Shown: positions 1 through 64,000 of the stretch, piece by piece
How the letters are laid out: every line of letters starts with the position of its first letter
Position numbering within the stretch: the stretch's first letter is position 1
NCBI RefSeq assembly: GCF_025742995.1
Contig: NZ_JAOVQM010000001.1
Span: 372,001 to 436,000 of the forward strand
Reading direction: 5' to 3'
DNA from: Paracholeplasma manati
Lineage (GTDB): Bacteria > Bacillota_I > Bacilli_A > Acholeplasmatales > UBA5453
Length of the DNA: 64,000 nucleotides
The notes under the pieces: model-generated
What the model saw: the letters and a program-made list of their open reading frames with translations, nothing else
The model's database searches: none
What the model was told of the DNA's origin: nothing
Position numbers and translations under genes: made by a program

Positions 1-216
1 AGTTAAAAATTAAAATATAAATGCGAAAAAAGATGTTATGAAAACAATCACTAACACCCAACTTTTATAACAGCCACAAAGAAATCAGTCTAGCCAATGA
101 TACACCTCTAATAAAATAGTTAAAAACATCTAATTGGCAGGGATTGACATAGTTATTGACTGTGATAAAAACCAGACACACCTATAATCATAGATTTATC
201 TATGACAATTCAACTT
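1..216. other. Gene-free upstream stretch
   Basis: A+T-rich sequence with no convincing reading frame. It holds a TTGACA box (144-149), a TTGACT box (156-161) and a TATAAT (183-188), but none are at standard spacing. A 7-bp inverted repeat TCATAGA/TCTATGA with a 4-nt loop spans 188-205. Its role is unknown; it may belong to the control region of the LacI-type gene downstream. Confidence 0.4.
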
Positions 217-230
217 TGTAAGCGCTTAAA
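217..230 (+). promoter_or_regulatory. cre-like catabolite control site
   Basis: TGTAAGCGCTTAAA matches the CcpA cre consensus TGWNANCGNTNWCA at all but the thirteenth position. Its core TAAGCGCTTA is a perfect palindrome. It lies just upstream of the -35 box of the LacI-type gene, so CcpA-type catabolite control of the sugar locus is plausible. Function is inferred from consensus only. Confidence 0.55.
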
Positions 231-237
231 TTTCTTC

Positions 238-266
238 TTTACAACCGGTTACACATCGGTTATAAT
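238..266 (+). promoter_or_regulatory. Promoter of the LacI-type gene
   Basis: TTTACA (238-243), a 17-bp spacer and a perfect TATAAT (261-266). The predicted start near 273 falls at the edge of the palindromic operator at 274-289. The spacer carries AACCGGTT (243-250), another small palindrome. Confidence 0.75.
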
Positions 267-273
267 AGAAATG

Positions 274-289
274 AGAAAATCGATTTTCT
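274..289 (+). promoter_or_regulatory. LacI-type operator, copy 1
   Basis: Perfect 16-bp palindrome AGAAAATCGATTTTCT with a central CG, as is usual for LacI-family operators. It sits directly at the predicted transcription start of the regulator gene, so autorepression is expected. The identical 16-mer recurs at 1383-1398 before the structural operon. Confidence 0.8.
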
Positions 290-311
290 AATCTTTTATT
301 GAGGTCGTCTT

Positions 312-1322
312 GTGGAAAAAGTAACCGTATATACTATTGCAAAAAACTTAGGGGTGGCACCCAGCACTGTATCTAAAATATTGAGACATACAGGTAATTT
401 TTCCGATGACTTAAGATTAAAGGTATTGGCTTATATCAAAGACATTGGGTATGTGCCCAACGCGTCTGCACGCGTCTTAAAATCGCGCAAAAGCTGGACC
501 ATCGGTGTGATATATACCGAAGAATCCAAAATTGGACTAGAACACCCATTGTTTTCAAACATTTTACAAACCTTTAAAGACAGTGTCGAAAGAGAAGGCT
601 ATGATATCAGTTTTATCGTTAGACAAATTGGGGATAACCATATGTCCTATTTAAACTGGTGTAAAAATAAAAAAGTCGATGGCGTATTGATTGTCGTGGG
701 TTCCCCATATAACCCTGAAGTCATTGAACTGGTTAATAGCGATATCCCATGCGTTTCCACCGATATTGTTAAAGAACATCTACACACCATCATCAGTGAT
801 AATCGACAAGGCATTGAGTTGTCGATTAATCACGCCTTAGAATTGGGCAAAAAACGCATTGGTATGATTACGGGTCCGTTAACAGCAACCCACTTATTAT
901 ATCGATTCAATGTATACAAAGAAGTACTCAAAGAAAAAAACATCCCGTTTGATGAAAAAATAGTTATTTCATCCAAAGGCTTCGGTTTCAATAGTGGCTA
1001 TGAAGCCGCCACCATCCTGCTCGATCGAAACGAAGAAAAACCCGATTTATTATTGGTTGGGTCAGACATCCTCGCCTTCGGTGCGATTCAGGCGATAGTT
1101 GCGAAAGGGTTACGTGTGCCTGAAGATATTGCAGTCATCGGGTATGATGACATAATTTTTGCGAGCATGGCCAGACCAAGTTTAACAACCATTAGACAAA
1201 ATACAAAAGAAATCGGAAAAGTCGCCGCTGAAGTGTTACTCGACATGATTGAAAACAACAAACCCAACCACACCGCCATCACACGGATCCCGGTTGAGCT
1301 AATCAAAAGACAGACAACATAA
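312..1322 (+). CDS. LacI/GalR-family transcriptional regulator
   Basis: A 336-residue sugar-responsive repressor. Residues 4-25 form the LacI helix-turn-helix (VTVYTIAKNLGVAPSTVSKI), followed by the hinge helix region to about residue 60 (GYVPNASARVLKSRKS) and a periplasmic-binding-protein-like effector domain with the typical C-terminal stretch VIGYDDI...PSLTTIRQN. The start is GTG at 312, seven bases after GAGG (301-304). Identical palindromes at its own promoter and ahead of the next gene make it the likely local repressor of the 1423-21922 operon. The effector is unknown but should be a sugar derived from the imported glycan. Confidence 0.92.
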   Translation: MEKVTVYTIAKNLGVAPSTVSKILRHTGNFSDDLRLKVLAYIKDIGYVPNASARVLKSRKSWTIGVIYTEESKIGLEHPLFSNILQTFKDSVEREGYDISFIVRQIGDNHMSYLNWCKNKKVDGVLIVVGSPYNPEVIELVNSDIPCVSTDIVKEHLHTIISDNRQGIELSINHALELGKKRIGMITGPLTATHLLYRFNVYKEVLKEKNIPFDEKIVISSKGFGFNSGYEAATILLDRNEEKPDLLLVGSDILAFGAIQAIVAKGLRVPEDIAVIGYDDIIFASMARPSLTTIRQNTKEIGKVAAEVLLDMIENNKPNHTAITRIPVELIKRQTT

Positions 1323-1324
1323 CG

Positions 1325-1367
1325 ATACTTACCTCCGTTTAGGTACGACCTAAATGCCCGTAAGTAT
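1325..1367 (+). other. Nested inverted repeat between regulator and operon
   Basis: An outer 8-bp stem (ATACTTAC 1325-1332 with GTAAGTAT 1360-1367) encloses an inner 7-bp stem TTTAGGT/ACCTAAA (1338-1344, 1348-1354) with a 3-nt loop, separated by mismatched 5-nt arms. No T-run follows, so it is not a standard terminator. It could be a weak terminator or attenuator for the regulator transcript, or a protein site. Confidence 0.55.
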
Positions 1368-1398
1368 TATTATGCATTTATAAGAAAATCGATTTTCT
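1365..1398 (+). promoter_or_regulatory. LacI-type operator copy 2 and probable operon promoter
   Basis: AGAAAATCGATTTTCT at 1383-1398 is identical to the operator at 274-289. A possible -10 box TATTAT lies at 1365-1370, but no good -35 is visible at 17 bp, so the promoter part is uncertain. The operator lies 25 bp before the first structural gene and should control the whole downstream operon. Confidence 0.72.
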
Positions 1399-1422
1399 AA
1401 TCGAGAAACGAGGCATAAATTC

Positions 1423-2757
1423 ATGGAAAAAAACTTTAGTAGACGATTAACCCTCAACACCAATTTTGATGTGATTGTGGTTGGTGGCGGTCCTGCCGGT
1501 ATTACTGCAGCACTCGCATCAAGCCGTGAAGGTGCTAAAACTTTATTGGTAGAAGCGACCTCAGCCCTCGGTGGGATGAGCACCACTGGTTTAGTCACCT
1601 CATGGTGTCCATTCTCGGACCGAGAAAAAATGATTTATCGTGGGTTGGCAGAAAAAATCTTCCACCTATCGAATCAAGGGTTACCACACCTTAAAAAAGA
1701 TGTGTTGGATTGGGTTGCCATCAATCCAGAACATCTCAAGGTTGTTTATGATGATTTGATGATTCAATATGGGGTCTCCGTATTATTCAACACACAGTTG
1801 GCAGCTGTGGATACCCATGAAGATGTTGTTGAGTCAATCATTCTAAGCAATAAAGCGGGACTAACCGCCTATCAAGCAAAAACATACATTGATACCACGG
1901 GGGATGCTGACTTAGTCGCGTTCGCTGGGGGTGCGTTTATGAAAGGTGACGATTGGGACGGTGAATTACAATCGGCTACCCATTGTTTCATCTTAAGCAA
2001 TGTCGATACATACGGCTTTGAAAATGGACCTTGGTTAAATAAAGCCAATAAGAATAGCCCCGCTTATAAAATCAAAGACGATGAAGCCTTTGATTTAATT
2101 GAAGATGCACACATCTGTGCGAAATTGTTGGGTCCGGATACTGTGGGATTTAATGCCGGACACATCAAAGGTGTCGATAATACCCTACCTGAAAGCAATT
2201 CAAAAGCGTATATGACAGGTCGAAAAATCGCAGCCCAATTACGCGATGGCTTAAAGAAGTACTACCCATCCGCGTTCTCAAATGCTTTCCTAGCTTCAAC
2301 AGCCACACTGATGGGCATTCGAGAATCTCGTCGTATTGTTGGAGACTACGTACTGACGGTTGAAGATTACGCCGAAAGAAAAAGTTTTGAAGATGAGATT
2401 TGTCGAAACAGTTATTTCTTAGACATCCATCACCCCAAAGAAGATGAAGACCCAGAAAGAAAAGCCTATTACGATCGTATGAGACTCGTCAAACACTATG
2501 GTAAAGGCGAATCTCATGGGATTCCATACCGCTGTTTAATCCCTAAAGATTTTAAAAACGTATTGGTCGCTGGTCGTTCCATTTCAGTCGAACGCATAGT
2601 TCAAGGCTCAGTACGTGTCATGCCGGTGGCTTTAGTCATGGGCGAAGCGGCAGGGGTAGCTGCGGGACTAGCCATCCACCACAACGGTGAAGTTCGTAAC
2701 GTCGATGTCCAAAAGATTAGACAACGACTCATCGAAGAAGGAGCGTATTTGATATGA
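1423..2757 (+). CDS. FAD-dependent oxidoreductase (PF12831 type), copy 1
   Basis: A 444-residue cytosolic flavoprotein without a signal peptide. The N-terminal Rossmann site is GGGPAG (21-26) with the ribose-binding Glu at 44. The family motif DTTGDAD is at 157-163, and VAGRS (382-386) followed by QGSVRVMP closes the FAD site. These are hallmarks of the FAD_oxidored family common in polysaccharide-use loci and often mislabelled xanthan lyase. Substrate unknown; oxidation of a sugar or sugar acid is inferred from context. First gene of the operon, 25 bp after the operator. Its stop overlaps the next start as ATGA. A close paralogue lies at 5027. Confidence 0.88.
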   Translation: MEKNFSRRLTLNTNFDVIVVGGGPAGITAALASSREGAKTLLVEATSALGGMSTTGLVTSWCPFSDREKMIYRGLAEKIFHLSNQGLPHLKKDVLDWVAINPEHLKVVYDDLMIQYGVSVLFNTQLAAVDTHEDVVESIILSNKAGLTAYQAKTYIDTTGDADLVAFAGGAFMKGDDWDGELQSATHCFILSNVDTYGFENGPWLNKANKNSPAYKIKDDEAFDLIEDAHICAKLLGPDTVGFNAGHIKGVDNTLPESNSKAYMTGRKIAAQLRDGLKKYYPSAFSNAFLASTATLMGIRESRRIVGDYVLTVEDYAERKSFEDEICRNSYFLDIHHPKEDEDPERKAYYDRMRLVKHYGKGESHGIPYRCLIPKDFKNVLVAGRSISVERIVQGSVRVMPVALVMGEAAGVAAGLAIHHNGEVRNVDVQKIRQRLIEEGAYLI

Positions 2758-5015
2758 TTAATAAAATAACCCTGTGGATTATGCTCATCACTTTTACAAC
2801 AGTCCTGTGGGGATGCCAAAACAATCCAACCAAACCCATCCCAGAACCGACACCGCTCGAAGATTCTCCAGAACCATCCTTAGACACCAGAATGGCATCT
2901 GTCTATGAAGATGAACGTATCATCATTGATAATACCAATCAAGAATTGATGTTTAAACAAGCCAGTACTTATAAATACAACGCTGGCAGTACAGCGATTG
3001 GTGCGAATTTCATTTCATCTGAAAAAGGGACGGCATTTGAAGCCACCTTCACACCGAATATTGAAACAGCTGGGTATTATAAAATCTACATCAACTTCCC
3101 TGAATTTGAACAAGCCTATGATCAAGTCCCACTGGTGGTGACTTATGAGGGTGGTGCGAATGTCGATGATACCAAGGCTGTCAATCAAACCATCAATGCA
3201 GGCTATTGGGTCATGGTGGGTACATATTACCTAACTACGGGTAAAAATAACAAAGTCCAAATACTACCGGTAGAAAATCAATACGTTTTGGTGGATGCGA
3301 TGATGTTCGAACTGTCCAGTGAGAATGACGTCCTACAAACCGAAACCAAACCAGTGTTGATTGAACCTTATGAACCCTCATCGGTTACCAACATTTTGAA
3401 AACCCATGATCAAAAACTGAGACTATCGGTCAATGGCGAAGAATTCTTCGTCAAAGGTGTCAATGGCATCGATGAACTAGAACTCATCGCTGAAGCCGGT
3501 GGAAACTCAGTTAGAACCTATTCCACCGATGCTTTACAGGATGGTGCATTGCTCGATCGTGCCCATGAACTAGGCATCAAAGTCGTCATTGGATTATGGA
3601 TGAATCATGAATCGGGTAGTTTCACCTACGCGAACAACCCAGATAAAGTGGAACAACAATATCAAAAATTGATTTTAGAAGTAGAAAAATACAAAAAACA
3701 CCCAGCAGTCTTAGGATGGGCAGTTGGGAATGAAGTCGACATTTCGACTTCACTCAACATGAGAGCCATCTATGACGCGATGAATCAAATAGCGAAATAC
3801 ATCCATGAATCGGATCCTTATCACCCAACGATGGCAGTTTTAGCCGGGTCATCCCCGCTTAAAATTGGTTCGATTAGACGATTCGCACCACATATCGATA
3901 TGATTGGGATTAATACCTATAGTGCCATCGGCAATGTCGCCAACAATATTTTAGGTTGGAAAGGCCCTTACCTCATTACCGAATATGCGTTGAATCAACC
4001 GATGGAAACCAAACTAAAAACATCTTGGGGCGCCATCATTGAACCCAAATCCATCGATAAAGCAGACCTGTATTATGAACGTTATCAACAATACATTTAT
4101 GGTAAACGCGATGAAGGTGTCGTCGGATCCTATGTATTTAAAGATACCGGCAGTTTTAGAGTCACACACACCTGGTACGGCATCATTCTAAATGGTAAAC
4201 GCACCGCTGCATTTGAAGGGGTTAAAGCCGGTTTCTTTGAAACAGAGCGTATCCCTACCCTACAAATTGATGAAGTGAAGATCAACAATCAAACCAGTCT
4301 TCAAAACGTCATCTTAGAAAGCGGTACAGCTAATATTCAAGTCACTACCTTAAATGAATCTGGCAACATCAAGTATACTTACGAAGTCAGAAAGGATGTA
4401 GGGCTCAGTGTCAATACAGACCCTAGCCCACAACCAAGTTTCACCTTCGTAGAAGATAATGCAAAAAACAATGTGACCATGACCATTCCGGAATTTCCAG
4501 GGAATTATCGATTGTTTGTGTACGTTGAAAACGACACACACATCTCATCATATTCCTTCCCATTCCAAGTATCTGGGGACCCATTCATTTTAGAAGAACA
4601 ACCCGGGGTTCAAATCGTATCCATCAAGAGTGAGATTGGCTATGTCGAAACCGGTACCTTCTCAAGCAGTACTAACCGTTTTTATGATGGATTCCTTACC
4701 CGATTCACCAGGGTCTTAGGCAATTACGCCACCTTTACACCGGACCTCGAACCAGGCAAGTATGAAGTATTTTATTACAACCTATCGGAAGGCTTAGGTC
4801 AGACCGATGATAACCAAATTGAAATCAATATCTATTACGCCAACGGGGCTAAAGAAACCATTATCTTGGGTGTGACCACCACATCTGAAGGTTGGGTTAG
4901 CCTAGGCGAATACAGCTTCAATGCCGATGGTTTAGAATACGTGACCGTTGTGAAAATGATCGATGGAACCAAAGTAGTGAGAACAACCGCGATCGCATTT
5001 TTACCCAAAAATTAA
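2754..5015 (+). CDS. Lipoprotein glycoside hydrolase (clan GH-A) with two golvesin-like domains
   Basis: 753 residues. A lipobox (LWGC, Cys 21) is followed by a proline-rich linker. Residues about 50-190 resemble the golvesin C-terminal beta domain (AGYYKIYI..., GYWVMVGTYYL, YVLVDAMMFEL). A TIM barrel of GH2/GH5-like type spans about 210-480: FVKGVNG at its start, GNE with probable acid/base Glu 327, and ITEY with probable nucleophile Glu 410. An Ig-like linker and a second golvesin-like domain (about 615-753) follow. Golvesin domains are typically fused to PF12831 enzymes; here they are encoded between two such genes. Probably extracellular, membrane-tethered. The exact linkage cleaved cannot be assigned. 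Confidence 0.82.
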   Translation: MINKITLWIMLITFTTVLWGCQNNPTKPIPEPTPLEDSPEPSLDTRMASVYEDERIIIDNTNQELMFKQASTYKYNAGSTAIGANFISSEKGTAFEATFTPNIETAGYYKIYINFPEFEQAYDQVPLVVTYEGGANVDDTKAVNQTINAGYWVMVGTYYLTTGKNNKVQILPVENQYVLVDAMMFELSSENDVLQTETKPVLIEPYEPSSVTNILKTHDQKLRLSVNGEEFFVKGVNGIDELELIAEAGGNSVRTYSTDALQDGALLDRAHELGIKVVIGLWMNHESGSFTYANNPDKVEQQYQKLILEVEKYKKHPAVLGWAVGNEVDISTSLNMRAIYDAMNQIAKYIHESDPYHPTMAVLAGSSPLKIGSIRRFAPHIDMIGINTYSAIGNVANNILGWKGPYLITEYALNQPMETKLKTSWGAIIEPKSIDKADLYYERYQQYIYGKRDEGVVGSYVFKDTGSFRVTHTWYGIILNGKRTAAFEGVKAGFFETERIPTLQIDEVKINNQTSLQNVILESGTANIQVTTLNESGNIKYTYEVRKDVGLSVNTDPSPQPSFTFVEDNAKNNVTMTIPEFPGNYRLFVYVENDTHISSYSFPFQVSGDPFILEEQPGVQIVSIKSEIGYVETGTFSSSTNRFYDGFLTRFTRVLGNYATFTPDLEPGKYEVFYYNLSEGLGQTDDNQIEINIYYANGAKETIILGVTTTSEGWVSLGEYSFNADGLEYVTVVKMIDGTKVVRTTAIAFLPKN

Positions 5016-5026
5016 AGGAGATAGCC

Positions 5027-6340
5027 ATGTATACATTAAAAACAAAACAAATCCCATTGAATCAAGCGTATGACGTCATTGTGGTCGGTGGTGGTCCAGC
5101 GGGATGTACCGCAGCCGCATCAGCCGCGAGAGAAGGGGCTAAAACACTATTGATTGAAGCCACTTCCAGTCTAGGTGGTATGGGCACCTCTGCTCTAGTA
5201 CCTGCTTGGACCCCGTTTTCGGATAAAGAACAAATCGTTTATAAAGGCTTAGCAGAAAAAGTCTTTGAAGAAACCAAACGAGGCATGAAACACATCAAAC
5301 CAGACGCCGTTGACTGGGTAGCGATTGACCAAGAACGCTTAAAACGCGTGTATGACGATTTGGTCATCAACAGTGGCGCTGACATCATCTTCAATACATT
5401 TGTATCCGATGTTGAAGTTGAAAACGGGAATTTAACCACGTTGATTGCTTCCAATAAATCGGGACTCACCGCGTATCAAGCCAAAGTATTTGTCGATACG
5501 ACAGGCGATGCCGATTTAGCCACATTCGCAGGGGCACCGTTTGAAAAAGGTGACGGTACAGATGACACACACCTTCAACCAGCCACCCTTTGTTTCATTT
5601 TCAGCAATGTCGATATGTTGGGGTATCAAAGCGTTGGTAGATTGCACGCCGATAACCCTAAATCCATTGTCCACAAAATTTTAGCAGAGAAAAAGTACCC
5701 ACTGATTCCTGACGGTCACGTGATTGGCACCATTGTGGGTCCTGGTACCGTGGGATTCAATGCAGGCCATATTTCTAAAATGGACAACACCAAACCAGAA
5801 ACCATCACTAAAGGCTTATTGTTAGGCCGTAAGATGGCTGAAGAATTCAGATTAGCACTTAGAGAATATGCGCCTGAAGCCTATGGCAATGCACATTTGG
5901 TGATGACAGGGCCTCTATTAGGCATCCGTGAAACCAGACGTATCGTTGGAGATTACAAACTAACGGTCGATGACTATTTTGAACGTAAAACGTTTGAAGA
6001 TGAAGTGTGTCGAAATGCGTACTTCATCGATGTTCATGATTCGATCCACGCAGCAGAAGCCAAAGGCAAACTACAACGCTATGGTAAAGGCGAATCTCAC
6101 GGGATTCCATACCGTTCGTTGATTCCGAAAACGTTGAATAACGTCTTGGTAGCCGGTAGAAGCATTTCTTGTGAAAGAATGGTTCAAGGATCGGTACGTG
6201 TCATGCCTGTCTGTTTAGCGATGGGCGAAGCGGCTGGTATGGCTGCGGCTCATGCCACCAAAACTGGCAACGATGTTCGTAAAATCGATGTACAACACTT
6301 AAGAAAAAGACTACTTGAAGAAGGCGTCTATATCAAATAA
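5027..6340 (+). CDS. FAD-dependent oxidoreductase (PF12831 type), copy 2
   Basis: A 437-residue paralogue of the protein at 1423, similar along its whole length. It shares GGGPAG (21-26), the dipeptide-rich DTTGDAD motif near 157, the ETRRIVGDY block, VAGRSIS and GSVRVMP. Strong ribosome site AAAGGAG (5014-5020), 6 bp before ATG. The two copies flank the glycoside hydrolase gene, which suggests a duplication followed by specialisation, for example for two sugars or two oxidation steps. No signal peptide, so probably cytosolic. The electron acceptor is not apparent from the sequence. Confidence 0.87.
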   Translation: MYTLKTKQIPLNQAYDVIVVGGGPAGCTAAASAAREGAKTLLIEATSSLGGMGTSALVPAWTPFSDKEQIVYKGLAEKVFEETKRGMKHIKPDAVDWVAIDQERLKRVYDDLVINSGADIIFNTFVSDVEVENGNLTTLIASNKSGLTAYQAKVFVDTTGDADLATFAGAPFEKGDGTDDTHLQPATLCFIFSNVDMLGYQSVGRLHADNPKSIVHKILAEKKYPLIPDGHVIGTIVGPGTVGFNAGHISKMDNTKPETITKGLLLGRKMAEEFRLALREYAPEAYGNAHLVMTGPLLGIRETRRIVGDYKLTVDDYFERKTFEDEVCRNAYFIDVHDSIHAAEAKGKLQRYGKGESHGIPYRSLIPKTLNNVLVAGRSISCERMVQGSVRVMPVCLAMGEAAGMAAAHATKTGNDVRKIDVQHLRKRLLEEGVYIK

Positions 6341-6361
6341 ACATACAAAGGAGGGGTTGAG

Positions 6362-9340
6362 TTGAAAACCATCAAAAAAATTACCATCGTTTCCATCTTA
6401 TTGGTAGGATTTTTCATCGCGCGTGCACTGCTTGTCAAAGATGAAGTACAACCATTAGAACAATACGACGGGTTTACAACCAATCAATGGACTGAGAACA
6501 AATACAGTACCTATCGTCAAACATACGACCTTAGCAGTCCATCCCCTACCATTGAAATTACCCCCGCTGAATTTGATTTAACTGGCGCGAATCTCTTAAA
6601 CAGCGCCAATGCCAGAGGGTATGGTTCACCTGTGATTGAATTGAACCGCATGAATACCATCCGTATTGAAATCACCGTAAACTCAGCCGCACTCTATCAA
6701 ATCTATGTCGATTATATGTATATCGGTACAGAGTTATTCAGCCCTAAATTTGGACTGACAATCGATGGAGAATACCCATTTTATGAAGCACGTCAATTGA
6801 CATTGCCGATTGTTTGGCAACCCGATGTGGAGATGAGTCATAACGGTTTCCAAGCCGAATATCTATTCCAAAAAGACCGATACAATAATGACGTTCAACC
6901 GCGTTCTGAAAACGCTGAAATATGGCTTCATGATGGGTTTTACGACGCGTCATTTTACACTGCATCACCACTCGAATTCTATTTAAGCTCAGGGACTCAC
7001 ATTATTGTGATTGAGTCAAGAAATGATGGCGTTCTATTGGGTAATATGACCCTATTAAACAAATCAACCTTAAGTACCTATGATGAGTATATTGAAGCCT
7101 ATTCAAACGTAGAAAAATACCAGGCACTGATTCAATTAGAAGCTGAATTTTTAAAGGAAAAGTCTGATCCCTCCATCAAACTGTTCGCGGACAAAAAGAA
7201 AGCTTCTACACCAACCGCTTTAAAGACATCCCACTTGAACGCCATCGATGCGTACACGTGGGATGAAGCGGGCAGAAGTGTCTCCTGGGACGTCACTGTA
7301 CCAAAAGCAGGGTTGTATCAAATCAGTTTTAAATACATTCAATACCGTTTGGTCAATATATCCAGTTTTAGAACCATCAAGATCAATGGAGAAATCCCTT
7401 TTGAAGAGATGACTGCGTTTGGATTCCCTTATGCACAAGATTGGAAAAATGTGACGTTAGGCAATGAACAACCCTATTGGTTTTACTTCAATGAAGGCGT
7501 CAATAACTTATCATTGACAGCCACCATTGAACCCTATAAACCCATCTTAGAAACGATTGAGACGGTCATGAAAGAAATCACTCAACTGTCGATTGAAATA
7601 CAACAGCTCACCGGTGGGAACACCGATGCCTATCGCGATTGGGATTTGGTTTCATTCATTCCTGATATATCATCAGATTTAAACCTTTGGGCCGATGAAT
7701 TGGAATCTGCCTATCGTTATGGCCATTCAATCAATCATCGAAGCAAAGCATCTGCAGAATTACTCAACTTAAAGTTGGCTTATCGTCAACTCAGAACATT
7801 GGCACAAAAGCCGAATCAAATTCCCAATCAAATGACTTTGTTGTCTGAAGGGTCGAAATCGGTCGCACAGTACTTAGGCGACATCTTACTGAGATTATCT
7901 GAACAACCTTTGGGGTTGGAAAAGATATACCTATCTGGAGATCAACGTCTCCCAAGACCTAGAGCCAATTTTTTCGAGAATACCATCCACGCAACACAAC
8001 TGTTCTTTTTATCGTTTAATCAAGATTATGTCGTGTCATCTGACCCAGAAAAAACCATTGATGTGTGGGTCAATCGCCCACGTGCCAACATCGACTTGAT
8101 GCAAAAAATGATCGACGAACTCTATACCAGAGAATCTGGCATACACGTGAATTTATCCTTGATGCCAAACCCAACCAAACTCATACTATCCAACGCAGCG
8201 AACATCGAACCCGATGTCGCGATGGGGGTATCGAGTGAAACGCCTTATAATTTCGCCATTCGTAACGCTGCCCAAGATCTGCGCATCTTTGAAGGGTATG
8301 AAGCATTGGTCAGTCATTTTGCGAAAGGGTCGATGATACCTTATGTCTATGAAGATGGGGTGTATGGTTTACCAGAAACCCAAGATTTCTACGTCACGTA
8401 TTATCGAACCGATATATTCTCCATCATCGAAAGTGATATTCCAGATACGTGGCAAGAAGTGACGGCGTTGATGCCACAGCTTAGACGCATGGGCATGAAC
8501 TATTATGTCCCACTATCTTCTTCTAATGCCTATAAATCGATGCAGATTACCGCGCCATTCTATTATCAGAATCAAGCGAATCTGTACCAAGCAAATGGCA
8601 TTTACACCGACATCGATAGCACAGCTGGTATAGAAGCGATGCGCTTAATGACTGAACTGTTTACGATTCATGATTTACCAATCGCCACAGCCAATTTTTA
8701 TAATAACTTTAGATATGGTTTATTGCCGATTGGCATATCGAATTCATCCACATACTTACAACTCATGATTGCGGCCCCTGAAATCAAAGGTAACTGGAAC
8801 ATCGCGCTGTATCCAGGCGTGGTAGACCCTGTGACCAATGAGGTTTTACGCTATTCTAGCGCACCCACCTCAGCGACCATGATCTTCAAGAGTTCTGATA
8901 AAAAAGAGATGGCATTTGACTTTTTAAGTTGGTGGCACTCGACTGAAATTCAAACCCAATTCTCCAACGACATTCAAAAAATGTTTGGTAAAGAATACAT
9001 GTGGTTTTCATCCAATCTAGACGCACTGGCATCCTTGCCGATTGACATCAATCATAAATCAGTGATTCTTGAACAACTCAATTGGGCCGTATCGGCACCC
9101 AATGTGCCGGGGGGTTACTATCTCGAAAGAGAGATTAGTAATGCTTGGAACAAGATTGTCATTAGTGATCAAAACTTACGCAGTACCGTCGATGAAGCGA
9201 TTAAAAATGCCAATCGTGAACTTGAAAGGAAGATGGCCGAATTCGGTTATGTTCAAAATGGGGTTATCGTTAAAACGTATCCAATCCCAACCCTATCCAC
9301 CATTGACGCATGGTTAAAGGAACGTGATTCCGATGGATAA
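6362..9340 (+). CDS. Large membrane-anchored extracellular solute-binding protein (family 1)
   Basis: 992 residues starting at TTG 6362 behind AAAGGAGG (6348-6355). An uncleaved-looking N-terminal anchor (about 6-24, no lipobox Cys) is followed by two carbohydrate-binding-like beta regions (about 55-230 and 250-400), a helical linker, and an SBP_bac_1 domain from about 560 to 930 ([52 protein letters not shown]). It is followed at once by two permeases and so should feed the first transporter. The fused beta domains are unusual; ordinary family members are about 430 residues. They may hold polymeric substrate near the transporter. Confidence 0.82.
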
Positions 9341-10253
9341 ACCAAGATACAGTCTAGGCTATAAAATAGCGCATTCGGATAAACTTTCAGCGTTGGTCTT
9401 TGTCGGTCCGTATTATGTCTTATTTTCCATATTCATTATCATCGCCGTATTGGCTGCCGTTTTATTATCGTTCACATATTTTAATACGATTGAATTCCCA
9501 ACCATGTCTGGGTTAAAAAATTATGTCGACATCGTGACTACCGACAATACCTTCATGCAGGTTATCTTGCCAAACACCATTAAGTTTGCACTCATTGTCG
9601 GCCCTGGTGGTTATCTATTATCCTTTATTCTCGCTTGGAGCTTAGCCCAACTACCACACAAATTAAGAACTGTCTTGGCCATCATATTTTATTCACCTTC
9701 GATGACCATGGGGGTAGCGATGGTCGTGGTCTGGAGTGCCGTATTTTCAGGGGATCAAGCCGGGTATTTGAACCACTTTATGCTTCAAATGAATTTAATC
9801 GCAGAACCTGTCCAGTGGTTACAATCACCTCAGCACTTGATGAACATCATGATCATCGTGTCGCTTTGGGGATCCATGGGGGTTGGTTTCCTAGCCATGT
9901 TATCCGGGATTTTAAACGTGGATAAAGAAATATTTGAAGCCGCCTATATGGATGGCATCAGCAACAAATTCCAAGAAATATTTTTCATCACCATTCCACT
10001 CATGAAGCCACAAATGCTGTTTGGGGCTGTCATGATGATTGTGTCGACTTTTCAAGCTGGCGCGATTGGGGTTCAATTATCGGGTTCAAACCCAACCCCA
10101 CAAAATGCCGGTCAGTTGATATTGAATCACATCGAAGATTTTGGCTTTATACGCTTCGAAATGGGTTATGCAGCAGCACTGTCTGTGATTCTGCTCATCC
10201 TTGTAGCGCTCATCTCAAAGGTTGCGAAAACATATTTGACCGAAAAGGAGTAA
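9333..10253 (+). CDS. Sugar ABC transporter permease (LplB/UgpA type), transporter 1
   Basis: About 306 residues with six predicted membrane helices and the permease EAA loop EAAYMDG at 202-208 followed by the IP...P segment. It is the inner-membrane channel half for the solute-binding protein upstream. I take ATG 9333, because AAAGGA (9316-9321) is correctly spaced for it and too close to the alternative GTG at 9324. The gene overlaps the end of the preceding one by 8 bp. No ATPase gene accompanies it; a multitask ATPase elsewhere is presumed. Confidence 0.88.
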
Positions 10254-10259
10254 CTTTGT

Positions 10260-11129
10260 ATGGCTTCATTTAATCAAACAAAAATTAATCCACAAAGCTT
10301 CCACTACAGTCAAATTAAATTTTTGATTTATTTGGTGCCGCTCGCCATCGTGATGATGTTGCCAATCATTTACATCGTCTCTACGGCATTCAAACCCATG
10401 GATGAGTTGTTTGCTTATCCGCCACGATTTTTCGTCATCAACCCAACACTGAATAATTTTGTCAATTTATTCAGACAAACATCCCAATCGGGTATTCCGT
10501 TTTCAAGATACATTTTTAATAGCATTGTAGTGTCATCGGTTGGGGTAACGCTCACCATTCTCATCACATCGATGGCGGCGTATGGGTTATCTAAATTGAA
10601 GTTTAAAATCAAGAAACCATTATTCGTAATCAATCAATATGCCTTAATGTTCGTATCGGTTGCAGTAACAATCCCGCGTTTCCTCATCATTGTCAATATC
10701 GGGTTATACGATACGTTTTGGGCACATATATTACCACTATTAGCGATGCCTGTTGGATTGTTCTTAGTCAAACAATTTGTTGACCAAGTCCCCGATGCGC
10801 TTTTAGAAGCTGCTAAAATCGATGGGGCGACTGAATACCAAATCTTTTGGCATGTGGTCATCCCCATCATCAAACCAGCCCTAGCGACTGTGGCGATTTT
10901 AGCATTCCAAACCTTTTGGAATAACGAAGTCACCTCACAGCTGTATATTACCAACGATTCCAATAAAACCATTTCGTTCTTTTTAAGCACCATCACCAGT
11001 GGTTCTGGTGTCGCCGGCGCAGGCATGAGCGCTGCCGCCTCCTTAATCATGTTCTTGCCAAACATCATATTCTTCATTTTGATTCAAAATAAAGTGATGG
11101 ATACGATGGCACACTCAGGTATCAAGTAA
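10260..11129 (+). CDS. Carbohydrate ABC transporter permease (LplC/UgpE type), transporter 1
   Basis: 289 residues, six predicted membrane helices, EAA motif EAAKIDG at 183-189 with IPIIKP after it. It is the partner permease of the gene at 9333, six bases upstream. Its stop codon shares a base with the next start (TAATG), pointing to translational coupling with the NHL/Yip1-type gene. Confidence 0.88.
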   Translation: MASFNQTKINPQSFHYSQIKFLIYLVPLAIVMMLPIIYIVSTAFKPMDELFAYPPRFFVINPTLNNFVNLFRQTSQSGIPFSRYIFNSIVVSSVGVTLTILITSMAAYGLSKLKFKIKKPLFVINQYALMFVSVAVTIPRFLIIVNIGLYDTFWAHILPLLAMPVGLFLVKQFVDQVPDALLEAAKIDGATEYQIFWHVVIPIIKPALATVAILAFQTFWNNEVTSQLYITNDSNKTISFFLSTITSGSGVAGAGMSAAASLIMFLPNIIFFILIQNKVMDTMAHSGIK

Positions 11130-13159
11130 TGAAAAAAATCTGGTTATTGTTACTGATACTCGCTCATACCGCGTTATTACTCACCCCATTAAAAGCCAAT
11201 GAATCGGCCAATGGGGTACCTTATCAAACGTTTGCTGAGGATTACAAACGTCGAATGATTCCAACACAAGATGCCTACATTCCGTATAATACCTATACTT
11301 CATTTTTAGGGTATACATTAAACGGTCCAGAAGACATCTTGTTGAAAGGCGATTATATGTATATTGCCGACACCGGCAATAAACGCATTTTAAAAGTAGA
11401 AAAAAACTTAACCTCGGTTGAAGAAATCGGTTTAGGCATTCTAAAACGACCAACAGGGGTTTATGTAGATGATAATTTATCGGTTTATGTGGCAGATTTT
11501 GAAGCCTCACTGGTCTATGTGTTTGATGCATTAGGGACACTCATTCAAACCATAGAAAAACCAACGGCACCGATGTTTGGACAAAACACCCCTTACCGTC
11601 CGTATAAAATTGATGGCGATGTGGGTGGCAATCTTTACATTGTGTCTGAAGGGTCTTATCAAGGCATCATTCAATTGGATCATGTCGGGAATTTTTTAGG
11701 CTTCTTTGGCGCGAACCCGGTCAAGGTCGATTTAAGGGCAGTCATCTTTAAAATGATTTTAAGCGATGATGTGGTCAATAATTTCATCAAAATTACCCCA
11801 CAAACGATGTCAAACATCGCCATCGACCCTCAAAATCGTGTATACACCGTTACCCGAGGTACCAACGGGAACTCAATCAAGCGATTGAACATTTCAGGGA
11901 TCAATCGTTTGCCAAGAAACCTGAATGATTCGGCATTCTCGAATGCGATTGCGATTGGTCCGATTGGTAACATTTATACCGTATCTGACGATGGGTTTAT
12001 TCGAGAATACGACCAAGAAGGCAATTTGTTGTTTATGTTTGGTGGGAAGGATTCAAGAACCTATCAACGGGGCTTGTTTAATACCCCGGTTGGCATTGTT
12101 GTCGATGACCAATACAACTTATATGTATTAGACCGCGCTAAAAATGAACTTCAAGTATTCATGCCAACCGCTTTTTCCAACATCGTTCACGAAGCCGTTG
12201 ATTTGTATCAAAAAGGCTTTTACTTAGATAGCAAAGCCCCTTGGGAAGAAGTGCTATCGGTGAATGCGATGTTTGACTTAGCCTACAAAGGCATCGGACA
12301 CGCCTATTACAAAGCTGAAATGTATGAAGAAGCACTCGATGCTTATGCACTGGCTGGTTATAAACAAGGCTACAGTGACGCTTACTGGGAAATCAGAAAT
12401 GCGTGGCTGATGGATCATCTCTCATGGATTTTCATCGGCGCGATGGTAGCCTACAGTGTGTTCATGGTTTATAAGTTTACATTCGCAGAACAGGTAGCCA
12501 CCAAATGGGCGGTTTATCAACGAAAAATATATAAAGTGAAGTTGTTTTATGATTTGGCTTTCTTAAAACACATGTTAAAAAAACCCCTCGATGGGTTTCA
12601 AGAAATCAAACGATATGATCGTATTGGCATCCTCAGCGCTACTGTGCTTTATGGGGTGTTGTTTCTAGAACGTTTGTTCGCCATCTTTTATGAAGGTGGT
12701 GCCTTCAATACCCATGAGTTGGCAACCTTCTCATTGGCCAATGAGTTCATTGCTTTTATGGGACCGATCGTTTTATTCATTATTGCCAATTACTTGGTTT
12801 GTGCGGTTTCCAATGGTGAAGGCCGTTTCAAAGATGTCTATAAAGCCACCATCTTTGCTTTAGCACCACTCATGCTGTTTTGGCCTATCGTCGTGATTAT
12901 TTCCAGATACCTCACACTGAATGAAGCCTTCATATACGAAGCATCAATGTCGATATTGATTTTATGGTCCAGCATTTTGATGTTCTTTATGATCAAAGAT
13001 ATCCACAATTATGGCGTATTAGAGACCATCAAAATCATCCTTATTACAGCCTTTACCATCGTCATGATGGTGGTGGGCTTTACGTTATTAACTGGGTTGG
13101 CCAATCAATTATGGAACTTCATCATAGAAATAACAAGAGAGGTGATTTTACGTGGTTAA
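11129..13159 (+). CDS. NHL-repeat membrane protein with C-terminal Yip1-type domain
   Basis: 676 residues. A signal peptide (1-24, ending LKANES) leads into an exported beta-propeller-like region with NHL-type repeats (LNGPEDILLKGDYMYIADTGNKRILKV; LKRPTGVYVDDNLSVYVAD; FNTPVGIVVDDQYNLYVLDR). A short TPR-like segment spans about 345-420 (AYKGIGHAYYKAEMYEEALDAY). A membrane helix lies near 432, and a multi-helix Yip1-type domain covers about 465-670. Function unknown. Its fixed position between the permease pairs suggests it assembles with the transporter or senses glycan outside the membrane. I recall similar pairings with DUF5696 genes in Paenibacillus; that should be checked. Confidence 0.72.
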   Translation: MKKIWLLLLILAHTALLLTPLKANESANGVPYQTFAEDYKRRMIPTQDAYIPYNTYTSFLGYTLNGPEDILLKGDYMYIADTGNKRILKVEKNLTSVEEIGLGILKRPTGVYVDDNLSVYVADFEASLVYVFDALGTLIQTIEKPTAPMFGQNTPYRPYKIDGDVGGNLYIVSEGSYQGIIQLDHVGNFLGFFGANPVKVDLRAVIFKMILSDDVVNNFIKITPQTMSNIAIDPQNRVYTVTRGTNGNSIKRLNISGINRLPRNLNDSAFSNAIAIGPIGNIYTVSDDGFIREYDQEGNLLFMFGGKDSRTYQRGLFNTPVGIVVDDQYNLYVLDRAKNELQVFMPTAFSNIVHEAVDLYQKGFYLDSKAPWEEVLSVNAMFDLAYKGIGHAYYKAEMYEEALDAYALAGYKQGYSDAYWEIRNAWLMDHLSWIFIGAMVAYSVFMVYKFTFAEQVATKWAVYQRKIYKVKLFYDLAFLKHMLKKPLDGFQEIKRYDRIGILSATVLYGVLFLERLFAIFYEGGAFNTHELATFSLANEFIAFMGPIVLFIIANYLVCAVSNGEGRFKDVYKATIFALAPLMLFWPIVVIISRYLTLNEAFIYEASMSILILWSSILMFFMIKDIHNYGVLETIKIILITAFTIVMMVVGFTLLTGLANQLWNFIIEITREVILRG

Positions 13160-15407
13160 ATTCGCTAAAGCAAGTATTCTAGTGATGATCCTCATCATCT
13201 CTTTATCCAGTATTATTTATGGGGTTGAACTCCAAAAAAGAGAAGCACTGTATCAACAAACACGTCCGAGCACCTTTTTTGGAAACACTTTATTCGAATC
13301 GAATCGATATGCCCAAAAAGAAACCATCGTACAGCACACGTTTGATTCAACCATCGACGCTGCTTTTGATTTGATTTCAACCGATGGACTATTAGAACTC
13401 TACTATGAAGCAGAGAACCATCGCTTTATGGTTAGAAACAAAGATACCGGTTATTTGTGGTACTCCTATGCCCCTAAGGTTGAAACCGAAAACCTCAATT
13501 CAACCATGAGAGGGTTACTCAGCGCACCATTTTACATCGAGTATTTCCCTTATAATGTTCAAACCGAGAGTTTATCTACAACCACTCGAAGAGAAGTGCT
13601 CTCGAATGTATCCATCGTTACTACCCCCATCACGAAAGGCATCAAACTATCGGTGAATTATACCCGATTGAACATTCGTTTCGATTTGGAGGTGTATCTG
13701 ACGGCGGGGACTTTGGTAACAAACATACCCAATACGTCCATCATTGAAGGTCAAAATTTATTATATAGCATCCATATATTTCCAAATTTTGGTTCTACTT
13801 TAAACGACGAAACCCCAGGTTACATGCTGATTCCAGACGGCCCTGGTGCACTGTATCGTTTTAAAGACAATACAGGTAAACAAGCCGTATCGTATTTATC
13901 AAGGTATTATGGGGCGGATTATGGGATCAAAATCGATACCAATACCAACCCACTCAATCAAATGACCCTCCCCATCTTTGGGATGACACATGGGATTCAT
14001 CAACATGCCTTTTTGGGCATTGTTGAATCAGGGGATGCTCATGCCAATTTCGTGATGTCTCCATCCGGCGCGAACGGACTCAACTATAACCTTACCGGAG
14101 CGCAATTCATATTGAGAGAAACCTTCGTGTTTCCGACCAACCTAAAAGGGGACGGGATTCCAACCATCATTGAAGGTCGCTTTTCCAGTGATTTAACCTT
14201 ACGCTATCTATTTGTTGAACCAGACAGTAGCGATTATGTGGGGTTAGCCAAGGCTTATCAAAATTATCTGGTCGATCGTGGTGTGCTTAGTCAACAATCG
14301 AGCGACCATACGCAAATTCGTCTTGAAGTGCTACAAAGTGATTCCGAACGGGGTTTGTTTGGTATGAATACCATACCCATGACGACATTCAATCAAACAC
14401 AAAACATCATAAAGTCCTTGCAATCAGCGGGTGTCGATATGATGGTCATATTGAAAGGCTGGAATGCGGCAGGGTTATCCGGTCAAATGCCTTACAATAT
14501 GGACTTTGAAAATCGACTAGGGTCTAACCAATCCTATCATTCTTTAGTGAATTATTTACAAGACAATCACATCGATAGCTATTTATATAGCGATTATACA
14601 AAAACCTATGATTATTCCAGTCGTGTCAATGAGCGCGACGATTACGCAAGAGGCGTTTACCGCCGAATCATGAGTCAAGATATCCGTTCGATTGTCTACA
14701 ATAAAGAATATTACCTTTACCCAACGACAACGAAGAAACTCATGACTAAAGACCAGGCATTTTACCAATCGAGTGGCAGTCAACTCGCACTCGATGGCAC
14801 CAACACCCTCTTTTCCTATTACAAATCTAACCGCTACTATGATCGTAGCACGTCGGTGGGTTTGTATCAGGAAGCCTTATCGAGTTATGGGAAAGTCGGG
14901 TTGTATCAACCCAATGCGTATTTATTTCAATCACTAGGGGCTTATTTTGATGTCCCAATGTACCATGCTCAATATACATTCTACGATGACACCATTCCGT
15001 TTTTACAGATTGTGTTGCGTGGGTATGTTGATTTGTATGCACCTTTACAAAACTTCTTCGCGATGGGGATTGAACAAACCCTAATGCTGATTGATTATGG
15101 CATTTACCCATCCTATTTGGTGACACATGAGGCCACCCATAAACTGAAGTTTACACAGGCCAATCGGTATTATTCAACCCAATTTAGTACTTGGGAAAAT
15201 GACATTGTTTCCACCTTTAACACCGTGAGTCAAGCACTCGATTTGGTGGCGGGTAAGACTGTGGTTGCGAAAGAAGTACTCGAGGTTGGCATTACGAAAA
15301 CCACGTATGACAATGGCATCTATTTCATTGTTAATTATACCGATGATGATTTTGTATATCAAAGCCAAGTCATCCAAGCGAAAAGCTATGTCGTAGGTGG
15401 TGTATGA
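13152..15407 (+). CDS. DUF5696-type membrane-anchored protein
   Basis: 751 residues from GTG 13152, which overlaps the previous gene by 8 bp and has AGAGAGGTGA (13136-13145) six bases upstream. An N-terminal hydrophobic anchor (about 6-25) is followed by a beta-rich half and a C-terminal half that looks TIM-barrel-like (MMVILKGWNAAG..., SYHSLVNYLQDNHIDSYLYSDY). The overall pattern matches my memory of DUF5696 proteins found beside sugar ABC and Yip1-type genes in Firmicutes. No catalytic residues can be named with confidence; an extracellular glycosidase role is possible but unproven. Confidence 0.6.
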   Translation: MVKFAKASILVMILIISLSSIIYGVELQKREALYQQTRPSTFFGNTLFESNRYAQKETIVQHTFDSTIDAAFDLISTDGLLELYYEAENHRFMVRNKDTGYLWYSYAPKVETENLNSTMRGLLSAPFYIEYFPYNVQTESLSTTTRREVLSNVSIVTTPITKGIKLSVNYTRLNIRFDLEVYLTAGTLVTNIPNTSIIEGQNLLYSIHIFPNFGSTLNDETPGYMLIPDGPGALYRFKDNTGKQAVSYLSRYYGADYGIKIDTNTNPLNQMTLPIFGMTHGIHQHAFLGIVESGDAHANFVMSPSGANGLNYNLTGAQFILRETFVFPTNLKGDGIPTIIEGRFSSDLTLRYLFVEPDSSDYVGLAKAYQNYLVDRGVLSQQSSDHTQIRLEVLQSDSERGLFGMNTIPMTTFNQTQNIIKSLQSAGVDMMVILKGWNAAGLSGQMPYNMDFENRLGSNQSYHSLVNYLQDNHIDSYLYSDYTKTYDYSSRVNERDDYARGVYRRIMSQDIRSIVYNKEYYLYPTTTKKLMTKDQAFYQSSGSQLALDGTNTLFSYYKSNRYYDRSTSVGLYQEALSSYGKVGLYQPNAYLFQSLGAYFDVPMYHAQYTFYDDTIPFLQIVLRGYVDLYAPLQNFFAMGIEQTLMLIDYGIYPSYLVTHEATHKLKFTQANRYYSTQFSTWENDIVSTFNTVSQALDLVAGKTVVAKEVLEVGITKTTYDNGIYFIVNYTDDDFVYQSQVIQAKSYVVGGV

Positions 15408-16297
15408 TGAGAAAGTTAACACTCAATAGACGCCACAGAGAGTGGCTGTTCGGATATGTATTTATCGGCATTTGGGTTTTAGGCTTCTTTGTATTTACCC
15501 TCTACCCGATTGTCCAATCCATGGTCTTTTCAACCAAAGATGTCCGCATATCGTCATCGGGGTTAGAAATCATCAAAGATTTAGGATTTACAAACTTTCA
15601 AAACGCATTCACTTATATCTACTTTATTGAAGCCCTCTGGAAATACATATCAAATACCTTGATTACCATTCCAGCCATTGTTGTATTTTCGATTGTCATT
15701 GGGCTATTGCTCAATCAAAAAATCAAATTGAGAGGGATTTTCCGTACAATCTATTTCTTACCAGTCATCATTTCATCGGGACCGGTACTGACAAAAATAT
15801 CCGGGGAAGGCGCGATGACCATTCCAAGTTTGGATACCAATGGTTTTATCGGGCTATTACAAAATAATTTACCCGTACTACTAGCCGATGGCATCGCAGC
15901 CCTATTTTCCAAAATTGTCCTCATCATGTGGTTTACTGGGGTACCAGTCATCATTGTGATTGCAGGCTTACAAAAAATCGATAAAGCCATTTATGAAGCC
16001 GCTTCGATTGATGGGGCATCGATATGGGAATCTTTTTGGAAAATCACCTTACCTTCCATCAAACCCCTCATCAACATTATCATTGTCTTTTCAATTGTTA
16101 ATATCAGTGTGTTTTCAAGCAACGAGATCATGCTGATCATTGATCAGCGAAAACTCACACAGTATGGTTTAGCCAACGCATTTTCTTGGATATATTTCAC
16201 CGTGACCATGGTATTACTGATGGGCTTCCTGGGCATTTTGAATTTAAATCTAAGTATTTTCAGGAAAAAACGTGTTTCAAGGCAGGTGAGAACATGA
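15404..16297 (+). CDS. Sugar ABC transporter permease, transporter 2
   Basis: 297 residues, LplB/UgpA type, with EAA loop EAASIDG at 198-204 followed by ITLPSIKP. It overlaps the preceding stop (ATGATG; start 15404 or 15407) and forms ATGA with the next gene. This is a second, diverged permease pair within one operon, so the locus encodes two importers, or two channels serving related substrates. Confidence 0.88.
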   Translation: MMRKLTLNRRHREWLFGYVFIGIWVLGFFVFTLYPIVQSMVFSTKDVRISSSGLEIIKDLGFTNFQNAFTYIYFIEALWKYISNTLITIPAIVVFSIVIGLLLNQKIKLRGIFRTIYFLPVIISSGPVLTKISGEGAMTIPSLDTNGFIGLLQNNLPVLLADGIAALFSKIVLIMWFTGVPVIIVIAGLQKIDKAIYEAASIDGASIWESFWKITLPSIKPLINIIIVFSIVNISVFSSNEIMLIIDQRKLTQYGLANAFSWIYFTVTMVLLMGFLGILNLNLSIFRKKRVSRQVRT

Positions 16298-17271
16298 CCC
16301 ATCAACGGATCGATTTTTCTAAAAGCATTCAACGACTGTCAAGCATCCTAAAGAATAAACGATTGATGACATCGATACTTGCGAAATCCACGATTTATAC
16401 CTTGCTCACCATCATTGGATTCATATTCTTGTACCCAATCTTATACATGGTATCGACGTCATTCAAGGATATTAACGATTTATTGGATGCGTCAGTCATT
16501 TGGATACCCAACAAATTATCACTTGAGAATTATCAAACAGCCCTGGTTGTTTTGGGGCTACCCACCGCATTCATGGAATTGTTTGAAATGAATGCGCTGT
16601 ATCAAACCATCCTCGTTGTCGGGGTACCGAGCATTACAGCCACCATCGCTACTGGATTGATTGGCTATGGGTTTGCGAGATTCAATTTCCCATTGAAAAA
16701 AGTGTGGCTGGTTTGTGTCATTGTGGGTTTCATTATTCCTCAACAGGTCATATTGTTACCACAGTTTGTCTATTTTAATAACCAACTGAAAATTTTAGGT
16801 ACGCTTTGGAGTTATATCCTCCCAGCAGCCACCGGCCAAGGTTTAAATGCGGCCGTATTCATCCTCATATTTTATAGTTTCTTCTCGATGATTCCCAAAT
16901 CATTGGATGAATCCGCTTATATGGATGGTGCCAATGAGCTCAGTGTCTTTTGGCACATTGGGGTAAAACTATCCAAACAACCCATCATCATCGTATTTCT
17001 ATTCAATTTTGTTTGGTATTGGAACGATTATTATCGGGCATCGTATTTCTTAACAGGGTCTAAATGGACCACGTTACCTTTAAAATTATCTAGGTTCGAA
17101 AACACATTTGCAACCTTGATTGATCAACAACAAATTCAAACCACCAACCTAAATGAGCCACTCATTTTGGCTGGGACACTCTTGACCGTATTACCATTGT
17201 TAGTGATTTATTTTGTGTTTCAAAAGTTCTTCGTTGAAAGCATCGATAGAACAGGTATTTCTGGGGAGTAA
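16294..17271 (+). CDS. Carbohydrate ABC transporter permease, transporter 2
   Basis: About 325 residues, UgpE/MalG type. The start at ATG 16294 is chosen because it overlaps the previous stop as ATGA, has AGGTGA (16284-16289) at good spacing, and gives a normal length; an upstream in-frame ATG at 16186 would overlap its neighbour by over 100 bp. The permease loop reads ESAYMDG (206-212), with Ser in place of the usual first Ala. Partner of the permease at 15404. Confidence 0.87.
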   Translation: MTHQRIDFSKSIQRLSSILKNKRLMTSILAKSTIYTLLTIIGFIFLYPILYMVSTSFKDINDLLDASVIWIPNKLSLENYQTALVVLGLPTAFMELFEMNALYQTILVVGVPSITATIATGLIGYGFARFNFPLKKVWLVCVIVGFIIPQQVILLPQFVYFNNQLKILGTLWSYILPAATGQGLNAAVFILIFYSFFSMIPKSLDESAYMDGANELSVFWHIGVKLSKQPIIIVFLFNFVWYWNDYYRASYFLTGSKWTTLPLKLSRFENTFATLIDQQQIQTTNLNEPLILAGTLLTVLPLLVIYFVFQKFFVESIDRTGISGE

Positions 17272-17309
17272 AGGTTAACAGCCTTTAAATATAGTAAAAG
17301 GAGAAAAGC

Positions 17310-20300
17310 ATGAAAAAGACAGTATTGGTTTTATTTCTAATGGTATTTGCAATATCATTAGCAGCTTGTCAACCACCGAACACCGTGATTGCAGACGCAA
17401 CCATTTCAGGTGTTTCGGATGTCACAATGGCACTTGGCGACGAATTTAATCGTCTGCAAGGGGTTAGTGCAGCTGATCACGATGGCAGTGATCTGACAAG
17501 TCTTATCACAGTTGAAGGTGTTGTAAACGTGAATCGCGCTGGCACCTACAATATCACATATAAAGTTACAGGTGAAAGTGGGATAGAAGTGTCTGCTTCT
17601 CGAATCATTACCGTTGTGGGTAATGCTTCAATCAGCGGACCTGAACTATTACCAACATCCATCATGGTGGGGACACCATTCGATCCGCTCGAAGGCGTTT
17701 CGGCCAGTGATGTGGATGGCACAGACTTAACAGCCGCTTTAGTGGTCTCTTCAAGCATCATCACCGATGGGGAAGCAGATACCACAGTTGAAGGCGTATA
17801 CGACATCACCTATAGCGTTACCGGGCAATCTGGTAAAACGATTACCGTAGTGATTCAGTTAATCGTTTATGGATTAACGGATGCGGTGATCACATTCACA
17901 GGAACAGCCAAAGATGAACCGACAGTGTTCTATTTATCGGCTGGTTTTGAATTGGATTTATCGATCGTTGCGACAGCGAAAGACTACGATAATGAAACCT
18001 TAACCATCGATGAAATCGTTATTCCTGAAGCTTTAACCGGTATGGTGACGAACAACGTCTTCAAACCGACTGAAGCGGGTACATACCAAATTACCTTTAA
18101 AGCAACAGGTAAAAATGAAGCCCAAAGTGAAGCCATTCTAACCATCATCGTCCGTAAACAAGGGATTGAAATCGATGGCGAATTTATTCCTGTATTATTA
18201 ACCAACATCAACAACGATGGCAAACCTTGGAATTCAACCCTCATCTATACTGAACTCAAAGGTAAAGGCGAATATGGTGTGATTGCTATCGTCGATGATC
18301 ACGGTCGTATCATTTTAGTTCGCGATGCCTATGGCACACAGTATGATCTCAATAATCCAATTAAACAAGGCACACCAGACCAAATTAGAGGTATACCGAA
18401 TAACGATGGTTGGGTCGCTGCGGATAATTTCCAAGGACTTTTGGGTCCACAAGGGACACCAGGGGGTATTCCAACCGGTGGTTTTGCAATATTCTTCTCA
18501 AGAGATAACCTTACAGGCACCACACACCCAATTCGATTGTTAGGCTTGTTACATGCCAGAGAATATGGGGCATTGGTCAAGGTCATCAACTTAGACATTC
18601 CCAATTTTAATCCACCAACCAATGATGCGCAAATTTTAGGCGCAGATGATATCACCATTTATAGCAACGAAACCTTTGACCCGCTCGCTGGTGTTACCGG
18701 TAAAGATGCGAATGATGCTGCATTAACTGTGACGGTTGCATTCAACAACGTCGATTTATCCAAACCAGCCAAAGGCATACTTAGCCAAACAGCAGAAGGG
18801 TTTGCTGACGGCTATTATGCAGTTGTTTATGAAGTGACTGGTGCAAACGGTTATACCGTTCGCGTGACCCGTCGTGTCACCGTATTACCAGCGATGGTTG
18901 ATGCAGTGATTGAAGGTATTGGGCCGGTCAGTTTAGCAGTTGGACAAACCTTTGATCCAATGGCTGGCGTTACCGCAACAGATTATGATGGTACCGATTT
19001 AACCGCACAAATCACATTGACTGGCACTGTGGATACCGCAGTGGCTGGCGAATATGAATTGACTTATACAGTCACCGGTGGTAACAACACTGAAGTGGTG
19101 ATCACAAGAACCATTACAGTGGCTGCCGATGCCCGTTTTGAAGTGGACAATGCACGTGTTGCATTTGTGTACAAAGGCGAAGCATTTGATCCTTGGCAAC
19201 ACATTCAAGCCATCGATCACGATAATACCAATTTAACCAATCTGATTGTACTTACCAGCGAAATCTATCACGATAATGTGATCGATACCTCTGTGGTCGG
19301 TATCTATACATTGGTTTATACAGTTGTTGGTGAAAGTGGCAACACAGTCACATTAGAATTGACCTTTGAAGTAAAAGAAGTACCAAACGCAACCCTAACA
19401 TTGACGTCAGGGGCAGCTAGAAACTTATTCGTATCACAAACATTTGACTTGAATGCCAACGCAACGGCAGTCGATTATAACGGACAACCGATTACGGCGA
19501 TTGAAATGCAATACGATTCATCGTATGACGCAGTTATCTCGAATGGTATCTTTGCACCAACCACTGATGGCGCATACACCTTTGTTTATCAAACCACAGG
19601 TGTCAACGGCGTGTTGGTTGAAAAAACCGTTGTGCTTACCGTCGCATCCGCAGGTTTCACCATCGATGGTGTAGCTATCCCAATTACCCAAGCTGATGTC
19701 AATCGTCCGGCCATTGATGGTAAACCAAGTAACTCTATAACCATCTATACTGAATTGTTTGGTATGGGTGAATTTGGTGTACTTGTGATTGTCGATGCAC
19801 ACGGTCGTGTGGTATTGACTAGAGATGCATTTGGTGAACAAGTTGACGTGAATAACCCACTCAAACAAGGTAATCCTGCATTCCCAACCAATCTATCCGG
19901 ATTGCCAAACTTTAAAACTTATGATCTTTATACAGGTGGTTTATGGACAACCTGGACTAAGGGTGGTGCTGATACATTTGAAGGTTTATTAGGTCCTCAA
20001 GGTACACCAGGCGGCATCCCTACAGGCGGATTCGCGATTTACTTCCAAAATGGTACAACCTCTCGTCCACTGGGCTTAAACAATGCTAGAAAATTTGGAG
20101 CAGTCGTTGAATTATACAACTTAGTTGTTCCTAATTTTGATGCATCACTCAATGATACCGATGCGAGAATCGTTGGTGCGAACGACATTGAAATCATGGT
20201 TGGAGACACCTTTGATCCACTTTCTGGTGTTACTGGTTTTGATAATGATAACACCCCATTAACCGTTACAGTGGTATTCAACAGCGTCAACACAGCCAAT

Positions 20301-20447
20301 GGCGTCATTACCCCACAACCAAGCCGAGTTATCAATACACAAATTGGTCGCGACAACTATGCGCAAGGTTGGTATTCTGTGGTTTATAGTGTGACAGGTT
20401 CCAATGGATATACGGTTCAAGTAACCAGAAGAGTTGTTGTAAGATAG
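17310..20447 (+). CDS. Giant lipoprotein of Ig-like (DUF5011-type) repeats with internal duplication
   Basis: 1045 residues. Lipobox LAAC (Cys 20). The mature protein is two homologous halves of about 500 residues (29-528 and 531-1045). Each half has three Ig-like modules of the DUF5011 kind (FDPLEGVSASDVDGTDLT..., GVYDITYSVTGQSG), then a distinct module with IYTEL, HGR and the strongly conserved GLLGPQGTPGGIPTGGFAI, then a fourth Ig-like module. It is a surface-anchored adhesin-like or glycan-holding protein by inference. It sits between permease pair 2 and solute-binding protein 2, with AAAAGGAG (17296-17303) before ATG. The HGR/GTPGGIPTGG module matches nothing I recognise. Confidence 0.75.
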   Translation: MKKTVLVLFLMVFAISLAACQPPNTVIADATISGVSDVTMALGDEFNRLQGVSAADHDGSDLTSLITVEGVVNVNRAGTYNITYKVTGESGIEVSASRIITVVGNASISGPELLPTSIMVGTPFDPLEGVSASDVDGTDLTAALVVSSSIITDGEADTTVEGVYDITYSVTGQSGKTITVVIQLIVYGLTDAVITFTGTAKDEPTVFYLSAGFELDLSIVATAKDYDNETLTIDEIVIPEALTGMVTNNVFKPTEAGTYQITFKATGKNEAQSEAILTIIVRKQGIEIDGEFIPVLLTNINNDGKPWNSTLIYTELKGKGEYGVIAIVDDHGRIILVRDAYGTQYDLNNPIKQGTPDQIRGIPNNDGWVAADNFQGLLGPQGTPGGIPTGGFAIFFSRDNLTGTTHPIRLLGLLHAREYGALVKVINLDIPNFNPPTNDAQILGADDITIYSNETFDPLAGVTGKDANDAALTVTVAFNNVDLSKPAKGILSQTAEGFADGYYAVVYEVTGANGYTVRVTRRVTVLPAMVDAVIEGIGPVSLAVGQTFDPMAGVTATDYDGTDLTAQITLTGTVDTAVAGEYELTYTVTGGNNTEVVITRTITVAADARFEVDNARVAFVYKGEAFDPWQHIQAIDHDNTNLTNLIVLTSEIYHDNVIDTSVVGIYTLVYTVVGESGNTVTLELTFEVKEVPNATLTLTSGAARNLFVSQTFDLNANATAVDYNGQPITAIEMQYDSSYDAVISNGIFAPTTDGAYTFVYQTTGVNGVLVEKTVVLTVASAGFTIDGVAIPITQADVNRPAIDGKPSNSITIYTELFGMGEFGVLVIVDAHGRVVLTRDAFGEQVDVNNPLKQGNPAFPTNLSGLPNFKTYDLYTGGLWTTWTKGGADTFEGLLGPQGTPGGIPTGGFAIYFQNGTTSRPLGLNNARKFGAVVELYNLVVPNFDASLNDTDARIVGANDIEIMVGDTFDPLSGVTGFDNDNTPLTVTVVFNSVNTANGVITPQPSRVINTQIGRDNYAQGWYSVVYSVTGSNGYTVQVTRRVVVR

Positions 20448-20458
20448 TGAGAAAACAT

Positions 20459-21922
20459 ATGATAAAAAAGTTAGGACTATGGATTTTAATATTCAGTTTT
20501 TCCATCCTTTTGGTAGCGTGTAATAACACACCAACAGAGGAAGATGATGACTTGCCAAAAGACACCATCATGATTGATTATGCGAGCTTTGAAAATCAAG
20601 AAGTAGAAGCCCTATTGATTGCCGAATTCGAAAAATTAAACCCAAACATTAAAGTCCGCTTGAGATCAGACGTCTTAGAGATGAGCGGTGTTGCTGATAA
20701 TTTTACAGCATCACTCGTCTCGTTAGCCGCGATCGGCGATACACCGGATGTTTTTCAAGTCATCAAAATTGATCCACTCATCCAAAATCTACTCATGTAT
20801 GATTTCGCAGACCTATGGAATGCAGACCCCGACACAGCACGCGTACTCCCTGGCGCGGCGAGCGCTGGTGTGTATGGCGATGTTCGTTTGGGCATGAGCA
20901 ATGGACAAGTCATGCAAGGTATTTTCGTGAATAAAGACTTACTAGATGATAATAACTTTGATCTGGAAGACTATGGATTTGATTTCGCTAATGGCGAGAT
21001 TTGGAACTATGAACAAATGATTCAATTGGCTAGAGATTTCACCGCGAGAGCGAGAACCCGTTATAACAACAATTACTATTGGGGTATTGACGGTGACTGG
21101 AACAACCTTAACTTTTCTTGGACATTGCCAGCCATGGACAACATGGCTTGGGGGTTAAACTCATTCGATGGTACACGATTCCACTTTACAGATCAAATTT
21201 ACATTGATCACTACCAAAGAGAGATTTCATTATTCCAAGAAGGCATCAAAGTCGACATCAAGAAAAATCCAAGTGGTGCACAATTGGAATTTGGTTCAAC
21301 TTCACCTGATTTGTTCTTCTCAGAGGGTAGGGTATTGTTATACTCCAGTTATTCTTGGAATTTCGACATGATCAATCAAGTCAACCAAAATTTGATGTTT
21401 CTACCATTCCCGAAAGGCGTCACTGAAGGTGCTGAACAACGTCTACCATCAGCGATTGGTATTTTAGGGATTGCATCTGATACCAAATACCCACAAGAAG
21501 CCTATGAGCTTGCGAAGTTCATGTCATGGGGAGAAGAAGGTAATCTTGCAAGAATTAAAATTCATCAAGAATTAAATGAACACATCGGAAAATTCCCTGT
21601 GTCTGATTTTGATTCCGTCTGGAATGAAATCGAAATGATGTACATCGATTCCAGTAGTACATTTTATGTGGAAGGTTTTGACATGATTATGTATCCATTG
21701 TTGGAAAATCGTGAAGCTGTGATGGACTATGGAAAATGGTTAGCTGGGTTTAGTGAATTTAAAAACTGGTATACCTATGTTCAAACCGAATCCCGAAGAA
21801 CCGATGTGGCGAATGGGTTAATTCAGTTTGCGGATGTAGCGGCTGTTTGGCAAAACAAAGCCAATGAAATGGTGACTACAAAAGTTGAACTCTATAAGAA
21901 TTATCCAAATATACAAGAATAG
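20459..21922 (+). CDS. Solute-binding lipoprotein (family 1), transporter 2
   Basis: 487 residues. Signal peptide with lipobox LVAC. A family-1 fold follows (MIDYASFENQEVEALLIAEF near the N-terminus, TPDVFQV, DTKYPQEAYELAKFMSWG). I choose ATG 20459, which places GTGAG at proper distance and gives a standard signal peptide; GTG 20447 is an in-frame alternative that overlaps the previous stop. As last gene of the operon it should serve the permeases at 15404 and 16294. Confidence 0.85.
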   Translation: MIKKLGLWILIFSFSILLVACNNTPTEEDDDLPKDTIMIDYASFENQEVEALLIAEFEKLNPNIKVRLRSDVLEMSGVADNFTASLVSLAAIGDTPDVFQVIKIDPLIQNLLMYDFADLWNADPDTARVLPGAASAGVYGDVRLGMSNGQVMQGIFVNKDLLDDNNFDLEDYGFDFANGEIWNYEQMIQLARDFTARARTRYNNNYYWGIDGDWNNLNFSWTLPAMDNMAWGLNSFDGTRFHFTDQIYIDHYQREISLFQEGIKVDIKKNPSGAQLEFGSTSPDLFFSEGRVLLYSSYSWNFDMINQVNQNLMFLPFPKGVTEGAEQRLPSAIGILGIASDTKYPQEAYELAKFMSWGEEGNLARIKIHQELNEHIGKFPVSDFDSVWNEIEMMYIDSSSTFYVEGFDMIMYPLLENREAVMDYGKWLAGFSEFKNWYTYVQTESRRTDVANGLIQFADVAAVWQNKANEMVTTKVELYKNYPNIQE

Positions 21923-21965
21923 CTTCCTCCCTATTTGTTTCTTAAAAGGTGACATATAGGTGAAT

Positions 21966-21998
21966 AAAACGAGATGGAAATCAAGCCATCTCGTTTTT
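21966..21998 (+). terminator. Terminator of the glycan operon
   Basis: A 12-bp perfect stem (AAAACGAGATGG with CCATCTCGTTTT), 8-nt loop, ending in a T-run. It closes the 20-kb operon. Confidence 0.9.
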
Positions 21999-22384
21999 GT
22001 ATTTCTTTTCAGGAATTATTCAAACCGAAATGTCTAATTATATATAAGAGTATCTAATGAATAAACAATCTTTTAAGGATGTAAGATTAACAAGCGTAAA
22101 ATCCTTTTAAGGTAAAAACAATTTTAAACATAACATGAGTTATGTCATCTAGTTTAATAACACTGAAGATTTAGACATGCCAGAATTAAATACAAAATCA
22201 TATGGTGATGTTTTCTTTCTTGACAGCTAATATGACTTAAAAAATCATCGATAATTACAATCCAAACGTATTGGAGAAATTACTATTTAGTTATTGCAAA
22301 TGTTACAAATACACTAGCCCAAAGGCCGCGCATAGTTTTATTTAAATTTGATGTATAAATCATGAGAAGCCAGGATGCTTTAGG
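21999..22384. other. Gene-poor spacer
   Basis: About 390 bp without a convincing gene. Short open stretches exist (ATG at 22057, 17 codons; a 23-codon open stretch ending near 22230), but none has a ribosome site or recognisable product. The inverted pieces TTAAGGAT and ATCCTTTTAA near 22072-22112 could form a weak hairpin. Possibly decayed sequence. Confidence 0.4.
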
Positions 22385-22390
22385 TATAAT
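22385..22390 (+). promoter_or_regulatory. -10 box for the DUF4250 gene
   Basis: Perfect TATAAT 37 bp ahead of the start codon; no matching -35 box is apparent. Confidence 0.45.
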
Positions 22391-22421
22391 ATCATTGAAT
22401 TGATGCATCAGGAGGGGACCT

Positions 22422-22610
22422 ATGAATTTATCCATGGCACCAGAACTATTAATCAGTATCCTCAATACCAAACTTCGTAATGATTACGCAACACTCTATG
22501 ATTTATGTGAAGATTTAGATGTGCACTTGAATGATCTTGAAGCCATCCTCCTTAAACACCACTATCACTACGATGAACAACAAAACCAAATCAAAAAAGG
22601 GTTGAAATAA
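22422..22610 (+). CDS. DUF4250 family small protein
   Basis: 62 residues, whole length matching the DUF4250 pattern: P-x-LL-S-x-x-NTKLR-DxY, then LYDLCEDLDV and a C-terminal YxYDxxxNQ. Function is unknown in the family. Strong ribosome site AGGAGGGG (22410-22417) four bases before ATG and a dedicated terminator show that it is a real single-gene unit. Confidence 0.85.
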   Translation: MNLSMAPELLISILNTKLRNDYATLYDLCEDLDVHLNDLEAILLKHHYHYDEQQNQIKKGLK

Positions 22611-22671
22611 CGACTCCTTCTATATTCAAGTGTAAATCTTACATATCCTATAGAAGCATAAGCCAGCACCA

Positions 22672-22698
22672 AACTCATCCACAACGGATGAGTTTTTT
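22672..22698 (+). terminator. Terminator of the DUF4250 gene
   Basis: 9-bp stem AACTCATCC/GGATGAGTT, loop ACAAC, followed by T-run. Confidence 0.88.
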
Positions 22699-22906
22699 CA
22701 TTTAAATGTTATTTTATAAAAAAAACGTAAAACACAGTTTTAAATGGATAAATGGCACGAAAACTTGGAAAATAAATCTTTAAAACGTGGATATTTAATG
22801 ATTAAAAACCAGATTTGATAAAAAAGGTCAAAATACCAACTATAAAATGAGATAAATGCTGTTTTCTTATCAAAAATATAAATCATCCAATCTAGTGATA
22901 ATACGT
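22699..22906. other. A+T-rich spacer before helicase gene
   Basis: No gene recognised. A perfect TATAAT at 22907-22912 at its right edge is the likely -10 of the helicase gene, without a clear -35. Confidence 0.4.
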
Positions 22907-22942
22907 TATAATTGAAGTAAACAAATCGATTGGAGTTTTTGT

Positions 22943-25612
22943 ATGAACTTAAACCATTTTCCATTTCAAGGGACATTTAGAACCTATCAACAACGGGTAT
23001 TAGACCAAGCATCCAACTATTTAGATGATGGTAAAATCCATATTGTTGCAGCACCGGGGTCAGGTAAAACCATTTTAGGATTAGAACTGATCACCAGACT
23101 CAATCAACCCACGTTGATTCTTTCACCATCGATTACCATCAAACATCAGTGGATGGAACGTTTTGTTAAGAACTTCTTAAACGATTCATCGCTAGAATCT
23201 GCTTATGTATCCGCGAATGTGTTTGATTTAAAACCCATCACATCGATTACATATCAGGCATTACACGCAGCGATGCATCGGATGGTCCTTGAAGAAAGCG
23301 ATGAAGTTGAATCTGAAACCGAACAAATCGACTTTTCGCAGTTTGACTTAATCAAACAGTGCCAAGCCTATGGCATCCAAACGATTTGTTTGGATGAAGC
23401 ACACCACTTAAGAAGTGAGTGGCACAAATCCCTCACCCAGTTCATCAAAGCCTTAGGAAGCGATATTAAAATCATCGCCTTGACGGCGACACCACCCTAT
23501 GATTCTAGTCCAAATGAATGGGATAAATACATCGAACTCTGTGGAGACATCGATGAAGAAATCTTCATCCCTGAACTCGTTCATCAAAATACCCTCGCTC
23601 CACATCAAGACTATATTTATTTCAACTATCCGAGCGAAACTGAAACAGAACTGATCTTAGACTATAGAAGACAGGCGATGGTTGTCTATCAAGCATTAAA
23701 ACAAGACCCTCAATATATCGAAGCGCTCAAAGAAATCTATCAAACCTATTCAAGTGATATAGAACGCATCTTAGAAAACCCAGATACATTTATCTCATTC
23801 TTATTGTTATTAGAAGATATTTCATTTCAAGTGCCCATCAAATTGATCAAAGACATCACCAATCAAAAACACTTACCTAAAATGACCGTCGAACGATTGG
23901 AACAAGGGTTATCATTTGTTTTAACACACCAAGATACTATGCCAAGTGTTCAATATATTAAACAATACTTTTCGAAACATAATCTGATTGAAAGAAATCA
24001 ATTGAGTTTATATTATAATGCGAAAATCATTAAGACCATTATTGGATCATCAGCGAAGTTAAACTCGATTCAAACGATTGTTAAAGAAGAATACCAATCG
24101 TTAGGCAACGCCTTACGCATGGTCATTCTCACTGACTTCATCAAGAAGGATCAACTCAATTTAATCCATACAGATGAACCCTTATCAACGATTGGTACTA
24201 CCACCTTATTTGAAGCGGTAAGAAGGGTTCTACCAAAGCACCCTAAAATCGCTTTATTATCAGGTAGTCTGGTCATCTTACCAATGTCTATTTTATCGGT
24301 GATTGCCAATCATCTTGATTGGGATTCCTCGACATATTCAACATCACCGATTTCAACGGAATTTATGACAGTAACATTCACAGGGTCTAATAAACACAAA
24401 GTCAAACTCATCACTGCTTTGTTTGAATTAGGTGAAATTGAAATCATCATCGGTACGGCTTCCTTACTCGGTGAAGGCTGGGATTCACCCGCCGTCAATA
24501 GCCTCATTCTCGCTTCTTATGTAGGCTCGTTCATGCTATCCAATCAAATGAGGGGTAGAGCCATCCGTATTGACCCAAAACAACCCAATAAAGTATCGAA
24601 TATTTGGCATTTGGTCTCGATTGAACCCAGTGCCAAAGAAAGCGACATCGAACAAGAATATCTTGCATCTTATGATATTGGTATACACAAAGACATCATC
24701 CATTCAGCTGACTATGAAACACTCAAAAAACGGTTTGATTGTTTCATGGGTCCAGCCTATCATAACGCAACCATTGAAAGTGGTATAGAACGTATCGACA
24801 TCATCAAACCCCCATTTCACCCTAAGAAGTTTGACCACATCAATCAAGAGATGATTCAGTTATCTAAAGACCGTGCATCGGTGAGAACTGCGTGGCAAAG
24901 TACGATTGAGCAATACGATGATTATGGCATTTTCGAACGGGTTGAAGTTGAAAAAACAACCCTACCACGCAGTGCATCCTTTTACCATTATGCAAGAGAA
25001 GTCTTGTTAGGTATATTATTCATATTCGCGAATGTCTTGTTTAGAGTGAATGTTCAAGCACCCGACTTAAGGGCTGCAATCATCATCTCGATCTATCTAA
25101 TCGTGTTATCTGGATTATCTTATAGTACTATTATTCTACTAAAATACATCTCTCCGATGAACTACATCAAGTGGATTGGGGTTGCGATTCTAAATACCTT
25201 TAAAGACCATCAAATGATTGAGTCCCGTTTATCCAAAGTACGGGTACAATACGATGATTTTAAAATCAATACTCTCATTGAGTTATCCAACGCGAATGTG
25301 CATGATCAACATGTATTCACGAACGCGATGAAAGAAGTCTTATCACCAATGGATAACCCAAGGTACATCATCGTTCAAAAAGGATTATTTGGATTAAACC
25401 ACCGGGTGAGCTTTAACGCACCAGCGTCGATATCGAATACGGAGGTTGCGAGAATTTTGGAAAATCATTTATCGAAAGTCTTAGATAAGTATGTACTGAT
25501 ATACACCAGAAGTGTGGAAGGTAGAAAGCATCTGCTAAAGGCGAAAGCGAAGTCATTCATTAATAAGAATGATCGAAAGATTCGAAAAGCTCGAGCCCTC
25601 AATCGATATTAA
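22943..25612 (+). CDS. SF2 DEAD/DEAH-type helicase with C-terminal membrane helices
   Basis: 889 residues. Helicase motifs are complete: Walker A APGSGKT (37-43), DEAH (151-154), motif III ALTATPP (179-185), a motif V-like GEGWDSP, and motif VI QMRGRAIR (about 535-541). After the helicase core comes a region with two strongly hydrophobic helices (about 686-703 and 712-735), then a basic C-terminal domain. Membrane attachment is unusual for this superfamily. The gene stands alone between the DUF4250 unit and a convergent ABC operon. Role unknown: DNA or RNA remodelling at the membrane or a defence function are both possible. Confidence 0.82.
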   Translation: MNLNHFPFQGTFRTYQQRVLDQASNYLDDGKIHIVAAPGSGKTILGLELITRLNQPTLILSPSITIKHQWMERFVKNFLNDSSLESAYVSANVFDLKPITSITYQALHAAMHRMVLEESDEVESETEQIDFSQFDLIKQCQAYGIQTICLDEAHHLRSEWHKSLTQFIKALGSDIKIIALTATPPYDSSPNEWDKYIELCGDIDEEIFIPELVHQNTLAPHQDYIYFNYPSETETELILDYRRQAMVVYQALKQDPQYIEALKEIYQTYSSDIERILENPDTFISFLLLLEDISFQVPIKLIKDITNQKHLPKMTVERLEQGLSFVLTHQDTMPSVQYIKQYFSKHNLIERNQLSLYYNAKIIKTIIGSSAKLNSIQTIVKEEYQSLGNALRMVILTDFIKKDQLNLIHTDEPLSTIGTTTLFEAVRRVLPKHPKIALLSGSLVILPMSILSVIANHLDWDSSTYSTSPISTEFMTVTFTGSNKHKVKLITALFELGEIEIIIGTASLLGEGWDSPAVNSLILASYVGSFMLSNQMRGRAIRIDPKQPNKVSNIWHLVSIEPSAKESDIEQEYLASYDIGIHKDIIHSADYETLKKRFDCFMGPAYHNATIESGIERIDIIKPPFHPKKFDHINQEMIQLSKDRASVRTAWQSTIEQYDDYGIFERVEVEKTTLPRSASFYHYAREVLLGILFIFANVLFRVNVQAPDLRAAIIISIYLIVLSGLSYSTIILLKYISPMNYIKWIGVAILNTFKDHQMIESRLSKVRVQYDDFKINTLIELSNANVHDQHVFTNAMKEVLSPMDNPRYIIVQKGLFGLNHRVSFNAPASISNTEVARILENHLSKVLDKYVLIYTRSVEGRKHLLKAKAKSFINKNDRKIRKARALNRY

Positions 25613-25643
25613 AAAATCCCGTGAAGGCTGACTTCACGGGATT
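25611..25643 (-). terminator. Terminator between convergent helicase and ABC operon
   Basis: 12-bp stem AATCCCGTGAAG/CTTCACGGGATT (25615-25626, 25632-25643). The six As on the left give a T-run on the minus strand, so it mainly serves the ABC operon. Confidence 0.85.
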
Positions 25644-25647
25644 ATTG

Positions 25648-26352
25648 TTATTTGACTTTGTCCATAAAGGTTTTGAGTTCAATGGTTTTTGGTTCATCCA
25701 ATATCGAAGGCAGTCCATGTTCATGAATCTGACCATCGTGCATAAAGATGACATAATCTGCGAATTCGCGTACAAAACTCAAGACATGGGTAACAAACAC
25801 GAAGGATTTACCCAAAGACTTCAGGTTCTTAATGGCCTCTAAGACTTCATAGGTTAAAATCGGGTCTAAAGACGCTGTAGGCTCATCTAAGAAGATGATA
25901 TTTGGGTCAATCGACAACGCTCTCGCAATCGATGCGCGCTGGGCTTGACCACCCGATACGTTCTTTGGGAGTTTATCCATTTGGGTTTCTAAGTGGAGTA
26001 AGGTTAAATACCCTCTCGCAATCTTTTCCGCCTCCTCGGGTGATTTACCTCTGGTTTTTTCGAGAATCAACGTGATGTTTCTTTTCAGTGTTAAATGTGG
26101 GAATAGGTTGTGGTTTTGAAAGACAAATCCCACATGTCGTTTATAGTCTTCACTATCGACAGATAAATCGTCAATACGGATTCGACCTGTGGTGGGCTTT
26201 TCCAAACCAGACATCAGTCGTATGAGGGTAGATTTTCCTGAACCAGATACCCCGATGATGGCGACTGAATGGTACCCATCGAGTTGAAAATCGATGTCAT
26301 GTAAGATATCGATATCATACGCATGGGTGATGTGTTCGAGTGCTATTTTCAT
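25648..26352 (-). CDS. Amino-acid ABC transporter ATP-binding protein
   Basis: 234 residues, GlnQ/HisP type. Walker A GVSGSGKST, Q-loop in FVFQNHNLFPHLT, signature NVSGGQAQRASIARAL, Walker B IIFLDEPTASLDP, H-loop THV. Start is ATG 26352, overlapping the permease stop as ATGA and preceded by GGAAAGGCGG; this gives the usual family length. Powers uptake with the permease and lipoprotein encoded just upstream. Confidence 0.92.
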   Translation of the reverse strand: MKIALEHITHAYDIDILHDIDFQLDGYHSVAIIGVSGSGKSTLIRLMSGLEKPTTGRIRIDDLSVDSEDYKRHVGFVFQNHNLFPHLTLKRNITLILEKTRGKSPEEAEKIARGYLTLLHLETQMDKLPKNVSGGQAQRASIARALSIDPNIIFLDEPTASLDPILTYEVLEAIKNLKSLGKSFVFVTHVLSFVREFADYVIFMHDGQIHEHGLPSILDEPKTIELKTFMDKVK

Positions 26353-27086
26353 AGTGTGAACCGCCTTTCCACATATTTGGTCAACTGTGATAGCGGGATG
26401 GTTAATAATAGGTACAACCCCCACATCAACAAATACCCCTCTACGAACGCGAACGTTCGAGATTGAGCCACATTAATGACATAATAAAGCTCTGCGAAGC
26501 TGAGTAAGTTGAGCAGTGCGCTCCCTTTGATGATCATCGAGAAGTTGTTCATCAATGTCGGCATTAATAGTCTAGTCACTTGTGGGATGATGATATAACG
26601 ATACCGTTGATAGGGTGTGAATAAAAATAGATCCATCGCTAAAAATTGTTCTTTCGATATGGATGCGAAAGCGGACTTATAGACATTCTTCATGTAGGGT
26701 GACATGTATACCACCAACGCGATGATCCCAAACAAATCTCTTCGATAAGAGTTGAATGCTGGACCAATTAAGAACGCCATAATGATGATCAATACCAATA
26801 AAGGTGTTCCATAGATGATTTCAGTGAATACATCCACCAAAGCATTGAAATACTTAATCTTAGACACCTGTAAGATGTACAAAACAAACCCTAAAATCAT
26901 TGAACCAATCAAGGCGATGATCGATACCCAGATGGTATTGAATATCCCTTCAATAATCAAAGATCGATAAGGCACAAACGCGTCAAAAGCAAACTGACTG
27001 GTTTGACGGAATATAACAAATAAGACAAAGGCGAGAATGGTTAAGATGGCGAATCCATAAGCAATGAAGGATTTAAACTTATTCAT
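26349..27086 (-). CDS. Amino-acid ABC transporter permease
   Basis: About 245 residues, polar-amino-acid (HisM) type, with several membrane helices and a conserved cytoplasmic loop (QFLAMDLFLFTPYQRYRYIIIPQ). ATG 27086 overlaps the end of the binding-protein gene. TTG at 27101 is an alternative start with an AGGA site about 10 bp upstream. Neither is decisive. Confidence 0.88.
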   Translation of the reverse strand: MNKFKSFIAYGFAILTILAFVLFVIFRQTSQFAFDAFVPYRSLIIEGIFNTIWVSIIALIGSMILGFVLYILQVSKIKYFNALVDVFTEIIYGTPLLVLIIIMAFLIGPAFNSYRRDLFGIIALVVYMSPYMKNVYKSAFASISKEQFLAMDLFLFTPYQRYRYIIIPQVTRLLMPTLMNNFSMIIKGSALLNLLSFAELYYVINVAQSRTFAFVEGYLLMWGLYLLLTIPLSQLTKYVERRFTL

Positions 27087-27891
27087 TGATGTAGAATTCA
27101 AGGCCGTAACGTCCTAGCTTTTCTAACAATATTGCATCCCATTTTTCGCTCAATATCGCATATAAACCACCTTCATCATTGAAGGTTTCGATGAAACGGT
27201 TCGCATCTGCTAACAATTCAGTATTACCTTTTTTAACGGCCATACCAATCGGTGAGGATACAAATGCATCCCAAACGACTATGGTGGTCGATTGGTTGGC
27301 TTTATAACCATCCAAGACAGGGTTCGCACTCATCAATAAGATGTCAGCAGTGCCTTGTGCAACTGACGCAACAGCAGTACTCAAATCGGTGGCTTCAATG
27401 ACGTCTTTACCATAAGAAGCAGGGATGGTCGCGGATACTTGAGAAGCAATACCAATGTATTTCGCCCCTGTAACTGCAAGCAATTGTTCCACGGTGGAAT
27501 CTTCCGTTAAACCATTGGTGGTTGCGAAAGATTTATTCAATAGAGATATGATTTTAAAGTAGAAGTAAGGGTTCGTGAAATCGACCGATTGTTTACGTTC
27601 TTCAGTGATGCTCATCGAAGCGATGATGATGTCGATATCACCCGCATTAAGTGCAGGGATTAAAGAAGCGAAGTTGGTGTTGACGATTTCAACGTCACGA
27701 CCAATGAAATCACCAAATGCTTTCGCAACATCGACGCTGATCCCCTCAGGGTCATTCATTGTTGTTACAGTTTCAAAGGGTGGATATCTTAAGTCCATGC
27801 CGACGCGTAGTGGTCGATCGGATGATAAACCGCAGGCACTCAAAATAAATAATGAAGTTAATAAAAATACGAACAAGCTCAATTTTTTCAT
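27079..27891 (-). CDS. Amino-acid-binding lipoprotein of ABC transporter
   Basis: 270 residues, SBP_bac_3 family. Lipobox LSAC (Cys 20), then the typical LRVGMDLRYPPFE opening, and DIDIIIASMSITEERKQSVDFTNPYF. First gene of a three-gene operon (binding protein, permease, ATPase). Ribosome site AGAGAGGA about 10 bp before the start. Ligand is probably a polar or charged amino acid; specificity cannot be read. Confidence 0.9.
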   Translation of the reverse strand: MKKLSLFVFLLTSLFILSACGLSSDRPLRVGMDLRYPPFETVTTMNDPEGISVDVAKAFGDFIGRDVEIVNTNFASLIPALNAGDIDIIIASMSITEERKQSVDFTNPYFYFKIISLLNKSFATTNGLTEDSTVEQLLAVTGAKYIGIASQVSATIPASYGKDVIEATDLSTAVASVAQGTADILLMSANPVLDGYKANQSTTIVVWDAFVSSPIGMAVKKGNTELLADANRFIETFNDEGGLYAILSEKWDAILLEKLGRYGLEFYINE

Positions 27892-27975
27892 GTGAATATA
27901 GTCCTCTCTTGTTTTTACTCATTTTATCACACATTGTTTATAATCCTAATTATAATGCACATAAGCGCATTCGTT

Positions 27976-28002
27976 TTTACAATTGATTTTCAATGGTATA
28001 CT
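27976..28002 (+). promoter_or_regulatory. Probable promoter of the ADP-ribosylglycohydrolase-like gene
   Basis: TATACT (27997-28002) with TTTACA (27976-27981) at a short 15-bp spacing. It lies in the divergent region shared with the amino-acid ABC operon. Confidence 0.4.
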
Positions 28003-28026
28003 TTAGATACAAAGGAGTTGTTGTCT

Positions 28027-28893
28027 ATGAAAAAGTACATTCAACCAGCACTCGCCGCTAACGCTGCGACCTTAGGTGTGCACTGGATTTATGACCATCA
28101 GTGGTTAAAAGAACAAGCCAAAACCCAATCTTTATTATTTAAAGTACAATCCAAATCCGATTACGAACAAGCAAACCCATCCTATTTTGCCTACCCTAAT
28201 AGTCATTTAGGTGATGTTACCGTTCAAGGTGAAATGATTTTATGGTTATATCAAGCCATGAAACAAAACCCATCATTTACGGTGAATGATTATAGTCAAT
28301 TGGTTTTTAATCACTTTAAACCAGGTGGCGACTATCGTGGCTATGTGGAATCCTATGCGAAAAAACACGTGGTTTCGATGTTATCGAAAGAACTTAACTT
28401 GACAGTACAACCCTACTCACTCAATGATGATCATTTGGTTGGTTTTGTACCTTATATCGTTTGTAAAGAACTGGGATTATCCAATGAAAAGGCGTTTGAA
28501 CTGACGCAGCTTTATTCAAATGACCGTGCTTACTATGATTTCTTTAAACTCTTTGACCACATACTAGATAACCGTCATTTAGGGCTAAAACAAGCCGTAG
28601 AATCATCGCTAACATTGTCACCTGCTTTGTATCAAGAAGCCTTAGAACAAGCCTTCTTGATGACGGATACGGAACGTTTTATTGAAACCTATGCAGGTAG
28701 AGCTTGTGCCATCCGAATGAGTATTCCAGTAGTCATTCATTTGTTGTCTCACTATGAAAACTTCGATGAGGCCATTCAAGCCAACATATCAATTGGTGGT
28801 GCCATCGCAGACCGTGCGATGTTATTGGGGATGATTTATCACCAAGTTGAACCACTCAAAGCCATTTATTTGGACAAAGTACCCGTTAAATAG
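28027..28893 (+). CDS. ADP-ribosylglycohydrolase-like protein
   Basis: 288 residues from ATG 28027, which has AAAGGAG (28011-28017) upstream. The N-terminus (QPALAANAATLGVHWIYDHQWL) and the C-terminal helix with SIGGAIADRAMLLGMI resemble the ADP-ribosylglycohydrolase (PF03747) helical fold. The usual metal-binding GDxDS/GGDTDT motifs are not evident: the C-terminal GG is followed by AIADRA. So it may be a diverged or non-catalytic member. Single-gene unit. Confidence 0.6.
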   Translation: MKKYIQPALAANAATLGVHWIYDHQWLKEQAKTQSLLFKVQSKSDYEQANPSYFAYPNSHLGDVTVQGEMILWLYQAMKQNPSFTVNDYSQLVFNHFKPGGDYRGYVESYAKKHVVSMLSKELNLTVQPYSLNDDHLVGFVPYIVCKELGLSNEKAFELTQLYSNDRAYYDFFKLFDHILDNRHLGLKQAVESSLTLSPALYQEALEQAFLMTDTERFIETYAGRACAIRMSIPVVIHLLSHYENFDEAIQANISIGGAIADRAMLLGMIYHQVEPLKAIYLDKVPVK

Positions 28894-28956
28894 CTTAAGC
28901 TAACTTAGAATTGTGATTTTTTTCTTATAATGGAAAAAAGTCACCAATTTGACTGC

Positions 28957-28984
28957 TTGAACTCGCTTCAAAGTGTAGTATAAT
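28957..28984 (+). promoter_or_regulatory. Promoter of candidate small RNA
   Basis: TTGAAC (28957-28962), 16-bp spacer, perfect TATAAT (28979-28984). Predicted start near 28991. Confidence 0.7.
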
Positions 28985-28990
28985 GTAAAA

Positions 28991-29062
28991 GGTTGAGCAG
29001 TATCGGGGAAACTGCTTACTCACTGTTAAGGGGTTATGCGAAAGCGTAACCCCTTATGTTTT
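28991..29062 (+). ncRNA. Candidate small structured RNA or leader
   Basis: About 72 nt from a strong promoter to a terminator. A first hairpin AGCAGT/ACTGCT (28996-29001, 29011-29016) has the loop ATCGGGGAA. A second hairpin of 13 bp (TAAGGGGTTATGC with GCGTAACCCCTTA) is closed by a GNRA-type GAAA tetraloop and followed by TGTTTT, a probable terminator. No RNA family is recognised. A separate -10 lies between it and the DUF2130 gene, so it may be an independent RNA. Confidence 0.55.
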
Positions 29063-29139
29063 ATACATAACTAGATGAGATGATGACGTAAAAATGGTGT
29101 ATAATAAAGTTAGTATAAATATTAAGGGAGGTCTATCTT

Positions 29140-30426
29140 ATGAATCAAATCAAATGCCCACACTGTGGTCAAGAATTCACACTCAACGATGAAGGTTACT
29201 TAAACATCATCAATCAAGTGAAAACTCAAGAATTCAACCAAGAAATCCATCAACGTTTGGAACAACTCAAGATTCAAAATCAAAAGGATATTGAGATTGA
29301 GAAAACCAGAGTCGAGTCGAGTTTCTTACAAAAACTCTCCCAAAAGGAACAAGAACTTCAGTCACTTAAAGATAAAATCAACAACAGTGAACAAGCGAAA
29401 TCCTTGGCTGTTCTAAGTGCGGAAGGCAAACTAAAAGAACAACTCAAACAACAAGAACTCATCATCCAACAACTCAAATCCAACATCGATTCCGCATTAA
29501 AAGATAAACAACTCGAAACCCAAGCAGCGTTATCTAAGAAGGAACAACAACTTCAAGAACTCACCGCTCGCATTGAATTAGAAAAGAAACAAGCAGAACT
29601 CGAAAAATCATCGATCAAACAACGCTACGATGAACAACTCAAACAAAAAGACGAAGCGATTGCTTATTATAAAGACCTTAAAACCAAATTATCGACCAAA
29701 ATGGTTGGTGAAACCCTAGAACAACACTGTGAATATGAGTTCAACAACCTTCGTGCACTCGCTTTCCCAAGAGCGAGCTTTGGTAAAGACAACGACGCAC
29801 AAAGCGGATCTAAAGGGGATTATATCTTTAGAGAAGTCGATGAAAATGGCGTTGAAATATTGTCCATCATGTTTGAAATGAAAAACGAACAAGATGAAAC
29901 CGCGACTAAAAAGAAAAATGAACACTTCTTAAAAGAATTAGACAAAGACAGAAATGAGAAGAAGTGTGAATACGCCATCCTCGTCTCGTTATTAGAAAGT
30001 GACAATGAACTTTATAATAACGGTATCGTTGACGTCTCACACATCTATCCGAAGATGTATGTCATTAGACCACAATTCTTTATCCCAATGATTACCCTAT
30101 TAAGAAATGCGTCACTAAACGCCCTTAAGTTCAAACAAGAAGCCGCTTTGATGCGTAGACAGAATATTGATATCACCACATTCGAAGACGATTTAAACGC
30201 CTTTAAACAAGCCTTCTCTAAGAACTATGAACTCGCAAGCCGTAAGTTTGGAGACGCCATTGATGAGATTGATAAAACCATCAAATCACTTCAAAAAACT
30301 AAAGAATATCTATTATCTAGTGAAAATAACTTGAGACTTGCGAATGACAAAGCGGATAGTTTAACAGTGAAAAAACTCACCAAGAACAACTTTACGATGA
30401 AGAAAAAATTTGAAGAATTAGAATAG
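29140..30426 (+). CDS. DUF2130 family protein
   Basis: 428 residues. The N-terminus is a half zinc-ribbon (CPHCGQEF), then a long coiled coil (about 25-180), then the DUF2130 domain. Within it, GDYIF with Asp 227 and FEMKNE with Glu 246 and Lys 248 have the spacing of a PD-(D/E)xK nuclease core, followed by a lysine-rich helix ([16 protein letters not shown]). The nuclease idea is inference; the family has no established function that I know. Good ribosome site AAGGGAGGT (29124-29132) and its own terminator. Confidence 0.83.
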
Positions 30427-30437
30427 TTTTTAACCTC

Positions 30438-30466
30438 AACCACCTACAAAATATAGGTGGTTTTTT
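30438..30466 (+). terminator. Terminator of the DUF2130 gene
   Basis: AACCACCTA/TAGGTGGTT stem with 7-nt loop and T-run. Confidence 0.9.
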
Positions 30467-30472
30467 CTAGAT

Positions 30473-30511
30473 GTTGAAATTAGAGTACGATTCAGCAGTT
30501 CTAATTTCAAC
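30473..30511. repeat. Perfect 12-bp inverted repeat of unknown role
   Basis: GTTGAAATTAGA (30473-30484) pairs with TCTAATTTCAAC (30500-30511) around a 15-nt loop. It lies between two terminators of convergent genes. TCAG in its loop could instead pair with CTGA just before the TTTTTT at 30521-30526. Confidence 0.6.
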
Positions 30512-30548
30512 AAGTACTGATTTTTTGAAATAAGAACCCCTTTATGTA

Positions 30549-30575
30549 CAAAAAAAGACTTCCGCAGAAGTCTTT
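30549..30575 (-). terminator. Terminator of the RRNPP-type regulator
   Basis: 9-bp stem AAAGACTTC/GAAGTCTTT with a CGCA-type 4-nt loop. The A-run to its left becomes a T-run on the minus strand. Confidence 0.85.
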
Positions 30576-30581
30576 ATAGAT

Positions 30582-31496
30582 TTAATATTTCTTTAACTTA
30601 TTGGCTAATAAGGTTTCAAAATCAAATCTAAAATCTTTTTTAATTAAAGCATTAAAACGGTCATAAGAGCCATTTTCAATTTTGACTTTGGTCGCGTGAT
30701 ATAGCTTTTCAATATATTGGTGTGCTTCCTCTGTTTTACCAAGATTTCGGTGCGCTAGACTTAAGAAGTAGTAGGTTAAGTCCAAATTGAAGTAAGATTC
30801 ATTGAAGTCACAGGCTTTTAATACTTCATTACAAAGTTCAATCACCTTGACATCATCCTTATTCATCCCATACATTTTCGCAACCCCTAAGCTGACACTG
30901 TTCATTTGAAAGAAGTCTTTACTGATGAAGGTATAAGCACCCGTTTTGATGATTTGATATAACTTATCCATGATCGGGAATCGTTCCTCATTAGGGATGA
31001 AGTTTAACAATAAGGATAAACCGACCAATTCAACCCCATTCATCACATCGTGTTTTAAGATATCTGGGTAGTGAATGAGCTCTGCACAAACTTTGGCCAA
31101 ATGCGCATTGGGATATTTCTTTAAGTAATAATCCAGTTGTAGTATGTTTAATTTGAAATAGATTTCGTTATTTTGATCGATCATGACTTCTTTACTCAAG
31201 TCTCGCATCAAGGTTTCTGCTTGATCAAAGTCTCTCGCAATGATTGCGTTACTGAATACATCCAAACGGTTCGCTTGATCGATTCTTTTATGTTCGAGTT
31301 CATAAACCATATAAAGTGGTTCAACACTGACACGGTCACACAGTTCAACAAACATCTTAAATGGCATCTCTGAGGTGCCATACAAATATCTTTTATATTG
31401 ACGCAAAGAAACAACCCCATCGATGAAGTTTAACATCGAGAGGTTTTTTTTCGCTCTAAAGTCGTCGAGTAAAACGCACATTTCTCTTGAAATCAT
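30582..31496 (-). CDS. HTH/TPR transcriptional regulator (RRNPP/Rgg-like)
   Basis: 304 residues. A degenerate XRE-type helix-turn-helix (about 8-60: LDDFRAKKNLSMLNFIDGVVSLRQYKRYL) is followed by a helical TPR-like C-terminal region to the end. That is the layout of RRNPP quorum-sensing receptors (Rgg, PlcR, PrgX). Start ATG 31496 is supported by CGGAGGTG six bases upstream; an in-frame start at 31562 would run through that ribosome site. A short exported peptide gene is divergent to it 87 bp away, the classic arrangement for a peptide pheromone and its receptor. Ligand binding is inferred. Confidence 0.78.
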   Translation of the reverse strand: MISREMCVLLDDFRAKKNLSMLNFIDGVVSLRQYKRYLYGTSEMPFKMFVELCDRVSVEPLYMVYELEHKRIDQANRLDVFSNAIIARDFDQAETLMRDLSKEVMIDQNNEIYFKLNILQLDYYLKKYPNAHLAKVCAELIHYPDILKHDVMNGVELVGLSLLLNFIPNEERFPIMDKLYQIIKTGAYTFISKDFFQMNSVSLGVAKMYGMNKDDVKVIELCNEVLKACDFNESYFNLDLTYYFLSLAHRNLGKTEEAHQYIEKLYHATKVKIENGSYDRFNALIKKDFRFDFETLLANKLKKY

Positions 31497-31517
31497 GGGT
31501 AACACCTCCGAAAGTGT

Positions 31518-31525
31518 CACATGTG
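31518..31525. promoter_or_regulatory. CACATGTG palindrome in divergent promoter region
   Basis: An 8-bp palindrome resembling the CACGTG cores at 31560 and 31580. Candidate site for the adjacent HTH/TPR regulator. Confidence 0.4.
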
Positions 31526-31559
31526 CACTCACGCACCCCCTGAGGTAAACGATATGATT

Positions 31560-31585
31560 CACGTGTCGAGGGAGAAAGACACGTG
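31560..31585 (+). promoter_or_regulatory. Inverted repeat containing ribosome site and start codon of the peptide gene
   Basis: CACGTGTC (31560-31567) and GACACGTG (31578-31585) form a perfect 8-bp stem around loop GAGGGAGAAA, which is the ribosome-binding site; the GTG start (31583-31585) is in the right arm. Each arm contains the palindrome CACGTG. A TATGAT -10-like box (31553-31558) precedes it. It can act as an RNA hairpin limiting translation or as a dimeric DNA operator. Confidence 0.6.
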
Positions 31586-31729
31586 AAAAAGAAAATTATA
31601 GCCATGTTATTACTAGGGTTTGTGTTGGTTGGCTCATTGACAGCTTGGTTGAATAAACCAGTCAATGCAGATCATCCTATCGTATTAGAATACGAAGAAC
31701 CAGACCCAGGTAAAAAAATCGGCGGATAA
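31583..31729 (+). CDS. 48-residue exported signal-peptide-bearing peptide, candidate pheromone precursor
   Basis: GTG start with GAGGGAG (31568-31574) at 8 bp. The product has a basic start (MKKKII), a hydrophobic core (AMLLLGFVLVGSLTAWL) and a likely signal-peptidase site after PVNA, leaving DHPIVLEYEEPDPGKKIGG. Size, export signal and position divergent to an RRNPP-type regulator match PapR/Phr-like pro-peptides. The next gene, 31 bp downstream, is probably co-transcribed. The mature form cannot be predicted; a C-terminal or internal 5-10-mer is usual in the class. Confidence 0.68.
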   Translation: MKKKIIAMLLLGFVLVGSLTAWLNKPVNADHPIVLEYEEPDPGKKIGG

Positions 31730-31760
31730 GTTTTATTTCGAGGATGGAGTGAATTTATTT

Positions 31761-32048
31761 ATGGATTGGACGAAATATCAAATCGAATTGACTGGCATGA
31801 CCAAAACAGTCGAAAATATCACCAAGGACCCCTATATTATAGGATACATGGAAATCCTAAAAAATTCAATCCAAGAGCACGAAGTGAATCTTGTAAACCG
31901 TACTTCTAAGAAGATGGTTGATTGGTATCAAAACCACCTAAATGACATATTAAGTGATCAATTTGTTTATGACAAAGATAATCATAGAAAAACCTTCGCG
32001 CTATTACTAGAACTCTTTACTGAGTCTGAAAAATACGCAGCGAACTAA
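31761..32048 (+). CDS. Small protein of unknown function downstream of the peptide gene
   Basis: 95 residues from ATG 31761 (GGAGTGA at 8 bp; GTG 31749 is an alternative giving 99). Soluble, helical, mixed charge, no motif recognised. Its position 31 bp after the peptide gene and before a terminator makes it a likely output gene of the putative signalling locus. Confidence 0.65.
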   Translation: MDWTKYQIELTGMTKTVENITKDPYIIGYMEILKNSIQEHEVNLVNRTSKKMVDWYQNHLNDILSDQFVYDKDNHRKTFALLLELFTESEKYAAN

Positions 32049-32058
32049 TCCCCGTAAG

Positions 32059-32078
32059 TAAGGCCTCCCACGGCCTTA
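32059..32078 (+). other. Short hairpin before terminator
   Basis: TAAGGCC/GGCCTTA with a 6-nt loop, directly upstream of the terminator at 32085; no T-run. Confidence 0.4.
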
Positions 32079-32084
32079 TGAACT

Positions 32085-32116
32085 ATCCCCACACCTCCCC
32101 ACGTGTGGGGATTTTG
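32085..32116 (+). terminator. Terminator of the peptide operon
   Basis: 10-bp stem ATCCCCACAC/GTGTGGGGAT (32085-32094, 32103-32112), then TTTG. A CACGTG sequence happens to fall at 32100-32105. Confidence 0.8.
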
Positions 32117-32198
32117 TTTAAATTTATAGTGTATTATAATTTTTTTCATGGTAATATTATAATAGTGAAACTCATAATGAAATATAAGGAGATTATTT

Positions 32199-32627
32199 AT
32201 GTCAAGAGAATCTAAGATTTTTTCAGTTAATCGAAAAAGTGAAGTACCGAAGAGAGTCAAAGAGTACGAAGCGTTTGGATGGGAACTACTATCAATTAAT
32301 AACTTAGATGTTTCCATGTCAAGAGAAACTCAAAACAAAGTGTATCATCAATTAGTGAAGTTTGAGTTCGAATATGAAACTTTGCGTGAAGAACAAGAAA
32401 ACTTGTATTGTCCAAAGCCACCGTTCGCATTTAGTTTTATATTATTTTTGTTGTTAGCAGTATTATTTGTTATACCAGGTATTTTGTATTTAATATTATT
32501 CGTATTTTTTAGGGTTTCATACAAAAACGAGTATGAAGAATATGAAAAAAAATATAATTTGTTGGATGAAAAAATTAGAAGAGTATGCGATGATTCTCGA
32601 ACAGTATTCTTCTCTAGAAATGAGTAG
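32199..32627 (+). CDS. Small membrane protein of unknown function
   Basis: 142 residues. A soluble N-terminal segment with coiled-coil tendency (about 1-75) precedes two close hydrophobic helices (about 78-108) and a charged C-terminus. Ribosome site AAGGAGA before ATG. No family recognised. Its last codons lie inside a 46-bp sequence that is duplicated just downstream. Confidence 0.65.
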   Translation: MSRESKIFSVNRKSEVPKRVKEYEAFGWELLSINNLDVSMSRETQNKVYHQLVKFEFEYETLREEQENLYCPKPPFAFSFILFLLLAVLFVIPGILYLILFVFFRVSYKNEYEEYEKKYNLLDEKIRRVCDDSRTVFFSRNE

Positions 32628-32700
32628 TCTCATTTAAAATATAAAGTACAATAACTTCTCTAGAAATGAGTAGTCTCATTTAAAATATAAAGTACAATAA
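32609..32700 (+). repeat. Tandem 46-bp direct duplication
   Basis: Two identical adjacent copies (32609-32654 and 32655-32700). Copy 1 carries the last codons and stop of the upstream gene. Each copy contains the hairpin AAATGAG-TAGT-CTCATTT. The duplication thus doubles a probable 3' hairpin and sits immediately before the next gene, which has no visible ribosome site. Looks recent, since no differences are seen. Confidence 0.9.
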
Positions 32701-32706
32701 TTATAT

Positions 32707-33171
32707 ATGGATAGGAATAGTTTACAAATAAAAACACTCATTTTAAAAATAACAACTGTTCTAGGACTCATGCCCGCAATGCTAGGTGCGTTTTATGTCT
32801 TTCCGATTTGGATCGGCGATGCCTTACTTGAAATAGGCTATAAGCAATTTTATTTGTTATGGGTATTCATCAGCATGTACATCATGGTCATTCCTTATGT
32901 CTATAGCTTATATCTTACCTTTAGATTATTGATTCAAATAGAACAAAAAGAGTACTATACCACTAAAAGTCAACGTTACTTGTCTCAAATAGGCTATTCA
33001 GGTTACACGATTGGCGCGGTTCTATTTTTTGATTTACCGTTTGTTTATGATTTCGCAGACGAAATGGATGCGCCAGGGATTATCTTGGTATTTGGATTCT
33101 TAATGATACTTGCTTTCGCTATCGGAACTTTCTCCATGGTCTTAAAGGAACTGAACGAACAACAATCATAG
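32707..33171 (+). CDS. DUF2975-type membrane protein
   Basis: 154 residues, four predicted membrane helices. The C-terminal part (FADEMDAPGIILVFGFLMILAFAIGTFSMVLKEL) matches the DUF2975 pattern. Members are usually followed by a small YozG-like HTH gene; none is present here. No Shine-Dalgarno sequence precedes ATG 32707, as the 46-bp duplication ends 6 bp upstream, so expression may be altered. Confidence 0.72.
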   Translation: MDRNSLQIKTLILKITTVLGLMPAMLGAFYVFPIWIGDALLEIGYKQFYLLWVFISMYIMVIPYVYSLYLTFRLLIQIEQKEYYTTKSQRYLSQIGYSGYTIGAVLFFDLPFVYDFADEMDAPGIILVFGFLMILAFAIGTFSMVLKELNEQQS

Positions 33172-33195
33172 GGTGACTTTTAGTCATCCTTTTTG
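33170..33195 (+). terminator. Terminator of the DUF2975 gene
   Basis: 9-bp stem AGGGTGACT/AGTCATCCT with a TTT loop and T-run; overlaps the stop codon. Confidence 0.85.
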
Positions 33196-33219
33196 TATAA
33201 TGAAGGGGAGGTAATGACG

Positions 33220-33990
33220 ATGAAATATATAAAAGAATTAAACCTATTAAAAACACATGTGCCAAGAATATATAAAGAGATTGATAGTAACCTAAAAGAG
33301 GTATCCTTCAAATCAGGGGATGAGATTGTTACAACCACCGATCTATATATAGAATCAGAACTCATTAAAGTCATTAAACAAGATTTTCCAAACGATAACT
33401 TCTTGAGTGAAGAATTTCATAAAGATGGTCAATTGGTCAATCGTGCTTGGCTTATTGACCCGATTGACGGGACTTCGAACTACGCTGTGAACTTTGATGC
33501 TTATGTGGTTCAAATCGCTTTATATGACGAAGATGATTTGGCTTTATCCTTTATTTATGTCCCAAGCAATGAGAAAGTCTATTACGCGATTAAAGGTGAA
33601 GGTGCTTATTTGAACGATAGACGTATCCATGTATTAGACAATAAAAAACCATCGAATAAGATGATGTCGATGGTGGGGTATACCAATAAAAACAGTGATA
33701 AAACCTATTATGAAAAACTATTGAAGTTCGCTTTAAAGAATCAAGTTAAATTGCGTATGCTTGGCAGTATTGGATTAGAATTATCCATTACTGCAGAAGG
33801 CATCTTCACCATGTTCTATACCTCGGTTAAGAACTTGTGGGATTTAGGTCCTGGGGTCTTATTATGTCAAGAAGCAGGTGCCCTATTATTCAATGAAACA
33901 GGGAACCCTTATCAATTGGGTGATACCCATTTGTTTGTTGTAAGGTCTCCTGAACACAAACAAAATCTATTACAAGCAATCCAACACTAA
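33220..33990 (+). CDS. Inositol-monophosphatase family phosphatase
   Basis: 256 residues. Metal-binding motifs are complete: SEEF near 63, DPIDGTSN with Asp 80 and Asp 83, and LWDLGPG with Asp 208. This is the lithium-sensitive Mg-dependent sugar-phosphatase family (SuhB, CysQ, FBPase relatives). ATG 33220 is preferred over ATG 33214, as AAGGGGAGGT (33203-33212) is seven bases before the former. Natural substrate not deducible. Single gene with its own terminator. Confidence 0.88.
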   Translation: MKYIKELNLLKTHVPRIYKEIDSNLKEVSFKSGDEIVTTTDLYIESELIKVIKQDFPNDNFLSEEFHKDGQLVNRAWLIDPIDGTSNYAVNFDAYVVQIALYDEDDLALSFIYVPSNEKVYYAIKGEGAYLNDRRIHVLDNKKPSNKMMSMVGYTNKNSDKTYYEKLLKFALKNQVKLRMLGSIGLELSITAEGIFTMFYTSVKNLWDLGPGVLLCQEAGALLFNETGNPYQLGDTHLFVVRSPEHKQNLLQAIQH

Positions 33991-34013
33991 CACGCCAATC
34001 TCGGCGTGTTTTT
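33989..34013 (+). terminator. Terminator of the phosphatase gene
   Basis: 8-bp stem AACACGCC/GGCGTGTT, 6-nt loop, T-rich tail. Confidence 0.88.
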
Positions 34014-34032
34014 ATTTTAAACTAACGGTTTA

Positions 34033-34061
34033 TTGTTTCGGTAAAAACAACCATCTATAAT
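34033..34061 (+). promoter_or_regulatory. Promoter of the DUF2828 leader
   Basis: TTGTTT (34033-34038), 17-bp spacer, TATAAT (34056-34061). Start near 34068 gives a 128-nt untranslated leader. Confidence 0.65.
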
Positions 34062-34067
34062 GAAAGT

Positions 34068-34175
34068 GTAAAGACACTTGCAGCCAACATTACTATTAAA
34101 ATTATAGAGATCAAGGTTCAACCAAAAACAACGTGTCTTGTCGTTTGAGGATATCTATTAGGTATCCTCAAACAC
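34068..34175 (+). ncRNA. Structured leader or Y-RNA-like candidate
   Basis: AAGACAC (34071-34077) can pair with GTGTCTT (34133-34139), a 7-bp stem closing about 55 nt that include a T-loop-like GGTTCAA (34115-34121). It competes with a local AGTGT/ACACT hairpin. An 11-bp hairpin follows (34143-34153 with 34163-34173, loop TCTATTAGG). Size (about 108 nt) and location before a Ro60-like gene recall bacterial Y RNAs, but the arms of a tRNA-like fold are not complete. Confidence 0.4.
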
Positions 34176-34195
34176 CCCCATATACGGAGGTCTTT

Positions 34196-35629
34196 ATGGA
34201 TGCTTTAACGTATTTCACCAATCAATTGAATATCACAGAAACCATGAATGGAGACAAAGCTTTCTATAGCTCAGGCTCACATTGTTTGGACTTGTTTGCT
34301 TTGATTGGTGGCATGAGATACCATGTAGACCAACTATATGCTACGTTCTTGAAAGCCTACTACGAAGACCGTCATATCGCATTAAGGGTTTTATTTTATG
34401 CGAGAGACGTTAAAAGTGGTTTGGGTGAGAGAAGGATTTTCCGTATTCTTCTCAATGGATTGGGTAATTTCTACCCCGAAGTGGCTAGAAAACTACTACC
34501 AATCATTGAGACATACGGTCGATATGATGATTACTTCGCATTCATTGGAACCCCGGTTGAATCCGACGTTATGACCCTTATCGAACAACAATTAAAGGCA
34601 GATTTAGCCAATAAAGAAGCTGGTCAACCAGTCTCATTATTGGCTAAATGGATGCCCTCTATTAACACAAGTAATTCAGAGACAAGAAGGCTTGCGAATG
34701 TAATCTGTGAAGCTTTAAAATTATCAAAAGCAGATTACAGAAAACAATTAACTTATTTAAGAGATGGGTTAATTGTGGAAAACAACTTGAGAACCAAAAC
34801 CCCAGTTGAAGACTATCAATCTGTCCCAACCAAAGCCTTATTTAAGTATAAAAAAGCATTCATTCGAAACGATGCCGATCGATTCAATGCGTTTATTCAA
34901 AATAAAGCACCTAAAAATATGAGCACACTGTATCCTTATGAAATTGTAAGAGATGCGATTGAACAAGATGAAGTCGATGAAACCACCAAAGCCCTCTATC
35001 AAAAACTATGGGACAACTACCCTAGAGTCGATTTGGATGCTCAAACCATTGTGGTACGAGATGGGTCTGTTTCGATGTATGATGGAGGTGCGATTTATGT
35101 CGCCACATCTCTCGCAATCCTCGCCTCTGAGATGCTTACCGGACCATTTAAAAATAAATTTATTACTTTTAGTTCTAGACCACAGCTGGTTACACTAGAC
35201 AAAGGTGATATTTATGATAAAATAATGACAGCTATGCATTACGGAGACTGTTCAAATACCAACATTAAGAAGGTATTTCAATTGATTCTGGATATGGCTA
35301 AGCAAAAAGATGTGAAAGCTGAGGATATGCCAAAGCGAATCTTAATCATCTCCGACATGGAGTTTGATGGAGATACACATGGTATGTCATCCTATGAGTA
35401 TTTCAAAACTGAATATGCTAAAAATGGATACGAATTGCCCGTTGTCGTATTCTGGAATGTTTGCGCAAGACGCGTTCAACTACCTGCCTTAGAACAAGAC
35501 CACGTAATTTTAGTGAGTGGTGCATCACCGCATGTATTTGATAGTATTGCAAAAAATCAATCGATTGACCCTTATGCGTTTATGTTAGAAACCCTTAAGA
35601 AGTATGAGGTGATTGATCAGTTATATTAA
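34196..35629 (+). CDS. DUF2828/TROVE-like protein with vWA domain (Ro60-like)
   Basis: 477 residues. The N-terminal half is helical (SGSHCLDLFALIGGMRYH, ILFYARDVKSGLGERRIFR), resembling TROVE/DUF2828 HEAT-like repeats that bind RNA in Ro60. The C-terminal half is a von Willebrand A fold with MIDAS-type DGSVS (Asp 289, Ser 291, Ser 293) and IISDMEFDG. Start ATG 34196 with ACGGAGGT upstream. By analogy it may bind misfolded or small RNAs; the structured leader ahead of it fits autoregulation or a Y-RNA partner. Function otherwise unproven. Confidence 0.75.
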   Translation: MDALTYFTNQLNITETMNGDKAFYSSGSHCLDLFALIGGMRYHVDQLYATFLKAYYEDRHIALRVLFYARDVKSGLGERRIFRILLNGLGNFYPEVARKLLPIIETYGRYDDYFAFIGTPVESDVMTLIEQQLKADLANKEAGQPVSLLAKWMPSINTSNSETRRLANVICEALKLSKADYRKQLTYLRDGLIVENNLRTKTPVEDYQSVPTKALFKYKKAFIRNDADRFNAFIQNKAPKNMSTLYPYEIVRDAIEQDEVDETTKALYQKLWDNYPRVDLDAQTIVVRDGSVSMYDGGAIYVATSLAILASEMLTGPFKNKFITFSSRPQLVTLDKGDIYDKIMTAMHYGDCSNTNIKKVFQLILDMAKQKDVKAEDMPKRILIISDMEFDGDTHGMSSYEYFKTEYAKNGYELPVVVFWNVCARRVQLPALEQDHVILVSGASPHVFDSIAKNQSIDPYAFMLETLKKYEVIDQLY

Positions 35630-35647
35630 AAGGAAAGGTGAACAGAA

Positions 35648-35878
35648 TTGTCAAAAACATTCCCCAGAATCAACATGAAAGCAACCGGCAAAAACATTGA
35701 ATCACTACGCAAACAAAAGAATCTATCGGTGAAGGAAATTCAAGAAGTCTTTGGATTCGAATCGCCACAAGCCATTTATAAATGGCAATAGGGAGATTCT
35801 CTGCCTTCAATAGATAACTTAGTTGTCTTAGCGACCGTCTTTGAAGTATCCATTGTGAACATCCTAGTCATCGATTAG
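35648..35878 (+). pseudogene. XRE-family HTH gene interrupted by an in-frame TAG
   Basis: From TTG 35648 (AAAGGTGAA upstream) the frame encodes a small XRE regulator: NIESLRKQKNLSVKEIQEVFG, then FESPQAIYKWQ, a TAG at 35789-35791, then GDSLPSIDNLVVLATVFEVSIVNILVID and a final TAG. Related regulators read KWQ-x-GxSLPSIDNL without interruption, so a single base change created the stop. The downstream part is otherwise intact and lacks frameshifts, so the event is recent, or suppression occurs. Confidence 0.8.
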
Positions 35879-35887
35879 GATGTTTTA
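35858..35887 (+). terminator. Terminator overlapping the end of the XRE pseudogene
   Basis: 9-bp stem AACATCCTA/TAGGATGTT followed by TTTATTTTT; includes the gene's final stop. Confidence 0.85.
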
Positions 35888-35961
35888 TTTTTCTCAACAA
35901 AACCAACATAAAAAGGATTACAATATAAATAGATAATCAATTCAATTGGGAGGTTTTTAAC

Positions 35962-37071
35962 ATGGAAAGACCATACATGCATTGGGAAGAAGCCAAGTCT
36001 TTTATGATGGCCGCATTTATGAAAGTCGGTGTCCCTCAAAAAGACGCCGAGGTTTGTGTAGATGTTTTATTGGAAAGCGATCGAAGAGGGATTGAATCGC
36101 ATGGGATCAACCGCTTTAAACCGTTTTATATTGACCGTATTATGAAAAAGATACAAGAACCAGTGACGCATTTAGAAATACTTAAAGACACCCCAACCAC
36201 CGCTGTCATTGATGGCCACAATGGTATGGGTATGGTGATTGCTCATAAAGCGATGTGTATGGCCATCACGAAAGCCAAACAATTGGGCTTAGGCATGGTG
36301 GTCGTTAGGAACAGTACGCACTTTGGAATAGCTGGATATTACGCAACGATGGCGACGGAGCATGGTTTGATTGGCATGACTGGGACCAATGCCAGACCAT
36401 CCATCGCACCGACCTTTGGTGTTGAAAATATGTTGGGCACCAACCCACTCACCTTCGCTGTCCCAACCGACGAAGCATTTCCATTCGTATTAGATGCAGC
36501 AACCTCGATTACCCAACGTGGTCGAATTGAATATTATGCCAGAAATCAACAACCAACCCCAGCCGGATTGGTCATTGGTAGAGATGGCACAGCTCAAACC
36601 AATAGTAAACAAATATTATCCGACTTAGTCAGTGGAAAAGCAGCCCTATCACCCCTAGGGGGCATCGGTGAAGAACTCGCCGGGTATAAAGGCTATGGTT
36701 ACGCTACTTTGGTAGAGATTTTTTCGAGTGCTTTACAAGCAGGCTCCTTCCTTCATCAACTCAGTGGGGTTGCTGAAGATGGCACAGCAAGGCCAATTCC
36801 AGTCGGACACTTCTTTCTCGCTATCAACCCAGAATTCTTCATGGGTTTGGAAAATTTGAAACACACCACGGGTGAAATTTTAAGACAACTCAGAGCCTCC
36901 GAAAAGGCCCCGAACCATGATCGAATATACACGGCAGGCGAAAAAGAGTACCTTACTTGGTTAGAGCGTAAAGATAAAGGTGTTCCGATTGGTGAAGAGC
37001 TTCAAAATGAGTTCAAACAAGTCAGAGATCTATTAAAGTTAGATATCCGATTCTCTTTTGAAAAGCCTTAG
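35962..37071 (+). CDS. Ldh_2-family (malate/L-lactate-type) NAD(P)-dependent dehydrogenase
   Basis: 369 residues, full length for the family PF02615. Recognisable blocks: ESDRRGIESHGINRF near the N-terminus with the catalytic His, VVRNSTHFGIAGYYA, NMLGTNPLTFAVP and GYKGYGYATLVEIFS. Members reduce or oxidise 2-hydroxy acids such as malate, lactate, ureidoglycolate or 2,3-diketogulonate. Substrate cannot be assigned here. GGGAGG lies nine bases before ATG. Single gene. Confidence 0.88.
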   Translation: MERPYMHWEEAKSFMMAAFMKVGVPQKDAEVCVDVLLESDRRGIESHGINRFKPFYIDRIMKKIQEPVTHLEILKDTPTTAVIDGHNGMGMVIAHKAMCMAITKAKQLGLGMVVVRNSTHFGIAGYYATMATEHGLIGMTGTNARPSIAPTFGVENMLGTNPLTFAVPTDEAFPFVLDAATSITQRGRIEYYARNQQPTPAGLVIGRDGTAQTNSKQILSDLVSGKAALSPLGGIGEELAGYKGYGYATLVEIFSSALQAGSFLHQLSGVAEDGTARPIPVGHFFLAINPEFFMGLENLKHTTGEILRQLRASEKAPNHDRIYTAGEKEYLTWLERKDKGVPIGEELQNEFKQVRDLLKLDIRFSFEKP

Positions 37072-37134
37072 TTTTTGACATAGTTTCGAAGGCCATATTA
37101 TGGTATGATATTCATACAAGTGAGGTAACCAATT

Positions 37135-38127
37135 ATGCGCATTTTAGTTTCAGGTGGTTTAGGATTTATTGGATCACATACCGTTGTTGAATTGTTAAAC
37201 CACAAACACGAAGTCGTGATTATCGATAACTTATATAATAGCCAAATCAGTACGCTACACAAAATCGAACGCATTTCTGGGAAAAAACCAGCCTTCTATG
37301 AACTAGACGCGACGGATTATGAAGCACTAGAAAATGTATTTCAAAGCTATGATTTTGATGGCATCATCCATTTCGCTGGGTATAAAGCTGTCGGTGAATC
37401 GGTGAGAAAACCGCTTGAATATTATTACAATAATTTAGTGTCCACCATTAATCTTGCAAAACTAGCGGTGATCAATCAAGTACCTAAATTCATCTTTAGT
37501 TCATCAGCAACCGTCTACGGTGATGGCACATCCCCATTCAATGAAAGCATGCCATTACTAGAAAGAACCAATCCGTATGGTGAAACCAAAGCGATGAGTG
37601 AACGCATCTTAACCGACGCTACTAAAGCCAATCCAGGTTTAAACGTGGTTTTACTAAGATACTTTAACCCAATTGGTGCTCACCCATCTGGATTGATTGG
37701 TGAAGTACCGAATGGTATTCCAAACAACTTAATGCCTTATGTCACCCAGGTTGCGAAAGGCTTAAGAGAAAAACTCAATGTCTTTGGTAATGACTACGAT
37801 ACTATTGATGGTACAGGCGTTAGAGATTACATCCATGTCGTGGATTTAGCTCAAGGCCATGTTGCAGCATTAGAAGCGAACATCAGTGGCGTTGAAGCCG
37901 TTAATTTAGGTACGGGTAAAGGTACTTCCGTATTAGAAATTATCCAAGCATTTGAACAAGAGAATAACATTAAAATTCCTTATGAAATAGTCTCAAGAAG
38001 ACCTGGTGATATCGCTGTATCTTACGCCGATACAACCAAAGCTAAAAACCTCTTACAATGGGAAGCGAAACTCAACATTAAAGATATGGTCAGAGACGCC
38101 TGGCATTTCGAGAGTAACTTAAAATAG
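37135..38127 (+). CDS. galE: UDP-glucose 4-epimerase
   Basis: 330 residues, short-chain dehydrogenase fold. NAD site GGLGFIG (7-13), the catalytic Tyr 148 and Lys 152 in NPYGETK, SSSATVYG for the catalytic Ser/Thr, LRYFNPIGAHPSG and YIHVVDLA near the UDP-sugar site. Interconverts UDP-glucose and UDP-galactose for envelope glycolipid or polysaccharide synthesis, or galactose use. GTGAGGT precedes ATG. Confidence 0.95.
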   Translation: MRILVSGGLGFIGSHTVVELLNHKHEVVIIDNLYNSQISTLHKIERISGKKPAFYELDATDYEALENVFQSYDFDGIIHFAGYKAVGESVRKPLEYYYNNLVSTINLAKLAVINQVPKFIFSSSATVYGDGTSPFNESMPLLERTNPYGETKAMSERILTDATKANPGLNVVLLRYFNPIGAHPSGLIGEVPNGIPNNLMPYVTQVAKGLREKLNVFGNDYDTIDGTGVRDYIHVVDLAQGHVAALEANISGVEAVNLGTGKGTSVLEIIQAFEQENNIKIPYEIVSRRPGDIAVSYADTTKAKNLLQWEAKLNIKDMVRDAWHFESNLK

Positions 38128-38131
38128 GTTG

Positions 38132-38160
38132 AAAGGCACGCAAACTTGTGTGCCTTTTGT
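38132..38160 (+). terminator. Terminator of galE
   Basis: 10-bp stem from AAAGGCAC with GTGTGCCTTT, 6-nt loop, short T-run. Confidence 0.82.
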
Positions 38161-38186
38161 TCAATTTGAGATTGAGGGTGTAAAAA

Positions 38187-38633
38187 ATGAAAAAGAAGCA
38201 TATTCTAATAACCATCACAATTTTATGGACACTATTCATTTTTACACAATCCCTATTACCTGGGGATATTTCATCCGATCAAAGCGGCTTTATTGTCGAT
38301 GTTCTATATCCTTTGGTCAATAAAATGGGTTTAATGATTCAAGTGAATGATTTTAGTTTCCTTATTCGTAAGCTAGCCCATTTTACAGAGTACTTCATAC
38401 TAGGTCTACTGTTATGCATTCTATATATAGAAACCATAAAACCCAATAAACTATGGTTAATCGTCATCATTCATGGTGCAATCACAGCCTCAATCGATGA
38501 AACCATCCAATTATTTACACCCAATCGAAGTGGTGAAGTCAGAGATGTACTCATTGATATATCGGGTGTCATTATCGGGATGATTCTCACACAACTATGG
38601 ATCAAACGTATTCGAAATCATAGATCAAAATAA
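38187..38633 (+). CDS. VanZ-like membrane protein
   Basis: 148 residues, four membrane helices. VanZ-family features: TQSLLPGD after helix 1, RKLAHFTEYFILG, DETIQLFTPNRSGEVRDVLIDISG. The last block is the family signature. Role in cells outside glycopeptide resistance is undefined. Ends in a terminator shared with the convergent gene. Confidence 0.88.
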   Translation: MKKKHILITITILWTLFIFTQSLLPGDISSDQSGFIVDVLYPLVNKMGLMIQVNDFSFLIRKLAHFTEYFILGLLLCILYIETIKPNKLWLIVIIHGAITASIDETIQLFTPNRSGEVRDVLIDISGVIIGMILTQLWIKRIRNHRSK

Positions 38634-38634
38634 A

Positions 38635-38660
38635 AAACCAAAATCGGCTGATTTTGGTTT
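38635..38660. terminator. Bidirectional terminator
   Basis: 11-bp stem AAACCAAAATC/GATTTTGGTTT with GGCT loop; A- and T-runs on the two sides serve both converging genes. Confidence 0.88.
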
Positions 38661-39154
38661 TAAACGCTTTTTAGTTTGATGGTTGGATACTGTTTGAATA
38701 ACGTTATTATGTCTTCAAACGTGCCTTCACTAAATTTCCCTGCGTGAACAAAGTAGGTAGACGTTCCCGTAGATATTAGAAGACCTTCATTAGAATAGAT
38801 TACCCAAGCAATGGCGTATAAAGACTTATTATGAATACTTTGACCATCACTAAATCTATATGTAATCACAAAATCATGTTCGTTTAGGATGAATTCGAGC
38901 TCATTTAAATGATGAAAGAACCTTTTGGGGGCTCGAACATAATATTTGATGATATCATAGAGTCTAAATGTGTAATAAAAGACACCAGTCAATACAATGG
39001 CTAGGTTGATAGCATCATTCACATCGAACAAAAACCATCCGAAAATAACCATTACGAGTAAATAGATTGTTTGTATCAAAATATCTTTTACCCACAAAGG
39101 CTTTAACAATTTCTTCAACACATCGTCATTGGGTAAGTAGTTTACTTTGACCAT
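38660..39154 (-). CDS. Two-helix membrane protein, possibly YcxB-like
   Basis: 164 residues. Two membrane helices (about 25-62) follow a short N-terminus. The C-terminal part is a beta-rich soluble domain (EFILNEHDFVITYRFSDGQSIHNKSLYAIAWVIYSNEGLLIST) that resembles YcxB-type PH-like domains. Family assignment is tentative. GATGGTGA lies upstream of the start. Convergent with the VanZ gene. Confidence 0.6.
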   Translation of the reverse strand: MVKVNYLPNDDVLKKLLKPLWVKDILIQTIYLLVMVIFGWFLFDVNDAINLAIVLTGVFYYTFRLYDIIKYYVRAPKRFFHHLNELEFILNEHDFVITYRFSDGQSIHNKSLYAIAWVIYSNEGLLISTGTSTYFVHAGKFSEGTFEDIITLFKQYPTIKLKSV

Positions 39155-39263
39155 TTATATCACCATCCAACCTAAGTATATAACAATTTGATGGGGAATT
39201 TACGATAATTTTGAAAGTTATGAAATATTTAGTATAATTGATTTAAGTCGGTAGGTGATTTTA

Positions 39264-40442
39264 ATGTTAGTTAAACAACGTAAAGAGATAATCAAACAGT
39301 ATTTACTCAGATTAACCATCACACCACAGGAATTGATGGGCTTTTTGGTGTTATCCGAACAACAACTCAGAGAGTACGCTTCCGGTAAACCGTTCTTTGA
39401 AGATGAACGATACATCGATTTTATCGAGTTCATTGGTATTGATAAATACTACATTGGCTATACTGAACCGAAAACTGAAACAGCGATTGGTTCACCGCTT
39501 TCCTTATTTTTTCCGAATAGAGGCGTACCTAATCAACCCATGAGGGCTTTACGTCATTTATTATCCAATCTTTTTACAAGAACGAGTAAAGAATATCGAC
39601 GTGAGTTTGCTCCTAAACATTTGTTTGAGAAGAACTTTGGCTATACCGAGCCTTTTATCTATAAACAAGTATTGATCAGTTTGTTATTGGTTTTCGGATT
39701 GAGTTATCTGATGGCAGACCTAACCGTTGTACAAAATGTTGCGTTAGGGTTATCTATACCGTTGACATTACTTATATTGGTCTATGAATTTGATAAACAC
39801 GATCAATTGAATTTAAGGGACGTATTGGTTTTATTTGTGGTAGGTGGGATTGTATCAATGGGTATTACCTATTGGATTAGAATGTTCACTGGTTATCCAG
39901 ATGGGTTAGTAGGCGATTTAATGACGGGATTTGTAGAAGAAACCGCTAAACTCATCACTGCCATTGTCTTCATCCGAAAAATCAAGTTTAGAAATGTTTA
40001 CACAGCCTTTGTTTTAGCTTTCGCCATCGGCGCTGGGTTTGACGCATTCGAAACCATGGAGTATGGCATCAACGCCATTTTCTCTACGGGGGACTACTTC
40101 CAAGGGACCATTACACTCGCCTTTAGAAGTGTATTATCCTTTGGGATTGGACACCATTACTGGACTGCCATTATTTTCGCGACCCTCGCAGGGTTATCTA
40201 AGTCATACAAAGTCGACTTTCACAAACTATACCATCCGACCTTCGTCTTGGTTTATATATTCATCATTTTATTTCACGCGATGTTCAACCATATGCCTTT
40301 ATGGATTGAAATATTGATGGCTATATTTGGATTGATTGTATTCCCATATATGGGGTATCAATTCTATCTAAAACGATACACGGAACTGCCAATTGAGACG
40401 GTTCAAACCGAACCAGACGTTCCAACCTATCTTCCGAATTAA
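39264..40442 (+). CDS. PrsW-family intramembrane metalloprotease
   Basis: 392 residues. After a soluble N-terminal domain (about 1-135) come seven to eight membrane helices with the PrsW motifs: VEETAKL (Glu 225, Glu 226), FDAFETMEY (Asp 260, Glu 263), GIGHHYWT and FHAMFNH. The His and Glu residues form the putative zinc site. In Bacillus PrsW starts RsiW cleavage. No sigma or anti-sigma pair is nearby, so the substrate is unknown. ATG 39264 has AGGTGA five bases upstream. Confidence 0.87.
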   Translation: MLVKQRKEIIKQYLLRLTITPQELMGFLVLSEQQLREYASGKPFFEDERYIDFIEFIGIDKYYIGYTEPKTETAIGSPLSLFFPNRGVPNQPMRALRHLLSNLFTRTSKEYRREFAPKHLFEKNFGYTEPFIYKQVLISLLLVFGLSYLMADLTVVQNVALGLSIPLTLLILVYEFDKHDQLNLRDVLVLFVVGGIVSMGITYWIRMFTGYPDGLVGDLMTGFVEETAKLITAIVFIRKIKFRNVYTAFVLAFAIGAGFDAFETMEYGINAIFSTGDYFQGTITLAFRSVLSFGIGHHYWTAIIFATLAGLSKSYKVDFHKLYHPTFVLVYIFIILFHAMFNHMPLWIEILMAIFGLIVFPYMGYQFYLKRYTELPIETVQTEPDVPTYLPN

Positions 40443-40724
40443 CCATAAATACCGACATATCGATTCTATGTCGTCAAAATATTACCAATAATTACAGGAG
40501 GCAATACGTATATTAATGGTAATCAATTTGAAATAAAACGCTTGAATGAATCTTAGTGTTCATCATGTATAAAGTACGATTGGTACGTGTGACGTTCGAA
40601 AAATAAAGCACTGAAATACATTATCAAAATATTAACACATTTATTATTTAATATTGTGAAATCAATTTTTCATGTTATAATTTACGAGGTTATAATTAAT
40701 GATAAACGTTGAAAGGATTCAAAT
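40443..40724. other. Non-coding spacer
   Basis: 282 bp, A+T-rich; no reading frame, hairpin or RNA recognised. The sequence TTATAATT at 40676-40683 and at 40690-40697 may contain the -10 of the next gene. Confidence 0.4.
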
Positions 40725-41069
40725 ATGAGTTTAAATAAAAAAGCTACCACTACACTTATATACACCATAATAATCATGTTAGGATTTGTCGTCTTTAGAG
40801 TATTTTACGACGTATCTTATTATATTTACACACCTCTGTTTTTCATCTCATTAGCAGTGGGGACATTCATGATTGTGTATTACCAAAAAACAGGTAAACC
40901 CGTCTGTAAGTCGTGTCGTAAGAACATGAAATTGGTTGACAAAAAACTCATCAATCAAGATGAAGAAATTCGTTATGGTCAATTTGTGTTTATCTATAAA
41001 TATGAATACGAGTATCAGTGTCCACATTGTAAAGAAGTTGCACACGTCAATAAAACCATTAAAAAATAA
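40725..41069 (+). CDS. Membrane protein with C-terminal zinc ribbon
   Basis: 114 residues: two membrane helices (about 10-50), then CKSCRKN and, 40 residues later, CPHCKE, forming a probable four-cysteine zinc ribbon in the cytoplasm. No family recognised. Start ATG 40725 after GAAAGGA. Confidence 0.65.
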   Translation: MSLNKKATTTLIYTIIIMLGFVVFRVFYDVSYYIYTPLFFISLAVGTFMIVYYQKTGKPVCKSCRKNMKLVDKKLINQDEEIRYGQFVFIYKYEYEYQCPHCKEVAHVNKTIKK

Positions 41070-41097
41070 GCTCAGCGGCAACCCCGCTGAGCTTTTA
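41068..41097. terminator. Bidirectional terminator
   Basis: 11-bp stem AAGCTCAGCGG/CCGCTGAGCTT with a short loop and A/T runs either side; separates convergent genes. Confidence 0.88.
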
Positions 41098-41877
41098 TTA
41101 ACTCGCTGAACGACTTGAACTCTCTGAGTATATCATTGAGTACATCAGTCCAATGGCGAACATTACCATCAATTCGTACACCGTATCATCGATGACATGT
41201 ACGATAGCGACGCCACTCGGGACAAAAGCATTGATGAATTCATTGATTTCAACTTTTCCAATGATTTCCTTTTGCTGGTCGAGATTACGTCTAGATAACG
41301 TGAAGGTATCACCTAATTGGTCAATCATATAATCATTCATTATTTTGGTTTTAAATCGATATTTTTTACCCCAATGAGACATTGAATATTTCATGATCAA
41401 ATCATTTCGATAAGATAGTTCAATGGTACTAAATGAGGTTTTGATTTGATAATTGCTGTTATTCAAACTGAAATACCGCCCTGATTTGATCATATCGATG
41501 TTTTTACCTTCGACAGTTGAAATCAGTTTATATCGATTATAAGGGAAAACATAGCCTTTGGTTAATGCATTCGTGATAACCACTTTTTCATAAGATGAAT
41601 CATAGGTAAATGAATTGGTTATTACACCAATATCTATGGTTTGATAATTTTGTGAATGAACAGGGTGATTGAAAACTTTAAAAATACGTTTTTCACGAAG
41701 ATTAAAGAATCGATACTCTTTGATCAGTTGACCTATATCATATATGGTTCTACCCTTAGGGACTAATTCAAATACCAGTTTTTGAACGATTTCAGGATAA
41801 TAGCAATCGGTATATGGATAGTCTATGGATGTGAGAAATGCTTTCAATCTTTTAATAAAACGTTGTGTAATAAACAT
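41098..41877 (-). CDS. Hypothetical protein with C-terminal hydrophobic segment
   Basis: 259 residues, no signal peptide. Beta-rich central region with many aromatic residues and one hydrophobic helix near the C-terminus (about 225-248: VYELMVMFAIGLMYSMIY), ending in a serine-rich tail. I do not recognise the family. A tail-anchored protein is possible. Confidence 0.6.
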   Translation of the reverse strand: MFITQRFIKRLKAFLTSIDYPYTDCYYPEIVQKLVFELVPKGRTIYDIGQLIKEYRFFNLREKRIFKVFNHPVHSQNYQTIDIGVITNSFTYDSSYEKVVITNALTKGYVFPYNRYKLISTVEGKNIDMIKSGRYFSLNNSNYQIKTSFSTIELSYRNDLIMKYSMSHWGKKYRFKTKIMNDYMIDQLGDTFTLSRRNLDQQKEIIGKVEINEFINAFVPSGVAIVHVIDDTVYELMVMFAIGLMYSMIYSESSSRSAS

Positions 41878-41949
41878 GAGATATCACCCTAACAACATGA
41901 TAACACACTATTCATAAGAAAATTTTTGATAACAAACAATATCTTAAAA

Positions 41950-42005
41950 AATAAAACACCACTCAGCAAGTTCGTAACCTACCATACGCTGAGTGGTGTT
42001 TTATT
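41950..42005 (-). terminator. Long-stem terminator of the YwaF-like gene
   Basis: An 18-bp perfect stem (41950-41967 with 41988-42005) and a 20-nt loop. Its right arm includes part of the gene's stop codon. Confidence 0.8.
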
Positions 42006-42696
42006 ATGCCTTTTGTCTTTTCAATAAGAAAGGTACATAGATGAGTTGGAATAATAATGCTATGGATACCATAAATCCTACTACCCAAAAATCGCCTAAG
42101 AATGCATAAAGCGGTGCGACCTCATGAGGTATTTCTCTTAAGAACAGGTGATTGCTGTCGAGCAAGAAATTCAGTGGATAGATTACAATCGAGTATATCA
42201 ATAAAATGAGACTGGATTTTAACAAATCTTTATAGGTGAATTTGAATTTGACAACGACCAATAAATAGATGTTGCCAAGTAAGAATAAACCATGGTTACC
42301 AAAGTAGTGTAAAAATCTAAAATGCGGGAAGTTATAACCTAAATCAGCGATGATTAAAGATAATAACGCCCCAGAAATAGCCCATGGGAAAATGATTTTA
42401 AATGTCTTTTCGTTCTTAGTCCATAAGGTATAAGCGGTCACATACATGCTGATGGCACAGACCCCTAAAGGTAATAAAGAGGTTTGAAATCCACCTTTGG
42501 ATAAACTCCACCCATAAAATGTCCATTCAAGGATAATCATTAATAGGGCGACACCACGTCTGAGATACAAATCAGTTTTACCTGTTATTTTATCCCTAAA
42601 GACCACTATTAAAACAATACTAACCAAGATCCATAAAATCGAAAAGAGATGCGACAAACCAAACCAAGTAAACCCTTGATACGCTTCATTGAACAT
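42004..42696 (-). CDS. YwaF/TMEM164-type membrane protein
   Basis: About 230 residues, seven predicted membrane helices, with the TIGR02206-like pattern (LPLGVCAISMYV; GNHGLFLLGNIYLL; YPLNFLLDSNHLFLREIP). Function unknown. I favour ATG 42696, preceded by GGTGAT at six bases; ATG 42708 has AAAAGG too close. Follows the flavin oxidoreductase gene by a few bases and is probably co-transcribed with it. Confidence 0.8.
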   Translation of the reverse strand: MFNEAYQGFTWFGLSHLFSILWILVSIVLIVVFRDKITGKTDLYLRRGVALLMIILEWTFYGWSLSKGGFQTSLLPLGVCAISMYVTAYTLWTKNEKTFKIIFPWAISGALLSLIIADLGYNFPHFRFLHYFGNHGLFLLGNIYLLVVVKFKFTYKDLLKSSLILLIYSIVIYPLNFLLDSNHLFLREIPHEVAPLYAFLGDFWVVGFMVSIALLFQLIYVPFLLKRQKA

Positions 42697-42713
42697 CAAA
42701 ATCACCATGCCTT

Positions 42714-43664
42714 TTAGTGTTTATACGATTGTGTTTTTTCTGGATATAAGAAGGCACCGATGGTTGAAATCGCGGTAGCGGCTTCACCCAAACCAGTGGA
42801 AATCATTTTTTTCTTACCGTGATAGGTGACAGAGTTACCTACAGCGAAAATGCCTGCTCTTGTGGTTTCCATATTGGACTTCACTTTGATAAGGCCTTTA
42901 TCATCAAGTTCAAAACCCCATTCAGACAAATTGTGTTTGGCAGGACTAGATCCATAAAACACAAATAATGCATCACAAGGGACATCCATAATCGAGTTGT
43001 CTTCCGTATTTTGAATGGTTAGATAATCCACTTTATCATAACCAATGAACCCCTTAGGTGCGTATGGTGTCAAAACACGTCCCACTTGTTTGATTTTATC
43101 AACGCTGTATTCATGCGCTCTAAAGTCATTTCTTCGGTGGATTAATGTCACCTTTTTCGCAACCTCAGCGAGGGTTAAAGACCAGTCCACCGCGGAGTCT
43201 CCACCACCAAGAACAATCAATTCTTGGCCTTCAAAATCATGGACATCTTTGACATTATAATAAATGTTTGATTTTGAATCCGCTTCAGGAACTTCAAGTA
43301 ATCTCGGTTCAAACGTACCCCCACCATTGGCTAAGAGAATGGTTTTGGTTAAAAATACCCCTTGATTGGATTCTAATACATAGTGGTCATCGACATAATC
43401 AATTGAAATGGCTTTGGTGTTTAATCTTAAAGGGACATCTTCAGCGTATTCGCTGTATTGATCAAATAATGTCGCGATTAAATCACCAGCATTGATCTTT
43501 CGATACCCAGGCATATCATACACCATTTTTTGTTTATATAGATTGAGTGTACCCCCATATTCGAAGGAAGACTCCAATAGACAAGCTTTTAGTTTGTGCA
43601 TTCCGGCGAGGGTTGCAGCATATAAACCCGCAGGACCTGCCCCAATGATAATCGTATCATACAT
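42714..43664 (-). CDS. NAD(P)H:ferredoxin/flavodoxin reductase, thioredoxin-reductase-like (YumC type)
   Basis: 316 residues from ATG 43664 (GTGAGGTT upstream). FAD site GAGPAG near residue 8, second dinucleotide site GGGDSA, and a C-terminal TRAGIFAVGN with Asp replaced by Asn in the last FAD motif. The redox CxxC of thioredoxin reductase is absent, as in the ferredoxin-NADP reductase type 2 class. It could reduce the flavodoxin encoded at 58916, the donor needed by PflA; that link is inferred. Confidence 0.87.
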   Translation of the reverse strand: MYDTIIIGAGPAGLYAATLAGMHKLKACLLESSFEYGGTLNLYKQKMVYDMPGYRKINAGDLIATLFDQYSEYAEDVPLRLNTKAISIDYVDDHYVLESNQGVFLTKTILLANGGGTFEPRLLEVPEADSKSNIYYNVKDVHDFEGQELIVLGGGDSAVDWSLTLAEVAKKVTLIHRRNDFRAHEYSVDKIKQVGRVLTPYAPKGFIGYDKVDYLTIQNTEDNSIMDVPCDALFVFYGSSPAKHNLSEWGFELDDKGLIKVKSNMETTRAGIFAVGNSVTYHGKKKMISTGLGEAATAISTIGAFLYPEKTQSYKH

Positions 43665-43824
43665 AAAAATAACCTCACATATTTGTAAGTATAGCACTAT
43701 TCCATTGATAAGAGAATAACCAAATGCATTGAATATCAAAGTATTTTGTTTTAAGATGAATATATCATCGCTAATGAGCTCTATTACCGAGGCTTATTTA
43801 TATTATTTTTTAACTGGTGTATAG

Positions 43825-43838
43825 TGATAACGTTATCA
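43825..43838 (+). promoter_or_regulatory. Perfect cre (CcpA) site upstream of pflB
   Basis: TGATAACGTTATCA is a perfect palindrome and fits every position of TGWNANCGNTNWCA. A second, weaker cre-like sequence GAAAAACGTTTTCA is at 43856-43869. Catabolite control of mixed-acid fermentation by CcpA is known in Firmicutes, so activation or repression of pfl here is likely. Confidence 0.72.
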
Positions 43839-43904
43839 TAACAAAGCCATTTTGTGAAAAACGTTTTCATTATAGAAACGAATGCATTTCATTTGAAATA
43901 TCGA

Positions 43905-43910
43905 TATAAT
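43905..43910 (+). promoter_or_regulatory. -10 box of pflB
   Basis: TATAAT 52 bp before the start codon; no clear -35 at standard distance, which fits a promoter that needs an activator. Confidence 0.5.
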
Positions 43911-43961
43911 GGGCTTGTCGATAACCGATTATAACAAATACATATATAGGAGGAGTCTCTC

Positions 43962-46220
43962 ATGAAAAAATGGGAAGGTTTTAAACTGGGCAATTGGGCG
44001 AATACCGTCAATGTCCGTGACTTTATCGTAGAAAACTACGAGGAATATTTAGGGGATGAATCATTTTTAGTAGGTCCAACAGATGCATCCACAAAACTCA
44101 ACAACATGTTCATCGATTTGCTTAGACAAGAAAAGGAAAATGGTGGGGTATTAGAATGCGATACTGAAGTCGTATCGTCCATCACTTCTCATGGTCCGGG
44201 CTATATTGAAAAGAGCTTAGAAAAGATTGTTGGTTTACAAACGGACAAACCACTCAAACGTGCCTTTTTCCCTTATGGTGGCATTCAAGTGGCAGTTAAA
44301 GCAGCTGAAGCTTATGGTTTTAATGTTAAACCTGAATTGGTTCATATCTTCAATGAATACCGTAAAACACATAACCAAGGTGTATTCGATGTCTATAATG
44401 AAGAAATCAGAGCGGTACGTTCCTCTGGGGTTGTTACTGGTTTACCGGATGCTTATGGTAGAGGTAGAATCATCGGTGACTACAGAAGAGTCGCTTTATA
44501 TGGGATTGACTATTTAGTTCACGAAAAAGAACAAGAGAAGAAAACCTGGGTTTATCCAATGACTGAAGAAACCATCCGCGCCATTGAAGAAACCACTGAA
44601 CAAATCAACGCGTTACACAGACTTAAAAAGTTAGGCGATATCTATGGATTTGATTTATCACGTCCTGCAGAAACCGCTCAAGAAGCCATTCAATGGTTAT
44701 ATTTTGCATACCTAGGCGCTGTTAAAGAACAAAATGGTGCAGCGATGTCATTAGGTAGAACCGCAACCTTCTTAGATATCTACATTGAAAGAGACATTAA
44801 GAATGGTTTAATCACTGAAGTCGAAGCCCAAGAAATGGTGGATCATTTCATCCTTAAACTTCGCATGGTTCGTTTCGCAAGAACACCTGAATACAATGAA
44901 TTATTTACAGGTGACCCTACTTGGGTAACAGAAGTGCTCGCAGGGATGTGTGACGATGGTAGAAGCTTCGTAACCAAAACCACCTTCAGATACCTTCAAA
45001 CTTTATACAACTTAGGCACCTCTGCTGAACCAAACTTAACTGTTTTATGGTCAGATAGACTGCCTGAAAACTTCAAAAAGTTCGCAGCGAAAGTATCCAT
45101 CGATACCTCATCCATTCAATATGAAAATGATGAAATTATGCGTCCGGGACACACCGATGACTATGCCATCGCGTGCTGTGTATCGCCTATGGCTATCGGT
45201 AAAGAAATGCAATTCTTCGGTGCTAGAGCGAATTTAGCCAAAGCATTGTTATATGCGTTAAATGGCGGTAAAGACGAAATCTCAGGTAAGCAAATCGCGC
45301 CAAAGAGTGACATATATCAAGGCGAATACCTTGACTATGATAAAGTCAAAGCGGTGTATGATGTGACCCTTGACTGGCTTGCACAAGTGTATGTGAATAC
45401 ATTAAATATCATTCACTACATGCATGACAAATATGCGTATGAATCGTTTGAAATGGCATTACATGACAGAGATGTGGTCCGTAATTTCGCAACCGGTATG
45501 GCAGGATTATCGGTGGTTGCTGACTCATTATCGGCGATCAAATATGCCAAAGTTAAACCAATCTATGACGAAAATAACGGCCTCATCGTTGACTTTGAAA
45601 TTGATGGCGATTTCCCAATGTATGGTAACAACGACGATCGCGTCGATGACATCGCGGTTGAACTCGTCAACAGCTTTATGAATAAAATCAGAAAACACCC
45701 TACGTATCGTAAGAGTGTACCAACCATGTCTGTCTTGACCATTACTTCAAACGTGGTTTATGGTAAAAAGACTGGTAACACCCCAGATGGTAGAAGAAAA
45801 GGCACACCGTTCGCACCAGGTGCAAACCCAATGCACGGTAGAGACAAATCAGGCGCTTTAAAATCCTTAATGAGTGTTGCGAAAATCCCTTGCGAATCCT
45901 GTGCAGATGGTATTTCAAACACCTTCACCATTGTCCCACAAGCATTAGGTAAAGAAGAATCTTATGACTTTGAAAACGTCATGAGAGCAGATATCAAGAG
46001 TGAAAACTTGGTGTCCATCTTAGATGGTTACTTCCTATCTGGTGGCTATCACTTAAATGTCAACGTCTTACTCAGAGAAAAGCTCATTGAAGCGATGAAT
46101 AACCCTGCTTTATACCCTAACCTAACGATTAGAGTTTCAGGTTACGCTGTCAACTTCAGCTTGCTCACGAAGGAACAAAAATTGGATGTTATCGCAAGAA
46201 CGTTCCATGAATCTATCTAG
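43962..46220 (+). CDS. pflB: Formate C-acetyltransferase (pyruvate formate-lyase)
   Basis: 752 residues. Converts pyruvate and CoA to acetyl-CoA and formate by a glycyl-radical mechanism. Active-site Cys 405 and Cys 406 (ACCVSPM) and the radical Gly 727 in RVSGYAV, 25 residues from the C-terminus, are present. AGGAGGAG ribosome site. Overlaps pflA by 14 bp. Indicates anaerobic fermentation; the formate made can feed Fhs (55062). Confidence 0.97.
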
Positions 46221-46947
46221 TTTAAACGTTCACTCGATTGAAACCATGGGCGCATTCGATGGCCCAGGCATCCGCTATGTTTTATTCCTTCAAGGCTGCC
46301 CATTTAAATGTCAGTTTTGCCACAACAGAGACACGTGGGATACGAGTATTAACAAAATCAAAACGCCTGAAGAAGTACTCGCCGATTTCAATCGATACAA
46401 GTCATTTTATAAGCATGGTGGCATTACCGTATCTGGTGGTGAACCCCTCTTACAAATCGACGCTCTGATTGAACTATTTAAACTCTTTAAATCACACAAT
46501 ATCCACACCGCCATCGATACCGCTGGCGCAACCTTCAACCCAAACAATACCGAAAAAATGGATGAGTTGATGCGTTATACAGATTTAATCTTACTAGATA
46601 TCAAACACATGGATGAGGGTTCACATCAAACCTTAGTTGGTGCCTCTAATAAGAATGTACTCGCGTTTGCGAGATACTTAGATGCCTTAGATAAAACCGT
46701 CTATATCAGACATGTCTTATTGCCGGGGATTACGGGCACACCCACCCAACTGAACGCTTTGAGAAACTTCTTAGATACGCTACACAATGTCAAACAAATC
46801 GATATTTTGCCGTATCATACCAAAGGCATTTCTAAATGGAAAACCTTAGGTTTTGAATATGCTTTGATGGACCTAAGAGAACCAACCAAAGAAGAAATCT
46901 ATGAAGCCCATGATATCTTAAAAACAGCCTATATTTACAAGAAATGA
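46207..46947 (+). CDS. pflA: Pyruvate formate-lyase activating enzyme
   Basis: 246 residues, radical-SAM. Cluster-binding Cys 31, Cys 35 and Cys 38 in [15 protein letters not shown], and SGGEPLLQ as the SAM-binding segment. It installs the glycyl radical on PflB. ATG 46207 gives the normal N-terminus and overlaps pflB; ATG 46186 is an in-frame alternative. Needs a reduced flavodoxin as electron donor. Confidence 0.95.
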
Positions 46948-46950
46948 GCT

Positions 46951-46984
46951 AAACCAAGCATACATCACTGTGCTTGGTTTTTTT
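46951..46984 (+). terminator. Terminator of pflBA
   Basis: 10-bp stem AAACCAAGCA/TGCTTGGTTT, 10-nt loop, T-run. Confidence 0.9.
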
Positions 46985-46989
46985 CTTGG

Positions 46990-47034
46990 TTGACAAAATA
47001 TAGTATCTTGCTATACAATATACCCGTATCTTGC
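46990..47034 (+). promoter_or_regulatory. Promoter of padR operon with repeated GTATCTTGC boxes
   Basis: TTGACA (46990-46995), 16 bp, TATACA (47012-47017). Direct repeats GTATCTTGC at 47003-47011 and 47026-47034 start 23 bp apart, about two helical turns, covering the spacer and the start region. Likely autoregulatory binding sites for the PadR-type protein. Confidence 0.65.
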
Positions 47035-47060
47035 ATAACATAATACTAGGGGGATACGTC

Positions 47061-47384
47061 ATGGCCAATAAAGCTCAAATCATCAAGGGTTTTTTAGAAG
47101 GCTTCGTTTTGGAGGTACTTTCAAAGGAACCATTGTTCACCCATGAAATCATCGAACGACTCGATACCATGGGATATAAAAACTTAAGCGAGGGTACCAT
47201 ATACCCACTGATGTTACGATTAGAAGCACAATCTTTTATCGTGTACACCAAAGTACCTAACCCATTAGGACCTATGAAGAAACGATATGAAATCACGAAA
47301 GATGGTTTTGAAGAATTGGCCAACATTAAAGCTATTTGGGCAGAATTTAGAACCATTTCCGATGATATATTAGGAGGTAAATGA
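47061..47384 (+). CDS. PadR-family transcriptional regulator
   Basis: 107 residues, winged helix: GFLEGFVLEVLSKEPLFTHEIIERL, then SEGTIYPLMLRLEAQ (recognition helix) and KKRYEITKDGFEEL. Start ATG 47061 with AGGGGGAT at 5 bp. It overlaps closely with a membrane-protein gene, the usual PadR arrangement. Confidence 0.9.
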   Translation: MANKAQIIKGFLEGFVLEVLSKEPLFTHEIIERLDTMGYKNLSEGTIYPLMLRLEAQSFIVYTKVPNPLGPMKKRYEITKDGFEELANIKAIWAEFRTISDDILGGK

Positions 47385-47385
47385 C

Positions 47386-48831
47386 ATGTTTGTATTATCT
47401 GGTGAGTATTTAAATCGGTATAAGAAAGTCAAAAGAGTCATTAAGAAACAAACCCGTTCTAGCGTGAAAAGATCAGAAGCTTTACAAGACCTATATAACA
47501 TCTTTATAGAGCTAGAAATGACAGGTGGTTCTTTAGATGAATTTATGAATTTACGTACCTATACGACAGACATCATCGCAACCTTACCGAAGAAGAACAA
47601 ATATATTCGATGGGGTGTATTATCGGGATTAGGGATTGTTTTGATATCCACCATTGTCTATTTAGGTTTATATATACAGGAGTTACAAAAGTATACGGTG
47701 TTGGCATCCCCTTCGGTTGAATTACTCAATAGAACCATTATTCAATGGGATCCCATTGAGCATGCTGATGGGTATCGTATTTATGTCGATGGTATGTTAA
47801 GAGACAACATAGAGGAGACCAGTTATAATTTGTATCATTTGGATTACGCCCGTTCTTATACCATCGAAGTTGAAGCCTACAGCAATCAAAAATACTTCAA
47901 AAAGAGTGTCCGAGTACCTATGTTGGTTTCAACCCCGAGAAAACAAAGCCAAGTGTATGACTTTGGTCAGTTTGTTCAAACATTGATATTTGATGATAAC
48001 CACAGTGCGCATGTCTTAATTTCACCAAACTATACAGGAACTTACCGATTGACACCATCTATGATGGATGATCATTATGCCTACTATTTAGAAGATTTAA
48101 CCACACAAGACAATGTTTTGATGTTAAAATCGACTGATTATTTCAGTGTTTTATTAGAAAGTGATCGCGTCTATGAACTCACAGTCAATGATATGAGAAA
48201 ACTAAATTTGACCATCACGATTGCTTTATCTGGAGAAGAAAAATACGACAACCTTGAAAACCTCAATAAGACGATAACAAGAGATACATCCTTCTTTGTA
48301 GAATACCAAAACTTATCAGGTGAAGATCAATATTATCAATATACAGGTGACCCTGTTCAAATCAGAGCCTATCAAGGTTTAGCCTATGAAGGTATCGGTC
48401 ATTACGTTGTATTTTTAGATGACAATGTCATCAAAATTCATAAAACCGCGACACGAGTTATTTTCAAGATAACCCATGATGGACCGGGAGAAGCTACGAT
48501 TGATTTTGAGCATATGACCACGGATGTAACCAACCTATCCATCCATCAGACGTTTACGTTAACCGGAGATCCCCAAATCATAACACATACGTTCACAGGT
48601 GCATCCGATATCATTATTCATTCAGGTGAGCAAAGGTATGGGATCGCCATCTATACATATGATGGTACACTTGTAAGGGCCATGGTTCATTCAATTTCTG
48701 CAACGGAAATGGTTTATGAAGTACCATCGGTTTATATGGCGCAACCAGTAACTATTGTGATTTTTACAATACCAAGCGATGAACCACCAGGCACAGGACC
48801 TTCTACGATTACCATTCAACCTAGTGTATAA
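47386..48831 (+). CDS. PadR-linked membrane protein with extracellular Fn3-like domain
   Basis: 481 residues. Cytoplasmic helical N-terminus (1-73) like those of PadR-associated membrane proteins, a single membrane helix (about 75-97), then an external part starting with an Fn3-like domain (about 105-172: TIIQWDPIEHADGYRIYVDG) and further beta-rich sequence to a proline-rich end. Starts one base after the padR stop. Probably the regulated envelope-stress or surface protein; function unknown. Confidence 0.7.
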   Translation: MFVLSGEYLNRYKKVKRVIKKQTRSSVKRSEALQDLYNIFIELEMTGGSLDEFMNLRTYTTDIIATLPKKNKYIRWGVLSGLGIVLISTIVYLGLYIQELQKYTVLASPSVELLNRTIIQWDPIEHADGYRIYVDGMLRDNIEETSYNLYHLDYARSYTIEVEAYSNQKYFKKSVRVPMLVSTPRKQSQVYDFGQFVQTLIFDDNHSAHVLISPNYTGTYRLTPSMMDDHYAYYLEDLTTQDNVLMLKSTDYFSVLLESDRVYELTVNDMRKLNLTITIALSGEEKYDNLENLNKTITRDTSFFVEYQNLSGEDQYYQYTGDPVQIRAYQGLAYEGIGHYVVFLDDNVIKIHKTATRVIFKITHDGPGEATIDFEHMTTDVTNLSIHQTFTLTGDPQIITHTFTGASDIIIHSGEQRYGIAIYTYDGTLVRAMVHSISATEMVYEVPSVYMAQPVTIVIFTIPSDEPPGTGPSTITIQPSV

Positions 48832-48836
48832 AAATA

Positions 48837-48870
48837 AAAGCACGATTTCTGACGAAGAATTCGTGCTTTT
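48837..48870. terminator. Bidirectional terminator
   Basis: GCACGA/TCGTGC stem extended by an inner TTCT/AGAA pair, flanked by A and T runs; lies between convergent genes. Confidence 0.82.
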
Positions 48871-48888
48871 TGTTACGTTTACGAATGA

Positions 48889-50193
48889 TTAATCAACCCA
48901 TTGAGTATTTAGACAGTCTGCTTGTTCAGGTCTGTCATAGATATTGATGAATAGCGCTTCTCTCAAGTTAAGCGTAATATTGGATAAATCATGGATAGGA
49001 TTCAGCTTTTTAAAAACAATTGTAAAGAGTGTTTGTTCGCTGCTTAATCTCGTTTGAACATTCATGTAATTGAAGGATATATGACCATCCATTTCGTGAT
49101 GGATACCATCTAGATGGTAGATAACATCTACGAGTTGATACTGACTTGTTTCGTATAACAGTGACAAATCCAGCCCATTCAGTGAAATATCCCCAGATAA
49201 AACAACATCCATTTGAAGTTCATCCCAGTTTTCATTTAAAACTTTTAAGATGAATCCATTTTTAAGCGTTTGATACACAGGGTATAGTGTTGTTGTTTCT
49301 ATAATGGGTCCATAAAATAAGGCACTATGGGCTTGAGATAAAGCCCATCCAAGGTGTTCTAAACCAAGTTTATGATGAATTGGTAGGGATTCAATCCCTT
49401 CACCATAATAACCAAAATCATGGGTTGTCAGTGAGGCATCATACACATAATTGATGATATAAACTTGTTGTTGGAAATTGGATAACGTAAACCACTTTTG
49501 AATAAAAGAAGTAAGGTCAGCACTATGTCGATTTTTCTCGACATAGATATCATAAAAATAACGCGTCACATCATGAACAAAGAGAGTCAAAGGTAATATC
49601 ATTTTGGGACTCAATTTAGACCCTACATAAACATACTCAGCATCCACTTCAAAGGTTTCACCAGTAACGTCTATCAAATATTGCCACTCGATATCAGATG
49701 TATACCGATAGTAAAATGTTTGATTGTGATAGAACAAATCGACGTTCTCTGTGATGGGTAAAGTAACCACTTGATAATCTGTAATCCAATTCGTATAAGC
49801 AGATAATCCCGTATTTTTAGCTTTCATATAATCGTAAAATGGTTTTAACGTGGATACCAATGTGTCTGAAAATAGTTCAAAGTTGAACAACAACGATACT
49901 TTGTTGTATTGGATACGAATGGTTTGAGGACCAGTAAGCATAAATTTAGAAAGATCTGATTCACTGATCATAGACTGTTTTACAGTCACGATTTCTGCAT
50001 CACCATTATCTCTTAAAACGCGAATAGACAGATCCTCATAAGAAAACAATCCGACGATCATTTGATTTTGGTCTGAATTTACGAAGATGTCATATCCAAT
50101 GATTGGCGATTTAGATGAACAACCAGCGATGACTATCATTGATAACAACCACAATGATGCAAGCAGGATTTTTTTGATCTTATATGTTTTCAT
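48889..50193 (-). CDS. Lipoprotein of unknown function
   Basis: 434 residues. Signal peptide with lipobox IAGC (Cys 25). An Ig-like or beta domain follows (LSIRVLRDNGDAEIVTV), then a beta-rich remainder with many aromatic residues. It lies 13 bp after the cohesin-dockerin-OppA fusion gene and so is probably its operon partner at the cell surface. No enzyme motif recognised. Confidence 0.68.
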   Translation of the reverse strand: MKTYKIKKILLASLWLLSMIVIAGCSSKSPIIGYDIFVNSDQNQMIVGLFSYEDLSIRVLRDNGDAEIVTVKQSMISESDLSKFMLTGPQTIRIQYNKVSLLFNFELFSDTLVSTLKPFYDYMKAKNTGLSAYTNWITDYQVVTLPITENVDLFYHNQTFYYRYTSDIEWQYLIDVTGETFEVDAEYVYVGSKLSPKMILPLTLFVHDVTRYFYDIYVEKNRHSADLTSFIQKWFTLSNFQQQVYIINYVYDASLTTHDFGYYGEGIESLPIHHKLGLEHLGWALSQAHSALFYGPIIETTTLYPVYQTLKNGFILKVLNENWDELQMDVVLSGDISLNGLDLSLLYETSQYQLVDVIYHLDGIHHEMDGHISFNYMNVQTRLSSEQTLFTIVFKKLNPIHDLSNITLNLREALFINIYDRPEQADCLNTQWVD

Positions 50194-50206
50194 GTCTTAT
50201 CTACCT

Positions 50207-53200
50207 CTATAACCAGTACCAGCCAACATAGTAGTCGCCTACTTTTATGACCACATAAGCATCCAACTGAAGATTGATGAACTGCGTACCATAGACATAC
50301 GCTGTAACCCCAGTCGGTAGTTTGGATTCAGCCCAAATCTCATCCCAGGTATTAAATGTACCATAGGTAGAGGCGATGTATGGGATGGCGTTGATTTCAT
50401 CTAAAGTCAATGGTGTTTCAGACGTGTAATGTAATAAATACTCATAATTATGATAAGCTATTGCCTCTTTGACTGTTTTCGCTAATGTGAGGATGTCATA
50501 GAGTTCGTATCCATCATTATTTTTTTTCAAAAGAAATAACAATTCTTGGCCGGTTGTAGTGATAACGACATAACTCTCGATGGTATCGACATGGAGGTTA
50601 GCAGCGAGTGTATTCAAATCCCCAACCATTAGAGCTGCGATACCCAACGAATCGGAAGCGATTGAAGCGATACTATCTTCGTATTGGCTGAGTTTCACTT
50701 GAATGAGGCTTTCTGGGGTATCCCAAGTCTTTTGTTCCATCCCATCTTTCACATAAACTTTACCATTCAGCGCAGAAACTAGGGCGTTATAACTCCAAAG
50801 CTCATAAACCATTTGACCTGAAGCGTTACGGTAAGCTATAGGGATATTGGCAGAGGTTGTATCAATACCAAAATCCATCGTGAAATTCGAACGATTATCA
50901 TCGGTATACGATGACAAAATGCCTTGATTAATCGGTACTGAGCCTGAAATTCCGGCGATACCTAAATCGGTATTCGCTTTTTGTAAGAAATCATAATAGT
51001 TGCTTGGGAAAGCAACATCCACTAAATTGATTTCGATTTTCACATAGTTGTTATGATCAATCAAGCGTTGCTCATATTGAGACTTTAGTTGTTGTGCCAT
51101 GGTTTGAAAGGCCTGGTTGCCACTGGATGAATAGGTCAAATCCAAAGCAATCACAGTATAATTTGAAGCATTACCACGTTCATAATACCCCTCAGTGATG
51201 GCTCGATTCACCGCTTGTTCAAAGAGAGATACGGCTTTGTCTGGAACGAAACCATAGTTATCCTGTCCATACTTAATTAAAATGTCTGCCCCTGCAGGAA
51301 GTGTTCTGATTGTTACACCATGAGGCACATCGATGAAGAAATTAGTTCTTAGTAAAGTATAAACAGGCAGATAAATTTTCGCTTGATTCACTGCGGCTTC
51401 ATAACGATCAAACCCATAATACAAGGCTTGTCTCATCTCTTTATACATCAAAATAGGTTCAGGAACAAAGTTTGGATTAATTGTAACATCCGGGTGTGAT
51501 TCGATGTAGGCATCTCGTCGTTCTTCTGTACCAAACCCATTAATTACCAATCGATAAGTTGTTGCGGATGGTATGGTACTTACTCGACTGTCTAAAGCAT
51601 ATTCGAGGGTACGGTTTGTTGGTAAGTTAGCCATATCGAGTTTACCATCTAAAAATGCTTGGAAAATAAGGTCGGTACCAGTCATAAACTGATATTGTAA
51701 ACCTGTAAAGTGATACATGTCTTTTAGTGGGTGATTCGAATTCTTTTTAAAAGTAAGTTGTTCACCCAAGGTCCAACTATCTAAATAGTAAATACCAGAA
51801 GAAGGTGTCGACTCAGGTGAGGTTGCGTACCCATTAGGGGTGAGTTTTTCTAAAAGTTGTTGGTTTAAAGGCGAGAGTAATGGTGAGGAAAACTGATACT
51901 TAACATCAAATGCTGATTTATCGGTTGTATACTCAATTTCTAAGGTGTTTGAACTACCCGAAGCCAATCTTAAACCAACTTGATTGATACCAATAGTACC
52001 TGCTAAAAATTCTGAAGCCCCTTTGACTTGGTTACTAACAAAATCGTTACCCCCTGTACGTGCTCTAAACCATTGTTGTTGCAAAGCGTATCGATAGGTC
52101 CATAAGAAATCCTCTGCATTTAGCACTTCATGACCACTTGGCAGACCCGCTAGGTTTGTATTTGGATGATAAGTCCAAACCAAATTATCTTTAACAGGAA
52201 TTCGCCAAACTTTAGCGTATGTCTGTCCATTAATGACGTTTGGATTGACAGGGATTGGCTCAGATTCAGCCAAAGAAGGTTGAAGTTTAAACCCAGTCTT
52301 GGTGTCATCGAAGAAGTGATCATACAATGACCCACTGAATTGACTGATTATTGCTTCATCCGTATAATTATCACTTATCCAACTATTTAATGTGTATGGG
52401 TCTGTACTGTAAGCAGATCTAAATGTGAATTCATTTGCGTTTCCATAAGTGTTGCCTGACATCATAACTTGTGAATCATCGGTATTTAATTTAGAAAACG
52501 GTACACCAAAACCTAAGACAGCATTATGGGTTGGGCTGAATAATTCAACCCTATTGGAAAACATCATGCGTGTCGAGCCTGTAAATAGAGGTACGCCTGC
52601 GTAGACATTATCTAGTAGATAGTTTTCTGCGGCTGCATATATCTTCGCAATCTCGGTATAGTTTAACTCTGTAAAGTCATACAAACCATTGGCTTCTTGA
52701 AAAAACTCAAGCGGTACATCATTGGTCACATCAGGACCAATAACATCGACTTTGCCAACGATAAAAAGTTGAAGGTAAGCCACATCCAATAAACTGATCT
52801 GTCCATCACGATTGATGTCAGCCAGTTCAATCAAATCATCTTTTAATAATGCTTTTCCTGCCAAATGCAGTTGAATCATCAAAGCGTCTTGTATGGTTAC
52901 TTGACCATCCATATTTAGGTCACCGAACTCACCGACATGAACTGCCATGAAGACATAAGATACGTCTGGAATCGCAGTGAATTGACTACTAGGTCCCATC
53001 ATAATAATCTCATTGTTAAAGGTTTGATCTAAAGAGATGACATCGTATTGTCCGTATGGAATGTATGACTTAACCTTGAAGGACAACTCAAATAAAGTGT
53101 TGAAGCCTGTGATGGTTTGTTCGGTTTGACTGAACGCAACAGAAATGATGCCCGGGTTTTCAATGTTATAGACTAAACCTGGAAATTGACGCTGATCATA

Positions 53201-53452
53201 ATTGAGACTGATTAATTCAAAAAGATTGGCATCGTAAAGCAGTCGCATCTGATAGCCTGCAACCGGATATGGTGTATCTAGAGTAACATTAATCTTAAAG
53301 GTGAGCCCATGGGATGTGTGGACATCCTCAGTGGATGAAACCACTGTTACAGCGGTATCCAAGGCTACCAATGTCGTGTAGCTAAAGACAAAAAAGCTCC
53401 AAAGACTGATTAAAGATACGATAAAAAACCGACGAATATATCGACGAATCAT
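50207..53452 (-). CDS. Secreted cohesin-dockerin-SBP5 fusion protein
   Basis: 1081 residues. Signal peptide (about 1-32). Residues about 33-170 look like a cohesin-type beta sandwich (VAGYQMRLLYDANLFELISL, PGIISVAFSQ, LFELSFKV). Residues 177-234 are a type-I dockerin with two 12-residue calcium loops, 178-189 (DLNMDGQVTIQD) and 212-223 (DINRDGQISLLD). From about 290 an oligopeptide-binding family-5 domain follows (VWRIPVKDNLVWTYHPN; LNAEDFLWTYRYAL; GIYYLDSWTLGEQLTFKKN). No oligopeptide permease genes adjoin. GGAGGTGG precedes the start. A surface-assembled peptide or glycan receptor is inferred. Confidence 0.8.
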   Translation of the reverse strand: MIRRYIRRFFIVSLISLWSFFVFSYTTLVALDTAVTVVSSTEDVHTSHGLTFKINVTLDTPYPVAGYQMRLLYDANLFELISLNYDQRQFPGLVYNIENPGIISVAFSQTEQTITGFNTLFELSFKVKSYIPYGQYDVISLDQTFNNEIIMMGPSSQFTAIPDVSYVFMAVHVGEFGDLNMDGQVTIQDALMIQLHLAGKALLKDDLIELADINRDGQISLLDVAYLQLFIVGKVDVIGPDVTNDVPLEFFQEANGLYDFTELNYTEIAKIYAAAENYLLDNVYAGVPLFTGSTRMMFSNRVELFSPTHNAVLGFGVPFSKLNTDDSQVMMSGNTYGNANEFTFRSAYSTDPYTLNSWISDNYTDEAIISQFSGSLYDHFFDDTKTGFKLQPSLAESEPIPVNPNVINGQTYAKVWRIPVKDNLVWTYHPNTNLAGLPSGHEVLNAEDFLWTYRYALQQQWFRARTGGNDFVSNQVKGASEFLAGTIGINQVGLRLASGSSNTLEIEYTTDKSAFDVKYQFSSPLLSPLNQQLLEKLTPNGYATSPESTPSSGIYYLDSWTLGEQLTFKKNSNHPLKDMYHFTGLQYQFMTGTDLIFQAFLDGKLDMANLPTNRTLEYALDSRVSTIPSATTYRLVINGFGTEERRDAYIESHPDVTINPNFVPEPILMYKEMRQALYYGFDRYEAAVNQAKIYLPVYTLLRTNFFIDVPHGVTIRTLPAGADILIKYGQDNYGFVPDKAVSLFEQAVNRAITEGYYERGNASNYTVIALDLTYSSSGNQAFQTMAQQLKSQYEQRLIDHNNYVKIEINLVDVAFPSNYYDFLQKANTDLGIAGISGSVPINQGILSSYTDDNRSNFTMDFGIDTTSANIPIAYRNASGQMVYELWSYNALVSALNGKVYVKDGMEQKTWDTPESLIQVKLSQYEDSIASIASDSLGIAALMVGDLNTLAANLHVDTIESYVVITTTGQELLFLLKKNNDGYELYDILTLAKTVKEAIAYHNYEYLLHYTSETPLTLDEINAIPYIASTYGTFNTWDEIWAESKLPTGVTAYVYGTQFINLQLDAYVVIKVGDYYVGWYWL

Positions 53453-53648
53453 GATTCCACCTCCAATTTGAGACTAAAGTATTCAATTTCTGTTTAATTT
53501 ATAAACATTTTACATCATTCATTATAAAAAGCAATACTTATTTTGATAGTCTAGAATCAATAAATAAAAAATGTGCAAATAAACGTATCTTCAATGATTG
53601 AATCTACATACTTGAGCATCGACAAATGTAACAATTGTAACATTTTCA

Positions 53649-53676
53649 TTGAAAATTTCGCTGGAAAGACTATAAT
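53649..53676 (+). promoter_or_regulatory. Promoter of toxin-antitoxin pair
   Basis: TTGAAA (53649-53654), 16 bp, TATAAT (53671-53676). Just upstream are two direct copies of TGTAACA, 9 bp apart (53627-53642), a possible antitoxin-binding site. Confidence 0.65.
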
Positions 53677-53697
53677 ACAATTACAGGAGGTTAATGT

Positions 53698-54012
53698 ATG
53701 CCAGATGAAACAGTGACATTTCTCACAAAAGCAAAAAAACTAATTACCCATAAAAAAAGAAGTGTCGCTGCTAGAGCAGATTTTATTCAAAATTTGGCAC
53801 TAATCGGAATACTCAATATTGACGAGATTTGGCATCATATCCTAAGTCTTACCAAATTTCAAAGATTAGTAGATTATAAACCTGCTTATGATGGTGGGCA
53901 AGAAGCATATATATTCATCAAGAATATCCATGGTGAAGACATATATATAAAACTGAAAATTGAAATTCAAAACAATGAGGAAATATTGGTTTGTCTCTCA
54001 TTTCACAAATGA
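53698..54012 (+). CDS. MqsR-like toxin
   Basis: 104 residues. Small basic protein with the MqsR pattern: AKKLI near the start, ILSLTKF in the middle, and a beta hairpin IYIKLKI...EEILVCLSFHK at the end, as in the RelE-fold mRNA interferase MqsR. ACAGGAGGTT before ATG. Toxin first, antitoxin second is the MqsRA order. Similarity is by pattern only. Confidence 0.7.
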   Translation: MPDETVTFLTKAKKLITHKKRSVAARADFIQNLALIGILNIDEIWHHILSLTKFQRLVDYKPAYDGGQEAYIFIKNIHGEDIYIKLKIEIQNNEEILVCLSFHK

Positions 54013-54031
54013 ATAACCACAGGAGATTGCT

Positions 54032-54949
54032 ATGAAAAATATAATGAACACCTATATTAAAGAAACCACTACTACATTTCAAATCAATGATACGACCATT
54101 ATAGTACCAGGTAAGAGAAGGTTCGATGCCACGACAAATGAACCTGTTTTTGATTATGATTTAGACAATGCCTTGCTGATTGAAGCAGGTAAAAAATATC
54201 GAGAATCTATTCATTTTGACGGAGAAAAACTCATTGAGTTTCGTAAAAAACATGATTTGACACAAGCATTGTTTGCAAAAATCTTAGGGATATCTAGAAA
54301 AACACTCATTTCCTATGAAAAAAATTATGCCATCCCAAACAATCAAAATCTAAAACTGATACAGTCAATGATTAAAGATGAAACTTTACTTGAAAAAATG
54401 TCAACTCATTTCAATGCCCCACTAACCTATAAAGAGATGGAGGTCATAGGTAACATTAGAGTTGAGGAATCTATGGATGAATATTCTGGTTTCCAAGCCA
54501 TTAATGAAGACATACTGATTTCATTGATGTTATTCTTTTCGGACAAAGGTATATCTCAAACACGACTTCAAAAAGCAATGTTTTATAGCGATTTTCTCAA
54601 TTATAAAACCACAGGTACATCATTAACTGGATTATATTATCGAAAGTTTCCTTTTGGTCCTTACTCAGAAGCATTAAATAAATTGACAGACGATTTGATT
54701 AGACTTGAAAAAATGACTAGAAAATTGGATTATTTGATGGTTTCGCAAGAGAAAGTTAATCTAGATTTTCTCACTGAACCTCAATTCGAAATTGTTAAAA
54801 AAATCAAACGATACATACAAAAGAATGATGCTAAAGCTGTTTCAGATGATTCGCATCTCCATAATGGATGGATTCATACAACTGATTTCGAAAAAATTTC
54901 CTATGAATTTGCAGTCGATATGTTAGATGACTTCTTGAACTGTGAATAA
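54032..54949 (+). CDS. Antitoxin with HTH and Panacea/SocA-type C-terminal domain
   Basis: 305 residues. Residues about 60-115 form an MqsA-like HTH (LIEFRKKHDLTQALFAKILGISRKTLISYE); the usual N-terminal zinc finger is absent. Residues about 155-300 match the Panacea (DUF4065/SocA) fold: ISQTRLQKAMFYSDFLNYKTTG, YYRKFPFGPYSEALNKL. Panacea domains neutralise diverse toxins in PanAT systems. Gene begins 20 bp after the toxin, with its own AGGAGA site. Confidence 0.8.
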   Translation: MKNIMNTYIKETTTTFQINDTTIIVPGKRRFDATTNEPVFDYDLDNALLIEAGKKYRESIHFDGEKLIEFRKKHDLTQALFAKILGISRKTLISYEKNYAIPNNQNLKLIQSMIKDETLLEKMSTHFNAPLTYKEMEVIGNIRVEESMDEYSGFQAINEDILISLMLFFSDKGISQTRLQKAMFYSDFLNYKTTGTSLTGLYYRKFPFGPYSEALNKLTDDLIRLEKMTRKLDYLMVSQEKVNLDFLTEPQFEIVKKIKRYIQKNDAKAVSDDSHLHNGWIHTTDFEKISYEFAVDMLDDFLNCE

Positions 54950-54963
54950 GAACATATGGTACT

Positions 54964-54995
54964 AAGCGTTTCTCATTATGAGAGACGTTTTATTT
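54964..54995 (+). terminator. Terminator of toxin-antitoxin operon
   Basis: 11-bp stem AAGCGTTTCTC with GAGAGACGTTT (two G-T pairs), loop ATTAT, T-rich tail. Confidence 0.8.
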
Positions 54996-55022
54996 CAATC
55001 AGTATCGGTTTTCAAAAAATGT

Positions 55023-55028
55023 TATAAT
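55023..55028 (+). promoter_or_regulatory. -10 box of fhs-folD-purB
   Basis: TATAAT 33 bp before fhs; no good -35 seen. Confidence 0.45.
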
Positions 55029-55061
55029 TAAAATAGAAAACTCAAAAAGGATGGCGATACT

Positions 55062-56690
55062 ATGAAAGACGACGTAACGATTTCTTTAGAAGCAGAAAAA
55101 CGACACATCAGTGAGATTGCAAGAAAGTATGACATTTTCGATCAAGAATTGGAACCTTTTGGGAAATGGGTTGCAAAAATTGAATCATCCGTTTATGACC
55201 GTTTAAAAGATAAACCCAATGGCAAACTTATTCTCGTAACAGCCATTACCCCAACCCCATTTGGTGAAGGTAAAACCACCATGACCGTGGGCTTGGTAGA
55301 TTCGCTCAATAGCATTGGAAAAAAGACCATGGGGGCTTTAAGAGAACCTTCATTAGGTCCTGTTTTAGGGATGAAGGGTGGCGCAACCGGTGGCGGTTAC
55401 GCACAAGTCTTACCTAAAGAAAAAATCAACTTACACTTTACAGGCGATATCCACGCCATTACAACCACACATAACTTTTTATCTGCAGCCATCGATAATT
55501 CATTACACTTTGGTAACCCGCTTCATTTAGACCTTGAAAAAATCACTTGGCCAAGAACATTAGACATGAACGACAGAGCCATTCGTGAGGTTCAAACAGA
55601 ATACCGTAAAGACAAATTCATCATCACTGCAGCCTCTGAAATCATGGCTATTTTGTGTTTAGCAAAAGACATTAAAGATTTAAGACAACGCTTAGGGGAT
55701 ATTTTGATTGGCTATGATGTTGAAGGTAAAGAAGTCCACGCGAGAGCACTCAACATCATTGACTCGATGATCATTCTTTTACAAGACGCTTTGAAACCAA
55801 ACTTAGTTCAAACCTTAGAACACAACGGTGTCTTAATCCATGGCGGTCCATTCGCGAACATCGCCCACGGCTGTAACTCAATTATCGCGACACAAACCGC
55901 TTTAAAACTCGCTGACTATGTCGTTACTGAAGCTGGATTTGGTGCGGACTTAGGTGCGGAAAAGTTCATCGACATCAAAACCAGATACTTGGGTGAAACC
56001 CCAAGTGTGGTGGTTGTGGTTGCGACACTGCGTGCCCTTAAATACCACGGTATGGCAGAAGGTTTATCCGATTTAGAAGCCTTAAAGATTGGGATCGCGA
56101 ACTTAGAAAAACATACTTCTAATATTCGTAAATTCAACTTACCATATGTCATCGCGATCAATAAGTTTGCGAACGACCCAGATAATGAACTTGAATTCTT
56201 AATGGATTGGGCCAAGGATAACAACCACCCAATCAGCCTAGCAGAAGTGTTCTTGAAAGGTTCAGTAGGTGGACAAGACTTAGCTCAAAAAGTCGTTAAG
56301 CTTGCGGAAAATAAGCATGAAGTCAAACGTATTTATGAATTATCGGATGATTTGTTTGAAAAAGTTGAAAAGATTGCTCAAAATATCTATGGTGCGAACG
56401 CGGTGGTCTATTCACCAAAAGCACAAAGAAAACTCAAAGCACTCAATGAACAATACCATGACTACCCAGTTTGTGTCGCGAAAACACCACTATCTTTCTC
56501 GAACGATCCTAAACGCAGAGGCATGCCTCATGCCTTTGATTTAGCGATTGAAGATGTCCGTGTTTCAAGAGGTGCACGTTTTGTGGTTGTGTTAACCAAA
56601 GGCATCATCACCATGCCTGGTTTACCAGAAGTACCGAACGCAACCAAGATGTTCATCGATGACTTAGGCAACATTTCAGGCAAACTCTAA
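55062..56690 (+). CDS. fhs: Formate-tetrahydrofolate ligase
   Basis: 542 residues. ATP-dependent synthesis of 10-formyl-tetrahydrofolate from formate. P-loop region TPTPFGEGKTT (64-73), EPSLGPVLGMKGGATGGG and the C-terminal PGLPEVPNA are characteristic. First gene of an fhs-folD-purB operon; formate is available from PflB. Confidence 0.96.
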   Translation: MKDDVTISLEAEKRHISEIARKYDIFDQELEPFGKWVAKIESSVYDRLKDKPNGKLILVTAITPTPFGEGKTTMTVGLVDSLNSIGKKTMGALREPSLGPVLGMKGGATGGGYAQVLPKEKINLHFTGDIHAITTTHNFLSAAIDNSLHFGNPLHLDLEKITWPRTLDMNDRAIREVQTEYRKDKFIITAASEIMAILCLAKDIKDLRQRLGDILIGYDVEGKEVHARALNIIDSMIILLQDALKPNLVQTLEHNGVLIHGGPFANIAHGCNSIIATQTALKLADYVVTEAGFGADLGAEKFIDIKTRYLGETPSVVVVVATLRALKYHGMAEGLSDLEALKIGIANLEKHTSNIRKFNLPYVIAINKFANDPDNELEFLMDWAKDNNHPISLAEVFLKGSVGGQDLAQKVVKLAENKHEVKRIYELSDDLFEKVEKIAQNIYGANAVVYSPKAQRKLKALNEQYHDYPVCVAKTPLSFSNDPKRRGMPHAFDLAIEDVRVSRGARFVVVLTKGIITMPGLPEVPNATKMFIDDLGNISGKL

Positions 56691-56704
56691 AGGAGGGTTT
56701 AATC

Positions 56705-57550
56705 ATGATTTTAGACGGTAAAGGTCTAGCAAGACAAAATGAAATCACCCTCAAAGAAAAGGTTAAATCATTAAAACAAAAATTCGGATTTACACCCACT
56801 TTAAGGGTCATTTTAGTGGGAGAAAATCCCGCATCTATCGCTTATGTAAACTCAAAGAAAAAAGCGTGTGATCGTGTCGGTATCGATGGCGAAATCATTC
56901 GCTTACCCATCGATATTCAAGAAGAAGCACTGATTGATAAGATTGAATCCCTTAACCACGACCCTAAGGTCGATGGGATACTCGTTCAATTACCCTTACC
57001 AAAACACATCAATGAAACCTTTGTTTTAAACAAGGTATCTCCTGATAAAGATGTGGATGGTTTGCATACCATTAACGCAGGTAAATTGTTCACCAAACAA
57101 CCTGGGGTCGTTCCTGCAACACCACTGGGTGTCATGATGTTACTTAATCATTATAAAATACAGACTGAAGGCAAATACGCTGTCGTCGTTGGCAGATCTA
57201 ATCTAGTTGGGATGCCACTGGCGAAACTGTTGAATGACGCCGACGCGACAGTAACAGTCGTTCACCGTAAAACCACTGATTTAGCATCCTTTACCAGACA
57301 AGCCGATATCTTATGTGTCGCGGTTGGGAAACCCAATTTCATCACCAAAGACATGGTTAAACCAGGAGCTGTTGTCGTAGATGTCGGGATCAACCGTGTT
57401 GGTGATATCTTGGTTGGTGATGTGGATTTTGAAGGGGTTAAAGATGTTGCATATTACATCACACCAGTCCCTGGTGGGGTTGGTCCAATGACCATTTCAG
57501 CACTGTTATTTAACGTGCTATTTCAATATGAGGTAAAACACCATGATTGA
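56705..57550 (+). CDS. folD: Bifunctional methylenetetrahydrofolate dehydrogenase/cyclohydrolase
   Basis: 281 residues. Folate-site YVNSKKKACDRVGI with catalytic Lys, QLPLPKHI, DVDGLH, and NADP-site GRSNLVGMPLAKLL, then PVPGGVGPMT. Interconverts 10-formyl- and 5,10-methylene-THF. Strong AAAGGAGGG site; overlaps purB by 8 bp. Confidence 0.96.
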   Translation: MILDGKGLARQNEITLKEKVKSLKQKFGFTPTLRVILVGENPASIAYVNSKKKACDRVGIDGEIIRLPIDIQEEALIDKIESLNHDPKVDGILVQLPLPKHINETFVLNKVSPDKDVDGLHTINAGKLFTKQPGVVPATPLGVMMLLNHYKIQTEGKYAVVVGRSNLVGMPLAKLLNDADATVTVVHRKTTDLASFTRQADILCVAVGKPNFITKDMVKPGAVVVDVGINRVGDILVGDVDFEGVKDVAYYITPVPGGVGPMTISALLFNVLFQYEVKHHD

Positions 57551-58844
57551 TCGCTATTCAAGAAAAGTAATGAAGGAACTTTGGAGTGAAAAAGCCCGAT
57601 ACGACGCTTTATTATTGGTCGAAAAAAAGGCTTCTGAAGCGTGGTTTAAATTAGGGCTCATTACCCAATCCGAACTCAAAGACATTCTTGAGGCGACCTA
57701 TGATTTAGATGAAGTCAAAGCACTAGAAGCTGAAACTAAACACGACATCATCGCGTTTACGCGCAACTTATCCGAACGGATGACAAGCGATGCGAAAAAA
57801 TGGATTCATTACGGATTAACATCTACAGATGTTGTCGATACAGCCTATGGGGTTGTGTTCAAAAAAGTGAATGAGGTTTTATTGTCTGATATCGAAGCAT
57901 TCATGGCTGTATTAAAGAAAAAAGCTTATCAATACAAAGATACCATTTGCGTCGGTAGAACCCATGGGATACATGCAGATTTGACATCCTTCGGCCTAAA
58001 ATGGGCTTTATGGTACGATGAAATGGGTCGTAATCTTAATCGATTTAAAGCCGCATGTGAAGACATCGAAATGGGGAAAATCAGTGGTGCTGTTGGCAAT
58101 TTCGCCAATGTGCCACCCTTTATACAGGATGATGTATGCGCATCTTTAGGTTTAAAATCCGCATCGATTTCAACCCAGGTTTTACAACGAGATTCCCATG
58201 CGCACTACATCCATGTGCTCGCATTGATCGGTTCGACTTTGGAAAAAATCGCGGTTGAAATCCGTCATTTATCGCGTACCGAAGTGGGTGAAGTGAGAGA
58301 ACCTTTTAGTCAAAAACAAAAGGGCTCATCGGCGATGCCACACAAGAAAAACCCAATCACCAGCGAAAATATTTCAGGGTGCGCAAGGCTTTTAAGAGGG
58401 TATACAATCCCAGCTTTTGAAAACATCGCTTTATGGCATGAGAGAGACATTTCACATTCATCGGTTGAACGTGTCATATTCGCTGACGCCACCACTTTGT
58501 TAGACTATATTTTAGTCCGTTATATGGATACATTAGAACATCTAAACGTCTATCCAAATCAGATGTTAGAAAACATTGAATTCACGAAAGGTGCACTCTA
58601 TGCACAACGATTCATGAATGTTTTAATAGAGAAGTATCAATACCACCGAGAAGAAGCTTACGATTTCATTCAAGGGGTAGCGAGCTACGCCATTGAACAT
58701 CGAGTCGCGATATCCGATTTACTCCAAAACCATGAAGATTTCAAATCGGTTCACCCGATGACTCAATCAGACATTGAAGCAGCGATGTCGAACGACTATT
58801 ATTTAAAACAAGTCGATTCGATTTACGCTCGCGTGTTTAGATAA
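57543..58844 (+). CDS. purB: Adenylosuccinate lyase
   Basis: 433 residues, fumarase/aspartase superfamily. Signature SSAMPHKKNP, HYGLTSTDVVDTA and GRTHGIHADLTSFG are present. Splits SAICAR and adenylosuccinate in purine synthesis. Third gene of the one-carbon/purine operon. Confidence 0.95.
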   Translation: MIDRYSRKVMKELWSEKARYDALLLVEKKASEAWFKLGLITQSELKDILEATYDLDEVKALEAETKHDIIAFTRNLSERMTSDAKKWIHYGLTSTDVVDTAYGVVFKKVNEVLLSDIEAFMAVLKKKAYQYKDTICVGRTHGIHADLTSFGLKWALWYDEMGRNLNRFKAACEDIEMGKISGAVGNFANVPPFIQDDVCASLGLKSASISTQVLQRDSHAHYIHVLALIGSTLEKIAVEIRHLSRTEVGEVREPFSQKQKGSSAMPHKKNPITSENISGCARLLRGYTIPAFENIALWHERDISHSSVERVIFADATTLLDYILVRYMDTLEHLNVYPNQMLENIEFTKGALYAQRFMNVLIEKYQYHREEAYDFIQGVASYAIEHRVAISDLLQNHEDFKSVHPMTQSDIEAAMSNDYYLKQVDSIYARVFR

Positions 58845-58915
58845 ATTCAAAATAGCATATCTTTTGACTATGTAGAGCCTAATTTATATAATGTATGCGA
58901 AGAGGTGAATAACTT

Positions 58916-59329
58916 ATGAGTAATGTATTAGTAGTATATTGGACAGCAACCGGTAATACCCAAGCTATGGCGGTTAAAGTTGCTGAAGGCGCGAAAGCAG
59001 ACTTAAAAGAAATTAGTGAAATTGCACCTGAAGATGCACTTAAATATGAAAAGATTGCATTCGGATGCCCTGCAATGGGAGACACATTTGAAGAAGCTGA
59101 AGAGTTCCTAGAATGGTACCTTCAAGTTGAACCAGGCCTAGAAGGCAAGAAGATTGCGATCTTTGGTTCTTATGGTTGGGGTTCTGGTGAATGGATGGAA
59201 GACTGGTCTGAAAGAGTCGGTCAAACCACTGCAGTTTTATTCGATCAACCATTAATGGCGAATGAAGCACCAAGCTCAGACGATGAAGAAGCTTGCTTTG
59301 CATTCGGCCAACGTTTCGCACAATTCTAA
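58916..59329 (+). CDS. Flavodoxin
   Basis: 137 residues, short-chain flavodoxin. FMN phosphate loop TATGNT (10-15), YGWGSGEW for the second aromatic loop. Acidic overall. Probable electron donor to PflA, reduced by the reductase at 42714 (inferred). GAGGTGA precedes ATG; own terminator. Confidence 0.94.
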   Translation: MSNVLVVYWTATGNTQAMAVKVAEGAKADLKEISEIAPEDALKYEKIAFGCPAMGDTFEEAEEFLEWYLQVEPGLEGKKIAIFGSYGWGSGEWMEDWSERVGQTTAVLFDQPLMANEAPSSDDEEACFAFGQRFAQF

Positions 59330-59337
59330 TTGAAATT

Positions 59338-59364
59338 GAACGCCTAATTGGCGTTCTTTTTTTC
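59338..59364 (+). terminator. Terminator of flavodoxin gene
   Basis: 7-bp stem GAACGCC/GGCGTTC, 5-nt loop, long T-run. Confidence 0.9.
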
Positions 59365-59412
59365 TTTGCTTTAGCAAACCGATTTTACAATTTTGTGTAA
59401 GCGTTTTAGTAG

Positions 59413-59440
59413 TTTACAACAAAAATCGGCTTGATATAAT
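59413..59440 (+). promoter_or_regulatory. Promoter of the purine permease
   Basis: TTTACA (59413-59418), 16 bp, TATAAT (59435-59440); start near 59447, just before the riboswitch. Confidence 0.75.
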
Positions 59441-59459
59441 GGGAGTGTATTCAACAATA

Positions 59460-59526
59460 TATCGTATAATCGGCCTAATATGGTGGCCAAGTTTCTACCG
59501 AAAGACCCAATCTTTCGACTACGGTA
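59460..59526 (+). promoter_or_regulatory. Purine riboswitch, guanine class
   Basis: P1 TATCGTA/TACGGTA (59460-59466, 59520-59526); loop 2 with AATATGG; J2/3 AAGTTTCTACC; P3 GAAAG/CTTTC with a 7-nt loop ACCCAAT; then GACTA. The C at 59519 is the specificity base, indicating guanine or hypoxanthine rather than adenine. All core positions expected for the family are present. Confidence 0.93.
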
Positions 59527-59567
59527 TGAAAACACGTTTTTTTATTTTTGTTTTCATATGCAGAAAC

Positions 59568-59597
59568 GCCACCTTTAGCAATAGAGGTGGCTTTTTT
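59568..59597 (+). terminator. Riboswitch expression-platform terminator
   Basis: GCCACCTT with GAGGTGGC stem and six Ts, 42 bp after P1 and 58 bp before the permease start. Ligand binding should promote termination. Confidence 0.85.
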
Positions 59598-59655
59598 CAT
59601 AAACCGTCCGACTTATTTTGAATACAAACCATTTATCGGAAAAGGAGAACAAAAA

Positions 59656-61032
59656 ATGGATCGTTTTTTCAAATTGAGCGAAAATAACACCTCCATTAGC
59701 CAAGAATTCGTTGCTGGTCTAACCACATTCTTCGCTATGGTGTACATTATTTTCGTCAACCCAATGCACTTATCTGCAACAGGTATGCCTTGGGGTGCAG
59801 TATTCTTAGCAACCATCTTCGCTACCGTCATTGGTACCTTGATGATGGGATTATTCGCCAATGTGCCTTATGCTCAAGCCCCAGGTATGGGATTGAACAC
59901 ATTCTTCGCGTATACCGTCGTTGGTGGTATTGGTTATGGGTTTGGTTTCTCATGGCAAGAAGCGCTTGCTTTAGTCTTCATCTGCGGTATCATCAACATG
60001 ATCATCACCGTCACAAGCATTCGTCGACAATTGATCATCGCGATTCCGAAGAATTTACAAAGCGCTATCTCTGGTGGTATTGGTTTATTCATCGCTTATA
60101 TCGGTTTAGTCAACGTACAAATCATCGAGTTTGGTGCAGTACCTGGATTGGCTAATTTTTCTAACCCATCTGCAGTATTAACCATCATCGGTGTTGTCTT
60201 AACCTTAGTACTCATCTTATTAAAGGTTAAAGGGGCTATCCTTATTGGGATCGTTGCTGCTACAGTCATCGGTATTCCGATGGGTGTTACCAACCTTTCA
60301 GGCATTGAATTCAATGTATTTGAACCATTCAAAGAATTCCCAATCACTTTTGGTGCTGCCTTTGGTGGTCTAGGTTCCTTATTCTCAGACGTTTCTAAAT
60401 TGCCTTTAGCATTACTCGCATTATTCGCATTCAGCTTAACCGATACCTTTGATACCGTAGGTACATTCGTCGGTACTTCTAAAAAATCCAAAATCTTTAC
60501 CGATGAAGAACTCTATCAAATGGGTACTGGTAAAGGCTTCAAAACTAAAGTTGAAAAAGCATTGTTCTCTGACATGGTCGCAACCACTGTAGGCGCTGTC
60601 TTAGGGACCTCTAACGTCACCACATATGTGGAAAGTGCTGCTGGTATCGAAGAAGGCGGTAGAACTGGCTTAACCGCTGTGTTCGTCTCTGCATTCTTCC
60701 TATTAACCATCTTCATTTCTCCATTGGTCGGTATCGTGCCTGCAGCTGCAACAGCACCTGCACTCATCATCGTTGGTATCTTGATGTCTTCTAGCTTTGG
60801 AGATGTCAATTGGCATTCACTTGAAGATGCAATCCCTGCATTCTTCACCGTGGTCGTCATGGCACTCGCCTACAACATTTCTTATGGTATCGCATTCGGT
60901 TTTATCTCTTATGTGATCGTAAAAGTGACTTTACGTAAGGCTAAAGAAATTCACCCTATCTTATTAGCATCCGCAATCATTTTCTTAGTATATTTTGTCT
61001 TCAAAGCCTTAAATGGCGCAGGCATCTTCTAA
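59656..61032 (+). CDS. pbuG: Guanine/hypoxanthine permease (AzgA/PbuG-type NCS2)
   Basis: 458 residues, about 12 membrane helices. PbuG/AzgA motifs APGMGLNTFFAYTVV and LTDTFDTVGTFVG, and SNVTTYVESAAGI. ATG 59656 is set by AAAGGAG (59641-59647); upstream in-frame codons lie in the riboswitch terminator. Purine uptake is controlled by the guanine riboswitch, so the substrate is very likely guanine or hypoxanthine. Confidence 0.92.
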   Translation: MDRFFKLSENNTSISQEFVAGLTTFFAMVYIIFVNPMHLSATGMPWGAVFLATIFATVIGTLMMGLFANVPYAQAPGMGLNTFFAYTVVGGIGYGFGFSWQEALALVFICGIINMIITVTSIRRQLIIAIPKNLQSAISGGIGLFIAYIGLVNVQIIEFGAVPGLANFSNPSAVLTIIGVVLTLVLILLKVKGAILIGIVAATVIGIPMGVTNLSGIEFNVFEPFKEFPITFGAAFGGLGSLFSDVSKLPLALLALFAFSLTDTFDTVGTFVGTSKKSKIFTDEELYQMGTGKGFKTKVEKALFSDMVATTVGAVLGTSNVTTYVESAAGIEEGGRTGLTAVFVSAFFLLTIFISPLVGIVPAAATAPALIIVGILMSSSFGDVNWHSLEDAIPAFFTVVVMALAYNISYGIAFGFISYVIVKVTLRKAKEIHPILLASAIIFLVYFVFKALNGAGIF

Positions 61033-61083
61033 AAAGCTGAATAAATATTCATATTTTTAGCCTAAATTTATATAATAAAGAAA

Positions 61084-61112
61084 ACACCTATCAATTTTGG
61101 GTGTTTTTTTTG
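61084..61112 (+). terminator. Terminator of the purine permease gene
   Basis: AACACC/GGTGTT stem with an 11-nt loop and eight Ts. Confidence 0.8.
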
Positions 61113-61152
61113 CATAATAATGATAAAATATCTAATGACAAGGAGGGCGTTT

Positions 61153-61683
61153 ATGAATATTTGGCACGATATTGACGAAAAACGAATTTCAAAAGAACGC
61201 TTTGTTGCATGTATCGAAATATCCAAAGGTAGTAAGAAAAAATACGAACTAGATAAAGAGACAGGTATGATTATCCTTGACAGAGTGTTATATACCTCTG
61301 CCCACTATCCAGCGAATTATGGATTTATTCCAAGAACATACGCTGGTGATAATGACCCCCTTGATGTTTTAGTATTATGCCAGGAAGACATTGAACCGTT
61401 GAGCTTAGTGAACTGCTATGCCATCGGTGTCATCAAAATGATCGATTCAGACCAAGTTGACGAAAAAATCATCGCCATCGCAATCGGTGACCCATCGTTA
61501 ACCCAATACAAAGACATTTCGGAATTACCCGCCCATTTACTCAATGAAATGGGACACTTTTTTGAGATTTACAAGTCACTTGAAGGTAAAAAGACATACA
61601 TATTAGATATCGGCGACAAATCGGTTGCGGAAGAAATCATTCAAGATTCAATGAAACGATATAAGGAAATTTTCAACAAATAA
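61153..61683 (+). CDS. ppa: Inorganic pyrophosphatase (family I)
   Basis: 176 residues. Catalytic acidic cluster AGDNDPLDVLV (Asp 66, Asp 68, Asp 71), KKYELDKETG, HYPANYGFIP, then VDEKIIAI with its Asp/Glu/Lys set. Hydrolyses pyrophosphate. ATG 61153 follows AAGGAGGG at 5 bp. Followed at 18 bp by yebC. Confidence 0.94.
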   Translation: MNIWHDIDEKRISKERFVACIEISKGSKKKYELDKETGMIILDRVLYTSAHYPANYGFIPRTYAGDNDPLDVLVLCQEDIEPLSLVNCYAIGVIKMIDSDQVDEKIIAIAIGDPSLTQYKDISELPAHLLNEMGHFFEIYKSLEGKKTYILDIGDKSVAEEIIQDSMKRYKEIFNK

Positions 61684-61701
61684 TAGAAGGGATTTAATAC
61701 A

Positions 61702-62406
61702 ATGGGAAGAGCATTTGAAGTAAGAAAAGCATCGATGGCAAAGACCGCCGCTGCGAGAAGTAAGGTATACGCAAAGTACGGTAGAGAAATTTACATGGCC
61801 GCTAAAGCAGGTGTACCTGACCCAGAAATGAACCAAGTTTTAAAGAGGGTCATCGAAAGAGCGAAGAAAGACCAAGTGTCTGCCGACGTCATTCATAGAG
61901 CGATTGAAAAAGCCAAAGGTGGTTCTGAAGATAACTACATTGGTGCACGTTATGAAGGTTTCGGACCAGGCGCATCCCAATTGGTTGTGGAATGTTTAAC
62001 AGACAACGTCAATAGAACGGTTGCTGAAGTGAAGACATGTTTTAACAAAACAGGCGGAAAAATGGGTTCCGTATTACACATGTTTGAATCCAAATCCGTG
62101 TTCACATTCAAAGGCACTGAAGATGAAGTTTTAATGGTATTACTAGATGCTGGTGTCGACGTTTCAGACTATGAAGTCGATGAAGAATACATCACATTAT
62201 ATGCTGAACCAACTGCCTATAGTGAAGTCAGAACCGCGTTAAAAAATGCGATGCCAGACCTTGAATTCGAAGAAGACGAAATCAAATGGTTACCACTAGC
62301 TGCGACTGAATTAACCGATGAAAAAGAACAAGAACAATTCCAACGCTTACTCGATATGTTGGATGAATTGGACGATGTTCAATCGGTTTATCACAACATC
62401 AAATAG
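61702..62406 (+). CDS. yebC: YebC/PmpR family protein
   Basis: 234 residues, complete. Begins MGRAFEVRKASMAKTAAARS, then GKMGSVLHMFESKSVF and the acidic C-terminal domain. Family members act as ribosome-associated factors or regulators. Probably co-transcribed with ppa; terminator follows. Confidence 0.94.
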   Translation: MGRAFEVRKASMAKTAAARSKVYAKYGREIYMAAKAGVPDPEMNQVLKRVIERAKKDQVSADVIHRAIEKAKGGSEDNYIGARYEGFGPGASQLVVECLTDNVNRTVAEVKTCFNKTGGKMGSVLHMFESKSVFTFKGTEDEVLMVLLDAGVDVSDYEVDEEYITLYAEPTAYSEVRTALKNAMPDLEFEEDEIKWLPLAATELTDEKEQEQFQRLLDMLDELDDVQSVYHNIK

Positions 62407-62422
62407 AAAAGTCATGAACAAT

Positions 62423-62448
62423 TACCCACTTCTGTGGGTATTTTTTTT
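62423..62448 (+). terminator. Terminator of ppa-yebC
   Basis: 7-bp stem TACCCAC/GTGGGTA, TTCT loop, eight Ts. Confidence 0.9.
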
Positions 62449-62594
62449 GATATTGATAGATTCCCCATCATTTGTAAAGTAAAATGCACCAACTTCGAAG
62501 AAACATTATAAAAAAGACGTCAATTTTCCCCGTTTTATTATGGTTTATGTAGATTATTTGACAGACCTAATATATAATATTACAAGGTGATAAT

Positions 62595-63092
62595 GTGAAA
62601 GAATTGATGGATTCGCTACAAGTTTCAAAAACACTCAAACGAATCTCGCATGAAATCATAGAACGTCATGTGACTTTAGACCATGTCGTTTTGATGGGAA
62701 TTAAGACCAAAGGGACACCAATTGCACACATGATAGGTGCCTACATTCAGGAATTTACTGGTAAAGCCATTCCAATCTATGAAATCGACATCACCGCGTA
62801 TCGCGATGATGATAAAAAACAAGCGTCAGATAAGTTATACGCAGAGGCTGAAAAAAAAGAAGTCATCTTAGTCGATGATGTCTTATTTACAGGTCGGAGT
62901 GCACGTGCCGCTCTCGACGCGGTACTCGATATCGGGAGAGCTTCGAGAATCGAACTTGCCGTATTGGTAGACCGTGGACATCGTGAACTGCCAATCCGCG
63001 CTGACTATGTTGGTAAGAACATGCCAACCGCATTAGACGAACAAATTTACTTTGATACACAAGCACTCAAAGTATATATCAAGCAAAAATAA
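62595..63092 (+). CDS. pyrR: PyrR-type uracil phosphoribosyltransferase/attenuator
   Basis: 165 residues from GTG 62595 (AAGGTGA upstream). PRPP-binding motif VILVDDVLFTGRSARAALDA and VDRGHRELPIRADYVGKN are PyrR hallmarks. Slightly shorter than Bacillus PyrR. No pyr genes adjoin, and no PyrR-binding RNA loop is evident in its leader, so it may act in trans or only as UPRTase. Confidence 0.9.
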   Translation: MKELMDSLQVSKTLKRISHEIIERHVTLDHVVLMGIKTKGTPIAHMIGAYIQEFTGKAIPIYEIDITAYRDDDKKQASDKLYAEAEKKEVILVDDVLFTGRSARAALDAVLDIGRASRIELAVLVDRGHRELPIRADYVGKNMPTALDEQIYFDTQALKVYIKQK

Positions 63093-63148
63093 GGGGTATC
63101 ATCCAAACCTTATTATGATATAATAACCGTGCTTATGAGAGGGAACTT

Positions 63149-64000
63149 ATGCTAAAAGATACAGCCGTATTAGAAGCCATTCGTCTTGAACAACAAAGAC
63201 AAGAAGAACACATTGAACTCATCGCTTCAGAAAACTTTGTTTCGGAAGCCATCCTTCGTTTACAAGGGTCTGTACTAACCAATAAGTATGCGGAAGGTTA
63301 TCCAGGTAAACGATATTATTCAGGCTGTGAACATGTGGACGTGGTTGAAACTTTAGCCATTGAACGCGTCAAACAATTGTTCCATGCCCAATATGCCAAC
63401 GTCCAACCACATTCTGGATCTCAAGCTAATATGGCGGCGATTCGCGCATTAATCAAACCAGGAGATAAGATCCTTGGGTTGGGTTTATCCGATGGTGGAC
63501 ACCTCACTCATGGTTACAAACTCTCATTTTCAGGGATGGATTATGTGGGGACAACCTACGGGGTTGACCGGGAAACAGAAACACTCAATTACGATCAAAT
63601 CTTAGAGATTGCGAAAAGAGAACAACCACAACTCATCATTGCAGGTGCTAGTGCTTACCCACGCGTCATCGATTTCCAAAAATTCAGAGAAATCGCCGAT
63701 GCTGTCGGTGCGAAACTGCTCGTCGATATGGCACACATCGCTGGATTGATTGCGGCAGGGGTTCATCCAAATCCGATGCCATATGCACATGCAGTGACAT
63801 CAACCACCCACAAAACCTTACGAGGTCCGAGGGGTGGAATCATATTAACCAACGATCCTGACCTAGCCAAGAAGATTGATAAAGAAGTCTTCCCAGGTAT
63901 TCAAGGTGGCCCACTCATGCATGTGATTGCTGCCAAAGCAACCGCATTCTATGAAGCTTTAGACCCAAGTTTCATCACGTATCAACAACAAGTCGTCAAA
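63149..64000 (+). CDS. glyA: Serine hydroxymethyltransferase, 5' part
   Basis: First 284 codons; the gene runs off the window. [38 protein letters not shown] and the PLP lysine at 222 in [12 protein letters not shown] are present. Makes glycine and methylene-THF from serine, tying in with FolD and Fhs. TATAAT at 63119-63124 is a likely -10; GAGAGGGAA precedes ATG. Confidence 0.96.

Follow-up and report, generated by a model that had tools for sequence, protein, structure and literature searches.

Introduction

PlcR-PapR of the Bacillus cereus group is the known system closest to the locus studied here by both profile and fold. Its receptor likewise combines an HTH with TPR repeats in a protein of similar length and a small propeptide gene lies beside it, the two genes being co-directional. 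ComR-ComS and Rgg-SHP of the streptococci share the receptor fold and also have the peptide gene next to the receptor, where a divergent layout is known for Rgg-SHP. RRNPP signalling is seen as a property of Bacillota with a cell wall; the hosts considered here belong to Mycoplasmatota in NCBI taxonomy, where Paracholeplasma is placed in the Mollicutes. Propeptides of the RRNPPA group with several identical or variant pheromone copies are known (PMC9765709, PMC11343458), with up to 6 identical copies per propeptide being reported (PMC9765709), and the largest RRNPP survey scanned 7,974 complete Firmicutes genomes (PMC10075063). The original prediction for this locus held that peptide signalling has hardly been described in mollicute-like lineages. 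In agreement with this, the literature that we searched contains no report of RRNPP systems in Mollicutes or these lineages, although preprints and many subscription papers lie outside it and may hold such a report.

The locus is found in the window, which is the whole stretch of 64,000 nucleotides of Paracholeplasma manati DNA that was analysed. Its receptor is just 10-13% identical to that of PlcR-PapR and, unlike the latter, the window system has a divergent layout, an acidic putative signal that is often repeated in the family and a third gene that resembles the N-terminal domain (Ntd) of SpbK. It also differs from the wide regulon of PlcR in having a single local operator-like site, and its hosts are of the Mollicutes type. 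The signals of ComR-ComS and Rgg-SHP are hydrophobic (SHP/XIP) whereas acidic, proline-bearing units are found here in different hosts. In comparison with the known repeat-pheromone propeptides, up to 10 identical units are present (L079), the receptor is HTH-bearing and PlcR-like and the unit sequence is unrelated. The 95-aa product of the third gene corresponds to the N-terminal four-helix portal-binding domain of SpbK, an anti-phage TIR NADase of ICEBs1 in Bacillus subtilis, but it has no TIR, stands alone and is encoded in the operon of a propeptide whose receptor is of the HTH type.

Organization of the locus

The receptor gene is located on the minus strand (30582-31496) and encodes 304 residues, with the HTH at about residues 1-66 followed by a TPR-like C-terminal domain. 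Its start was read as the ATG at 31496, with GGAGGTG upstream; a longer frame from a GTG at 31562 was rejected, since all members of the family align from this ATG onwards. The propeptide gene (31583-31729) lies divergently on the plus strand and consists of 48 codons with a GTG start and a Shine-Dalgarno (SD) sequence, GAGGGAG, at 31568-31574. The leader MKKKIIAMLLLGFVLVGSLTAWLNKPVNA is followed by the candidate mature peptide DHPIVLEYEEPDPGKKIGG, the boundary being a signal-peptidase-like site V-N-A/D (the slash marks the cut). The same operon continues on the plus strand with the gene for the 95-aa protein (31761-32048) and ends at an intrinsic terminator-like hairpin with a T-run (32085-32112), which was found by hairpin scan and folding.

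Between the two divergent genes, a motif search located an operator-like imperfect dyad, AGTGTCACATGTGCACTC, at 31513-31530. A probable -10 box of the peptide operon, TATGAT, was read directly from the plus strand at 31553-31558 and a perfect inverted repeat with 10-bp arms, TTCACGTGTC-N10-GACACGTGAA, occupies 31558-31587, its loop containing the SD and its 3' arm the GTG start. The original prediction had described an HTH plus TPR-like regulator on the minus strand, a divergent 48-codon leader-peptide gene and, downstream, a 95-residue protein and a terminator. All of these are present, where the regulator fold is predicted with high confidence and the peptide frame is kept in Paracholeplasma vituli. 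What that description understated is the dyad, which turned out to be family-wide. Outside the locus, a sequence of about 47 bp (acttctctagaaatgagtagtctcatttaaaatataaagtacaataa) is directly repeated at 32612-32703 of the window, at the end of a 142-aa ORF and beyond.

Receptor fold and family

The receptor model is all-helical (pLDDT 91.4, pTM 0.82) and its top match is the PlcR-PapR structure 3u3w, with a Foldseek E-value of 1.6e-6 and a VIA Z of 18.5. VIA-align also gave Z values of 16.9 for ComR with ComS, 15.1 for Rgg3, 14.6 for Rap, 12.7 for PrgX and 12.3 for AimR, so that nearly all top structural matches from Foldseek and VIA-align are RRNPP receptors. The match takes in the HTH of PlcR and ComR. 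Over the full length the rmsd to the PDB structures is 8-10 A, probably because the HTH and TPR domains are set at different angles, and the TPR part alone superposes on ComR and PlcR at 3.0-3.2 A. At 304 residues with a TPR fold in the model, the protein lies within the 250-500 residues and the fold that define RRNPP(A) receptors, and the predicted HTH and TPR architecture with PapR-bound PlcR as best match agrees with the TPR ligand groove on which the original prediction depended. A common fold by itself proves no function.

Sequence comparison points in the same direction. A 25-member receptor alignment used as a profile against the PDB matched PlcR (2qfc) at E 4.3e-5 over positions 8-256 and Rgg-type receptors at about 1e-4. 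The window receptor alone gave no Pfam match above the cut-off, and HTH_3 (PF01381) was recognised in 18 of the 25 relatives with weak E-values (best 5e-5). Pfam and NCBIfam gave no name to the receptor or to the 95-aa protein and no RRNPP subfamily model claims the receptor; it is thus best described as apparently related to PlcR and Rgg by profile, with no membership of a named RRNPP subfamily being claimed.

More than 100 receptors make up the family, their genomes being those of Acholeplasma, Paracholeplasma, Haloplasmataceae and Izemoplasma-like bacteria. At E <= 1e-3, 89 of 395 genomes of the class gave a match, where the weak matches are probably generic HTH proteins. Strong members occur in A. 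laidlawii, A. granularum, A. oculi, A. equifetale, Peloplasma, Paracholeplasma, Candidatus Izimaplasma, Tenericutes MO-XQ and one Haloplasmataceae genome, and a 99% identical receptor is present in Acholeplasmataceae bacterium UBA6235. In the class-wide search the family was absent from the small genomes of genus g20 of the same order, and a tblastn search of the receptor against 50,697 phage records gave no match. The window genome holds a second family receptor (L033/L108, contig 6 at about 38446-39360) with its own divergent leader peptide ending in LGGAPINGVVGG; by eye, an apparent signal peptidase II gene is located near it.

The propeptide and its repeated unit

The original prediction expected the small peptide to co-occur with homologues of the regulator. 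Of the 102 distinct receptors for which 400 bp or more of upstream sequence was available, 82 have a divergent small ORF with an SD and a hydrophobic leader, compared with 5 of 195 other genes in the same DNA that were examined by the same rule. The adjacent small propeptide gene with an export leader that characterizes RRNPP(A) systems is therefore present in most of the family, with leaders being scored here by hydrophobicity and not by SignalP. In the 82 loci the ORF starts 80-134 bp from the receptor (median 93.5 bp), and at least three of these ORFs (L159, L100 and L101) appear spurious by eye. Six of the 20 receptors with no peptide (L078, L082, L086, L091, L092 and L094) are second receptors that flank one peptide operon at its other end, leaving 14 of the 102 with no detected peptide and no such tandem arrangement.

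The leaders are variable and are followed by a short acidic unit, usually with a proline, such as LDFDDPDLPELVN, LDFENSGQPEW and GFEELEDPEYVRI; the unit of the window propeptide is VLEYEEPDPGKKIGG. Of the 82 propeptides, 25 carry 2-10 copies of the unit that are the same in protein sequence, and the DNA of most repeats differs at 1-9 positions, all of them synonymous, as follows from a test that required identical protein. Since these repeats are identical in protein and synonymously varied in DNA, they provide strong evidence that the acidic unit itself is translated and under selection. A clear cleavage site of the A-x-A type or V-x-A/D-like was observed in 26 of the 82 propeptides, the window peptide among them, whereas the P. 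vituli peptide has no clear A-x-A-type site; export and processing may therefore differ between members. G005, a further genome from this genus, has three leader-peptide genes for an identical 52-aa product arranged in tandem with 366-bp spacing (L021, 2887-3777) near two family receptors, so that the repetition there is at the level of the gene and not of the unit.

In P. vituli (L010/L114) the peptide frame also has 48 codons with no indel. Comparison with the window peptide shows 12 synonymous and 26 non-synonymous codon changes, with 26 of the 48 residues changed and a C-terminal core IVLE[YF][ED]E.DP kept. The two receptors are 76% identical in the HTH and 46% in the TPR part, the dyad is unchanged and the 95-aa proteins differ with a dN of 0.11 and a dS of 1.0. 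In pheromone pairs, the DNA-reading end is conserved while the ligand-reading end and the ligand diverge.

The intergenic region

A dyad with the consensus TAGGACATATNYGCCCTG was found in nearly all of 68 non-redundant intergenic regions, located 15-44 bp from the receptor start, with a motif log-likelihood of 570 compared with 56-65 for shuffled sets. Within 2 mismatches, GTGTCACATGTGCACTC has a single occurrence in each of two genomes, that of the window and that of P. vituli. Six Acholeplasma genomes each have one strong site for the genus form of the dyad, beside the receptor, and their remaining 2-mismatch sites are no commoner than the control. As a close copy is found once per genome, control is probably local and not genome-wide. 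A genome-wide regulon was considered, and the single close site (up to 2 mismatches) in the window genome and in P. vituli argues against it.

The peptide promoter appears to be weak. By eye, the hexamer 17 nt upstream of TATGAT, CACGCA (31530-31535), is a poor -35 which abuts the dyad, and a scan for consensus promoters listed none at 31553-31558. Because the dyad abuts the place of the missing -35, the arrangement suggests a promoter that depends on an activator, and we infer activation rather than repression solely from this layout.

The inverted repeat at 31558-31587 has a shorter counterpart in P. vituli (CATGTC-N9-GACATG) and no further site within 2 mismatches in the genome; a 70-nt stretch that includes it folds at -16.6 kcal/mol. 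As an operator for the receptor this palindrome is not favoured, since relatives match it poorly and the site conserved across the family is the dyad. Other inverted repeats occur ahead of the peptide SD, namely those with 16-20 bp arms (CTAATATATAAATATA...) directly before it in L073, L077, L079, L080 and L081, and others of 8-11 bp (CCTAATTG...CAATTAGG) in Acholeplasmataceae relatives. It is possible that these form stems at the 5' end of the mRNA.

The third gene

The 95-aa protein belongs to a 28-member family in the collected loci which is mostly located directly behind the propeptide and is present in many lineages. A profile of the 28 members matched SpbK (9phb) at E 2.5e-15 over construct residues 28-113, and the PADLOC spbK model matched the window protein alone at E 2.1e-13 and all 28 members of the family. 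The similarity covers the N-terminal four-helix domain of SpbK (residues 1-94) and the protein model is a four-helix bundle (pLDDT 96), whereas the C-terminal TIR NADase domain is absent from the 95 residues. On sequence grounds, the protein is not an SpbK, yet it has its sensing domain. Foldseek gave just weak helical-bundle matches in the PDB for this model, as expected because the N-terminal domain shows no density in the released map of the SpbK filament (PMC12847820). The original prediction correctly placed a 95-residue protein here and understated its role, as it is a recurrent third component related to the SpbK N-terminal domain.

In SpbK this domain contacts the phage portal YonE at its clip domain through F69 and F71 (PMC12847820). 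The window protein has F68 and Y70 at the aligned positions, the first of which is aromatic in 27 of the 28 members; as a sign of portal binding the aligned aromatics are only suggestive and they may have a structural role. In ICEBs1, spbK is contiguous with the peptide-receptor pair rapI-phrI (PMC8880864), a parallel that is noteworthy but no proof of relation.

Across 390 genomes of the class, 43 SpbK-Ntd-like matches were found in 35 genomes, with 42 of them being open frames of 58-130 aa. Counted by hand from their positions, 30 have a family receptor as neighbour and 3 show no such linkage; the contig breaks off on the receptor side of another 9, and the remaining one is a true TIR fusion resembling SpbK. 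The latter (L222 3009-4136, in the class member G225) consists of an N-terminal extension, SpbK-Ntd and TIR_2 (E 8.6e-7) and sits in an apparent type I restriction-modification island. With TIR_2 as the sole TIR model used, no TIR protein was found in the window genome, and the 95-aa protein had no match in plasmids. The SpbK-Ntd-like gene is missing from the Acholeplasma loci, where receptor and peptide persist. A NUDIX hydrolase gene takes its place behind the peptide in Acholeplasma, and in other Acholeplasmataceae the gene in this position encodes a 147-aa membrane protein with no Pfam name (both observed among L016, L017, L036, L022, L051 and L052).

Proposed circuit and alternative explanations

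We consider it likely that the locus is an autoinducing peptide-pheromone circuit of the RRNPP type, nearest to PlcR-PapR, with the SpbK-Ntd-like protein as its local output. The propeptide would be exported via Sec, after which proteases would cut it down to an acidic signal around VLEYEEPDPGKK; Opp would return this signal to the cell, where the TPR groove of the receptor would bind it. On the dyad, the peptide-bound receptor would then control the weak peptide promoter, most likely by switching it on. This would create positive feedback and increase the SpbK-Ntd-like protein, and the receptor would also restrain its own gene. An OppA-OppB-OppC-OppD run, which the proposed import step needs, is present on contig 5 of the window genome and may serve this peptide. 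Within the window, a 1081-aa protein (50207-53452, minus strand) has an OppA-type (SBP_bac_5) domain with no permease genes beside it, and the region before this domain reads by eye as cohesin/dockerin-like. The RRNPP reading of the original prediction appears to be largely right: the fold, the 82/102 linkage and the synonymous repeats support it, and peptide binding and signalling are what we infer from them.

The locus might instead be a phage-defence or counter-defence module in which the SpbK-Ntd-like protein binds portals, so that assembly is blocked or the portals are protected from TIR proteins like SpbK, and where receptor and peptide set only its level. This would agree with the SpbK homology, the aligned aromatic pair, the rapI-phrI neighbourhood of spbK and the full SpbK-Ntd and TIR fusion in a restriction-modification island of the same class, but the window genome has no TIR_2 protein, Acholeplasma loci dispense with the third gene while keeping receptor and peptide, the aromatics may be structural and the phage records and plasmids gave no mobile-element or phage link. 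We regard this module as unlikely. A pheromone-controlled phage sensor is likewise a doubtful proposal. Here, cell-to-cell peptides would adjust a stand-alone portal-binding protein of the SpbK type, with population density setting phage readiness or blunting TIR-type suicide.

There is little chance that the product is an antimicrobial or host-directed peptide with the regulator as its autoregulator and the 95-aa protein as an immunity or accessory factor. A leader peptide with an adjacent small gene and a regulator is also the layout of a bacteriocin and repeat-bearing precursors could yield many product copies; however, most bacteriocins differ from the mature units, which are short and acidic, and the regulator resembles PlcR and ComR and has a peptide-binding fold. 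The locus has no linked exporter or modification enzyme, and the SpbK-Ntd-like protein is predicted to be soluble. It is very improbable that an ordinary HTH-TPR regulator with an unknown small-molecule or protein ligand lies next to a short ORF for a small membrane protein and not a signal. Many leaders with no obvious cleavage site and a few receptors with no ORF would fit such an anchor, but tandem identical units behind a leader, with synonymous DNA change only, are ill-suited to it and the constant divergent layout would make little sense. Finally, the ORF is short with a GTG start, as a spurious 48-codon frame beside a lone regulator would be, but family-wide conservation and coding-type change leave this a negligible probability; chance is refuted by the linkage, the synonymous repeats and the comparison with P. 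vituli.

Implications

The preferred reading, a pheromone circuit of the RRNPP type, implies that these wall-less bacteria very probably use peptides for mutual signalling. The family is large and testable, and includes the cultured Acholeplasma laidlawii and Paracholeplasma vituli. Most of its members have their own predicted signal, many of these being encoded as repeats, together with a predicted operator, and the recurrent third gene links the circuit to an anti-phage sensor domain. If true, a pheromone-tuned phage sensor would connect quorum sensing with sensing of the SpbK type in a manner distinct from ICEBs1. Communication among mollicutes and the stand-alone role of the SpbK N-terminal domain thereby become directly testable questions.
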